DNA from: Daphnia pulex | Lineage: Eukaryota > Arthropoda > Branchiopoda > Diplostraca > Daphniidae | DNA length: 64,000 nucleotides | Direction: 5' to 3' | NCBI RefSeq assembly: GCF_021134715.1 | Contig: NC_060022.1 | Location: 3,663,001 to 3,727,000 of the forward strand | Part shown: one piece after another, positions 1-64,000 of the stretch | How the letters are laid out: each line of letters starts with the position of its first letter | Numbering within the stretch: the first letter of the stretch is position 1 | Translations under genes and position numbers: made by a program | The notes under the pieces: model-generated | Told to the model about the DNA's origin: nothing | Databases searched by the model: none | The model's input: the letters and a program-made list of their open reading frames with translations, nothing else

Positions 1-82
1 CTAAGGTAGTAAAAACGATAACGACGATTCATTCATTCAAATCTTCAGAACGCGAAGCTAATTCTTATAAACAATGATGCAG

Positions 83-776
83 ATTGTTTCTGAATTGGTT
101 AGTGGAGAACTAATGCAACTCGACGGTAGCGCAAACGCAGAGGAGAGGTTCGAGCACTACCTGGAAAAAACCTTTAAGAAAACCGCTAGTCTGATTGCTA
201 ATAGCTGCCAAGCAGTACGACATTCCTTAAAATCATTAGAAAAATATAAGATTCTTTAATCGATCAGAATAATTGTTGGTATCAAGGTTTCGGTTCTCGC
301 TGGAGCTAGCTCAGCTACACAAACAAGCGCTTTTCAATTTGGTCGGCAACTGGGAATGGCATTCCAATTGGTTGACGACTTGTTGGATTTTGTTTCCACT
401 TCTGCGCAACTGGGGAAACCAGCAGCAGCTGATCTACGCCTTGGACTGGCCACTGCTCCAGTTTTGTATGCTGCACGGAAGGTACGCAGGACTGGTTGGT
501 TCAGTTTTGCCAAGTTTTCGAAACTTTCTAAAATGATACAACTATTGATTTTAGTTTCCAGAGCTTAATGCGCTTATTCTAAGAAGATTCAAAGAGCCAG
601 GAGATGTTGAAACCGCCTTCGACTTAGTCCTTCGTTCTGACGGATTACAGCGAACTAAAGAATTGGCTGGCCAATATTGCGATGACGCCGTGACTCAATT
701 AGCTCAACTATCGCCATCGCCTTATCAACAAGTTTTATTTACATTGACCCACGAATTATTGAACCGGATGAAGTAA
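83..776 (+). CDS. Decaprenyl-diphosphate synthase subunit 1, second copy (3' part, 5' end outside window)
   Basis: Catalytic-type subunit of the enzyme that builds the polyprenyl tail of ubiquinone in mitochondria. Three exons are visible: 83-214, 287-481 and 555-776, all joined in phase 0, with the stop at 774-776. Exon lengths (132, 195, 222 nt) are identical to the last three exons of the complete gene at 5249-6892, so this is a true gene duplicate rather than a retrocopy. The second Asp-rich motif (QLVDDLLDF) that binds the allylic substrate through Mg2+ is intact, and there is no stop or frameshift in the visible part. Bases 1-82 read as intron ending in an acceptor AG. Upstream exons, including the first Asp-rich motif, lie outside the window, so activity cannot be judged. 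Two AATAAA signals follow at 911 and 921. Confidence 0.85.
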
Positions 777-1350
777 GGATCGAAAAAAAAAAAAAATACT
801 AACCAATCACAACAATATTCAAATACTTCTCGTGTTGGGTAAATTTTATTGCGATTTCCATTTGTATAAATGAACACCCAAATATTGGAGGGAAATAATC
901 ATATAAACGAAATAAATACTAATAAAGTGAAAGAATAAAAAACTAAGTATAATTGTAAATCCTCACTACATTATATTTTTTTAAACGATAGCAAAAACTG
1001 TTAAAGGCTGAAATTAAAGTATCAAAGTTAAAAAGAAAAATATTTCCCCATAAGAATTTAAATTATGGATTCCAGAATTAGCTCTTATTGCACACAGCAA
1101 AACAAAAACTCGTTTCCAATTGCAGTCCAGTCAGTCTACGATCCTATTTGCATACTCAAATTTGGAGCTTTTGATTTTCCCACTCAATTTCTGAGTTGCC
1201 AGTTTGTCAAATACAAAATAGTTCTCGAAAGCCAGTTATCCCCACTGCTCACCGGAGAGCGCTGACATCGTTGCTAAAGCAAATTAGCAAACACGAGAAA
1301 AAGCAAACAGCTGTAGGTGTTCTGCATCCATAAGATACTCTCGTTTAAGG
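777..1350. other. Intergenic region between PDSS1 copy and HADHB
   Basis: AT-rich spacer. It holds two candidate polyadenylation signals (911-916 and 921-926) for the upstream PDSS1 copy, then the presumed HADHB promoter. I see no convincing coding exon in it; a 66-codon open frame at 1065 lacks family resemblance. Confidence 0.6.
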
Positions 1351-3601
1351 ATGGCTGCCCAAATTTCTCGTGTAAATGCGGTTGCATTTCTTCGAACAGG
1401 TAAAAATTAACAAAATGCATTTTATTTTAGGGCGTGTATTTTTTCTCAGTTTTGAAATCACATTAGTGTTTCGCCATTTCTGTTTTCATTTTCCTAACGT
1501 CGGATTTTCGTCACAGTTGTGATAACTGATAAGTCACTACCGGTATTTTAACTGTTTTATTTTTCCTAAACCTTCTCAAGGAACGCGCAATGTTTCCACC
1601 GGAATGCCGGCCCTTTACGCGGCTAAACAGAAAACCAAACTTTCATTAGCCAGACCTAACCAAAAGAATATTGTGTTGGTTGATGCTGTGAGAACCCCGT
1701 TTTTGCTGTCTGGGACAAGTTATGCGAAACTTATGCCTCATGATCTGGCCCGGAATGCATTACTGTATGTATTTCAATGCAAATAATTTTCCTTTGATAA
1801 TGTAATAAGCAATTACTTACAGGGGTTTGGTTCAGAAAACTGGGCTTCCCAAAGAGCTTGTTGAATACATTGCTTTTGGCACTGTGATACAAGAAGTCAA
1901 AACTTCAAATATTGCCAGAGAAGCTGCTCTTGGAGCTGGTTTCTCTGACAAGACACCAGCTCATACAGTCACAATGGCTTGTATTAGTTCAAATCAAGCC
2001 ATGACAACTTGTAAGTGTTCCCTTTTGTATTGTCAGGATATTTCTGATTCTTACGGTTGATTCTTGTATTAACTAGGCATTGGTTACATGCACTCCGGAG
2101 TCTACGACGTTTGTGTAGCTGGTGGCGTTGAGTTTATGTCGGACGTACCCATTCGTCATTCCCGCAAAATGCGCGGCGTCATGCTCAAAGCAAATAAAGC
2201 TAAAACATTCGGTCAACGCCTCTCACTACTAGCTCAGCTTGATATGAAGTCTTTGATTCCTGAGCTTCCAGCTGTAGCAGAATTTTCTACCGGTGAAACA
2301 ATGGGTCACTCTGCCGATCGCTTGGCTGCTTCGTTCAACATAAGTCGACAAGATCAAGACGCTTTTGCTCTTCGTTCACATCAGCTCGCCCACGATGCAG
2401 CTGAAAAGGGCCTACTTTCTGATATTGTACCTTATCAAGGTATGCACGTCTTGATTTTCCTAGTTCTTACCGTGCTTACATTTTTATAAATCGATAGTCC
2501 CTGGCCAAGATAAACCCATCACTGGCGACAATGGTATCCGAGTTTCTACATCTGAACAACTTGCAAAACTAAAGCCAGCTTTTATCAAGCCTCACGGAAC
2601 AGTGACTGCAGCAAACGCGTCTTACTTGGTACGTTTTGATAACCTTATTGTGTGTTTTAACTGTTGCTAATGCGAAATTTTTCTGTCAGACTGATGGTGC
2701 TTCGGCATGTTTGCTGATGACCGAAGAAAAGGCTAAGCAGTTGGGACTGAAACCCAAGGCTTACCTAAGAGATTTCATTTACGTCAGTCAAGACCCGAAA
2801 GACCAATTGCTGTTGGGTCCTGGTATGTAGGATATGTAGTACTCACTTAATTTTATAGTATAATTAATTAATAATTAATAATTTTATAGCATATGCTACT
2901 CCTCGCGTCCTGGACAAAGCTGGACTAAAGATGAGTGATATTGACGTGTGGGAAGTCCATGAAGCTTTTGCTGTAAGTGTTGATTTTCATGTTCATGAAT
3001 CGGATAATCTAATATAATCCACGTCTCTGCAGGCTCAAATTTTGTCCAATCTAAGCGCAATGGATTCGGATTGGTTTTGCAAGACCTACATGGGTCGACC
3101 TGGTAAAGTTGGTGCTCCTGATATTGACAAGTTCAATTTATGGGGTGGATCTCTTTCAATTGGTCATCCATTCGGAGCTACAGGTTTTTCCACAATTTTT
3201 TTATCTTATTAAAATATTGTCGGTGACGTTTTCCATTATTGATTTTTAGGAGTTCGACTGGCGATTCATGCGGCCAATCGATTGATTCATGAAGACGGTA
3301 AATACGCCTGCATTGCTGCTTGTGCCGCAGGTGGTCAGGTATGAATGAAATTTATTTATTTTGGAACACTACGGCACTTCGTAATCCACCGGTGGGGATC
3401 GTCATGTATTTACTGCATATGGATTCTTCCCAGTGCGATCTTGACCGTGCCAATAGAAAAGAAATCCAACTCTCAGGGTTCCAGATGTTGCGAGTTTCCA
3501 TTTTGGAACAGTATATGTTGGGTACAATTTTTTATGATATCTTTTATTTGTTGCAGGGCGTTGGAATGATCATTGAACGGCACCCAGATGGCAAGTTATA
3601 A
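1351..3601 (+). CDS. Hadhb: Mitochondrial trifunctional protein subunit beta (3-ketoacyl-CoA thiolase)
   Basis: Catalyses the last step of mitochondrial long-chain fatty-acid beta-oxidation, releasing acetyl-CoA, in complex with HADHA. Ten exons join with consistent phase: 1351-1399, 1581-1764, 1823-2010, 2077-2439, 2498-2628, 2690-2822, 2890-2972, 3033-3183, 3250-3338 and 3557-3601, giving 471 residues, the usual family size. The start is in a basic, hydrophobic leader typical of matrix import. Thiolase hallmarks are present: VDAVRTPF near the N-terminus, the nucleophilic Cys in [24 protein letters not shown] with its catalytic His, and the C-terminal [13 protein letters not shown] with the second catalytic Cys. 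The last coding exon is only 45 nt. Its 3' end faces mRpL32. Confidence 0.96.
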
Positions 3602-3742
3602 ACCAGTCTTATCCACAAGAGAATTAAAAGCAAACTGCAATGCAATCTTTCATCCAGCTCTCATTTCGAGTGCATTCTTTAGAAAACTATATGGGCGATT
3701 TTTATTATGTAATATCGCCTTATAAACGATTTTTTATGATCG

Positions 3743-3748
3743 AATAAA
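3743..3748 (+). terminator. HADHB polyadenylation signal
   Basis: AATAAA lies 142 bases after the HADHB stop, in the short gap to the oppositely oriented mRpL32 gene. Confidence 0.7.
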
Positions 3749-3781
3749 TGGTGAAATAGCAAATTTTTTGACCAAAATCAC

Positions 3782-3787
3782 TTTATT
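3782..3787 (-). terminator. mRpL32 polyadenylation signal
   Basis: AATAAA on the minus strand, 37 bases past the mRpL32 stop. It sits only about 34 bases from the HADHB signal on the other strand, so the two transcripts should end within or across each other. Confidence 0.65.
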
Positions 3788-3823
3788 TTCTAAACACTAT
3801 TCTAGGTCTCACACAAATAGAAA

Positions 3824-4561
3824 TTAGCCTAAATCATGAGGCTTTATAGTTGAAGTTTCAATGGTAACATTTGCATTTGATTTCTGAAGCAGATTTTTAC
3901 TAAACCATTTCGGTCGAGGTTTCTCCACTTCAATCACTTTGTTATCCTATAAAAGAAAAAGATATTGATGAGGAAAGTTTGAAATTAATATTACTCTACA
4001 TTATTATCTAATAGTTAATATATACCTTGAAGAATTCATCATTGAATTGATTTTTCTCTCCTTGATATACAATGGCAACTTCTTTCTCTACTGGATTAAT
4101 ACCCAACTCTTTAATCATTTGTTCTTGCAGAATAGTTGTTTCAGCTTTTACTTTGGAATAACAGTTTGCTGAAAAAAGAGATAATGTGTTAATTTTTTGA
4201 AAAATTTTAAGTGAATTAGTCAATTACGGCATAAACATTTTTCTTCATGATAGTGTCCACACGTTCCACAAACTTTAATATCTTTTCTTGGAAGAATGAG
4301 CTTGTTATGCCATTGGGGAGAACCATATTTTCTCATCATACGCTTCTCAGCACTTCTTCTGCAGGTGGGAACACCCCACAGGAATCCATCGAAAATACTG
4401 TTGATGTCCAATGATTCATTTTTATGAATTAATTCTTGAGATGGCTGCACCAATAGAGGAATCCATTGTGGAGGCTGAGGCTGCCTTAAAAATGCATTCA
4501 AGTACACATACTCGAAATGAACCAAGGCATCAGCCCAACGTTTTAGCATTTGTCCAGCCAT
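3824..4561 (-). CDS. mRpL32: Mitochondrial ribosomal protein L32
   Basis: Component of the large subunit of the mitochondrial ribosome. Three exons on the minus strand, 4561-4228, 4168-4026 and 3946-3824, give 199 residues with matching phases. Human L32 is about 188. The family signature is clear: FDGFLWGVP at about residue 57 followed by a basic stretch, then a zinc ribbon with two Cys pairs (Cys98/Cys101 and Cys111/Cys114). The second pair is created across the first intron, which supports that splice. The N-terminal third is the variable mitochondrial leader. The gene is divergent from PDSS1 and convergent with HADHB. Confidence 0.9.
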
Positions 4562-5248
4562 TCAAAAGATATTCACCTAAAAATCCAAAATAATATTGAA
4601 AATTAGGTGGGGGATAGAACATAATGTTTAAAATAGATAAATGGCTTCTTTTTTTACAATAAACTAACAAGAATTTTCAAAAATAAGGGTCAAAAACTCA
4701 AAACAAGCAGCAAGAGATAGAAAATTTGTAATCAATATTTAAGTGAAAAAAACCATGAATTGAATTAAATATACTATTTGTATTTGTATTCACCTTTTAT
4801 TGTATTTGTAGCACCTTGACTCCACTGCACTCAGCCACTCACATTGAATATTACGCGAAAAACCGGAAACAAAACAGTCGTCTGCAGCTCCACTATTGCT
4901 TTAAATTGCAACAGTGATACCAAACCAGAAATTTCACAAACCGGTTAGATTATGCCTTCGTCAGTTCGTCTGCTAAGTGCTAACTAGCAAGCGATCGATC
5001 ACAGCAAGGCTACGTAATGAAACTCGTTTTTGTTAGCTAGTGAATTTAACTAAAGGGCTTTCCGTCTTAATAAACCTGTATCCTGTAGTATCCTTTGCCG
5101 TTTATTTCAACCTTGAAATATCGTTTCAAGGTTCCTTTCAAGGTTCGTTCCTGTGTGCGATTGAACATCGTGATCAATATTTATTGCTTCTTATGGCAAA
5201 TGAGTGTGTTGACGGATTTATTTGAAGTTGTTATTTTATTGGATCATC
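4562..5248. promoter_or_regulatory. Shared divergent promoter region of mRpL32 and PDSS1
   Basis: A 687-bp gap between two divergent start codons, both for mitochondrial proteins. I see no coding exon and no clear TATA box. Contact between the two 5' UTRs here is inferred from the arrangement only. Confidence 0.5.
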
Positions 5249-6892
5249 ATGGTAATCAATGTTAAACTAACAAACTTGCTAGCTTATTCAAGTCTTGCGG
5301 TTCGTCGCGTGTCTCACCTTGGTAAACATCACGGTGATTTGCCGTATCAGTTGTTGCTATCCAAACCCAATCCTCTTTTCCACCACAAGAAACAGGTATG
5401 GTACATTTGTTATATCCATAAAGTTTAACATGTGGCTTGTGAACAGTTAACTACAGTATTCTTTTATGTAAACAGATTCAAACAGTGGTGCCTAGCACAA
5501 GCACTAAAAATGTCACTGTACCTGTTGAAAACATACCCACCGCTGATTCTTTGGTTAGACTAGACCTGGAAGGTCTTTATGAAGACATCAGAGAGGTTTT
5601 ATTATGCTAACATACTTAAGCTATCATGTCAGTAAATTAAAATATATTTATATATTTAGGGTTTAAGTGAAACACAGCCAGAACTGAAGCTGATAGCCCA
5701 GTACTATTTCAATGGAGAGGGCAAAGCTATACGACCAGTCATTACCATGTGTATGGCTAGGGCAATAAATTTCCATCTAGATCAAAACACACCGTATATT
5801 ATTTACCTGAATCATCATATATTTTACTGTTATACTAAGTGAATTTTTACAATAGGTCTGTGCTTCAAAAGCAGAAGAAGATAGCACAAATTGCTGAAAT
5901 GATTCATACAGCCTCTTTAGTTCATGACGACGTGATTGACGTAGCTGACAGCAGAAGAAGTAGACCATCGGTCAATATTGTTTGGGGGCAAAGAAAAGTA
6001 AGAAACTATTTGTAACAAAATTATAACAAACTCTTATTACGTTTGTCTTTTACAGTCAATTATAGCAGGTGATTTTATACTCGCTATGGCTTCTAAAATG
6101 TTGGCACGACTGCAGAATAAACAAGTGATCATATTGTTATCTCAGGTGAATTTTTTAATAATCGAAATTCATAGAAATTAAGCTTAAAATTACACTTTAC
6201 AATAAATAATTCAGGTTCTCGCCGACTTAGTTCAAGGAGAATTCATGCAACTTGGCGCTCGTGAAAATAAAGATGAAAGATTCGCGCATTATTCAGAAAA
6301 AACCTTCAAGAAAACTGCAAGTTTAATTGCATATAGCTGCCAAGCGGTATCGATGTATTCATATATTTTGCCCAATTAGACTAGAAATTAACACGCAAAT
6401 TTACCACAAGGTCTCAGTACTCTCTGGAGCTGATTCAACCTTACAAGCGGTTGCCTTTCAATATGGTCGACAGATAGGAATGGCTTTTCAACTCGTAGAT
6501 GATCTTCTTGATTTCATTGCCACATCGGCTCAGCTAGGAAAGCCGGTTGCTGCTGATTTGCGCCTTGGACTGGCCACTGCTCCTGTTCTCTTCGCAGCAC
6601 AGAAGGTACCGGTTTTTCGAACTAAAGGATCCATCATGAATCTATGAATAAGGTATTGTTTCGATTTCAGTTTACCGAGTTGAATCCGCTGATCCTGAGG
6701 CGGTTTCAAGAACCGGGGGACGCTGAAACCGCCTTTCGATTAGTGCTCCGTTCAGACGGATTACAGCGAACTAAAGACTTGGCACGCCAATACTGTAACG
6801 ATGCGGTGACTCAAATTGCTCAGCTAACCCCTTCTCCTTACCAGCAAGCCTTAGTCACGTTAGCGCATCAATTATTACATAGGATGAAATAA
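5249..6892 (+). CDS. Pdss1: Decaprenyl-diphosphate synthase subunit 1 (complete copy)
   Basis: Trans-prenyltransferase that extends farnesyl/geranylgeranyl diphosphate with IPP to make the ubiquinone side chain, working with PDSS2 in mitochondria. Eight exons: 5249-5395, 5476-5595, 5660-5793, 5856-5997, 6056-6145, 6215-6346, 6411-6605 and 6671-6892, 393 residues (human about 415). Both Asp-rich motifs are intact: LVHDDVID (Asp158-Asp162) and QLVDDLLDF (Asp285-Asp289). The start is the ATG at 5249; the open frame upstream has no other ATG. The basic N-terminus (SSLAVRRVSHLGKHH) fits mitochondrial import. The last three exons have exactly the lengths of the copy at 83-776. A stretch spanning LRLGLATAP is almost identical in DNA between the copies. 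Confidence 0.95.
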
Positions 6893-7095
6893 ATGTATAC
6901 CACTGAGAGATTACTCTTTCAGTCTCCAAGGGTTCGGTTTCCCGGTTGTTACGTAGTTGGACATTTTAATCAAAGAATCAACCTAACTTTTGTTCTAATC
7001 TTATCGCTCCAAACTTATCGAGCTGCAAACGTATTCTGCCCAAAGGTGTTGATCATGTTGATCAAATGCAGAGAATTTTATGCTCGTTAGTCACC

Positions 7096-7101
7096 AATAA
7101 A
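7096..7101 (+). terminator. PDSS1 polyadenylation signal
   Basis: AATAAA about 200 bases after the PDSS1 stop, before the next plus-strand gene at 7372. Confidence 0.6.
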
Positions 7102-7371
7102 GCAGTTGTAGAAAGCGAAATGATGGAATCGTAGTGAAATACTGTGAATCATCCGTGGAAATAGTTGTAAGGACGAGTCTGGGCAGATAAAACCATCCAG
7201 GATCTGTGACGTGTTTCCCAAATTTCTTATCGCCTCTTATCATTTAAAATAATTATTATACCAATGTACTGTACCTGTTGGTAACGAGAAACGGTCAGAG
7301 TTGTTTTAGGACAGTCATGAAAGACAGCTTCACGAAAGGCAGTTTTGTGAATCCTTGTGAATCCTTGCAAA

Positions 7372-9348
7372 ATGGATAATGAAAGATGGAGCACTTCTAG
7401 ATCAATCAAGTGGGACGAAAACGACATCCTAGGCCGTGGATGTGAAGGCACAGTTGTTTTTTCAGGACATTTCGACGGAAAAGAGGTTGCTGTTAAACGT
7501 CTATTATTGACAAATCTTCAACTGGTTGAACGGGAACTTGAAGCCCTACTCCACTTTAACCACCCGCGGATTCTACAGCTTTACCATGTTGAAAAAGAAT
7601 CACCATTTTTGTAAGTTTATTATTTATTTTATTTTTATTGATATCAATTGAATATCTAATCATTTTCAATTTTAGGAGACTAGCTCTAGAACTTTGCGTT
7701 GCTACACTAGATGACTACTGTAAGGAAAAATATACAGGCCCCATGCCTGAAGAAATGGATGCATTAAAGCAGATGTTGGAAGGTTTAGCCTTCATTCATT
7801 CACGCAAATACGTCCATCGTGACGTCAAGCCCAACAATATACTGATCTCACAGTCGGGTGAACTTAAGATAGCTGACTTTGGATTTTGTAAACCAGTGAG
7901 GGGTATAGACTCTTTCTCTATGTCCAATGCCGGTGTAGGCACTGGTGGCTGGATGGCCCCCGAATTACTGAAAAGCATAGCAGGTTTATTATTTTTAAAT
8001 TTTAAATTTTAATTAATTCTTATTCTTATTATTTTTTGTTAACTTAATTTTCTTTCTTTCGGGAATTATAGATCAAGAGAGTGGAGGTAGTCCCGCTTCT
8101 TATGCCACCACTGCCGTCGATGTTTTTCCTCTAGGCTGTGTTTTCTACTACTTTATAACGAAAGGCGTGCACCCCTTTGGAAATACGACCTTACGCAATG
8201 GAAATATTCTTATGGGGAAACACAATCTATCAAGTAATCGAGACATCACGCGATGGATTTTGATTATTAGCACAAATCCTTTTTTTTTTCTCCCTTTTTT
8301 CTCTGCTCAAGAGCTTGGAAAAAGACATATTTTGCGAGCGTTAATTAAGGAAATGATTAGTCCTAATCCAGAGCAGCGTCCTAAGCTAGACGAAGTTCTT
8401 ACAAGACCCATGTTCAACACAACCGAATCGGAAGAGTTATTAAAAGATGACACGTAAGAGATTTTACCCCCTCATCAATATATTGAGTTTTTGCTGACCC
8501 TTAATACCTTGTCAACTGTAGAAAATTTGCCCTTTGGCTCAAACATATTAAGAGCCAGTTTGCATCCACTAAAAAAAGGAGAAAGCAGCCTTTCCAGTCT
8601 GACATGGTATAAGAGAATTTACAAAATCTTTCTAGTGTCCGTCTGAATAATTAGAACATACTTATTATAGACAAATGACGAATGCGATTCTATCGTGGGT
8701 GCTGTTCCATTTCAAGCGACCAACACAAGAATTCCAGTATTCCAGGGTATAACCAATTTGCAGGTATGTTAGGTTAGGAGTTTCATTTTTCTCCCAATAT
8801 TTTGAATAACATTAAAAACAGGTTGTCAACGAGGAGTCTAGCCCTGCACCTCTCGAAGGATTAAAAATGTCCACCCGGCGTCGTGCCCAAACCGATTCCA
8901 ATTCCGTCACGCATAGATTACAGGTACGGTTACAAATAAATATTGGACTCATTTGGATAAATTCAAAAGTCTCATATTTAAACAAATTCATCAATTCAAG
9001 GTTTCAAGTGCTCCCGCAAACTGGCAAAGAACTGTACCACGTAGCCGAAGAAACTGGAGCGAGTGGAGCGAATTTCTTTCTAACGGTGGTACGTCGCTGC
9101 AAATCTAATTTAAGTTTTCCAAGGTTAAGACTGTTACTTGAATTTATGTCGCAGAAAATGTGTCCGAACCCTCGTGTAACACACGGCTTCGCTCAGTGGC
9201 CTCGTTGTCAAATCTGGATCCAGGGATAGCGAGTTCTGCAGATAGTTTGTCGAACCTAAGCATTACTTCGTCGACTCCTTCAAAGACAAGCAGTTTGTTG
9301 TCTTTGAGTCGCTCAATCATTGGTGACATATTCAACAAATCCACGTGA
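7372..9348 (+). CDS. IRE1-like protein kinase without RNase (KEN) domain
   Basis: Nine exons with consistent phase: 7372-7610, 7676-7983, 8072-8233, 8312-8453, 8522-8606, 8671-8763, 8822-8923, 9001-9088 and about 9155-9348, 470 residues. The kinase core has the style of IRE1/RNase L (VVFSGHFDGKEVAVKRLL, ALELCVATLDDY). Catalytic elements are complete: Gly loop GRGCEG (21-26), Lys42, HRD (127-129), DFG (147-149), WMAPELL. It lacks the lumenal sensor and membrane segment of IRE1. After the kinase end (PNPEQRPKLDEVLTRPMF) there is no recognisable KEN RNase, but a basic then Ser/Thr-rich tail of about 190 residues. Exons 1-4 are firm; exons 5-9 rest on splice phase and could be partly wrong. AATAAA follows at 9465. 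Confidence 0.75.
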
Positions 9349-9464
9349 ATCAATTATTTTCATTTCAATATTAAATTTGTATTGTATTTATTCAATGTTA
9401 ATCTAAGAGTATCGATTTCTCGCTGAACAAGTCTAAGCCTAAAGCTGTAGCTACATCTTTCGCC

Positions 9465-9470
9465 AATAAA
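9465..9470 (+). terminator. Polyadenylation signal of the IRE1-like kinase
   Basis: AATAAA about 117 bases after the kinase stop codon. Confidence 0.55.
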
Positions 9471-11596
9471 TTTTTCAGTAATGGTGATCACAGGTTCGAT
9501 AATGAATTCCGCAATCGATAAAATAGAGCCTAGTCTTCATCAACTTGAGGTATTTTCGTTTTCTATACTCTCTCCGTAATGTACAGTCTGGATTTTTTTC
9601 ATGTTGCGTATTCGGTTATTTCGGTATATGGTATACATTGATCCATATTTTTTTATTTTTTATTTATTAATGTATCTTGTCACTAATTGTCATTCCATTA
9701 CATGCACTGATGATTTCACACAAAAAAACCTGGTTTTGATCGCTCCTGTTTTAGTCTCAAGCCTAGAAAAGTGTATGGTTCGAGTGGTTCCAAAATCAAA
9801 AGCGACATCAGGTTCAAATTCTTTTTTCGCGTTCATTTATGTCTAATACAAAACTTTCTTTTTCTATTGACCTTATTTTAAAAATATACGGTTCATTCAC
9901 CGTAGGTGACACGAATTTATAAAAGGTCGAAAACTTTCAGAGACTTGTAACAGATTTTATGGAGATTCCTTTTTTTCTCATCAGATAAAAAAAACTTGAA
10001 ACTTTGAACTTTCGGATGGATACATGGAAGGAAAGCTTACACAAATGTTCAACAATTTATGGAAAAAGATGATTGTTTCGTTGTTTTTGAAGTCAATAAA
10101 AAAAATAATATTAGAATAATAATAAAATTTCATTCTAATTGTTTGGCTTTTGTTTAGACCCATTTTTAGTAGTCACGTGAAGGTTGCGTAACGATAGAAC
10201 GGGGAGCTACGTAGGAATAAGATTTAAAAAAAAAATAATACATTATCGTGTATAATGCGATCAAAGTGAGTCGTAGCTTGGTTTGCTATACACGGTGCCT
10301 TTTACTAACGTGTTTCACTTGTATAGAAAGCGCATATTGGCGTGTTAAGCGGTTATATAATTAGGAGATATATTTTACCGAGTATCTTTTCTACGCATTT
10401 TTAAATAGAAAAAAGGGAACACGGATTTCACTTTTTGTTTCTTTTTTTTAATTAAGCAATCAATAACAGAGAGATTGTCACAAATCTCCGACTTAATTTG
10501 GACAAGAATTTTCATACAAGCATAATTATTTACTTTAATCCTACCCTCTAATCTTCGATACTGTTATTGCACTAGCCTTTGTAGCAAAGTGCAAGCAAGA
10601 TTTTCAAATGCAATTTGTACGGATTTTCTCGGTAGAGAGGTCTAGAGGTCTCGCTAGAGGGCATTCAAGATGAAAAGGAAATTCTTCTGAAGCTCCCTAT
10701 ATGTTAAATTCAAAAACAGAAAATAAAAAAAATAAGGTGTACGTGCTTCTTTAAAAAGCTGCAAAGTCTTCACGAGTGTTGGCAGTGTTTATATAACCTG
10801 TGGCTCACAAACTCATTTTACCACTTTGTGAGTTCGTTTTTACTGGAACTTGCTTTTAGTCGTACCTCTGGTTTGCCGCTAGCAGACGACTTCACTGTTA
10901 AAAGTGACCAAGTTCGAGATTAGTAAGCACATTAGTCTGGTTTTTTTGTGTGTCACAAGTAGTTGTGTTCTACAATTCAAAATTAGTAAAAATACTTTAT
11001 TTGGGGAAAGTAGTTTTTCAGGTACACCATGACCCAGGTCTGAAAAAAGTCTGGTCTTTCTTAAGTTGAATGTTTTCGACTGCTGGGGACCACTGTGTGT
11101 TTCGTCGTTCTTCAGTAAAGTTATTACAAAAGTAGTGTCGATTTTCCAACTGGAAATTGCCGATTTAAAAAAACCGATTCTCATTCAGGTATTTATGGTG
11201 TTTTCTCTTTGCCTCCAGATTGTCAACTTTTTCTTTTTGTTATTACTATGCTCCTTAACTAATGTATGGTATTGCCTACAGTCTTACTTCCTGTGATTTC
11301 TCATGTACATTTTGATTTCTTTTTTAGAAATTTGCCTTCAAATTATTTTTTTGAAGTGCCTGTTTTGGAAAGAGGAAGTAAGATATCTAACAGCATCATC
11401 ATTTCTTTTTTTAGAGTTGAAGGGATCTCTTAGCTGCAAATAGGACAAGGTCATTACCGCTTAGCTGTGAAGAAGCATCTTTATTGGTAATGCACAGTCA
11501 TAGAGTTGCAGGTTTTATTAAATAGTTGACTGTTCAATGCCTGATCTTGACCTTAATCTTTCTAGGAAGGCTGTTTGAAGCACAACAGAGGACAAC
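9471..11596. other. HMG-CoA reductase upstream region with probable 5' UTR exons
   Basis: AT-rich noncoding DNA. From about 10,820 it is probably transcribed: a TATA-like TATATAA is at 10790-10796, a good donor (CATTCAG/GTATTT) is at 11188/11189, and an acceptor (TTTCTAG) ends at 11565, 31 bases before the HMG-CoA reductase ATG. This suggests one 5' UTR intron of about 377 bp. I see no coding exon in 9,471-10,700. Confidence 0.45.
10790..10796 (+). promoter_or_regulatory. TATA-like element, candidate HMG-CoA reductase promoter
   Basis: TATATAA followed about 20 bases later by a pyrimidine-rich start-like site (TCATTT at 10813). It lies upstream of the inferred 5' UTR exon. Support is positional only. 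Confidence 0.35.
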
Positions 11597-14500
11597 ATGG
11601 GTTTCCTGGCAGAAATTTTCAAGTCTTATGGTCTGTTTTGTGCTCAACACCCATGGCAAGTGATTTTCCTGGTCTTGACATCTACAGTAGCCATCATCAG
11701 CAGCCAGGGGATGCACACCCTGAATCGCGCGCGTGACTCGCTAGGTTCACCACAACCCCTAGACATAGTTCTAATGACGACAGTTCGAGCTGTTGCTGTG
11801 TTGTACAGCTACCACAGATTGCGTTCTTTACATCGATCCCATTCTAGATTTGTCTTAAGCTTGGCAGGATTGTTTACCGTCTTCTCCAGCTTTGTTTTCA
11901 CCTGCAGTGTCGTCAATGTTATGCAAAGCGACCTTTCTGATCTGAAGTAAGTAGTCCATATTCGTCTATTTTGTCTAACGAAAATTCATTTTTAAATTCA
12001 CTTATTAGGGACGCACTGTTCTTTTTCCTCCTTTTGATTGACGTGGTCAAGGCCTGCACTCTTGCTTACTGGTCTCTGAGTTGCTCGGTTAAAAATGCAG
12101 CCGAAGTGGCATTGTGCATCTCTCAAGGCATGGCTGTCCTCGGCCCTGCCATTACTCTTGACACCTTGGTTGAAACTCTTGTCATAGGTGTCGGAACGTT
12201 GTCAGGTGAGTTGCCAAAATGTTATTTATTGCTGTTATTTTTACTGATCTTGACAGTCTTTTTCGATTCTATTTATAATAGGGGTTCGCAGGCTAGAAGT
12301 GTTGTGCGGCTATGGATGCATGTCAGCCGTCGTCAACTATGTAGTGTTCATGACATTCTATCCAGCCTGTTTGGCCCTGGTGTTAGAGGTTAGTAAGATG
12401 AATAGTCATGATAGACATATTGATAACAACTACAGAGTACATTTTTTGTTTCCCTTTTTTAGCTGTCAAATAAACCAGAGGTGATTGACAGTGAAAACAC
12501 TGTTGTAGATTCTTGCAAGGTCGACCAGTCTACCGCTTTCCAATGGCAGCACCGTGTTAAACTTCTCAAACAAATGATGGCAATGGAACAGCCCAATCCT
12601 TTAGTTCAGAGAGTCAAACTTATCATGGCTGCTGGTTTGATGGTAGTTCACGCTCACAGGTAAATAGATGTAATCCTGAATATTTGTGTCATTTTCTGTT
12701 CTATTGTCATACAAAATTATCAGATGGCAAGGTTAAGCCACTTTTTGACAATTTGTCTATGTTGTTTTCACTGTTTTGTTGTTTGTTTGTTTTTTTCCGT
12801 TGCAGTCAATGGGTATTTTTACAAGATGGAAAAGTTTTGAGCCCTGAAAAGCCAGGGGCAACCTTCGGCTCAGCGTCTATTGTCGACGTGGCTGCGGAAG
12901 ATTCAGTGCTCCGGTAATATAGCTTCAAACTCATTCACTGTTTGTTGCGTGAATCAAATTCATTTTAAATATTTTATGTCACTATGTTAGGTGGCTTTCC
13001 GACCAACGGGCTGATCAGCTTGTCCTGTTAATTCTCATTGCAGCTTTAACAATCAAGTTTACCTTCTTCGACGATCGTAATCAAACTCCTCAGTCTTTAG
13101 AGAAATCTCTCCCAGCTTATATTCTAGAAGAGCCATCCCCAGCTGCCGCTATGGAAAAAGGTGATGCCGAAACTCTTGCAATCGCTTAATCGTATTTGCC
13201 AATTAGTTCAGAAGATAACCTAACCCTTTGCGAAAATTTTGCGTTGTTTCTTTGCAGTCGAAAGTCGCCGAAACCGCTGTGTATCATTTGTGATATCTGA
13301 TAACGAAGAATCGTCATTCGATGTCGAAGACAAAGAGGTTCAGACAGAACCGTGCGATGAAATGGAAGAAGACGAACAAGATACTTTGTACGTCAAACCC
13401 GTCACTCGTACTCTGGAAGAGAGTCACGAAGCTTTGAAGATTTCTGGCAGTGCAGTATCCGATCAAGAAGTATTGAATCTTATCAATGCCCGCAAGATTG
13501 AATTAAGGCAGCTGGAGAAGGTGTTGGGTGACGCAGAGCGCGGCGTCCGCATTCGCAGACGAGTACTCTCTACCATGGGTGGAACTCGCCTGGAAGATGC
13601 CGTAGTGCGTCTACCCTACAAGAATTACGATTACTCAAAAGTGTTTGGCGTATGCTGCGAGAACGTCATCGGCTATGTACCTCTACCCGTCGGTTTCGCT
13701 GGCCCGCTAATAGTGGACGGAGAATCCTATTTTATTCCAATGGCCACGACCGAAGGCTGCCTGGTAGCATCAACAAACCGTGGATGCAGTGCCCTTGCTC
13801 CCAATGGTGGTGTTAGAACGCAGCTAATCGCGGATGGCATGAGCCGTGGACCAGTTTTCCGATTACCCGATATTCGTAGAGCAGGAGACGTGATGGCATG
13901 GCTCCAAGAGCCGTCCAACATTGATTTACTGAAGAAGAGTTTCAACGCAACTAGCCGATTCGGCCGTTTGCAAAAAATTCGATGCCAAATCGCTGGTCGT
14001 CATGTATTCATCCGCTTTGTAGCCAAGACGGGAGACGCTATGGGGATGAATATGGTATCTAAAGGAACTGAAGCAGCCATAAAAGTGATACAAAGTCATT
14101 TTGCCGACTTGGCAGTGGTGAGCTTAAGTGGTAACTTTTGCACGGATAAAAAGCCCGCAGCGGTTAATTGGCTTGACGGTCGTGGAAAATCAGTAGTCAG
14201 CGAGGCCATTATTCCCGCGGCTATCGTACGCGATAAGCTCAAAACCAACGTTGCTTCGCTAGTGGACTTAAATATCACGAAGAATCTGATTGGATCCTCC
14301 ATCGCCGGCTCTATTGGCGGATTCAACGCTCACGCGGCCAATATCGTATCTGCCATTTTCATTGCCACTGGACAGGATCCTGCTCAAGTGGTGTCTAGTA
14401 GTAATTGCATGACATTAATGGAACCATGGGGTCCGGAAATGCAAGATTTATATATCTCATGCACTATGCCTTCGCTGGAAGTCGGAACTATTGGAGGCGG

Positions 14501-14865
14501 GACCTGGTTGCCGGCTCAGGGCGCCTGTCTTGATATGCTTGGTTTGCGAGGTATTGATCGATTACTTCTTTTTCCCCTCTTTCTTTCTTTCTCTCTTATC
14601 TCTTTTTCTTTTTCTTTTTACAAATGAGTTCTTCTTCTTCTCCATTTTTGTTTTTCCTCATTATAATATCTCAACCTTGCTTACAGGATCGAATGCGGAG
14701 GAGCCAGGAGCCAACGCCTGCCGACTAGCACGTATCATCTGTGCCGCCGTTTTGGCCGGCGAACTCTCTCTGATGTCTTCTCTGGCGACAGGCACGCTTG
14801 TCCAGTCTCACATGACGCACAATCGATCGTATGCCAACATAACAACACCATGTTTATCTTCGTAG
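11597..14865 (+). CDS. Hmgcr: 3-hydroxy-3-methylglutaryl-CoA reductase
   Basis: Membrane enzyme of the ER that makes mevalonate, the committed step to isoprenoids. In crustaceans it feeds methyl farnesoate, ubiquinone and prenyl groups rather than sterols. Eight exons: 11597-11946, 12009-12205, 12282-12388, 12463-12659, 12806-12913, 12991-13160, 13258-14550 and 14687-14865, 866 residues (human 888). The N-terminal 370 residues are multi-spanning and keep the sterol-sensing-domain layout ([33 protein letters not shown]). The catalytic part starts near residue 511 with [17 protein letters not shown]. Active-site elements are present: [28 protein letters not shown] and the C-terminal His in SHMTHNRS with the kinase-target Ser. 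At residues 70-73 the sequence is YSYH, where vertebrates have YIYF. Confidence 0.97.
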
Positions 14866-16193
14866 TCTTATTTCATCATGCTTGGTTTTTCGAGCAGGTG
14901 TGGGTTAAAAAAAAAAGATAATTTTATCTTCTATAGGAATTGATCAATTGACGTGCTCTATGTAAACATTTAAAATGGACGAACAAGAATGGAATTGTGT
15001 CCGCTGTCTTGACACCGTTGTTGTTTGACAACAGTCTGAGCTATGCTGTATACTGATGGATGATCTTATGTTATTATTATAAAGTAGTTCGGAGTTATAT
15101 ATAAAATAGTGTTCGCGTCATTTAGTATTTTTTTTTATGTTAAATATCATAAAGGTGAAATTGAACATGAAATTTCTGTTAATAATAAAACGTCTTGACA
15201 TTCCTTAAAATCCAGTTCTTTAATAACGTGGGCGACATGCACAGAAACTTCTTTTTAAAAAACCCAGGAAAGTATGAGAAACTGTGTAGTCGTGTCCCGA
15301 AAAACCGCGAGACGGCATTCCTTTTAGGACTTGAATTCATTCGGTTGAAGGGCAGTGCGCGTGCGGAGTACAACTGACTCAGCGTTTCGTGTGACGTCAC
15401 GACGTCGTGGCCTTTGGGCTGGTGCTGCTTGGTTTCAGGTGGCCAGAGAACTGAAACATTCAGTTATAGAAGAAAAAAGAAAGTTTTCGGTTGCCGAAAC
15501 CTTGAGGCAAGGTTGTGCTAATAAATACCCCCAAACTTTCACTCGTCCTTCTCCCAGATTACTGGACACTCTCCAGCTCTGTCAGTGTACGTGGAAGTAG
15601 GGTATCTGGATCGATTTCTGCACACCGGTCATCACTTGCAATGTGCCATTCGTTTTTCTATGTTCAAGTGACGCGGCTTTAGTAGATAACGTTAGATAAA
15701 GAATATTCCTAGGAAGTAACAAGATCAGTTTTAAAACTTTGTGGGTCAAATCTTGCAACTCAGCAACGCATATTGTCGTCGTTCAGCTGAGAGACGTTTT
15801 TCGACGGCAAGCCACGTCTTCTTTTTATGGTGATGTTATGGTCAACAGAAAAGTGAAGCCAGTGATTCAAAGTGTCGAGAATTCTGACAGTTCCACTCTC
15901 GTTTCTTTTTCCGTGTAAAACCTAAATTTCAGTGTCCATTTTAATCCATCGAGCAGCTGCATCCGTTTTATAAACTCGTCATTCTCTCCCCTTATTCTGT
16001 TGTCTGCTACACACAGTTCTCTTTCCTTTCCCCCTCAAGGTGTGTTTTTGATGTGTGCACCTGGTGTGAATGTTAAGGTTTTCACTTCACTTTAAAGGTT
16101 TGGTAAGTAACTTTGTTATTTTTTACTTTCTAGTGGGGTTTGTTAAATATTGCCTCATACTTTTATCCATTTCAAAGGCCTTCCTGTTGAGAA
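14866..16193. other. Intergenic region and probable Crag 5' UTR
   Basis: Holds an AATAAA at 15184-15189 for HMG-CoA reductase. Closer to Crag, a donor after CCCCTCAAG (16039) and an acceptor TTTCAAAG ending at 16177 suggest a 138-bp 5' UTR intron just before the Crag ATG. The stretch 15,200-15,600 contains open frames but no family resemblance; its acgtcacgacgt motif at about 15390 is CRE-like and could belong to the Crag promoter. Confidence 0.45.
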
Positions 16194-19100
16194 ATGGAAG
16201 ACAAACAGATAGCTGACTACTTTGTGGTGGCTGGGTTTACAGACAAATCTATGCCATTAGAAGATTTCTCATTTGACGGGAATCAGCTCAAATCTACCTA
16301 TGATCAGGCACCAATCACAGACATTACTGTCATTATACCTTCTCTGGGTGAAGGCATTCCACCTGGTTTTACTTGCATTGAATATACTCCAACTGGTAAT
16401 AACAATTGCAATTACTTGTTATCAGACCGCCAGCACTTTTACATTATGTATTGCTTATTTATAGGTTTGACAGCTGATCTTAATTATGGAAGCATAAGAA
16501 GCCCTGAAGTTTTTCTGTGTTATCGTAGGGGTCGTGAACGCCCACCTTTATTTGATATTGGGTAAGCTTCCTAGAACTAATATTGTTAAAGAGTGATGAT
16601 GATATGTATCATTTATAGGGTATTATACCAAGGGAAGGAACAACTGATGTCTGATGCAGAAGTTGTCTTGTCTACACCGTACGGAAGGGCTGCTAATGTA
16701 AATAACTCAGCCAATCAGCACACCTATGTAACTTATAGAAGAGCACCAGATACAGCCCCATGCAATGATCTTGTAGTCTCTGATATTTGCGTCGTCATTA
16801 CCAGCAAAGGCGAAACGCCTCCACATGCTTACTGCATGATAAAAAAAAACCTCAACAAGGGAATGGTTGGTTTTGGCAGATCAAGTTTAAAATGGCCTAG
16901 TGTAATCTTCATTTATTTGTTTTAGTTGGGTGCGGATGTCTACCTTTGCTACAAGAAGTCGATGAACAAACCACGCCATATAGCTTATAGACCTGGTAAA
17001 CCATTTTTGGTGATTATTGTAGATCCTTTTTTTATCTTATTTCGGAATATGTTTGTGATCCCAGGCATCCAAGCACGTTTCCCTGAAGAGGATATTCCTC
17101 ACAACCCAATGCCGGATTCCGTTCCGTTGTTTTGTTTACCAATGGGCGCGACCCTAGAATGGTGGCCGATCAATGCTGCTACTCCCAAACCAGTGTTTTC
17201 CACCTTTGTCTTGACTGTATCAGATGCAGCAGAAAAAGTATTGAATTTAAAATATTTTCTACTGCCAGCAAATGTTTACGGCTTTTCTTGTTTTGTTTTT
17301 TTAAATAGATATACGGTTCAGCAGTCACATTTTATGAACGGTATCCAGAGGAGAAAATGACTAAGGAACAAAAAGCCTGGCTTGATATGGATGATGTAGA
17401 CGATGGATCTACTGAAAAAGACTATACCGTCAATACTATTAAATCCATCTGCATTTTGTCACATTACCCTTTTTTCGATACATTTGAAAAATTTCTTCGA
17501 TATCTGCACAAGGTGGCTCATTCTGGGCCTTACCCAGTTCCGCTTGAAAGGTTGGCATTACAACCTGACTTGGAAGCGTTCCAATATTTAAAAAATCGAT
17601 TGTTCTTAGGTACATAACGCATTTCATGTACGACGTTCCGTTTCCATCACCACAACGTCCGCGAATCCTCATTCAACTGTCAGCTACCGACCGGATTGCT
17701 CTGGCTCAGTTAGAAGACCTCCCGCTTCCTCGACGGTACCATTGATTTTCGAAAACTACGCAACTGAGGAAATGCTTAATTTAAATCGTAAATTGTTTTT
17801 TCTAGTGGAGCAAGCTTCAAGAGTATGTTGCTTAATTTGGGACCGGATGGCTGTCTTCAGCTATTACTTTTGGCCTTGACGGAACAGAAGATCTTGATTC
17901 ATTCGTTACGGCCGGATGTTTTGACAGCAACGGCGGAAGCTCTCGCTACGGTGGGCTCTCTCATCTTGATAAAGTGATGATTTCGATCGACTTAACCAAT
18001 TGATATTTTCATCTCGTAGAGTATATTTCCGTTCAAGTGGCAGTGCCCTTACATCCCATTATGCCCTCTTGGACTTAGTGATGTCTTAAGTGCGCCACTT
18101 CCTTATCTCATCGGCGTAGATTCTCGTTTCTTTGATATGTACGACCCACCAGCCGAGGTCAGCTGTGTCGATCTTGATACGAACACCATTTCAATGTAAG
18201 GCGACGTCTGCTTTAATTTAAATTTACGCAATTTCTAATGATTTCGTGGATCTGCTAATTGCCAGATCGGAAGAGAAGAAAACTTTACTTACGGTGAAGT
18301 TGCTGCCAAAGAAAGCCGCTCGAACACTACGAGCTACGCTCCAGTACCTCTACGAAAAGATTTATTCAACTTTTTGGAGTGAAAGGGGCAAGCGTGGAGA
18401 CGATGTCGATTCTTCGTTAGATCGGGATTTCAAAATTAAAAAGAAAGAGGTATATCATTTCGCGGAATGCACAATCCTCAATCTTACTGATGCGTGCGGT
18501 TTTATTCTTTATCAGCTGTTACTGGAATTGGAAATCCAAGAGGCCTTTCTTAAATTCATGGCATCTATTCTACGTGGCTATCGTTCCTATTTGTTACCCA
18601 TCACCAAAGCGCCAACTGTGGGTGCAACAGATCCCAACTCTCTGTTTGACCTACAGGGATTTTTACGCTCTCGAGACAAAGCCTACGTGAAATTCTACGC
18701 CCTTATGATGAAAACGCAAATGTTTATCCGCTTCATTGAAGAGCGTTCTTTTGTCTCGGACATGGATTCCAGCCTAGCCTTTTTCGACGAATGCTCCGAT
18801 AAAGTATATTCTTGTTTCATTCAATATTCTTAGACTGGAAAATTACCGTTTGATTTTATTTACAGACTGATTTGGATGATGGGGACATTAAACTACTTGA
18901 GCTTGATGATTCACATCACAGTGAACGAACGGTTTTTGTCACACCCCCAGAACCGGTGGGTCTTCCACCCAATGTAACATACACATATCAGCAATTCGGC
19001 ACCTTGAATCCAGCTTTGATGCAACGGCCTTTGGATGAATCACTATTTGATCCGTCGGTAGTCGGTAGTAGCACGAAGCCGCGATCAAGCAGCGGGAATA

Positions 19101-22100
19101 TGTGCGGTTCCTCTTTACCTCCTCCTAGCAGCCCCTTAGCTCGACGAACAAAACATGAAATAAAAAATTCCCAAAAGTTTGCCAAAAAGTATGCTGAGAC
19201 ACCAATGTTGTGGGCGAAATGTCTGCTTAATACTTGCTTCAGGTAACCGAATTTTGTAAATTAGTTTAACTGAACAGTTGGAATAATTTTGAATTTTTGT
19301 TGATCTAGTATTTGGTTCATTCACCTCCCAAGTCATATCCTTACATCGAATTCCAAAGTGACAACCTTAAGATCCGCTTACGCCATACTAGTGGCCATGC
19401 AGAAGCTCCGTGTCCTTCCGGCTGACGAAGTTTGCTATCGAGTGATGATGCAACTTTGTGGCGTTTTGGGTCAACCTGTTTTGGCAGTAAAAGTTCTCTT
19501 TGAAATGAAACGACATGGTGTGCAACCGAATGCCATTACCTACGGCTTCTACAACAAAGCCGTCCTTGAGGCACATTGGTCTTCAGACATGGCGAACCAC
19601 AGCAGGCTACTTTGGAATAAGTTACGAAATGTTGTCACCGCAGCCGGACTATTCCGTCAAGCAGGAAGAAAAGCGGCCCAGAGTAGAATTTCACAGTATT
19701 CTTCGACGGACGAAGGCGATCTAGCTTCCAATTCGGATGGTGACGGCCTGTCTAGGACATCCGTTGATTCAGCCCAAGAAGGCCACCATTCAGCCGGAGT
19801 CGGAGGAGCTCCCATCGTTTATCGCAACAGCACAGTTACCAGTACATACAAAATTGAATTTGTATTCATCTTATGATGCAAACTAATTTTTGTTTTTCCA
19901 TTTGATATATAGGTAGTCAATCCGACGTTGGTTACAGTTCCATGAAAGAAGATGGTCAGGCTAATCAAAATCAAAAGCCCAAGTGTTCAAGCCAGAAAGA
20001 CCTTCCAACTGCTGTCAAGGGTAAGTCTCTTAGCCTTCCTATTTTGAGCTTGAGATATATAAAGGGTAGTTCATCTTATAAAATCCCGAGAGCACTAAGC
20101 TTAACACTCACGTTCTAAAGTTGTGAGTCGAAAATTCTTTTTCATTTGGAAAAAAATATGTTTACAAATATTCTGTCCCGGAAGACTTAATCACCCCGGT
20201 GGAGACCCTTTTCCATTTCATATGCGAATCACACACAAAAAAAATATGGTGGCAGCTTGATATTTACAAGTCTTAGAGAGCTTCAATGTGGTCGCTTTGG
20301 TATATCGTTCGTGGGAGCTAACTCTACGGTGTCCTGTTGGCTTTTTTATTTTTTGTTCGGGTCCTTGTATCAAATGCAGCTGAGGAGTCGGTTGATATTT
20401 GTGGTTCCCGTGCGACCAATAACAAAACGGCCAAAACGGTCACAGCAGTCATACCGGTGACCGTTCGACTGGATTTTTCCCAGTCGAATGAGTTCCGGAC
20501 CCGAGTGGGGAGCATCGTCAGAAAATCTGCCAACGCCGTTCCTCATAAAAGTGGTATGTCATTTGATTGTTCTCGCTTCTCTCGTCCGCTATCCACAAAC
20601 ACTCACTTCACACGCACTGCTGGGCCCCTATAGGCGATTTCTTAACGGCTAGATGAAATTTCTTTATTCTTAAAAGTTGTTGGGCGTTGAATAATTCAGT
20701 TTTAATTGTGTAGTTGACAGTGCGGCGGGCGTTCTGATGAGCAGCCTCGGTAGTGGTGGCGGAGCCCTTAGTCCCATCGAAGCCACCGAACTCAAAGCAG
20801 CGTTGGACGATGCCGGACACAACATTTCCCATCCGTCACCACCGCAACCCAAAGGAGCAACTCTTCCTCGGGAGAAAAGTGCCGGGACACCTATGGCGTC
20901 TGGTAACTCAACACCAGACGCTTCTAGTCAGACTAAGTCGAGTTCTCAAAGTGCATCGACAGCGTCTTTATTCAGGTAATTCCAAGTGCAATTTGTTGCC
21001 ATCTTAAAAATTGAGAAGTCTTATTTCGTCAACTAAATCTGGTAAGTGGACATGTCAATTGATTTTCTGTCGTAACAGCATCTCATTGGTGTGTTTTTAA
21101 TCCGTCCTTATTCAAGACTTTTTTTTTTTTTTGTTGCGTGTATTGGATTTGGTTCCCTGTTTGGTTTCCCCAATTAATTAGTATTCATTTGGCTTTATTT
21201 GTTACTCGTCGGTGTTATCTGAATCCCGCACGTGAAATTTAGATCGGCTAGCCTTCGCTTGGGCGGGATGTTTGTTTCGCCATTGGAAGGACATTTTAGT
21301 CCTGCTAAAACTGCCTTGGCTGATCGATTGCAATGGGCGCGCAGTAGCATTCGTAAAAAACTGGATATGGGAGGCCAGCAAGAGACGCCACAGTCAACAA
21401 CACCGAAACGAAAGGAACAAGTGCAAGATGAGAAAATTGAAGTCAAATCTCAGGAATCGGCCATCCCCGTTGAAAGTAGTCAACTAGCTACTTGCAATGG
21501 TAGTGGCCTTAATCACGTTGACGAAAAGGACAGTGCCCCTCATTTAATCAATGGAGATGTAGAAGTTGCCTCAAACAATTCTCATTCCGATGACAAACCC
21601 GGACCAACTTGTAGTCCCGAGCGGCACACACTCACTCATGGAGATCCTCTCGGCGCACTGGATGTCATAACAGAAGTCGCGAAATCGACACCCGTCTCCG
21701 CAGAAGTGTCTCCTTTGAAGCCATTTGTGTTGCCAGATCCAAGTGTTCGACTCTTCACCAGTAGCCATAGCACTAGTAGCAGCGGTAGCAGCACAGAAGA
21801 TAGTGATGACGACAGTGACGACGACAGCAGTGAAGAGTCCGAATCGGAAGAAGAATCGGATCACTCGAACGACAAATCATCAGCCTCCAGGTTGTCATTT
21901 AGGTAGAACGAGCATGTCGATGTATTATAATATTTTTTGTTTTGTTTTGCTGCATGCTCGAACCCCCTTTAGTCATTTGACGATTTCAAATTTAATGTTA
22001 GTTTCGTAACCTTTTTGGGTTTGCACGTATGTCCGCTATATTTTCATGTGTTGTTTTATTTTTTTTATTTTCTAAATGTTTTATTTCCTTGGCGCGCCGT

Positions 22101-24487
22101 ATTGTTATCTGTCCAGTCGCTACGCAGGAGCACGTTGGAGTCTGCGAAAACCGGAATTCCGAGTCAACTTGGGCGCTCAAGTTTTGGGCACGGCCCTGAA
22201 TTCTCTCAGGTTTGGTAGTTGTTGAAAATCCCAGCCATTGTGCTACTTTCTTTCTTTTCTTTTTCACTTCTGTTACATTGTGAAAACGTTGTTATTAGTT
22301 TGAGTTGGCGAAATTAATTGTTCTTTGTTTTCAAAAGTCCACAGAACCTGAACGCAAGGAAAGCGGAATTTCTAGTTGGCCTGAACAACCTCAAGTCGGC
22401 TGCCTCAAGTGTAGCAAAGAAGATTGATGAGATCAAAGGCGCCATTGGAGCTGGAGTGACTGTTACCCCATCGAAACTTTCTGGTTCTGGATTGTAAGTT
22501 ACATTAAAATTCTTGAAATTGACTTTCCAAAGGAATTCAGCACAATTTGATGTAGATTGACTGAGTCCATGGATGCACGTGGCGGATCAGCTAGTGGCAG
22601 TGGGGCTCTGCTGACGGTCGATGGACCCGCAGACGGTTCATTAGAGACCTGGAGTTCTTGGACGGCTCAGTGGCTACGCCGGGCATCGTCGGCTGATCTA
22701 GTTTCACAACAGTATCCGGCCACTGGCTCAGCTACTCCTTCTGAATGGTCTACTACCGATGGGCAAGCCAGTTCTAACATAAGTAAGAAATTTGCTCGAT
22801 TCTTTTCACATTCTTGAATGAAATGATTGATTGGTGGTTTTCTTCAACATTCTTTAGAGGGATTGCCATCATGGACAGAAACTAGCGCTCAGTTAGACAG
22901 ATTGTGTGCCTCGATGCGTTTTCCAAACGGTGGTAGACGGCAGCGTCTCGGTGAAGAATTGCCTATTGCCATTGAGGTGATCATGACGAGCTGCTCAAAA
23001 TGTCACAATTGCTCTTCTATCCTTTACGACGAAGAGATCATGGCTGGATGGACCCCAGAAGATTCGAATCTTAACTCTAGGTGATAATTTTCAATAGAAC
23101 TTTCGACATCATTTTATACTTAAATTTCTCGTCTTCTTTCAGGTGTCAACATTGCAAAAAGCTGTTGGTACCTTTCCTTACTACCCATCTACACGACTAC
23201 CGCTCCCATCCTCCATCAGTGGTTCAACAAATGATTTCCAACTTAACACCATGTGTAAGCCAAGAAAGTGTCATTTCGTCATCACATTCTCGGAATGGCA
23301 GTGATGGAGGTGACAAACCGGCTAAAGAGGATGAAGCTGTTTCCAAACAGACAAAGACTGAAAAGAACGCCCCGACTCCTCTCGTTGCTCCGGCAATGTT
23401 TGGACCTATCAGCGTCCCGTACCTGAGTCCTTTGGTTCTACGAAGGGAGTTGGAAGGTATTCTTGAACAGGAAGGGGACGTCTGCTTGACTCAAGCCAGC
23501 TTTGTCGATCAGCACTCGATCATTTATTGGAATATGGTAATTGCATATTACTTATCAGAATTAGGGCTCCAAACAAAATTCTCACGTATTTATTTTTGGT
23601 ATTTTTTTTTAATTCTGCATCAGCTGTGGTACTTTGAGCGCGTCGGTTTAATGTCCCATATGGCTGCACTTATATTGCGTGCCAACCTGGGACTTAATGA
23701 GACCAATAATAATAATGATAGCGAGGCCGCCAACGTCACATGCCGTATCAACCCTTCATGGTCTTCTGCAGACGAGAAAAACATTTCCGTTAAGACGAAG
23801 TGGGATAATACCAAATTGCATGACGAGGTAAGTTGAATCGATAGTCACTGACGTTATCACTCATACTGTTGAACTATTTAACTTTTTTTTCTCGTTTCCT
23901 GTATAGCTTGGCCCTCCCTGCTACGCCCTGTGGCAACAGACTTACGAACAGCATTCGCCGTTGGTTAGCGCCCTAGTTACCGACAATCAATCGTTTCCGC
24001 GAAGGTATGCTGGTTATAACATTAAAAAAAAAATAATTATAATGCTTAGTATTTTATTTTTGCCTTTCTTTTTATTTATTTATTTTCTTTCTTTTTTTTT
24101 TAGTTTCCTTGATGAGTTATTGCGTGGCATTCAGTATAACGATATGCTCCGACCCCTCAAGCAGCTTTCTTCGGAATTGATAAAGCGCAAAACAGTAACG
24201 GGAATTGCTCGACATCACGGCATCTATCGCGAACTGCTCTTCCTTTCGTTTGTCGCCATCGGGCGAGAAAACATTGATCAAAGTAAAACTTTCATTGAAA
24301 GTGTATGCACGTCTAATGTCTTAACGTTTCTTTTATTTCGCCGTTTACAGTCGCATTTGATCGAGAATACCGTCTAGCCTACGACCGCCTTGACGCCCAG
24401 TCCATGGCTACGCTAGGCAAAGTTGACAGTCCCCCGTCCATTGCTTCGGTCTTTTGTCGCCACTTTTTCCGGCAACTAGAATTGTAA
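16194..24487 (+). CDS. Crag: DENN-domain Rab guanine-nucleotide exchange factor, Crag/DENND4
   Basis: Exchange factor for Rab10/Rab11 in polarised membrane traffic. Twenty-six exons keep phase throughout, 1924 residues (human DENND4A about 1860): 16194-16395, 16465-16561, 16619-16865, 16926-16995, 17065-17237, 17309-17550, 17610-17735, 17806-17950, 18020-18195, 18266-18449, 18516-18803, 18866-19242, 19309-19841, 19913-20020, 20380-20553, 20714-20975, 21243-21902, 22117-22209, 22338-22493, 22556-22782, 22858-23080, 23143-23536, 23624-23827, 23907-24004, 24104-24282 and 24351-24487. Order: N-terminal MABP-like region, tripartite DENN module (to about residue 650), a PPR-like motif ([19 protein letters not shown], about 815-860), a long acidic Ser-rich linker in exon 17, then Cys pairs CSKCHNC and CQHC and a conserved C-terminal domain. 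The donor of exon 3 (GTTGGT) is weak. The short exons 14-16 are the least certain. Confidence 0.92.
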
Positions 24488-26869
24488 AAAAAAAAAAAAT
24501 AAATAAAAACGAACGATCCAGTATATAGTGCTTCATTCACCTCGTGACGTTGTGAATGGCGCACGCGCTCGAGTCCACCCATGCAACTTTGCATCAAGAT
24601 TTTGTTGATTTTTTAAATAACAGCTCACCTTTTTACATCATCAGCGCGTTTTCTAAAAAATTTGTGTTGAATCGGTCAATGTTTTTGACTTGTTTATTAC
24701 TAGCATGTTTCCCCTCTTTTAAAATTGTATCAACGTTTGATGTTGTGTGCACTTTCTATCTAATAGGGTATTGAATCTTCATATGGAGAAAGTGCCTTTG
24801 GGTTATCTTGATTCCCGGTTGTGTGATGACGAGTGGCAATTTATTTCTTTAATGTTGGGTAAATGTTGACTCCGCGGCAATACACGTGAATGATAATTGA
24901 TTCAATAATTTTTCAGGTAACCGTGTTGTCTGTATTATAGCAATAGCTTTTTTGTATTTTATTAAAATTTTATTTAGGAAATAATGTCTTAAATAGAAAG
25001 ATTATTGTTATTGAAGCGGTTTTGGAATTTACATGATTAAGTTTGAGCCTTGAGGGACGAGCATAGTATCGATTTTTAAGATCGGTTTACATCGATTTAT
25101 CAAGTGTGTAATTGTCTTTTGGGTAACAAGTGTCGTCTGCTTTATCATTCTTCTCATTTTGTTTATTAGTCTGTACAAAAATGACACGAAGTTTACGAGT
25201 AGATGGGAAACGAAAGGATTTTGAAAAACAAAAGAATTGTGACAAGAAAAATTTCAGCAATAGGTAAGTGTTTGCTTAATGTGTTATTATTTCTTGCCAA
25301 AATGTGATTACGTCTATCCGACTGTAATCGTATGCAATCAGATATTGAAAGTCTCGGAATTCCCTCCCCGCCCGTAGACTGTTGACGCAGTAAGAACTAA
25401 ACTAAACTATCCGAGGAAATAGTAGATTTACCGTCCCGGTGAGAAACCTATTGAAGAAAAAAAAAACACCTGTTTCATCTGAAAGTTGAGCACATTCTGA
25501 GCACATTTTAAATCTTTGTTTATTAAGTCCATCATATCTAACCATTTGAGGAGTTTCCTGATGGCTGTCATGTAGTGCATTGTATGCACTATGCAGAAGT
25601 TAGATCATGTGGGTGACAATTATAATAATTGTGGGGAGTGGGATACATTACTTCAAAAGAATTTGATTGGCATTGATCCATTGTGGTAACAACGCAATTA
25701 TCAACATTCCAACCAGAAAAAAAGATTGTCCTAGTATGAAATTTAGCGCGTTCTATTTTCTTCGTTGGCTGACCATATTCGTCGTCGAGCTATTTCTGGT
25801 TTTTGTAAGAATAGCCTACGGTTTTTTTGGCCATCGTTCTTCTTTCTACCGGATCTTGAGCTGCCACTTTGCATTTTGTGCCATACTCTCTCGTACTGAA
25901 AAAGAAACCTAAAGCGAAAATTTTCTAAAACAAAAAACTGCATTATTTCGAGGTAGAAAGCATGCGTTTTTTTAATTAAAACTTGATGAAAAATGTATCG
26001 TACAGTTTTTTTCAAAGGGGACGTATAGGAGGGGAATGGATATAATAAAGTAAATTTGGTGTGCAATTCGCGGTTTTCCGAAAAATGAAATTGAAAATAG
26101 TAAAACAAAATTAAAGAGAGAAAGCCTGCATCACGATCATTTTTAGGCAATGGGCCAATCGAACACCTTTAGGTCAGTTCTATAACACGTCAACAACACG
26201 GAATTCGTAATATAAGTTTCTATTGCGATTTAACAAAATAACGCCCTAAAGCAACTTTTCTAAGCTTAATCCTCATTTCGAAGCGCTTTCACCACAGCAC
26301 CATTTGCTTTGGACTTGGGTCACTGAGTATGGCATGGCCGTGCGTTGGTCCAGTATTCCGATTCGAACATCTAGAAGCTCATCATCATACTTCTTATCCG
26401 TGTGGGCATCAGCTTTCCATGAAAGATCGCCAATAGGGCTACCCATCTCCATAATTACTTGCTCTGGATTTAATTACGTGTCTGAAATCACACATTGGAC
26501 CTACAGGCTATCACTGGTTTCAAAAAGATGATCGATTCTTCTCGACCATAACAACAAACAGCTCAGGCATGCTGATGTTTCTCTCTCTCTCATTCTTCCC
26601 CGCTAGTCCAGGTTTCTCTTTTATTTCGTTGATATGTGAAAGTAAGTGAAGAAGGGGGTTTCCGGATTTCCAAATAAAGCAGACCGACTCACAGTTTTTG
26701 CTTTCTTCCAACCAATCAGACGCCTCGTTTCGGATAGCTGCTTGCGGACACGGAACAGATCATTTTATCCAGTTCTGTTGCGTTTTAAAACATACCTCCG
26801 ATCCTTTCTAAAAATTATGAACTGTTGCCGGCTGTTGTAGCAAACAGTTTCACGTGCGTTCTCACACGG
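24488..26869. other. Crag 3' UTR and intergenic region
   Basis: The first 20 bases hold an A-rich tract and AATAAATAAA for Crag polyadenylation. The rest is AT-rich. Open frames at 25,667 and on the minus strand at 26,150-25,743 show no recognisable family. A short open stretch at 25,182-25,262 ends in a good donor (AATAG/GTAAGT) and could be a lone exon, but nothing supports a partner. I annotate no gene here. Confidence 0.5.
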
Positions 26870-26906
26870 TATTTAAAGAAGTCGTTTTTCTCATTCAAAG
26901 TCAGTG
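26870..26906 (+). promoter_or_regulatory. Collagen-like gene core promoter (TATA plus arthropod initiator)
   Basis: TATTTAAAG at 26870-26878 is followed about 31 bases later by TCAGTG (26901-26906), the classic arthropod initiator spacing. A 5' UTR exon then ends at a donor (AGAAAGAG/GTACGA, 26948/26949); the second 5' UTR exon begins at 27081 and carries the ATG at 27153. Confidence 0.65.
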
Positions 26907-27152
26907 TCTTCGCTAAGGGAGTTGGAGAAGGAGCACTTCTAGAAAGAGGTACGAATATATTCGAAATTCGTCTCTTTTGGCTTCTCGTATGATTAAAACT
27001 GGGTTACATTTTAATCATTTCAAAATGAAATTCGGCAATTTTCTGCGCTGCTACAATTCCTTTTTTGATTTATTTTTCAGAAAGTCGTGCCTTGATAGCC
27101 TAACCTAGTTCTATTCGACAACAGCGGAATTGTCCGTAACAATAAAACAGCC

Positions 27153-28831
<1,679 letters not shown>

Positions 28832-28951
28832 AATCATTCTTTCTAGCTAGCCAAGAAAGATGTGCTACTTTTTCTTGCTTCAATGCCCAATCACTTTTGA
28901 CGATCGTATGAAAGTGTATAGTTGAGACTTTTATGAAATTTTAAAGTTGTA

Positions 28952-29008
28952 AATAAATTCAATGAAAATTAATAAATTCAATGAAAATTAATAAATTCAA
29001 TGAAAGTT
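28952..29008 (+). repeat. Three tandem 19-bp units, each with a polyadenylation signal
   Basis: Unit aataaattcaatgaaaatt at 28952, 28971 and 28990; the third differs at one base. Each unit starts with AATAAA and lies about 120 bases after the collagen stop, so the gene has three stacked polyadenylation signals. Confidence 0.9.
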
Positions 29009-30632
29009 CGAAGATTTGTCCCATCGATGGGAAAGAATTAAAGAAAACGACATTAGCCGTTTTATTGTTACGACTACTTCATCACGGAACATGACAATTG
29101 ACAAGTAGCCTCCCATCTGCCATTTTATTACAAACCAAGCGCACTACGGAACGCCAAACGACGTTTTAGCACAAAAAGTCAATCTTTTTGTTCTACATAG
29201 TTCAAAATTCTAAAGATAGATGACACCACTAAACAAGTTCCGTCGCGGAAGTTCGTCTGCAGACTGCAGTTAAGTAACAACATAAACAAAACTCACGCAC
29301 ACGGACGGCACTAGACTCGTGTAGTCGTGTATCACATTCGTTTGGCTCATGTCATAGTGTCAGGTACCGTTAGGCCACAGCGAAGATTGTGAGGCTGTCA
29401 ACTCAGCACAATTGTATTAAAGTCGTAATCGTTTTATCCACGGGTGTCCTGTCGTGGTTGATACATTGAAGCATTCAAGTCAAAGAAACGTTTGAAACAG
29501 CACAAGATTAGCAGATCACATTGGTGCAAGAAGTGAGATCTTAACCGTAAATGTTGTTCACCTGCATTGAATATTCAATTTCTCCTTGCTGGAAAAGAAG
29601 TTTGTGCTATCTATAGGAAGATTTCATTCAGTGTGTCCTTTTATTGGGACAAAGTTATTACAGCTCTAATTCAACAACAGTAGGCCTATGTCCAAACTTT
29701 TCAAGTATAGTGCTGCATTAATACCTTGGGGATTTCGTCTGTTGTGATGTGTGATGCTGAGGTGGTGGCTTTTTGGTGAAGACGAGAAATAAATTTGGAG
29801 GGGAGAATATTAAGTGAGTATCAAAGTTAATTGTTGCCTTTCTTTCAATTGAATGTCAACAAGCTGGAGCAGACATTGTTTTCATGAACGTCAAACGTTT
29901 CGTTTTTCTGACGCTATACAGCCGTAGCCGTGATCATTTTCCGCTCAGTTTAATTACGTTTACTTTGCACATCTCTGGAGAAATTTCTCGCTGCTACTAT
30001 AAGAAACTTTTGTGTGATAGCTGTCAGTGTCTGATTCAGCAACAAAGCTCACTTGTTAGTTTTTAGTAATAATGTCCTTTTTTTTCTACTTCTGGTTTTC
30101 TTATTTCAGTCAGTAGTTCAGTAAATATTCATTCGACGCACAAAAGAACCACATATTCGTGATCCTCGTCAAATTTTTGGTAAAGTTCATGTTCTTTTTT
30201 GTACGTACGCGTACTTCCGGTTTCGAGAATTATCCTGAACTATATAGTTAAGGAAAATTCTGGATTTTTGCCAAATTTTGGATTTCGTTGTAATCACACC
30301 TAATCGACCCCAAATTTCATGGAGAACACGAATATTTGGTTTAATTTGATGGCAGCTCAATGGTTAAGGCGCTGTGGCTTACTTCTGGTATACTTCCGGA
30401 AAATTTGCATGAAAGTAGCAAGTAAACTTTGTTCTCTGTACAATTCTAAGGATTGAATGCTAGGTTTGAGCAAACAAACAAAAATGCCTTTTTCAAGTTT
30501 TGTGTATATCTTAAGACTAGTCCTTCAAATACTGAGTTTTGAGACGTGTCAAATAGATGGCGTGTTCATTGTGTTATGGGATGGCAGTTTGCTGTCAAAA
30601 GTTAAGCTATCCTTTCTTCGACAATTACCAAC
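29009..30632. other. Intergenic region before the palindrome
   Basis: Low-complexity AT-rich DNA. I see no supportable exon. A tRNA A-box-like string (TGGTTAAGGCG, about 30,361) lacks a matching B box and foldable arms, so it may be a decayed tRNA-derived repeat. Confidence 0.4.
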
Positions 30633-31842
30633 GAATTCATAGGATAATTCGAGTGATTTCGTCTCTAACTTGTCGGTGATGTGTTCTATTCCGTGTATAT
30701 GTTGGATAACCTTAATGTTTCTCATCAACTTATAGGAGGAAACATGAAAGGGTCGTGGCCGTCGTGCAGCCACCGTCAACTGTGTTGTTCAAAATTATTG
30801 TATTCTACTGAATGTGCCATCGAAATGATACAGGTAACAACCAACACTAGCTTTATCCATTTCATGTATTGCTGAAACATGTATTCTTCTCGTCTTTTAT
30901 TAGGTATTATCTGCTGTTTGTATTGGACTTGCTAGATCACCAACCCCAGCATAGACCAATCTCTCATTTCTTCTTCTCGAGAAAAGATTGGATAACTGAT
31001 TGGTGGTTTCATGTGCAAGTTCACTTATCATGTCACTGAACTTTTTCCGTTGCAGTCTAATGTGTATTTAAAGTATTGATCTCCACTTATGTCTATCTAA
31101 TGTTTAAGAAACGCTTTTCAGTGTATATTGATAATTGTTTATTCTTTTAGATCATAGACGTCAAGCACATTGATGACACAAATTATAAACAAGTTGACTT
31201 ATTTTTCTTTTTTTAATTACAGGTTCTAAACTCCAAATTTAGTCATGTCCTTTCAACAAAGTCAACAAGGTCCCTTGTTTACTAACCAGTTGGCTGCTAC
31301 CCTTGAATCTCCCTTTTTACTTTCATAAGCGGGGCATCTTTATTTGAGGTATTGCTTTCTGTCGCTACAATCTTGTTTGAAAATTATTGTCATCCAAATA
31401 AATGTTCATTCTGCTTACAGGGTAATCCTTCGCTATTTGTCGTGGACTTCATCCACTGGTGAAAACCGACGAGAATGCTGTAATCCAAGACTGATAAATT
31501 GTGTAGTTAGATTCAATTACAAGTGCATTTCTGGGCTCCCTTCTTTTCTGTGGCCCCGTTTCCCTAACTAACCACTAACCAACGCCCGCCGGTGGTCACT
31601 CACCCGCTGTGAAACCAGGAGGAGGGGAGGGCTCTGGTCGAACGGGGACTTGGAAGGCGCATGATCCGATGAAAACTTTTGGAGGGTCATGAGTCTAACC
31701 CGGAAGCCTAGTATGACTACATCTCCCCAGTAAAACTTGCCTCGTACTTCTCTCTTCTTCTCGGTCCAGATAAATATCTCTGGGGGCCGTAGACATATCC
31801 TATAACAGCATGTGCGAGTTAAAACAAAGCAACCCACTACCC

Positions 31843-32208
31843 AATGAAACAAAAAGCCATGGTTTATTTTTTGCGGAAATCTGCATCAGTCAAGTTACAA
31901 ATTTTTCTAATTCAACAACTCGCGTAGAATTTTGCATCTAGTCTATTAGTGCGAATCGCGATTCCATGTGTTTGGTAGTTTAGAAAATGGTTGTTTAAAA
32001 AACAAACAATGGGGTGTTCTGGGTAGCCAAAAAAACTCAGCATTGTTTGTTTTTTAAACAACCATCTTCTTAACTACCAAACACATAGGATCGCTATTTG
32101 CACCAGTAGACTAGATGCAAAATTCGACAGAAGTTGTTGAGTTTGAAAAATTTGTAACTTGATTGACGCAGATTTCCGCAAAACTATACCATCGCTTTTT
32201 GTCTCATT
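31843..32208. mobile_element. Foldback (hairpin) element, MITE-like, inside the left arm
   Basis: Two inverted arms of about 168 bp (31843-32010 and 32041-32208) flank a loop of about 30 bp. The inner ends are perfect for about 28 bases (through TTGTTTAAAAAACAAACAAT and complement). It encodes no protein. The family is unknown and target-site duplications are unclear. Confidence 0.75.
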
Positions 32209-32349
32209 GCCGCAGCGGTGGTGGCGGGTTGCGTTTAAACTCGTACAGAAGAAAAAACTCTTGAACCGGACGCTCTGTTTATTGAATTTTTTGTACATTT
32301 AAAAAAAAAATAATAAAAACTAGTGTGATGTATTAAATTTTTTTATTTA

Positions 32350-32515
32350 TTACAGACATAGGGTTTGACATTGGTTTATATGGTTTAGGGTATAAATTTG
32401 AGGGTTGGTAGGTGTATGTTTGTAGGGTCTGAAGAATTGGAAGGTGTAAGTTTGTGGGGTTTGGAGATTAATTGGTAGGGATATGTTTGTAGGGTTATAA
32501 ATTAACTGTTTTTTA
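32350..32515. repeat. Degenerate G/T-rich short repeats (left arm)
   Basis: Imperfect units of about 30 bp around GTTTGTAGGGT / GTTTGTGGGGTTTGGAG. The reverse-complement version sits in the right arm at about 35560-35710. The TAGGGT core looks telomere-like, but the units are irregular. Confidence 0.6.
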
Positions 32516-33558
32516 ACCAAACTTGAAATATCCCCTTTCCACATCCTCCTCTTTCCTTTCCCAATCCCGAAAACATGTTTATTATTTGTTTGACATAAAC
32601 ATCCCCATATTTCTTTTTTGTTCCTTCTTCACATATTAAAGGTAAACTACATTGACACAATGCCAATTTCATAAAATAATAATGCAACTTCGGTAACACG
32701 ACACCAGCACCAAGGAACGGCCAGTTGAATTTGATGCAGAAAGATCTATCACCAGCATAGGCTGCAAGCCTGCAACAACGTACCACAGCGGACAGCAACT
32801 ACGCGAACATACACGATAAACCTGTAACCGAAATGAAATTAATTAATCTTCACCATCAATGGAAATGCTGTCTGAAAAGACAAATTAATGACACTTTATG
32901 TGGTTTTAGTTAAACCAAATATTCTGAAAACAATATCTGATAGCTATTGTTGAAACAAAAACAAAGTGATTTAAACTACAACAAAGAAGAAAGAGAAGCT
33001 AAGACTTTAACTGATGTTTAAACCTGCTTAAAAAATCAATTACTATCAAGCAGTAAATTCTAATGCGATAATAACAAAAATGACAGAAGTATAGCACTAT
33101 AGCTAAACTATGAAACCACTCAGTGTTAGTTAGCAATCTTTTTGAATCAGCCAGACAATTAGAAAGTTGATTGAAATAATTACTTCAGTTGTTCATGTTT
33201 CTTCATTTGACGAAACACACAGCAGTACAGGGTAACAAGAGGAACACCCTTTACCAGCTGGCTGCATCAAATGTGTTGTGTTGCATGTGTTGGGCAGCAA
33301 AGACGGAGCTCAGACTTTCCAGACTGTCTATCAAAAAAAAAAAAAATCAATTACTATCAAGGACACAGCGTCTCAAATGACAAAAACAAAAATGACAGAA
33401 GTTAAAGTTAACTACACAATCCTTTGGAATACATTTTGCAAAGGATCCTACAGCTAGCAAGCTTTTCCAAAGTAGACAACTAAAGTTCTACAACAGGCAA
33501 GTTAAGACATAGTCACCAACTAACAAAATCTCACAGTTAGAAAGTTGAACATATTTAC

Positions 33559-34135
33559 CTGATTTGTTCTGAAGTGTTTCTTACAAAACGCCGGCTTCTC
33601 ACTTTTCAATGCTTGGCATTGTCTCTCAATAGTGGGTCGTGTCAAGTGAAGAAAGTTGGGGATCTTCATCAACTCTGCATTGGCAAATTTACCAGTTGTC
33701 CCTTGAACAACCCAGCCCTGATGCAAGGGTAGCGGTACACTAGCTGGATGGAAAGATCTGGCAACTGGCCAAACCTAGGGCCAGTCTTGATCAGTTGGCA
33801 TTTTGATGGAACGTGGAGGATGAACTGCTGCTCTCTTGAATACTTTGCGTCCGTATGATCTGATATTCAACGACTTGTTGTGACTCAGATTCAGCACGGA
33901 ATTTGTCATCTCCTAACAAATTTTAACAGAAAGCCGGTTACAGCACATGCCATTCACGTGTAAATTATCTAATGATACTAAGCGCCAGTTTGAAAAGATG
34001 AAAGTTACCATCCACTTTTTGAATTTCTTCATTTTTTGCGAAATGATGTGGCCATGTGGGATAATTAGAAATGGGTCTAATTGACACAAACTGTTGAAAA
34101 TTGCGGAAAACACGTAGGTTGACAATGGCAGACAT
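33559..34135 (-). pseudogene. mRpS35: Broken copy of mitochondrial ribosomal protein S35
   Basis: Minus strand, two exon-like parts: 34135-34009 (MSAIVNLRVFRNFQQF...) and 33912-33559. The second carries the S35 signatures PPRSIKMPTDQDWP, PVARSFHPASVPLP and LMKIPNFLHLT. Breaks: the two parts need a frame change within the second exon to reach KMPTDQDWP, and an in-frame TAG follows DWP where the family continues. The stretch after QCQALK appears shortened before CKKHF. Nothing downstream of the donor at 33559/33558 continues the protein. It occupies most of the spacer of the palindrome, and its last 32 bases belong to the repeated arm. Confidence 0.8.
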
Positions 34136-34527
34136 TTTATTCGACTTTTCTTCACTCTTTTTTAGCAGACTAAAATATAAGTTTCATCGCCATCTATGAT
34201 TCACATTTTAAACTACTGATATGGAACAATAAGTCTTCGTTACGCAAGACCGCCGCCATTTTTTTTGCGAGCATTGAAAGCGTATCGTTAGATAATCTGT
34301 ACGGCGTATTTTCCTTCTCCATAGTTTTCTTCATAAAAATGGTATTTCCCGTTTGGATTGTTAGATGTTACTGAATCTTGGTTATTTGTGTGTGAATTTA
34401 GTTATTTGTGTGGTAACCTAGCCTATAATTTCTACTTGGAAATTCCAGCTGATTAAGTGGCCTGAGCAGAGCCTGAGCATCTCTACTTTTTGCCAAGATG
34501 TCGTCTACTTTTCCTGTACCGGCTGTA
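34136..34527. other. Right part of the palindrome spacer
   Basis: Unique DNA upstream of the mRpS35 pseudogene start, containing CCGCCGCCATTTT near 34,250. A short plus-strand open stretch starts at ATG 34498 and runs into the right arm to a GT donor at about 34,560; it has no recognisable relative and is probably chance. Confidence 0.4.
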
Positions 34528-35559
34528 CGTTTTGTAAGAAACACTTCAGAACAAATCAGGTAAATATGTTCAACTTTCGAAATGTGAGACTTAGTTAGTT
34601 GGTGACTATGTCTTAACTTGCCTGTTGTAGAACTTTAGTTGTCTACCTTGGAAAAGCTTGCTAGCTGTAGGTTCCTTTGCAACATTTAATCCGAAGGATT
34701 CCGTAGTTAACTTTAACTTCTGTCATTTTTGTTTTGTCATTTGAGACGCTGTGGTCTTGATAGTAATTGAGTTTTTTTTTTAGTGATAAACAGTCTGGGA
34801 AAGTCTGAGCTTCGTCGTTGCTGCCCAATGTACACATGGATTTGATGCAGCCAGCTGGTAAAGGGTGTTCCACTTGCTACCTGTACTGTTGTGTGTTTCG
34901 TCAAATGAAGAAACAACTGAAGTAATTATTTCATCAATCAACCTTCTAATTGTCTGGCTGATTCAAAAAGTTTGCTAACTGACACTGAGAGATTTCATAG
35001 TATAGCTATGCATGTGTCATTTTTGTTATTATTACTTGAGAATTTACTGCTTGATAGTAATTGATTTTTTTAAAAGCAGGATTAACACCAAGTTAAAGTC
35101 TTAGGTTCTCTTTCTTCTTTGATGTAGTATAAATCACACATTTCGGTTTTGGTTTCAAAAATAGCTATCAGATATTGTTTTTCAGAATATTTGGTTTAAC
35201 TAAGACATAATTTTCATTGATGCTGAAGATTAATTCATTTCATTATGGTTATAGGTTTCGCGTTCATGTTCGTGTAATTGCTGTCCGATGTGGCACGTTG
35301 TTGCAGCCTATGCTGGTGAAAGATCTTTCTACATCAAATTCAATTAGCCGTTCCTTGGTGCTGATTTTGTGTTACCGAAGTTGCATCATATTTTGTTAAA
35401 TTGTCATCGTAACTATGCAGTTTACCGTTTATAAGTTCAGAAGCAACAAAAACAAAGATGGGATGTTTATGTCAACAAATAATAAACATGTTTCCGGGAT
35501 TGGGAAAGGAAAGTGGAGGGGAGAGAGAGGATATTTCAAGTATGGATAAAATTCCGTGA

Positions 35560-35710
35560 TTCTATAACCCTACAAACGTATCCCTACCAATTAATCTCCA
35601 AACCCCACAAACATTTACCTTCCGATTCTTCAAACCCCGAAAACATACACCTACCAACCCTTGAATTTATACCCTTAACCCTATAAACCAATATTGAACC
35701 ATAACCATGT
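35560..35710. repeat. Degenerate A/C-rich short repeats (right arm)
   Basis: Counterpart of 32350-32515, here read as CCCTACAAAC / CCAAACCCCACAAAC units. Confidence 0.6.
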
Positions 35711-35860
35711 AATATCTGTAATAAATAAACATAAATATATTACATGAATCACTTTTTATTTTATTTTTTAAATGTTCAAAAAATTCAATAAACAGAGCGT
35801 CCGGTTCAAGACGGTTTACTACTGCACGAGTTTAAACGCAACCCGCCACCACCGCTGCGG

Positions 35861-35969
35861 CAATGAGACAAAAAGCGATGGTTTAGTTCTACGGAAATCT
35901 GCGTCAGTCTTTGTAACTTGACTGACGGAGATTTACGCAAATAATAAACCATGGCTTTTTGTTTCATTG
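35861..35969. mobile_element. Internally deleted remnant of the foldback element
   Basis: Keeps only the outer 45-50 bases of each hairpin arm (caatgagacaaaaagcgatg ... catggctttttgtttcattg). All inner arm sequence and the loop seen at 31843-32208 are absent. The flanking arm sequence matches on both sides. Confidence 0.8.
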
Positions 35970-37202
35970 GGTAGTGGGTTGCTTTGTTTTAACTCGCACA
36001 TGCTGTTATAGGATATGTCTACGGCCCCCAGAGATATTTATCTGGACCGAGAAGAAGAGAGAAGTACGAGGCAAGTTTTTCCGGGGAGATGTAGTCATAC
36101 TAGGCTTCCGGGTTAGACTCATGACCCTCCAAAAGTTTTCATCGGATCATGCGCCTTCCAAGTCCCCGTTCGACCAGAGCCCTCCCCTCCTCCTGGTTTC
36201 ACAGCGGGTGAGTGACCACCGGCGGGCGTTGGTTAGTGGTTAGTTAGGGAAACGGGGCCACAGAAAAGAAGGGAGCCCAGAAATGCACTTGTAATTGAAT
36301 CTAACTACACAATTTATCAGTCTTGGATTACAGCATTCTCGTCGGTTTTCACCAGTGGATGAAGTCCATGACAAGTAGCGAAGGATTACCCTGTAAGCAG
36401 AATGAACATTTATTTGGATGGCAATAATATTCAAACAAGATTGTAGCGACAGAAACCAATACCTCAAATAAAGATGCCACGCTTAAGAAAGTAAAAAAGG
36501 AGATTCAAGGGTAGCAGCCAACAGGTTAGTAAACAAGGGACCTTGTTGACTTTCTTGAAAGGACATAACTTCTCATTAAGTCTGCCATACAAATTTCGAA
36601 ACCTGGAGTTTAGAACCTGTAAATAAAAAAAGAAAATAAGCCAGCTTGTTTATAATTTGGGTCATCAAATATGTGATCTAAAAGAATAAAAAATTATCAG
36701 TATACACTCAAAAGCGTCTCTTAAACATTAGATAGACGTAAGCGGAGATCAATACTTTAAATACATATTAGACTGCAATGGAAATAGTTCAGTGACATGA
36801 TAAGTAAACTTGCACATGAAACCACCAATCAGTTATCCAATCTTCTCTCGAGAAGATGAAATGAGAGATTGGTCTATGCTGTGGTTGGTGATCTAGCAAG
36901 TCCAATACAAACAGCAGATATTTATGACTCCTAACACAAGACGAGAAGAATATATGTTTCAGCAATACATGAAATCCATAAAGCTAGGGTTGGTTATTAC
37001 CTGTATCATTTCCATGGTACATTCAGTAGAATACAATGATTTAGAACAAAATAGTTGACGGTAGGTTGCACGACGGCCACGACCCTTTCACGTTTCCTCC
37101 TATAAGTTGATGAGAAACATTAAGGTTATCCAACATATACACGAAATAGAACACATCACCGACAAATTAGAGACAAAATCACTTGAATTTACCTATGAAT
37201 TC

Positions 37203-39822
37203 ATTGAATTCCTATGAATTCTTGGGGCCGTGATGGAAATCTTGAATGACATCGGGCTAGATGCTTCACTCCGTGATACGGTCGAACTCAATTGACAGTA
37301 ACTTAAGATGAATTTCATACCCTTAGTGTTTCTAGATTAGTTGAAAAGAATAAAATGCTTATTAACTATGGATTCGAAAAGAAATAAAACAATTCCTATT
37401 ACCTGGTGTTTAAGGCCTATGGCATAATGGGACGTGATAACGTTTGGGCAACGGAGAACTTATGCGACAAGTTACATTTGCGGGGGACTCTCCTTATTGG
37501 CGCCTAGTCCTTACTGAGGTCAAGAGGATTGCTTGGGTACAATGGTCTTCATGTATCCTGCCCAACTTGAAAATCCCCACAATGCCAGTCTTAGAGCGCG
37601 TCTTTGATCATCGTTGCTTGAATAGTACCGTAATCTTAAGGACCTCCGCGGCAACAGTTCCTTCGTCATCTTCAAATATGTTCTTTCTGGCTGCCAGCTT
37701 CTTCGACAATGATGCGTATGGAAGAAACCAGTACTTGCGCCCCTGTCGGTCGTAACCAAAAGATTCCATAGTCTAAAAACAAAAATGGGGAATTTTGTTA
37801 ATATATTCAGAAAATGTTATTTCTATTTAATGAATATGCACATCTAAGAGTCACAAAGTCACCACTCATTAATTTTATTGCTCATGTTGTAAGAGGATAA
37901 GCAAGATCGAATTGTTTTTGTTTTGATTTCATAGTTAGCAGTTGATTGCATACGGTGAAAACTAGGCTGCCTGTAGACAACCCTGTATTTGTTTGAGGTA
38001 CACCAAGGTTGACGTTCTTCTCAGTGATTGGCACTTTTCTTCAGCAGTGAAATGATCTTTGTTGCAGAACATGGAAATATGACACATGTTGATTCCCATG
38101 TAGACTGGAATTCTTGTTATTTCAGGGAAAACATGGTGTTTAGCAGTTTATGTGGGTAGGCGTGGCTGCTGACATGGGAGTATGTTTTCATTGCTGGATT
38201 CTTCGTAAACAGAGGCATCTTCAACTGTCACACTGCACTTGAACATCTTAGATTTACTGTTGGACAAACAGAACAAAATAATCTTGTAGCACTCTTTTTC
38301 CCAGCTTAGAGATATATCAAATTCAGGTAAAACTATACATGCCTCAATTCTTGCACCAATGTGATCTGTTAATAACGGGTTGTTTGTTCCTTCATTTGAA
38401 CAGTTTCAACCACGTGTAAGGAGGGGAAACAGGTAATACGACTGGGCAATTGATAAAAAAGAAAACTTTGCACGAACGGATTTGATAGTTCATTACCAAG
38501 TCCTCACTTTAGTCCACAATGCAAATTAGGCTACTGACATTTTTATATTACACCGCACCGTAAGTAACGACCGATACGAGTGGCACTGCAGACGAACTTG
38601 TCTTGTCATTTCTAACAATTCAGTTTGTCGTTGCTAGAGGGCAGCTAAATAGGATTTGAAATGTGTTTGCTTCATAGATGGCGTCTGGGAGGCATTTTGA
38701 AATCAAGGTTACTATTTTGTTAATGTTACGTTAGTTCTTAGTTGAAACACGGTCTGGTTGAAATTTAACAAAAACAATAAAACTACGGCGTACGTAAGTG
38801 TAAATTAAAAATAATAAGATCGCTTGTTTTTTTACAAGCAATAATTGCAAGTTCGTCGATTCATTAATAATGTAACGTTATAACTCGACGGAGAACTCCT
38901 TTTCATTACGTCAGTAACAAATATAAAATGGCGGCCTCGTACCGATCCCATTTGAAACCAAAACCGATCCCATGTTCTATACGTCCATTTTATTTTTAGA
39001 CCGATACTTACAGATCGAATATATTCAGGGAATGAGTCAAAGAAAATAAAAGAATTCATCCGCTGAAAATTCCTTTTGCCATTTATTGATTTGTGTGTAA
39101 TTTCCTTTCAATCAACAAAGACACGCTTGTATATCATTTAGTTTAAAGGGGAGGGAAATGGGGAATAAAAACCAACACGCACACACGGGTCTGTAGTAAT
39201 GGTAGTAGGACGCAGAGTTATGTATCAATGGACAGCAACAATCACAATCAATCAGGGTATTTTTTTTCCTTTTTTATGTTTAGAGCTCATTCAAAAAATG
39301 TTTTCCAAAAAAATAAAAACAACCGATAACAAACACACAGACTTGGAAACACTGGACGCACACGGCACGCAAAATATCAAACAAAAAATTATTCCCATCT
39401 GGTTTTCTTTCTAATATTATTATTTTTTTTGTTGTTAATTTCTTTAAATTTTTTTTGTTTCACACATTAACAAAATCGTTTGTCGACAATATCCCGCACT
39501 GGTTATTCGAACCGGCGACAATTAAACAGTAGAGTTCATGTATACTTTAATTTAAAACAAAAAATTTGTTTTTGTTTTCGAAATTTTTGTTTGAACTTTT
39601 TTCTTTTTTCGATCATAAATAAATAATATTCTGGGAATTCCGGTTGTGCATATAATCAAGAAAACAGGAGCGCCACCGGAAAGTGAGAGATTGAAATAAC
39701 CATCCGCAATTTTCTTTTTTTTTTTTCCTTCTTCTTTCACCGCAGAATAGTAAATTGAATTCAATTTGGCTGCGTTATTGTCTAATTTACACACACAAGT
39801 TGTGGGAGATTGATTTTCCGGT
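37203..39822. other. Gene-poor region and probable tailup 3' UTR
   Basis: Apart from the NURF301-like remnant I see no supportable exon. The segment next to tailup (about 39,060-39,822) is A/T-homopolymer-rich and is probably its 3' UTR; a minus-strand AATAAA lies near 39,078. Confidence 0.4.
37620..37772 (-). pseudogene. Remnant resembling the chromatin remodeller NURF301/BPTF
   Basis: Minus strand, after an acceptor-like TTTTTAG: ESFGYDRQGRKYWFLP, then a disrupted stretch to IFEDDEGTV, then in another frame RYYSSNDDQ. Together they resemble the GYDRxGRKYWF ... VEDDEG ... YYSS segment of NURF301/BPTF. Frame changes, an in-frame stop and the lack of neighbouring exons mark it as a fragment. 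The family assignment is from memory of the motif and is tentative. Confidence 0.42.
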
Positions 39823-40150
39823 TCACGGACTGTGACCGTCGTGCTGCATGCTGTCCTCATCCGAGTCGAGAAACTGGACGAATGCGTCCGACGGATCGTG
39901 CTGCTGCTGCTGTTGGTGCGGATGCTGCAGCGGGCCGACTCCGATGTGGTGCGGAATGCCTCCGCCGTGGTGGATTCCGCCCACCAGGGTGCCCATTTCC
40001 ATGGGACCTCCTCCACCGCCGCCGCCGCCCATGTGATGATGGCCGTGCTGTTGGTGATGCTGCAGCGGGTGGTGGTGATGGTGGTGGTGATGCGACAGGT
40101 GATCAGGTGGACCGTGAATATCGTAGCCGTGCATCTAATTAAAAAAAAAA

Positions 40151-40195
<45 letters not shown>

Positions 40196-43100
40196 TCAAA
40201 AAATTTTGATCAAGAAATTTTCGAAATAATCCGGATCGATTTGATTTTATTTGAGAAAAATGTTTCTTGTTCAACTACTTAGTAGGAGCTCTCGGTCGTG
40301 GTTTTCTATCAAAAGAGAAGAGAAGGGGAGGACTTATTTGGAAGGCTGTCACCTGATGATGGATTGAAACCGCAAAGTCACGGATGGAATGACGGATCTA
40401 CTTCACTCGACTCTAAATACACGGGGCGACTTTTCTTACATCACCGGGCGACGAGAGCTTTTTGGATTGGCGCCACAGTGATGTCTTTCCTGCCTTCCTT
40501 GTGTGTATACCTCCTTCCCAGATATTCTTCTTCTTCGTCCTCTTCTTCCCTTATCCACACGTTTTTGTTGTTTGTTATTGTCGTCGCGGGTTCGGCGATG
40601 GGCGGTCGTTTTCCCTCCGGAATGGGAAAGTTGATATACGGCCGCGCAACCCAACCAGCCAATCGGCTGCCTTTGCATCACATCATAAACAATTGAGGCG
40701 GCAGTAAAAGAAGAAGAAAAAAAGAAGAAATAGACGGGGGCGCCCGTTTCCAGCTATAAGTGTACGGCCAGCACCACGGCGGCCATGGCCCTTATTTCTT
40801 ATTTTATTTTATAGCGTAGGCCAAGCCCTTTTTTTTTTCTTTAACTTGTTCACCGGAAGCAACTCTAGCTAAATGCCAACGCCCTTTTTAATTTAAGAAA
40901 TATATATTTTTTTTATCCTTCAACAAAATCGATCCATTTCTTGTCCAGTCAATTAAACTAAACTACAACTGGCTCTTGGAAAAATGTTGAAAGAGGATTG
41001 GACCATCGGTCAGATCCTGCGTAACTATTATAGGCCGTTCTGTGTCTCTCTCTCGCATGCGTGGGAATCGAATGACGCGCATGACGTCACTCGACAAGGG
41101 CCGGACGGGGCTATAAGAATAACAAAACTTTTGGAACTGGAAAACAACTAACAAAAAGTAAAAAAATAAAATAAAATAACAGATAAGAACAAGAAGAAGA
41201 AGAAAAAAAGTTCAGCAGCAGAAACAGCAGCGAAAATAATAATAATAATAATAAAACAAAAAGGCCCCCAAACGAAAAAGAATTGAAAAAAATAAAAATA
41301 AAATTTAATTTAAAAAAAAAGAGTCGCCAGACAGTCGACGAGGAAAAAAAAAAAATAAGAAAATTGAAAAATAAAACAGCATGGCCCCAACACTTTTGGT
41401 TGAAGAATATTTCTTTTCTTTCAAAATAAATATTTCTTTTACGGAGAAGTTATAGAGGGAGAGATATAGAAAAGAATAAAGAAAAAAAAAAGACGGGACC
41501 GCCGCCATGTTGCCGGCCCTGTAATTGCCTTGATCGTGTCCGATTAAAGTGCGACTTTGGGGCCCCCGTCAGGCCGCCGCCGCCGCCGCCACCGCCGCAG
41601 CCGGGGCCCCTGAAGACTTGGCCCTTTTTTCCTCCCTCGGTCTCCATCCGATAAGAATCTTCCCGGCTCCGTCTTCTTCTTCTTCTCTCTTCTGCTTCTG
41701 TCCCTTGACTCTATGTGTGTGTGTGTTTTCTTTCATTCCCTACTGTCGACTATTTTCTTTTTTTTTCCCTTTTGCTCAGATTCCAAGAAGGCGGATTAAA
41801 CAAAAATATAGATACATAATTTCTCTTCTCCGGGGAAAAGTTGAGACTAAGAACATAAGCGGCGGCCGCTAATTTCCGCATAAATGGTTTTTGAACCACG
41901 TGATCAAAAAGGGAAAAAAAGAATCAAAATTTGTTTTGATAAAGGGACGACGTCGACGACGCCCATATTGCGTCGCCAAGTTCCAATTTTTCAAATCATT
42001 TAATTGACCGATTAAGACGCTAAAATTATTTCATGAAAACAAAATAAGGTTCCACAAAAATTCCAGCGACAGTAAAAAAAAAAGAGGAAGGAATAAATAT
42101 TTCCAGGTCTGGGGGATTCGGTTGATGATTGACTCGCAAGTCTTCCCCCCACCGATCTATAAGTTCATCGGTCCTGTTCATCATTCTATGATGAAGGGGC
42201 GCGATCAAACGATCCGGACTTTATTATAGTGAAAAAAAAAAACCGCCGATAGGTCAACAATATAAAAAAAGAAAAAAAGAAAAAGAAAATTCTTGGTCAA
42301 ACCCATCGAAGGAGACGAAAGAAAACAAAACACAAAACACACACAGAGCAGAGACAGACAGAATAAGAAAGAGACTAGAGACTAGAGAAAAAAAAAGGCA
42401 AAAGATGAAAAAGTTTGTCTCCTTTTAGAGGAAGTGGTGGCGGTGGCAGCGGTGGGGATGGATGGAGAGGTAAAAGAAGAAGAAGGTAAGAAAGAGGTGG
42501 TCGTAGGTATATAAGTCGTCGCGCCCAACTGTCGCCAGTCGCCTGGTCTCGGAGTCTTCTTCTTCTTTCTTTTTTATTTATCTTTTCTTTTTTGTCTTTC
42601 CTTTATCGTCGTTGTTGATTCTTCTTCTTCTTCTTTTTTTTCCTCGTGAAGAAACATAAACACATTCTCTCCCTCTGCTTTTGTTTTGTTTTTTAATGAA
42701 AATTATTCACATTTTTTAGCGTGTTTTTTTGGTCTGGACATTTTTTGAAATGTTGGCCTTTTCCCGCTATAAAAATTAATTTTCTTTTGCCATTTTATAA
42801 CGACAAATTGAGGGAGGTTTCATCGGGATCAAAACGAAATGAATAAGAGTCGTATCGTCTAAAATGGGGGACGATGTCAAAGAAATGGGAAATCGTAAAA
42901 ATGGATGGAATGTTATTTAGTAGCGAACGAGAGTCAGCGAGTATATACGTGCGGGCACGAAGACGAAGACCACAACATCCTACACTCGTCAAATTAAACA
43001 TTTGTAAAGCAGGAGAAATGAATTCTATTCGAATAAAAAAAGGGCAATAAATGCGGATCGAATATTCGAATCGAATCACGATTTTTTCCCCGTGCAATCG

Positions 43101-46100
43101 CATTCTTTATTGGCGGAAAATGTCACTTTTTTTGAATGGCCCGCGCTCCCCTCGTCTGATTGACGTCAATAAGAAGCTCGAGGCGATAGTGCTCTTGAGT
43201 GAGCTTGCTACACATTCTCTTTTTTTCCATTCAATCCGGCAGGAGGAAAATGTGTCCACATTTGCATAAATAGCGACTAGTATGGATGGTATACGGACCC
43301 AACGTACCCCCACAACGAATCATTTTCAGCTCTGCCACAGAAAGAAGAATAGAAAAAAGTACAATACCAGAATCGTTTTTCCAGATTGACACACACACAC
43401 AGAGAGAGAGAGAAAGAAAATTTATAAGAAAAGTCGCCAAAGAAACACGGGAGGATGGCTGCTGCTGCCGGTTACCGCTTGGCTGACGCTCGGATGCTTC
43501 TGGGAGGTCAACTCTCTTTACAGTGGAGTTGTTGTTGTTGTTGCTGTTGCCTCCTCTTCTTCTTCTTCTTTTTATTTTGTTTTACAATCCCATCAGTCTC
43601 CGAATGCATCCAGTCGGTGGCTATAAGCGCCAGCGACTAACAACGCACGAACGGCCGGCAAACAACAGGACAGACAGAAAGAAAGAAAGAAGGAAAGAAA
43701 AAGATCTGTCGACTGTCGTTTAGAAGATGTGCCGTGCGGAGTTAGTTTATAAACCCAATAGTTGTTGTTGTTGTTGGTTCGTTTACAACTGAGGCTGACC
43801 TCCAACTGGCTGCCAGTTGACTGGGTACACTCGCAAGTACACTCGCATCGTAAAAAAGTCTATCGGTCTATCGGGGGGCAGGTCACGGCGCGTACCGGTA
43901 CGTTATGAAACGGAATCTTTTTTGAGTGATGTCGGTTATTTAACTATTGGATTTTTCCAACCCAAAAGGGGCCTGTAGAGGAGGAGCTATTATAGCGCCA
44001 ACCAAAAGAGTCTGAGGAGGACGACGACGACACACATCATCTCGCAGCTTGGCTCAGATGTGGCGACGACACACACGACAGTCTTGTGTGTGTGTGTGTC
44101 GACAGGTCTCGTCTCTCCGGTCCGGTCTGGTCAGTCAGGCGCCCAAGTTCCTTTTTTTGGTCTTTTTGTTTTAAAAAATAAAAAGTCCCCAAATTCTTTT
44201 TCAAAAAAAGATTTTGTTTAAATTCTCTTTTGTTTTGGGGAGGAAAGAAAGAAAGAAAAAAAAACATACACAAATGAATAAGAAACTTTTGGTTCCATCA
44301 TTCTTTTGTGTGTGTGTGTGTGTGTGCGGGGGGCAAGTCCAACAGCTCATCAATTCATCAAGGTGTCTCCTTCTTCTTCCTACTGAACTGGCCTATACAT
44401 ACCAATCATCATTTTCTCTCTTTCTCTCTCTTTACAATCATTGACTCTTTTTTGGTTCATTTTCTATGCGTACAATAAATCGATTATCGCCACTTTCTAA
44501 CTCACAAAGTCCATGGCGATCCCAATCAATAGACGAAAAAAAACAACAACAAAACTTTTTTTTTCTTCTTTTTTTTTACGATTGACGACGGGAAATGGAC
44601 GAATTGTTTTATTACAACCGACGGAAATAAAAATAGGACCCGGACCCGAAATTCCTTGTTTTCGTTGTCGTTGTTGCGGTTTCTGTCTCTTAACTGAGAC
44701 GGGTGAAATTCTTTATTTTTTTTTTCCATTCGAAAAAATAAAATAAACCAAATTTCCAAATCCCCCCCCCCCCCAAATAAAAATAAGAAAATAATAATAA
44801 TAAAAAAAAAAACTTGATTTGATCGGTGAGACGCGGAATTCGTCCGGTCGAGCGCCGCGGGCCCAGTAGACCGACGCGGTCGTCCCGTCGTCGCGTCAAA
44901 AAGGTAAAAAACAAAAGAAAAAAACGTTCGGGATACCGGAATGAACGGCGCCAGCGCCCAGTCAAAACTATTTGGTCATCTCGTAATAGATGTTATAAAA
45001 GAAAAGAAAAGGAAAACGCATTTTTCATCTTCTTCTTCTTCTTAGCTCCGAGAAGGTCGGGAAAAAAAAAAGGAATGGCGCGATCGATGCCAATCAATCA
45101 GGTACAACACACACAAGGGATACACACACGCGGACCCTTATGCTCGCGGACCCCTTTATCATTCCTCAAAGTCTAATCATTTGATTCATGATTGTACACA
45201 CACACACACATCTACACACATACACACGGTATACGCGGGATTCAGCCGGTTTTCTTCTCAATCGTGAAACTCTAGACGCTATTTTGTCTTTTTTTTTTCC
45301 CGTCAAATAATTGAATCAAACCGGTCGCCATCCCCTATGTACACACACAAAAGACCAACCAAAATAAAACTAAACAAAAACTAACAAACAAATCTTGTTT
45401 GACGAAATTTGTGGTCGTTTCTTTTCTGAATTTTGTTTTTTCTCCATTTTGGTGCGGATTATTATTAGACAATTGCTGGCGTGTGCGTGTGCACACACAC
45501 ACATGAGCGAGGGGTCCCGCTTAGGACGGGTCCGCTAATTGCGGCCGATATTCTTTTACGGCCTCTAAATAGACGACGAGCAGAGGGGGGGAGCAATCAA
45601 ATGATTGTAGAGGGGCGGCCAATGTGAACCTCGTTGCCCGTCTACAACGTAATAAAAACCCAGCGCGTGTTGTAGTTGTTGTTGTTGTTGGGACTTGAGA
45701 CAAGTCAATCAGACCGGGGAAGAAGAAAAAAAGAATTCCGCAGGAGACGACAACGACGACAATCCAATTATTTTTGGCGACATCCTGCCATAAATCTCAA
45801 ATTTCAAAAGTTTTTTTTCAAGGTCTGACGGGAAAACAAAAACATTTCCAACACGCCCGTCTCCTGTCCGGTTGCGTGTGTGTGTGTGTGTGTGTAAAAC
45901 AATTAAAATTACGGCCAGCCAGAGATGACTGGGCGGCGGATGTATGTGGTCATTCAACCCGTTCATTTGTTTCGATGGCATAGAGTCTAAAATCTTTTGG
46001 GTTTTTTTTTGGATTTTGTTTCTTACCTGATTGATGAGCTGCTGGAAATGCGGTGCGGACGGATCGATGCGCTCCAGATCGTTGTGCAAGGCGAACTCGG

Positions 46101-49100
46101 CCAGGGCCTTCCAGGGCGGGGCGAAGGCGTGCACTTCCACCGGATTGATCCCGCCGCCACCTCCGCCTCCTCCGTTGCCTCCGCCTCCTCCACCGCCGCC
46201 GACGCCACCACCGACGCCGCTGCCTCCGCTGGGCGACGACTCGCCGTGCCTGACTGGACTGGACGCGATCAGCGGGATGCCTTGCATCGAACCAAAGCCC
46301 AGCTTCCTTCCGTCCTTTTTGTTTTATAAAATTTGTTTCGTTTGTAATTCAATTTTTCGTTGGTTTAACCACCCGAAAAAAGGGAAAAAGAAAAAAGAGA
46401 GAGAGAAAAAAAGGACAAAGATAATTAGAATTAAATTTGTCATTTTCCAAATTAACTCAAAATCAAATGTAAAAACAAAACTTCTTTATTTACGTTTGAG
46501 ACGGACAAAAATAGATAATAATAATTATTATAAAATCATTTGAAAATTTTTTTAAAAAATTGGAAGGTCATTGAAAAAAGAAAATTTCAATTTACTGGTG
46601 TAAAGTCTTGTGCGCTTGAAAAAGAATGAAAATGTACAGTTATTTATTTATTTTTAAAAGTTTCGCTGTTTGTGCGTGAAAAAAGGGAAAAAATAAAATT
46701 AAAAAAGTCGGAAAGTTTTGCTTTGATGAGTCGTGCAAAGGGGAGGGAGGGAGGAAGGAAGGAAGGGGGTAATGGAACGACAGACAAAACAGACAGAGAC
46801 AAACACAGTAGTGGGAGATATAGAGGGAGCGGCCAAGCATCAAAATCGTCGGGCAGTTGGCTGCTGCTGCTGCTGGTCGGCGTTTCTTTTTAGTCAAAAA
46901 CACGTCGACACAGCAGACAAAACGATCATCATCACAGTCCAGCGGTGGAATATTACGTGGAGGGGTGGGGGGCTGTTTATAGATGGATAGTTTTCTGAAG
47001 GAGCGACTGGGTAGAAAAAGGCCAAACTCCACACACACAGACGAACCGAGTGCTGTTATTGTTGTTTTCCCCGTTTTGATATGCAAGGCGAAAGGATCGG
47101 GAGGGTGGGGAGGAGGAGGAGGATCGCTATTGTATAAATCCATTACGGTGATTGCGGTGCATTCGCCGAAGGGAAAAGTCTCGGATAAATAGAGAAAAAG
47201 GGGAGAAAGAGAGACGAGTCCATTTAGGCGATGAGTTTTTATCGATTCGACCAAAAACCTTCCCCCCACAGTCGGCCCGGCTCCGGCCAAAAAAATCCTC
47301 AGGTGCTTTTTATTTTTATTTTAGAATTTTCCCCATTCCTAAATGATATTTTTCACGTCTAGTCTGCAACCCCCCCCCCCGACCCGGATGTTGTTGTTAT
47401 TTCATCCGATTGATTCAAAGTAGGAATTCAATTTCAAAAAAAGAAAAAGGAAATTTCATCTCAAGGCGAAAGGATCTGGCGAGTAAAATGGCGATGCGAC
47501 CATGGGATTCCTCACTTCGATTTGATCCTCCGAGTCGCAGTCGTGCGGATGATGATGGACATGAACGGAAGCGTGCTGCGACTGGGACTGTTCCATCATC
47601 GCCCGTATGTGGTAGTAGGTGTTGCAATTGCCCGTCGAGGAGGCCGTGGTGGTGGTGGTGGTCGTGTAGTGGTCGAGGTGAGTAGGATGGTGAGGATGGT
47701 GAGTAGGATGATGAGGATGGCCTACCTTCTCTTGCTGCTGGATCTGCTTCATCAGGATGGCCTTCTTCTTGTCCTTGCAGCGCTTGTTCTGGAACCAGAC
47801 GCGGATCACCCGCGGCGACAGGCCCGTCATCTCCACCAGCTGCTCCTTCATCAGGGCGTCGGGACGGGGATTGGCCGCGTAGCAGGTGCGCAGCGTGTGC
47901 AGCTGCTTCTCGTTCAATACCGTGCGGACTCGCGTCGGCTTGCCGTCCGACCCGCCGCCGCCGCCGCCGCCAGAGACGCCGCCCGACCCGCCGACGCCGC
48001 CCATTCCGCCTTTGCTGTTGCCCGCCCCCCGCGACCGCTCGCCGCTCTCCTTCCGCGTCGACGTCGTGATGCAAGTGTCGGAACTATCTGGAAATTTCAA
48101 AAGAAAAAAAAGAAAAAAATTCAAAATTGTTATTCAAATAAATCCTAAATCAATATCGTTTTTGTATTTAGTTTGGGCTAAAGATATTTTTATATTGTGC
48201 GGCGGTGAGACCGACTGTCACTGGAGATCCTTTTGTCAACATATTGACGCTCGCCCAATATTTGAAATGGAGTCGGCCAGCCGGCCACACACACACACAT
48301 CATGTTCCAGTCCATTTTGTCGGGGCCGGCCCTATCAAAATTCACCGGCCGCCGCTCAATTCGTGTTTTTTCAGAGGGGGGAAAACTGTTTGCATATCGG
48401 CCGAGTTATAGACACACACACACAGAGGGGAGTTATATAGGATATTATGAAAGGGGGTAAATAGAATACATAAGCCTACAAGTTGGCGTGACTCGCTCAC
48501 GATCCTATCCAACAGCTGACTAATGTCTTCATTTCCTATTCAACCCCGCGCCCCTCCTATGACTCCCCGCTGACTTCCAGTGCAGCACACCGACAACAAA
48601 CACATCAGAGTTGATATCATATCTCCTACTACGCGTATTTGGTCTGCTTGTTGTATCTAATAATTCTTTATTAGGTCGCCAGTATTATTAGACGCTCGGA
48701 CCGTCGATACGTTCGGCTCTCAACCACCGGCCAAGAGATAACTCCCAGTAGGCCCACACAAAAAAAAAACGGCCAGAGAGAGAGGGGGGAACAGCACACA
48801 CACACACAACCAACCCGCAACATACACACAACTAATGGTCGGACGACACGCCAAAGTTCTCCCGACGGACAGACACAGGCTCCATCAAAAAATATAGGGA
48901 GGCACACAACCCTCCTCGCTCTCCTCCCTTCCGATATGTGTCATGTTGTATAGGAGCTAGGAGGAAAACCCAGTGCCAGCCCAGCGTGTTTATGGCTACC
49001 ATATTATCATATTCCCCAGTGTGTGTGGGTGAGGGAGGCCTACGTGTAGACGAGAGTCGATATAGACAAGAGTTTCGGGGGCTTGTGATATAGACGACGA

Positions 49101-52100
49101 GTATTAGAGCTGAGTGTCTTCCCTCATTTGTGGTGATGATATCCGAAAAGAAGAGGGGGGGGGCTCAAACACTTTGATTGAATTAACTTTTGGCTCACAG
49201 CATCGCGATCTCTTGATAACCACCACCACCGCCGCCGCCGCCAACACACAGTCCTCTCTAATCTTTTTATTTCTTATATTATAAAGATGGCGCCTTTTTT
49301 TAAAAAGATGTTCGATTGGGCAGATTGTTTGTTTTATTCGGGAGAATTAACGAAAGGCGGTGTTGTCTTTTCTTCGGATGATGATAACTGGAGAAGAAGA
49401 AAAAGCCGCGCCTGGATTCAATTCCTGGATATCAATTAATGACTATCCAGGGACTTTTTTTTTTGGCCAACTGGCCAACTGAATTGGCAAATTTTTTCGG
49501 GGTCGTGGTGGCGAATTACGATTCGAGGAATTTGAGATATCCAAGGTCGGGAAAAGAAAAAAAGACACCCCACCCCCACCTTAAAATGGCTGATGAATTA
49601 TTACGAGTAGACAGTAGAGAAAAAAGAACGAAAATCACGATGGATGAAAGTCAATATTTCGCCTTCGTGTTTCTTTTCGTGAATCGATAAGGGAAGTGCA
49701 GAACGCTCACGACATCTGCGCGCGTTTGGCCTTGAAAAAAACTGAACGCAATCAGATTCACAAGGAGAGACAATGATGTACAGGTTTGAGCAACAAAGAA
49801 AAATGGGTGGCTCAGCTCAGCTGAGCGCGCACGATTTGCACAAGGGCCTATCAATCGATCCAGTTTCCCTCGACTGTCAATCAAAAGTCGTCCAATTGCC
49901 TTATTGGCCAACACAAACGAAAACGCTTCCGCGCAGCACACATTCTTCGGCTGGGAGATTTCAATCTGATAATCTCATGCCTTTTGCACAATAGTCGATG
50001 ATGATGGGAACCTCAAAAATTGCGCTCTCTCTCTGCAGGCTGGTACAGAATTGAACAACGGTTGGATGATGGCGAACGAAATCTTCAGACTAGAAAGTGC
50101 CATCATCGCAAAATACGAAAACTCTTGATGGATGTTATGCATAAAGGAATCGATATAGAGCTCACGAAATGATTTCATTTCAATTATTTTTCTTAATCAT
50201 CAAATTTTCTAGTTGCACTATGCTATCAGAGATGAAAGTTTAAACATTTGTGAATTCAAACATTATTCTGAAAATCTAAATTGGTTGTTTGTTGAAAAAT
50301 CATTTCAAGTGTTGTTCCTCCAAGAGGATCAAAATGTTTAACATTGCAAACAATGATATCCTGTTGACTTGAATTAACTATTTGAGTTAATACTGCAGCA
50401 TCAAACAGTTCAAGCAAACCTGCAGAAAAATCTTCAAATGTTATGTTTGCTATGTTTTCCAACATCAACATGATTGTTTTCCAAATAAACTAGTGATTTT
50501 TCTGCAGGAACACTGGAATGATTTTCTGACAGACAACTTACATGTTTCTTTTGCAACTTAAATTATCAAATGAATTCTAATTTCAAAATGTTTCAACTTT
50601 GTTTTCTAAAAGCAAAGAGCAGAGCTAGGACATTTTGTGTTTGTACCAAAATGTTTTTCGTATTATCAACAAAATTACTTTCCAGATTAATTTTAAACCT
50701 TGAAAAAAAAACTTTATCAATACATTGATTATTTGAAATTGAATTTTTACTTGCAGCTAAATTTGATCGAATTTCATCATTCCGTTTCGCTTCCCTTATC
50801 TTGTAATCTTGGTCTCACATTTTATGAACCAAACAAAAGCAGACGACACTAATCTTTACTGTCTTAAACTGCCATCAGCACCAAATTCGAAAAACTTGTA
50901 ATGAATATCATCCAAAAATAGCTCACGAAATGATTTGTCATCGAAAGGGTGTCGTCTTCCTACGATACATTTCTGCAATAATATCAAAGGCTTGTCTGCA
51001 TAATATCGACACTTCCGGACAAACTACAACCCCCCACCCATTATTATTTTTCCCCATCGCATCCGAATGAATAATACGGGGCTGGAATCATCAACATTTA
51101 TCCGTTACATATAAATATAGCCAAAAAAAAAGAAAAGGGGGGAGGGGAGGGGTGCAATGACTCAAACGACACAAGGAAAAGGAAGGAAAAGAAAGGCCAA
51201 GTGGAATCTATAAGGAAAGAAGAAAAAAAAAAGAATCTAAATAATAGAAAAAGAAGAAAAAGTGAACTTGTGCGCGATGCTCCGGCGCCGGCGCGAGCCG
51301 CTGCTCGCAGAGCAGTTTCAAAGCTTTTAGCTAGATTAGCTCACAGCACATATAAGCTATATAGAAGAAGCTTCTTCTTCTTCTCCCCCCTTCTCTCATC
51401 CCCCACCCCATACGTATATATAGAGAAGAAGAAGAAAAAAGAAAAAGTCTCTTCAGAAAAAGTCTTGAAAAAAAAAAATAAATAAATTTTTGTGTTTTCC
51501 TTTTTTTTTCTTTAGACTTTTCCTACCCTAATATAGTCGGCAACTCCCCTCGTTTTCTCTACTGTATTATAGTCCATCAACTCTTCTTTTATATATATAT
51601 TTATACTCGACTCTCTCTAGATATATTCGTCTAGTTTATATAATATAGAGAGAGAAGGACCGGCAGAAAGTCTAAACTCTCGCGGGATTTTCAAACTGTG
51701 TACACACATAACAAAGTTCAAACTCGTCCACAGTTTCTCTCCCCAGCAGCAGTGGAATATTAGAAGAGAAAACATTTGAAAACAAAAAACCCAATGAAAC
51801 ATCATTTCGTCAAAGTGCTCAGTTCATGGGCTATTTTTGGGGGGGTTCGAATAAAATCGTCAGATCGATTGGCTAGAGAGTTGAAATTCACGACTACTGG
51901 CTGTTGTTGTTGTTGTTGTTGTACGGTAGGCATTTAACAACTAGTCCTACAACCAATAATACGGCAGCCTCCCATTTCTGGACATACATACGGATCCCGA
52001 GTGGGAACGGTAGGTAACCAGTTTCTATCCACTAAACAAACAACAACACCCGAAGAAAATCATCCCAAGTGGCTCGGATGTTTAATATTATTTAGTAGCC

Positions 52101-55100
52101 CAAACATAACTCGTTTGGTTGAGTGGCGGGGAGGCTCAGTTACTACCCATGGAAACGAAATATACTTAGGCGCTTATCCTTTGATATAATCTGATGGAAT
52201 CCCCCTTGAAATGATAACTGTGTGTAGTAACGTTATATAATAACTTGATCCGGGCGTTGGCCCCCCTGAACCAGTAATACTTAATAATAATTAGGAGCTA
52301 GTGCAAATCAGATTTATCGAGTCCTACCTGAGTGGGAGTCGTTGCTGTTGGCTCGGCTATGGCGTCCACTGCTCGATTCTGTCAAGTCAAATAATAAAAT
52401 TCGATTGATTAGTTCTTCTTCTTTTGATTGGCACGCTAAAGGCCATAAGGTGACGTCATAATTTTGAATTGAAATTTTACTGTGGCTTTTGACGCTGCTG
52501 TTGCTGATGGGCAGGAAGGAAACGGTGCCACTGCTGCTGTTGCTGCTCTGATTGTGGTGCTCGCTCTTGGCCTCCAGCAACATGAGCGACGAGCTGTTCT
52601 GCCCGCCGCCGCTGCCCAGGTGATGGTGGTGGTGGTGGTGATGATGGCCGTGGTGGTGGTGATTCCCGCCGTTGTTGTTGTTATTCTGATTGCTGCTGTT
52701 GTTGTTGTTGTTGTTGGTCTGGTCGTGGTCGTCCTTGCAGAAGAGGTTGCCGTCGTCACGCAGGGCAAATTCGTCGCCCGGCACCAACTGGCGCTGGCAC
52801 AGGGCGCACCGGAAGCACTCGATGTGGTAGATCTTGCTCTTGGCCCTCATCACAAAGTCGGAGCGGCTGAAGCCCAGCCCGCACTTGTCGCACTTGGCAC
52901 CAAACAACCTTTTGGCCCAATTGCAATCGAATCAAATCAAATTAAATGATCCCGTCACGAAATTGAATGAAATGTTTTATTATAGGCCTATGGCAACCTT
53001 TTGATTGGCTGTTTTTTTTATTATTTGATTATTTGATTTGTTACCTGACGTAATCCCGGCGGCAGAAGGTCTTGCCGTCGCGGACGAAGCAGGTGCAGTT
53101 CTCGTCCAGGAAGATGCCGCACTCGACGCACTTGAGGCAGGAGGCGTGCCACTCCAGGTCGGGCGCCACCCGCAGGATGTACTGGTCCTGGATCGGCGAC
53201 CCGCAGCCCACGCACAAACTGCTGCCGGACGTCGCAGAGTTATTGACGCCCAGGCTTCCGACTGCGCTGTGACTGGAAACGGTGCGGACCGGACCCGGGA
53301 CCGAAGACGGGACGATGGGACCGGGACCGACGGACACGGCAGCGGCCACAGTCACGGCCGACACCGACGAATGGTGCTGCTGCAGCGGATGGTGGTGTAG
53401 GTGGTGGTGATGCTGCCCTCCACCTACTGCGAAAATTAAAAATTTCATTTCATTTATATGAATTCATCTCAATTTTGATCTAAAATCATCAAAGTTACAC
53501 ACAAATAGGCCCCCGGGACAAAAATGTGAAAAATGGAATTCCGGTGGGAGGGACCATAGAATAATATCTCCCCCACACATTGTGTGTTTGATCAACTCCT
53601 TTTTATTTTTTTCGGTGATGAATGAACCACCAGCAGTTCATCAATTTCACGTCCGATAGAGTTCACCAGAAGGCCTATACTTATATGTACCGTAGTTTAT
53701 ATATCAGATTATTCCTAAGGACAAACGATTTGAGCCTACAAAATATTATTGATGACACGTACACAAAAGGAAAAGAGAGAGAGAGGCCTACGTCAATATT
53801 ATAGCGAGTAAAAGCGCTGAATCACATCATCAATAATCGGAGCCCAACAACTTTTCGTAGGTGGGAAAACCAACCCCACACCAAAATATATTTTTTTAAA
53901 TAAAGAAAGGAGCGGGGTGATAAATAGATGGACATAGTCCCTGTCATCGGCTGGGGGGGGGGGGGGGGGTTGGTTTTATTTACCCTCGTCTCTCTCCTCT
54001 CTTGTTTTTCCGGCTAATTGCTGATGGCCCTGGCCCTGGCTCCTGCTGATGATGTACTTTCGCTATATATATGCCCGTCCGTGCACGCGCCGGTATAGTG
54101 CCAGCCCCCCCTTGTCAACCCTCCTGAGGGCTATCGCACCTTTTTCTCTGCTCTTTTGTTCTCTCATCATTCGACCCCCCATCAGGGCAGGGCTAAACAG
54201 CTGTCACCAGCTGTGTGACTCTATGGGCCTATGCACAGTTCCCACACACACACCTATAGAAAGACTATCCAATTGATTTGGTTCCACCTTTTTCCTTTTA
54301 CCTGCGTCATAAATTTTAATTCACATTGAAAATAAAAAAAAAGGTGGGGGATTGAATTTCAATTGCGTCATTCGTTCGTGACTGGTGTGGCTATTCTGGG
54401 CTTCAAGACACATGTCTGCAGGGGGGGGGGGGGGGAGCTGGTATACACCGAGCGCACACAGACGTAGAGAGTCTAATATGTGTAACTCTGGTACATGCAT
54501 AAGATTCTTTCGGGGATCCGGACCACCTTAGTCGTCCGTGGTGGGTGACGGGCCAGCAGCAGTCGCAGGCGCCACTGTCAAGTTATGGACGTGATAAGCA
54601 TCGCCCGCTCTTCCTCTTCCCTTTTTCGTCTCTTTTTCTTCTTCTTCTTCTTCTTCTTCTTCTTCTTCTTCTTCTATACACAAAAAATCTTTTTTTCTTT
54701 CTTTCTTTGACTTTTTGTCTTTCCTTCTATCCTGTGTGTGTATACCCCAGCGCGCCTAATGTCTCTTCATAATGATATCTTTTACCTTTTTCTTTTTTTT
54801 TCTTGAATTTTTGACTGTTTTTAATTTTCTCTAATGGATTGTGTAAACGGAATATTTTCCGACGACCCAACTATTAAGCGCGCCAACGATTTGAATTTTT
54901 AAATTTCCCACCGAAAAAAAAAAGATTTCTTTTTTGTCGCTTGTATCAGGAAGTCGATTTTATTATTTTAAAAAAATTTGTTGTTGAAAATTTCGTGAGG
55001 AGATGATTTTGTTTTATCGTGTGGGAACTCGGGGAGATTATGTCAATCATATATTTCCAATGCCCAGAAACCCGAGCCGGAAGATAAGGCAATCCTCCCC

Positions 55101-56859
55101 CCCTAAACGAAATTCATTCACGACGGACAGTGTCAATATTTTCCTATTTAGATCGGTCACTTTATTTTCTATCGGAGCTCTCTTGGCAAATGTTGAAAAA
55201 GAGATTTGCATGCAACTCTGCACACGGGAGAGGATTAGATACATAGGCAGACACGTCAATTAAATTTTAAAAAATCCGAAAAGAAAACGTAACAAACAGG
55301 AGAGAGAAAGAGGGGGGGGGGACGCTGGATGCGGATGGTTGCTTTTCAATCGGCTTATTTCAATAGAATGATTTTGAGGGGGAAGATTATTTACCATATA
55401 ATAAATATAATACACATACACAGTCGATGCGGCAGCCACTTGACCGGGTAATTCAAACGCGGATAATCGGTCAGAAAAAAACTGGCGCTAAATTTGAAAA
55501 CGAAATCAAAATCGGCGACCGGATTATAAATTTTTGAACCAATGAAAAACTAGGAATTGGAACCAACACAAAATGCCCAGTGTCGTCCATGTTATTATGC
55601 CCGATTACGTCTAGCTAGATTCGCTCAATAGTCAGAAAAGAACGACCGCAATAACAAATAGGACGAATAGAAAGTGTAGTGGAATAATAAATTGGCAATG
55701 TGTTGGACAAAGAGATAAATAGAAATTGGGGGGAATTTTATCAAAAGCGAAAAAGAGCTGAGCTGCTGCTGGCTGGCTGGCGAACGAAATAAAAAAAAAC
55801 TATGCGGACCCCCGGTTGCTGCTGCTGCTGATCAATGGAAAAAACAACAACAACAGCGGGTCGATTCAAGAGTGATGGCCGATTGAATTGACAGCAAAGG
55901 TCGCGTGCAATTTTCGGCTGCTATTGAGGAATGAGAGAGAGAGAGAGAGAGACCTTGCCTTGGATCGCCAATGTTTTACAGCATTTCAATTCCAATCGAA
56001 TAGTTTGCGACAAACAGAATCGGCCATTCGATTTGACATTGAGGAGATTTTGGTCGAGATTTTCCCCATGTTTGCTTGTGTCATTCTGTTACCGGGCTGC
56101 TGCTTGCTGCTGCTGGGTGGGAGGCAAACGTTTGGCCAATGTAGGCCACGCACAGTGGACGATTTCGCAACTCTGCGATTGCGCTATGTACGACCGTTTA
56201 GCGATTTATTTTCTGCTAGTGTAAAGCAGTACGACAACGGAGTCTTATAGCATTGATTTTATTTTTAGTTTTTTTTTTTAGTTTTTTGGGTTTGAAGGCG
56301 ATACATAGCCGACGGCGGCGGGACGGCATTAAAATCACCCGCAAATGTTTTCGGTATTTTGGCATTTCTTTTCTTTTTTGACTTTTTCAACAGACGAATA
56401 ATTTTAAAAGGCCGGGCCCACCGACGTCGTCTAAACGTTCTGGAGATTTCACAATTTTTAAAAGATCAAATTGATTCCCATTAGGAAAAGGGGATTACCT
56501 CTCAAGGGGCTAAAAAGAAAAAAAGGAAAAACGATATTATCCAATTTAAATGTTATCTGGGAATTCCGCGATATGGCGGTGAAAATGCTGATATCGGACT
56601 GATGATTGACCGTGACCAACACCGGTTCGTGCGGCATCTTTTTCACGCGTCACCGGCCACGATTCAAAAAATTATGACAGGAGCGAATGAAATCAAAAAT
56701 GATGATTGATGGAAACAAAAACAACAATAGAGTCCCCCCTCCCCCTATATAGCCTAGCGCATCTTATCAATGAAATTCAAATAAAGAAAGAAATAAATAA
56801 TCAAAAATTTCCAGTTTGGAAATTCACTTACGGAGGAGAGGCTGCTGTTCCGTCTGCAT
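39823..56859 (-). CDS. tup: LIM-homeodomain transcription factor Islet/tailup
   Basis: Nuclear DNA-binding factor that specifies motor neurons and heart/dorsal tissue in bilaterians. Minus-strand exons in transcript order: 56859-56832 (MQTEQQPLL), 53426-53045, 52908-52481, 52378-52328, 48087-47726, 46314-46027 and 40134-39823, 616 residues with every phase matching. LIM1 is at about 81-135 ([31 protein letters not shown]); LIM2 at about 143-199 ([20 protein letters not shown]). An Asn/His-rich linker follows. The homeodomain at about 346-407 is nearly identical to vertebrate ISL1 ([34 protein letters not shown]). The C-terminal region holds [14 protein letters not shown], a Gly run and [20 protein letters not shown], the LIM-binding motif, and ends in a His/Gln-rich tail. 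The first exon (28 nt) rests on phase and a good donor only. Confidence 0.93.
40135..46026 (-). other. Large tailup intron (last intron)
   Basis: About 5.9 kb without a supportable gene. Contents: an (AAT)n run at 40151-40196, many A/T and GAAG/TTC tracts, CA/TG runs (44306-44324, 45190-45208, 45876-45894), and a 14-base C run near 44,762. Isolated regulatory-looking strings (CACGTG at 41,898, ATTTGCATAAAT at 43,260) may be enhancer sites, which the sequence alone cannot prove. Confidence 0.6.
40151..40196. repeat. (AAT)n microsatellite
   Basis: About 15 uninterrupted AAT units next to an A run, immediately upstream of the acceptor of the last tailup exon, where it may stand in for part of the polypyrimidine tract when read on the minus strand. 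Confidence 0.95.
48088..52327 (-). other. Large tailup intron before the homeodomain exon
   Basis: About 4.2 kb. Mostly CA/GA microsatellite-rich DNA. The segment 50,176-50,920 is markedly AT-rich and lies between two related repeats (see separate entry). A minus-strand open frame of 71 codons (50471-50256) lies in that segment; I recognise no family for it. Confidence 0.6.
50085..50936. repeat. AT-rich insert between two diverged direct repeats
   Basis: A sequence ending agctcacgaaatgattt occurs at 50159-50175 and again at 50920-50936. Similarity extends about 75 bases leftwards of each copy (gccatca...cgaaaa...), with mismatches and gaps. The intervening 745 bp is distinctly AT-richer than the surrounding intron. 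Confidence 0.6.
53427..56831 (-). other. First tailup intron
   Basis: About 3.4 kb with no supportable exon. Contains G runs of 17 (53953-53969) and 15 bases (54421-54435), a long TTC run (54637-54675), and a GA run near 55,933-55,952. Confidence 0.55.
54637..54675. repeat. (TTC)n microsatellite
   Basis: About 13 consecutive TTC units; GAA repeats on the tailup transcript strand. Confidence 0.95.
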
Positions 56860-59800
56860 CTCGGACTCGACGAGGACCAACGAGGGCGAAATTTTCGGGC
56901 CGCTCTCAGCACTCGACCAGCGGAGCACAATGTCAAACGATCAAACTCCACGAAACTGATGTTGTCTCGCGTCAAAAAACGAACGCACAATTCCAATTTT
57001 TTTTCCCGGGCGATTGGGGGGGGGGGGAAATCACTGGATCGGCGAAATATTCATAGGCCTAAATCGGCGAGTGAATTCAACTCGAAATTTCAACGCGTGT
57101 GTCACCAATAATCCTCGGTCACTGTTCGATTGTCGCTGGTGCAGTTGGGTCGATTCACGCACTTTCCCGACGGATTCGAAACTCCCGCCGTTGGCCGGTG
57201 TTCAAATGAAATCAAAACCAAAACCTAAAACACTTTTTCAAAAGTTTCGCTTGGCCCCTTTTTCGATTGTCCCAAAAAGAAAACCCGAACGACGAACCGG
57301 GGGAAAAATACACGAATCACAGTTGAGCGCGCCAAGGAGAGTCAAACGCAGAGCAGACGAATCTTGCGTTGCGTGAGTGATGCAGCCGACACTAAATAAA
57401 AATTTTCTTTCTTTTTTCTGATGAAGATGAAAATGAATTTCTGGAAGTAGAAGAAGAAGGTGAAACGAACGTCACTCTCGACGGACAAACAAAAAAACAC
57501 ACACGGGATGTTGGAACGGGTCAAAACGCCGTGTGGTTTGAAAGGCCCAGTCGAGTTGCTGCTGCTGCTGCTGGTGGCGGCGATGAATAAATAATCGAAA
57601 TGTCACTGGGGACAGAGTGACGTGAGGAACCGGACCGAAGCCACATCCAGCGGCGACTGCCCAGCCATCAGGCGCCTAGTCCCCAAGTTACAACCCAAAC
57701 CCCCCGAAAGGGACGACGAAAAGGGAAAAAAGAAAAATCAGAAAATAAAAGAGAAGAATAAGAGGAGAGAAAATGAGAATACCAAATTTCAGACTCCTCC
57801 TTCTCTCTCCCAACTCCCGCAACCTCACCTCGTCGCCACCGCCCATCGCCGGGGACTGATGGGCGGAGTTTGAATTCGTTCGTCCATTGGTCGAGTGGCA
57901 GGAGTCGACGGGCGATCCCGCCCAGTCTAGCGACTTGCCATTGGTGGCGTCTTTTATTTTCGACCCTCTTCGTGTGTTTGTTGCATTTTATTCTTTTCCT
58001 TTTCTTTTTCTTTTACACGATCGATCCGTTTGTGTGTGTGTGTGTGTGTGGCTGCCAAGGGGAAATGTATATTTCTCTAAATAAAATTTAAAAAAAAAAT
58101 ACAAAAATAGGAGCCAGTTAGGAGCCGAAGCAATTCAACATGGCATACATCAACTCATCTCTCTTGTTGGTCTCAACTCGTAGCTCGAATATTAAAAACG
58201 ATGGAATATAAAAATGTGATACGTCACACCAACGATACACAAGCCCGAAAAAAATCTGAAATTGGGGCGGGCGAAAATGGCCAACTCAAATATGTGAACG
58301 TCTACAACGTCAAGCCAAACTCCACTACTACTACGACATAGGCGCAGCACTTTGACAGCCGCCATCTTCTATACATTCACCAACACACGATGATGGAGAG
58401 AGAGAGAGAGTCTTCAATAAGATGAGAAGCCACAATCCCCCCCCCCCTCTTACTCCATGCAGAGTTTCTCTAAAAACCTCCGTGCTGCCAGAGTTGTATA
58501 GAAATGTTGCTGGGCTGTGCTGCTGCTGCTGTGGATGTCAAACTTTGAATCTCGGCCGTCTCTCCCTTGTATATATAAGCACTTGCTTGGTTTCTCTGCT
58601 GGGGTTTGGAACAGTGCAAGTGATTGTCCATAGCACACAGCCTATATTATTCAACCTACGATATCATCTAGTAGTTGAAGCGGAACAAGAACTCGAGAGG
58701 CTAATATTAGTCGGACTGGGGGGGGGGGCAGTCTCACAAGTCGATATTTATACACAGAGCAGAGCAGATAGTGGAGAAAGAGAATCAACAGAGCTGCTAA
58801 CTGGTAGTACGTGGGAAGGGAGATGGACCAAAAAAGGTCAAAGGTCGAACAGCGTTTAGCGAGCGGCTGTCAATGGGGGACCGGCTCTGTGGCGGCGGTT
58901 CGGCGGCGGTAGCGTTCGGAAAAATAAAAAGAAAAAAGAGGTGAGAAATACACAGCAGCCATCCACCACCACCACCACACCACCCACTAGCACCACCAAC
59001 AGTTCCGTCCTTTTTATTTGAAAATAGCCCAGCCAAAAACGGTGAATTGTATGTGTGTGTATAGAAGAGAGAGAGAAAAACCTTTGTCCAGGGCGCCTAT
59101 GCTGAGCTGCTGCTGCTGTATATACAGGAAAGTCTAAACAGTATTTAGCTTGAGAAAACGACGTGACCGCGCCACTCGGTCCCGGATTAACGGCCGGTTT
59201 AACACGCCGGTCTCAGCAGCAGCAGCAGCAGCACAGAGCAGCCAAGAGAGAAAACAAAAGACGAACAACATCATGCGCGTATGTGTGTAGAGGGGGGGAG
59301 GGGAAAGGAGACGTGATGCTTGTGTATAAACAAAACACGCGACTAAATTATAATTTCTACGAGATGAGAGAGAGACAGAGATAGAGAAAGAAAAGGATAT
59401 TTATATGAAAATCGCGTAGATATGCAATAACATATATACAGGACGGCTGGAATATAAATACAGGGGAAAAGAAAAACATGTTTATATGATGGCTGACGTC
59501 ACTATAGTTGTGTGTATATTATACACATCCTGCTGGCTGATGCGATGGTATAGAAAAACATCAATATCTCCGTTATGTTTTGACACCGGGCCGTTAGAAC
59601 AATTTCGGAAATATTATACAGAGACATGTGATTCGAGATTCTGCACGTATAGAGCCTGTTATTGAGGATGTATGTAGCCTATAGAATAATATTCGGAGAG
59701 TAAGACGTGGAATTTCAAAATTTTGGGGGCGGGAGGTTTAATCTTTTTTTTTCTTTTTTGGCGCCAAGTTCAAATTTCGTTATCAAATTGAATTTAAGAG

Positions 59801-62800
59801 CTCATCGGCATTTCATCCGAGATAGAAAAAGTAGAAAACCGCATTTTTTAAATGCATATTAAACAACTGCGCCGGAATAATCAAGACGCAATATACAAAA
59901 AAAAACAAACAAAAAAAAACAAGAGACAACTCTAATATCATTCCTGATTGACGAGATTTATATATATACGTATATACAGCACTCGTCCTCGCTATGTTTG
60001 TTATGTCATTTCTGGGAAAAGATTGACGGGATTGTCACGACGGCCTATATATCCCGCCATATTCTTATGGATTACGACGTGAAGAATAATAAGAATAAGA
60101 ATAATAAACACAAGGCCGGCCAATTGATCTAAATAACAGTTTAAGAAAAGCAGAAAAAGGAAAAGATAAGGACTTTATTTACTAAAACAACAACAGCAAC
60201 AGCAGCAGCAGCAGAGCAGATCGATCGATCGATCAAAGTGCTGGGGTATATATACGGTGGTGGTGGTTGCCGTCCCAGCAGCAGCACCATTGGCTTCACT
60301 CGAAGTCTTATAAAAGAAATAAATGTCTGTAAAATATATATATCTACTATACTATAGGCTCTAGCTGCTATATAGACTATTAAACAGCATTCCAACGAGA
60401 GAAAAAAAAAGGGATCGATAATCGATTGTGATGGCGAGGGGCGGGCGTGCTAGTTATTGATCAACTTCTTTTCTTTTCTCTTTCTCTTTCTTAACCGGAT
60501 CTCTCTCCCTTTTGCTTTTGTATCTATCCGATATAATATTTATCGTATCCTTGATGTATAATGATCTATTGCCTTTACACACACACGTCGCATTCGATAC
60601 TCCTGTACATTCCATCTATGTTAGATTTTTAATAGTACGTAAGCCATACGTCCTCTCTGAGCTGCTGCCGATCACTTCAAACATTTAGACAATCCGGTTC
60701 TTAATCTCTTGTCCCCCCTTTTTGATTGAATAGAATATACTGTATACCTGCCATTTGAAATATTATTTCGATAATTAGCCTAAATAGATTACAACTACTT
60801 TAGAGGCTGGTATGGACAAATGTGTGCGTCGGAAGGTCTATATAATATTGGAGAGATGAAAAATCTATGATGATTTGAAATTTTGATCAATCAGTTGAAA
60901 TAGAGGCGCCATGTGTCAGTTGGGGTAATAATAATATTAATACACACAACAATATTTAGAGTCGACTCTATTTCTAAAAAAAAATATGACGGATGGAGAC
61001 ACGTGCTCTCTTCGATTTCCTCCTCTATAATTCCGTATGCACATACCGGAGAAGAAGAAAAAAAGAGATGGACATTGAAAGGAGAGATTAGCCGATCAGC
61101 AGTCTAAACATCAGTCCAGTTTCCCTATATACACGTACATCAATGGTGGAAGACAGTTGCTGCTGGCTGCTGCTGCTGCCGGATGATGGAAGTTAATCCG
61201 CAGCAACATCAGCTGTGTACAGACAAGATCAGACCCAGAATTTTACCATATCTAATATTCTAAAGTGATTTGGAAAAAACATTTTTCTTAAAGACAAAAA
61301 GAAAAGAAAAATTCTTTTTTTTCCTGTACATTGGATTGACTTGACTAGCAGCACATGCTGTACACAGTCTATATACTCCCTAGTTCAAGAGTAGTCTAGA
61401 AGAAATAATTTATATCTGTGCGTAGAAATATTGATAAAAGAAGAAAATCTACATCTCTAGCCTCCAATCCAACCGGAATATCTATATCTCTATACTTCTA
61501 AATGCTATGGGCATCTCAACATTTGACAGCTGATGGGAGAGTTTTAAGTCAAAATCCTGGCCGGAAGGGACAGATCAGCTGATGGGCCGAAATAAGAAGT
61601 ATAAAGGTACATATATACCAAAAAGAAAAAGAAAAAAAAAAGTAGAAAAATAGAAATTGGAGGGGCTGGAATAAGAATAAAAAAGTCATCCCATAGCTTT
61701 TTCTCTCTCTCTCTTTTTATGTGTGTGTGTGTGTGTTCGTGTTGTTGCCATGGAAATGTACTATAGAGCTCGCCGCTCTGCTGCTGATGTAAAATGAAGA
61801 AGAAGAGGAAGAAGAAAAAAAAGCTTCCATCGAGTGCTCTGTTCGGGTAGCGCCGCCTGACCGCCGCCCGCCCGCCCGCCCGTCGTACACACACACAACC
61901 TCGTAGGTTGCGCTCGGCCGCCGCCACTATTTTTCTTTTTTTTTTTTCGTTTTTCCTTCTTCTTTTTCCTTATCAGACAACTGCATGTCAAATTGTCTGT
62001 TGGATGACGGGGGCTTTCGCTGACGTCCAGTCCAGCACCGAGCAGCCCATCACCGACCAATTCCCCCCATCCCCGGAAAAAAAAATTCAAAATTAATTTT
62101 TGAATAAATTTTTTCGAAAAAAAAAAAAGTGCGCACGATTGTTGTGTGGTGTGCCATGATGGCAGTGCATTGAGAACAACCAAATCTAAACTCGCCCGGA
62201 TAAATTCGGATCAATCAAATCATTATTATTCCTTTTTATATTGAAGAAAGAATAAAAGAAATGGGCGTGACTTGATGTTTCATGTATAAAATTCATCAAA
62301 TAAATATGGATAAAAGCTGGTGGACGGCTGCCAACCAACCACAATGCGACCAGCATCTTTTTCCCATTTATTTCTTGGATCCTATACACATTGGACGACG
62401 CATTAGCATATCCGGTCGTATCACCCTCGTATTATAAAACAACGGGCTGTGCATCTACCCGTTTCCAACAGAAACAGATTTACATTATCCTTTAGATGAA
62501 ATGCTAATAATCACGCCGAATGTTCTTCCCCGCCAAATTCAAAAATTCAAAAAAAAAATTCAACCAGCGACTAACCACAGGCCTATAACTTTAGCAGCAG
62601 TCAAAAACCTTCTCTTTCCATATGTACATTTTTGACGGATGGACTATCGACATTTTGTTATCGACATTCTATGCGAAAAGAAGAAGAAGAAGGTTCTTCT
62701 TTTGGGGCTGTCAAGAAAAGAATTTCTTCCCTCCTGAAAAAAAGAAATCAGATGGGGGACCTCAAAAAAATAAAATAAAAGGGGGGCCACAGTACATAGT

Positions 62801-64000
62801 AGTAGTACAGATATGGCTGGTTACTAGTTGGCATCGCACACACAGCACGCGAATGAAAAGAATCGAAAGAAAGCGGATCTGGTTCCGCCATCAGTCTCCT
62901 CCACCTCCGCAGCAGAACATCAAAAAACGATCAAAAAGGTCCAATTCTTTATTTTGATTCCCTTTTCCAGCGTAGTAGTGTGTACATAGGAAAGAGGATT
63001 CACACAATAGGAAAGAACTAGTAAAATAAAATAAAAAGAGACAATAGGAAATGATGGAGCAAAAGGATTTGACCTGAGCTCTGAGCTCTGTGCTGTACAG
63101 CAGTAGTATAACTACAGACATGATGGCTTTTTGCTCTTTGTGGTTTGTCCCTATTGGTGCATCATCTTTTGTTGGATGAGGACTACTACCGGCTTATAAA
63201 AAGAGAGAGAGGCTGGTGGGTACTGTACATGTACACAAGAGTTGTCGAGCTTGATGGCAAAAGCCAAAAGGATATAAAAGGCACGGCCCAGCAGCCTCTA
63301 TCGAAAAGAATGGCAGTTGATGGACAACAAGTGACAAAATATATAGATAGACCTCTTCTACTTTTTTGAACTATAAAGAGTCATTAGTTTGGACGATTGG
63401 GGGGTCAAGGGTCACAACGGGAGGTCATCAGGTAAGGAAAAAACCTTTTTTTTTTTTAATTTTTATTATTTTGGCACATTCGAATGGGCCCCAGCAGGGC
63501 CCCAACACGTCAAGTGATAATTGCAGTGCGATATATTCAAAAGGGGTGGGTGTATTTCATCTCTCTACTCTCCAGTAACGTCAATATTTAGTCGTCCAGC
63601 TATAGAAGGGGGATCGAATCATTTTGGGGGGAAGCTGGAAGGTAATTGGATCTCAGAAGCGAGCGGCGTTCCTTCTCAGACTATCGTGTGACACGCTCCT
63701 CCATGTCTATATTTCCTTCCAACTCCTGGGCGCTAGCTGCAGATATTCATTTACTCCCCAATAATAGACAGTAAAAAAAAGAAGAGCGACAGTTTGTATG
63801 GAATATGAGACGTGTCGACGTCGCCGGCCTATGTATGTGTGTGGATAGAAGAAGAAAAAGTGTCACAAGGAGGTCAGAGACTGTCAATAATCCTTCCGTC
63901 ATCTCTCCGAGGACTCCGCCGGACAGACTCTGGTAAACAGCTCCACTTACCCTCCTCAAAACCTATTCCGACCGCACGACGTATGCTTTGTGGTGTCTAC
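56860..64000. other. Upstream noncoding region of tailup
   Basis: About 7.1 kb. It has no exon chain I can support on either strand. It is dense in GCTGCT, TATATA, GT/CA and GAAG tracts (for example the TG run at about 58,031-58,050 and AGC repeats at about 59,216-59,232). A long gene-free stretch beyond a developmental regulator is typical of cis-regulatory DNA, but I see no site that can be assigned to a factor with confidence. Confidence 0.5.

Follow-up and report, generated by a model that had tools for sequence, protein, structure and literature searches.

A worn Daphnia pulex palindrome with mismatched arms belongs to a dispersed family of foldback-like repeats sharing a near-invariant 195-bp core

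The window analyzed here, a 64,000-nt stretch of Daphnia pulex contig NC_060022.1, contains two long repeat units facing each other across a spacer (Table 1). The units were paired in inverted orientation as two blocks, 30629-31901 with 35910-37206 (1308 columns, 91.9%) and 32161-33590 with 34528-35909 (1455 columns, 84.1%), both at E = 0, so the matches are not due to chance. The inverted-match search confirmed the giant inverted repeat with its 937-bp spacer (33591-34527) described in the initial annotation, while the accompanying claim that the arms match over their whole length held for these two blocks and failed for 31902-32160, the inner part of a hairpin nested in the left arm, which had no collinear counterpart in the right arm. 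The repeat itself does not start at 30629, as the unit extended outward to about window position 29715 at other loci; a weak inverted match of 67% was left over between 29495-29638 and 38262-38385. An assembly artefact was judged unlikely, since the arms differ by 8-16% and many loci, including some on other contigs, have a like architecture.

Table 1. Features of the palindrome in window coordinates
Feature	Position	Strand	Basis or remark
Outward continuation of left unit	29715..30628	+	Common to other loci, not retained on the right side here
Left arm, one repeat unit	30629..33590	+	Inverted match; plus is the reading direction of the intron-like motifs, towards the spacer
Intron-like gap, 72 bp, GAG|GT ... 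TTACAG|G	31349..31420	+	Scripted motif search over copies
Core, left arm, 195 bp, non-coding	31533..31727	+	Copy alignment; GC 57% vs 35% in flanks
Nested long hairpin, left arm, 456 nt, -256.8 kcal/mol	31808..32263	+	Folding
AATAAA after hairpin, A-rich surroundings	32312..32317	+	Motif match; weak poly(A) evidence
84-aa open stretch, part of mS35 exon 2	33520..33774	-	mS35 chains, E 7e-13, residues 1-58 of 84
Spacer, 937 bp	33591..34527	.	Copies, whole or partial, at many sites on several contigs
mS35 exon 2 of pseudogene fragment, one in-frame TAG stop	33591..33855	-	Sequence reading and relatives
mS35 exon 1-like start, ATG at 34135, MSAIVNLRVFRNFQQF...	34010..34135 (low end approximate)	-	Position before exon 2
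Exon-like start of opposite reading: ATG, 20 codons, then donor-like CAG|GTAAAT	34498..34559	+	Motif match
Right arm, second repeat unit, inverted, other subfamily than left arm	34528..37206	-	Inverted match, arm comparison
Short hairpin form, right arm, 197 nt, -87.5 kcal/mol, without inner part	35807..36003	-	Folding
Core, right arm, 0.0% from left core	36084..36278	-	Coordinates derived from 29-mer match at 36204-36232

Sequence similarity identified the spacer as a broken, duplicated piece of the host gene for the mitochondrial ribosomal protein mS35 (MRPS35). The 84-aa open stretch is joined at about 33591 to a tail unrelated to mS35, which is followed by a donor-like CAG|GTAAAT at 33559/33558, and the exon 1-like start was assigned to mS35 because it is located ahead of exon 2, an arrangement also seen in loci L052/L053. 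The spacer had 95 candidate sites in the genome, 40 of which were scored, and mS35 sequence was present in it at this locus and at most sites where it occurs. A search for mS35 requiring at least 40 matched residues returned 37 distinct sites, 34 of them coinciding with spacer copies; matches outside the spacer list were found at C8:11401574 and C8:11402378, which face each other, and the match at C2:2094322 was weak (E 0.39). The genome searches revealed no separate parental mS35 gene distinguishable from the repeat family. At the loci P3412 and P3277 the mS35 exons lie within the inverted arms, while in the window they lie mostly in the unpaired spacer. A promoter scan of the spacer returned none, using a bacterial model that is not meaningful for animal DNA.

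Searching 133.2 Mb of the genome in 13 contigs yielded 609 candidate sites for the arm, which ruled out a unique locus; 40 of the 609 were scored and all were strong. The initial annotation described neither this family nor its near-invariant core. The inverted-pair architecture recurred at other sites among the 20 fetched stretches examined, and the family arms often formed inward-facing pairs: of the 237 exact copies of the core described below, the first 100 gave 12 pairs of neighboring cores no more than 10 kb apart, and every pair faced inward. The palindrome belongs to this scattered foldback-like family as a worn copy with mismatched arms, and the family's repeat unit is 3-5 kb long and mostly non-coding. 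A downstream variant formed a subfamily of 36 copies, with 23 on C1, six each on C9 and C10, and one on C4. Regular spacing along the chromosomes was rejected (coefficient of variation on C1 0.94, against 0.61-1.22 under random placement). A coding unit was likewise rejected, with no codon-phase signal and no Pfam match for the arm's own open stretches. The upstream peptides of three remote copies belonged to no Pfam family, and one of them had nine matched stretches, some next to other cores. No description of the repeat was found in the open-access papers searched, a search that did not cover Repbase-type repeat libraries.

Repeat copies normally decay evenly over their length. In 37 copies of this repeat, the 195-bp core had a mean pairwise difference of 0.61% with 11 of 195 sites variable, compared with 9-11% divergence just upstream (10.68%, 100 of 200 sites variable). 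Homologous sequence surrounds the core, which does not sit at an end of the repeat, and its edges are sharp on both sides. A 37-mer from the core was found at 357 genome sites with up to three mismatches, 237 of them exact, compared with 16 sites for a flank 37-mer and none for the reversed-pattern control. The core was less than invariant in remote copies, which differed from the window by up to 4.1% (L047) and in one comparison from each other by 5.7% (L047 and L050). Both core samples are biased towards conserved copies, because the eight remote copies were chosen at sites with an exact 37-mer and the match sample was the best 40 of 430.

All three plus frames and two of the three minus frames of the core had early or several stops, the remaining minus frame being 51 codons long, and no codon-phase signal was detected in 311 windows (best p 0.069). 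The core did not fold more stably than its shuffles (z +0.75 and +0.56) and had no Rfam match at E values up to 5, which tells against a structured RNA; 31400-32300 had no Rfam match outside the hairpin. A SINE would be expected to have a Pol III (tRNA, 5S or 7SL) head and a LINE-like tail; ARAGORN, as a bacterial-code scan, found no tRNA gene in the window. A known RNA, a tRNA and a stable fold were rejected on these results as identities of the core. One exact 23-mer of the core was absent from viral contigs, in one of eight possible scans.

The intron-like gap ahead of the core was conserved: in 37 of 44 copies a GAG|GTR donor was followed by a pyrimidine-AG acceptor, for the most part 70-74 bp away; these splice calls, like those of AATAAA, are pattern matches. 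The upstream homology of remote copies did not end exactly at the acceptor in all cases, some being about 80 bp longer. Adjoining the core, the nested hairpin was far more stable than expected (z -24.5, none of 100 shuffles as stable) and was kept, in its long or short form, in all 22 hairpins folded. Across 11 copies, 32 of 148 stem pairs were maintained with both sides changed. Rfam matches of miRNA type on the hairpin fell below the family cut-offs. To judge from these motifs, core and hairpin are arranged as if they formed one exon after a short intron.

Among 12 comparable loci, the partner arm was the closest relative in eight, differing by 0.00-3.57% while the next closest differed by 1.5-14.4%. 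In the remaining four, which include the window, it was not: the arms of the window were 11.1% apart, and its left arm was 4.8% from another locus. The palindromes P696 and P1138, with common inner ends, were 92% alike between loci and 99.6-99.8% within. The arm comparisons strongly suggest that arm-to-arm gene conversion has kept many pairs alike, and the earlier proposal that the palindrome promotes conversion fits the family but not the window's own pair. The two sides of the core also had different relationships. The copies L044-L047 were 0-1% apart downstream of the core and 17-36% upstream, while L044 differed from the window by 13% upstream and 32% downstream. These comparisons strongly suggest that 5′ and 3′ portions have been traded between units, with the core as the point of exchange.

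We lean towards reading the palindrome as a mismatched member of a foldback-like family whose unit resembles the end of a transcription unit, with a core under selection and a dispersal by duplication or a mobile mechanism. Each unit would comprise a short intron followed by an exon with the 195-nt core, the long hairpin and AATAAA, and two units stand opposed around the spacer, with the mS35 piece inside at this locus and most spacer sites. Arm-to-arm conversion would keep the arms of many pairs alike, and the core would be where 5′ and 3′ parts pass between units. We infer that selection maintains the core, which most likely either belongs to an RNA or serves as a DNA site needed for the spread of the family, and recombination there probably adds to its uniformity. 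The family itself presumably spread by duplication or some mobile mechanism. Against a mobile mechanism, all 27 non-redundant open stretches of at least 110 aa from the fetched loci, which sample a family with several hundred further copies, were scanned and yielded no domain of a transposase, Rep or helicase; the fetched DNA showed no common outer end, palindrome limits varying by locus and true ends possibly lying beyond it, and no target-site duplication was found at the palindrome ends examined there. What stands out is how little 195 non-coding bases have changed across hundreds of scattered copies, where they adjoin a covarying hairpin and sit within palindromes whose arms apparently convert each other. 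If selection holds the core, a model crustacean would possess an RNA or chromosomal element not recognised before; were conversion the sole cause, sequence exchange between cores on different chromosomes would be surprisingly high. The clonal and sexual lines of D. pulex would allow selection and conversion to be separated directly.

Helitrons are marked by a Rep/helicase protein, TC...CTRR ends and insertion with no target-site duplication, and they typically carry captured pieces of their host. The captured mS35 piece, the hundreds of dispersed copies, the inward-facing pairs and local subfamilies such as the 36-copy downstream variant would all suit an ordinary non-autonomous DNA transposon of Helitron, Mutator or P/foldback type, with the core as a cis part for transposition. 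This is possible, if somewhat short of probable. According to the survey outlined in PMC2884549, D. pulex has Mutator and P families as well as Helitrons in hundreds of copies, the latter recognised partly by palindromes and tandem arrays; the present repeat, compared with those Helitrons by description and not by sequence, shares the copy number, with no Rep or helicase domain found in the 27 stretches and no termini identified. Paired inverted ends of constant polarity, as in foldback or long-TIR elements, were present (the 12 inward pairs above), but a shared terminal sequence and a target-site duplication were not found in the fetched DNA. The Galileo-like elements portrayed in PMC3573991 similarly combine kilobase inverted arms, structural variation and exchange between copies, whereas the Daphnia arms carry a nested hairpin and a near-invariant core, with no transposase or shared outer end found. 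The core also lies amid homologous sequence instead of at a terminus, the outer ends differ by locus, and in immobile copies a cis part would be expected to decay at the pace of the flanks. The V, CORE and other highly conserved domains of SINEs, as presented in PMC6887750, are likewise short, non-coding, of unknown function and embedded in fast-changing repeats, but the Daphnia unit is kilobases long, has the hairpin and intron-like frame, and is accompanied by no tRNA gene in the window on the bacterial-code scan.

By its predicted fold, the nested hairpin would be a better candidate for a hairpin RNA than the giant palindrome, and we regard the 197-456-nt hairpin as a possible, though not a likely, source of siRNA or other double-stranded RNA. 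Its stability, its retention in every hairpin folded and the two-sided stem changes would favor such a role, but inverted repeats in DNA can stay self-complementary through templated repair with no RNA function needed, only the long form has the inner stem, and miRNA-type matches below cut-off are expected from any long hairpin.

A stronger version of selection on the core, which we consider rather unlikely, would make it a functional non-coding element held across chromosomes in several hundred dispersed copies while its surroundings change. It would then be either a new multicopy RNA, whose transcript is spliced and ends in the hairpin, or a site in chromosomal DNA that serves pairing, recombination or domain organisation and doubles as the joint for swapping unit halves.

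It is more doubtful still that the core has no function and owes its uniformity solely to GC-biased gene conversion at a recombination hotspot. The GC content of the core (57% against 35% in the flanks), the reshuffling of upstream and downstream parts there and the homogenised arms of 8 of 12 pairs agree with such a process. PMC8981503 and PMC3723533 describe GC-biased conversion in palindromes of the primate X and the human Y. Those mammalian palindromes also resemble several family members in arm identity above 99% with divergence between loci; the Daphnia palindromes are much smaller (arms 3-6 kb), form one many-copy family and involve no known sex chromosome. Against conversion alone, exact core copies occur on different chromosomes in unrelated flanks that offer little homology for conversion tracts, the core is sharply bounded on both sides, and close relatives among the copies (92-96% alike) show no matching homogenisation of their flanks.

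Very improbable is the idea that the whole 6.6-kb palindrome gives one multi-kilobase hairpin RNA feeding endogenous siRNA: the arms are 84-92% complementary, and mS35, in the spacer here and within the arms of P3412 and P3277, recalls the target-gene fragments of Drosophila hpRNAs (PMC10317233), but mS35 is mostly unpaired in the window, an inward-reading unit would reach the AATAAA at 32312 before the spacer, and the exon-like starts in the spacer point outward. Transcription is predicted to exit the spacer outward because the start of the mS35 fragment reads left and the other right, and this anatomy would speak against a single transcript over both arms. The Drosophila hpRNA loci (Nmy, Tmy and others), so far as PMC10317233 sets them out, have no described counterpart of the conserved core, and the Daphnia repeat differs in predicted transcripts that run outward or end before the spacer. 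Both consist of inverted repeats with host-gene fragments that change rapidly and are, in places, multicopy.

Aligning the window (C6:3663001-3727000) against itself recovered the giant palindrome of the initial annotation, with inverted arms around a 937-bp spacer, but the arms did not match along their whole length as had been claimed, because the left arm contains a second, smaller palindrome whose inner part is missing from the right arm. An ORF scan found no reading frame of at least 150 aa inside the palindrome, and the neighbouring genes encode HMG-CoA reductase, collagen, and LIM and homeodomain proteins, a set consistent with an animal genome. A weak inverted match outside the palindrome is perhaps an older outer part of it.

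Features of the window (strand in brackets; flanking exon names and positions paired in the order reported) and mean pairwise differences among 37 repeat copies
Feature	Position	Value
HMG-CoA reductase coding exon	13239-14627	
Collagen coding exon	27239-28348	
Homeodomain coding exon	47456-48124	
LIM coding exon	52314-52907	
Outer inverted match	30629-31901 / 35910-37206	91.9% identity
Inner inverted match	32161-33590 / 34528-35909	84.1% identity
Smaller palindrome	31811-32247	
Weak inverted match	29495-29638 / 38262-38385	67% identity
Upstream of core	31221-31420	10.68% difference
72-bp gap	31349-31420	
Just upstream of core	31421-31532	8.59% difference
Core	31533-31727	0.61% difference
Downstream of core	31728-31810	4.71% difference
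Hairpin	31808-32263	5.35% difference
Segment at and beyond hairpin end	32248-32300	7.83% difference
Block within hairpin	31930-31960 and 32090-32120	
Flank 37-mer	32592-32628	
mS35 match (-)	33520-33774	
Exon 1 ATG (-)	34135	
Exon-like ATG (+)	34498	

The palindrome belongs to a repeat family with a conserved core. Searching the genome (133,188,837 bases, 13 contigs) with the left arm's outer 2.4 kb returned 609 candidate places; the best 40 of these were scored, most of them aligning to the greater part of the query at 84-94% identity. They lay mainly on C6 and were mostly arranged in pairs, plus copy first and minus copy second. When the window's pieces were mapped onto 20 fetched stretches, the palindrome layout was found again on C3, C4, C6, C8, C10, and C11, often with arms extending outward past the window's limits, and partnerless single arms were present on C5 and C7. 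Since the outer limits vary between loci, the ends of the element could not be defined. Close to the C5 single arm lies a 491-codon open stretch (L035:1263-2735) with no Pfam match. Locus P696 (L017/L018, C6:694500-710500) contains a further palindrome at its centre; the open stretches of this nested palindrome are acidic, of low complexity, and without a Pfam match.

Conservation along the arm was flat at 80-92%, except in the core, where 11 of 195 sites varied among 37 copies versus 100 of 200 upstream. With a 231-bp core-region query, all of the best 40 of 430 candidates matched over 231 of 231 bases, 24 of them with the highest score and the remaining 16 just one step below it. A core 37-mer occurred at 357 places genome-wide with at most three mismatches (237 exact; reversed-pattern control 0), versus 16 for a single flank 37-mer, a count that other flank words could change. 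Among the matches listed, cores lay on C1-C7 and C10; core-bearing fetched arms were also on C8 and C11, and a downstream variant of the repeat unit also on C9. All 12 neighbouring core pairs within 10 kb, among the first 100 exact copies, faced inward (plus then minus); random inverted duplication would produce the outward order too. The GC content was 57% in the core versus 35% in the flanks. Stop codons close five of the six core frames; the sixth stays open for 51 codons, with an insertion disrupting it in at least one copy (L050). Across the repeat unit, 311 windows showed no codon-phase signal (best p 0.069). On both strands, the core's fold was no more stable than those of shuffled sequences (z +0.75, +0.56), and the core had no Rfam match.

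Eight remote copies were chosen from the exact 37-mer matches, and their cores differed by 0-5.7%. Downstream of the core they fell into two classes 32-35% apart, with internal differences of 3-7% (class A) and 0-1% (class B), and the upstream grouping was different: upstream, L044 differed from the window by 13% and from L045 by 31%, although downstream L044 and L045 differed by 1%. Class B comprised 36 copies (C1 23, C9 6, C10 6, C4 1). The conflicting groupings and these counts suggest that halves were swapped at or near the core and that subfamilies are concentrated on certain chromosomes; as judged from these comparisons, the exchange is well supported. Upstream in L051, a 39-aa exon-like stretch of no Pfam family ends just before the core; it also adjoins two other cores (C1:8085644, C1:8197588) and a few other places.

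The gap upstream of the core has the edges GAG/GT and TTACAG/G, and both splice-like sites were present in 37 of 44 copies, including six of the eight remote ones, by a loose-rule script whose acceptor in P22 was a different AG from that of other copies. The core would be preceded by a putative intron and sit in an exon-like context. Downstream, a 456-nt hairpin folds at -256.8 kcal/mol (z -24.5), and energies for C1 hairpins go down to between -320 and -368 kcal/mol. When 11 long hairpins were aligned, both sides of 32 of 148 pairs had changed with pairing kept in at least one copy, but most of these changes reflect a single split between C1 copies and the others, with few independent events. 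Since templated repair can also keep inverted DNA repeats alike, this covariation is no proof of RNA function. Inside the long hairpin, the block TTTGCACCAGTAGACTAGATGCAAA is kept in both classes' long-hairpin copies and missing from short-hairpin copies.

An arm tree was built from 27 arms past a length filter (1381 columns, module excluded), which removed P22, P9980, P11753, P15058, P11089, and one arm each of P2950 and P1864. The partner arm was the closest relative in 8 of 12 loci, with differences of 0.08% (P696), 0.00 (P3529), 0.15 (P2013), 0.00 (P1138), 0.07 (P1323), 0.22 (P4685), 1.54 (P4119), and 3.57 (P1224). The exceptions were P3412, P3277, P3129, and the window. P3129 and P3277 have arms in common, 0-0.15% apart, and look like duplicates of each other. 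The palindromes of P696 and P1138 share an inner end point and are 92% alike between loci versus 99.6-99.8% within each, which a common ancestral palindrome with later arm homogenisation would explain better than two recent inverted duplications. Arm-to-arm gene conversion, which the initial annotation had raised for such palindromes, is thus well supported within the family, but not by the window's own pair, whose arms differ by 11.1%, the left grouping with an mS35-rich C6 group and the right elsewhere.

Taken together, we lean slightly towards the following picture: a duplicating or mobile repeat would be built of inward-facing units, gene conversion would act between its arms, recombination at the core would exchange 5' and 3' halves, and the core itself would be under selection as RNA or DNA. 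Family membership and the conservation of the core are demonstrated; a transcript, this selection, and mobility are what we infer. A transposase-like domain was absent from all 27 non-redundant open stretches of at least 110 aa in the fetched loci, a sample from a family with several hundred more copies. Published accounts offer parallels for single parts of the system: hpRNA loci with host gene fragments (PMC10317233), foldback transposons (PMC3573991), converting palindromes (PMC8981503, PMC3723533), SINEs with conserved domains (PMC6887750), and D. pulex Helitrons (PMC2884549). The literature searches turned up no account of the combination, above all of a near-invariant core present in several hundred non-coding copies dispersed over the genome; it may already sit unremarked in a repeat library.

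Residues 1-58 of an 84-aa stretch match the mitochondrial ribosomal protein mS35 (E 7e-13), as does a longer relative in L027 (E 4.4e-17), and inner arms of the C6 group contain more mS35 exons (PF10213, 2.7e-9; PDB, 3.5e-6). By these matches, the window's spacer is a fragment of this host gene, and its exon 2 carries an in-frame TAG. The start of exon 1 and another exon-like start point away from each other, and any transcripts should therefore exit the spacer on both sides. A genome-wide search with the spacer mS35 exon gave 130 matched stretches and no distinguishable separate parental gene; nearly all matched places were spacer copies of the family, and thus the working mS35 gene may itself lie within one. 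In two C3 stretches (L052:785-1180, 131 codons; L053:753-1163, 136 codons), the same mS35 start is fused in an open frame to a homologue of window 30760-30837 in the opposite orientation, giving chimeric mS35-to-repeat-arm open stretches.
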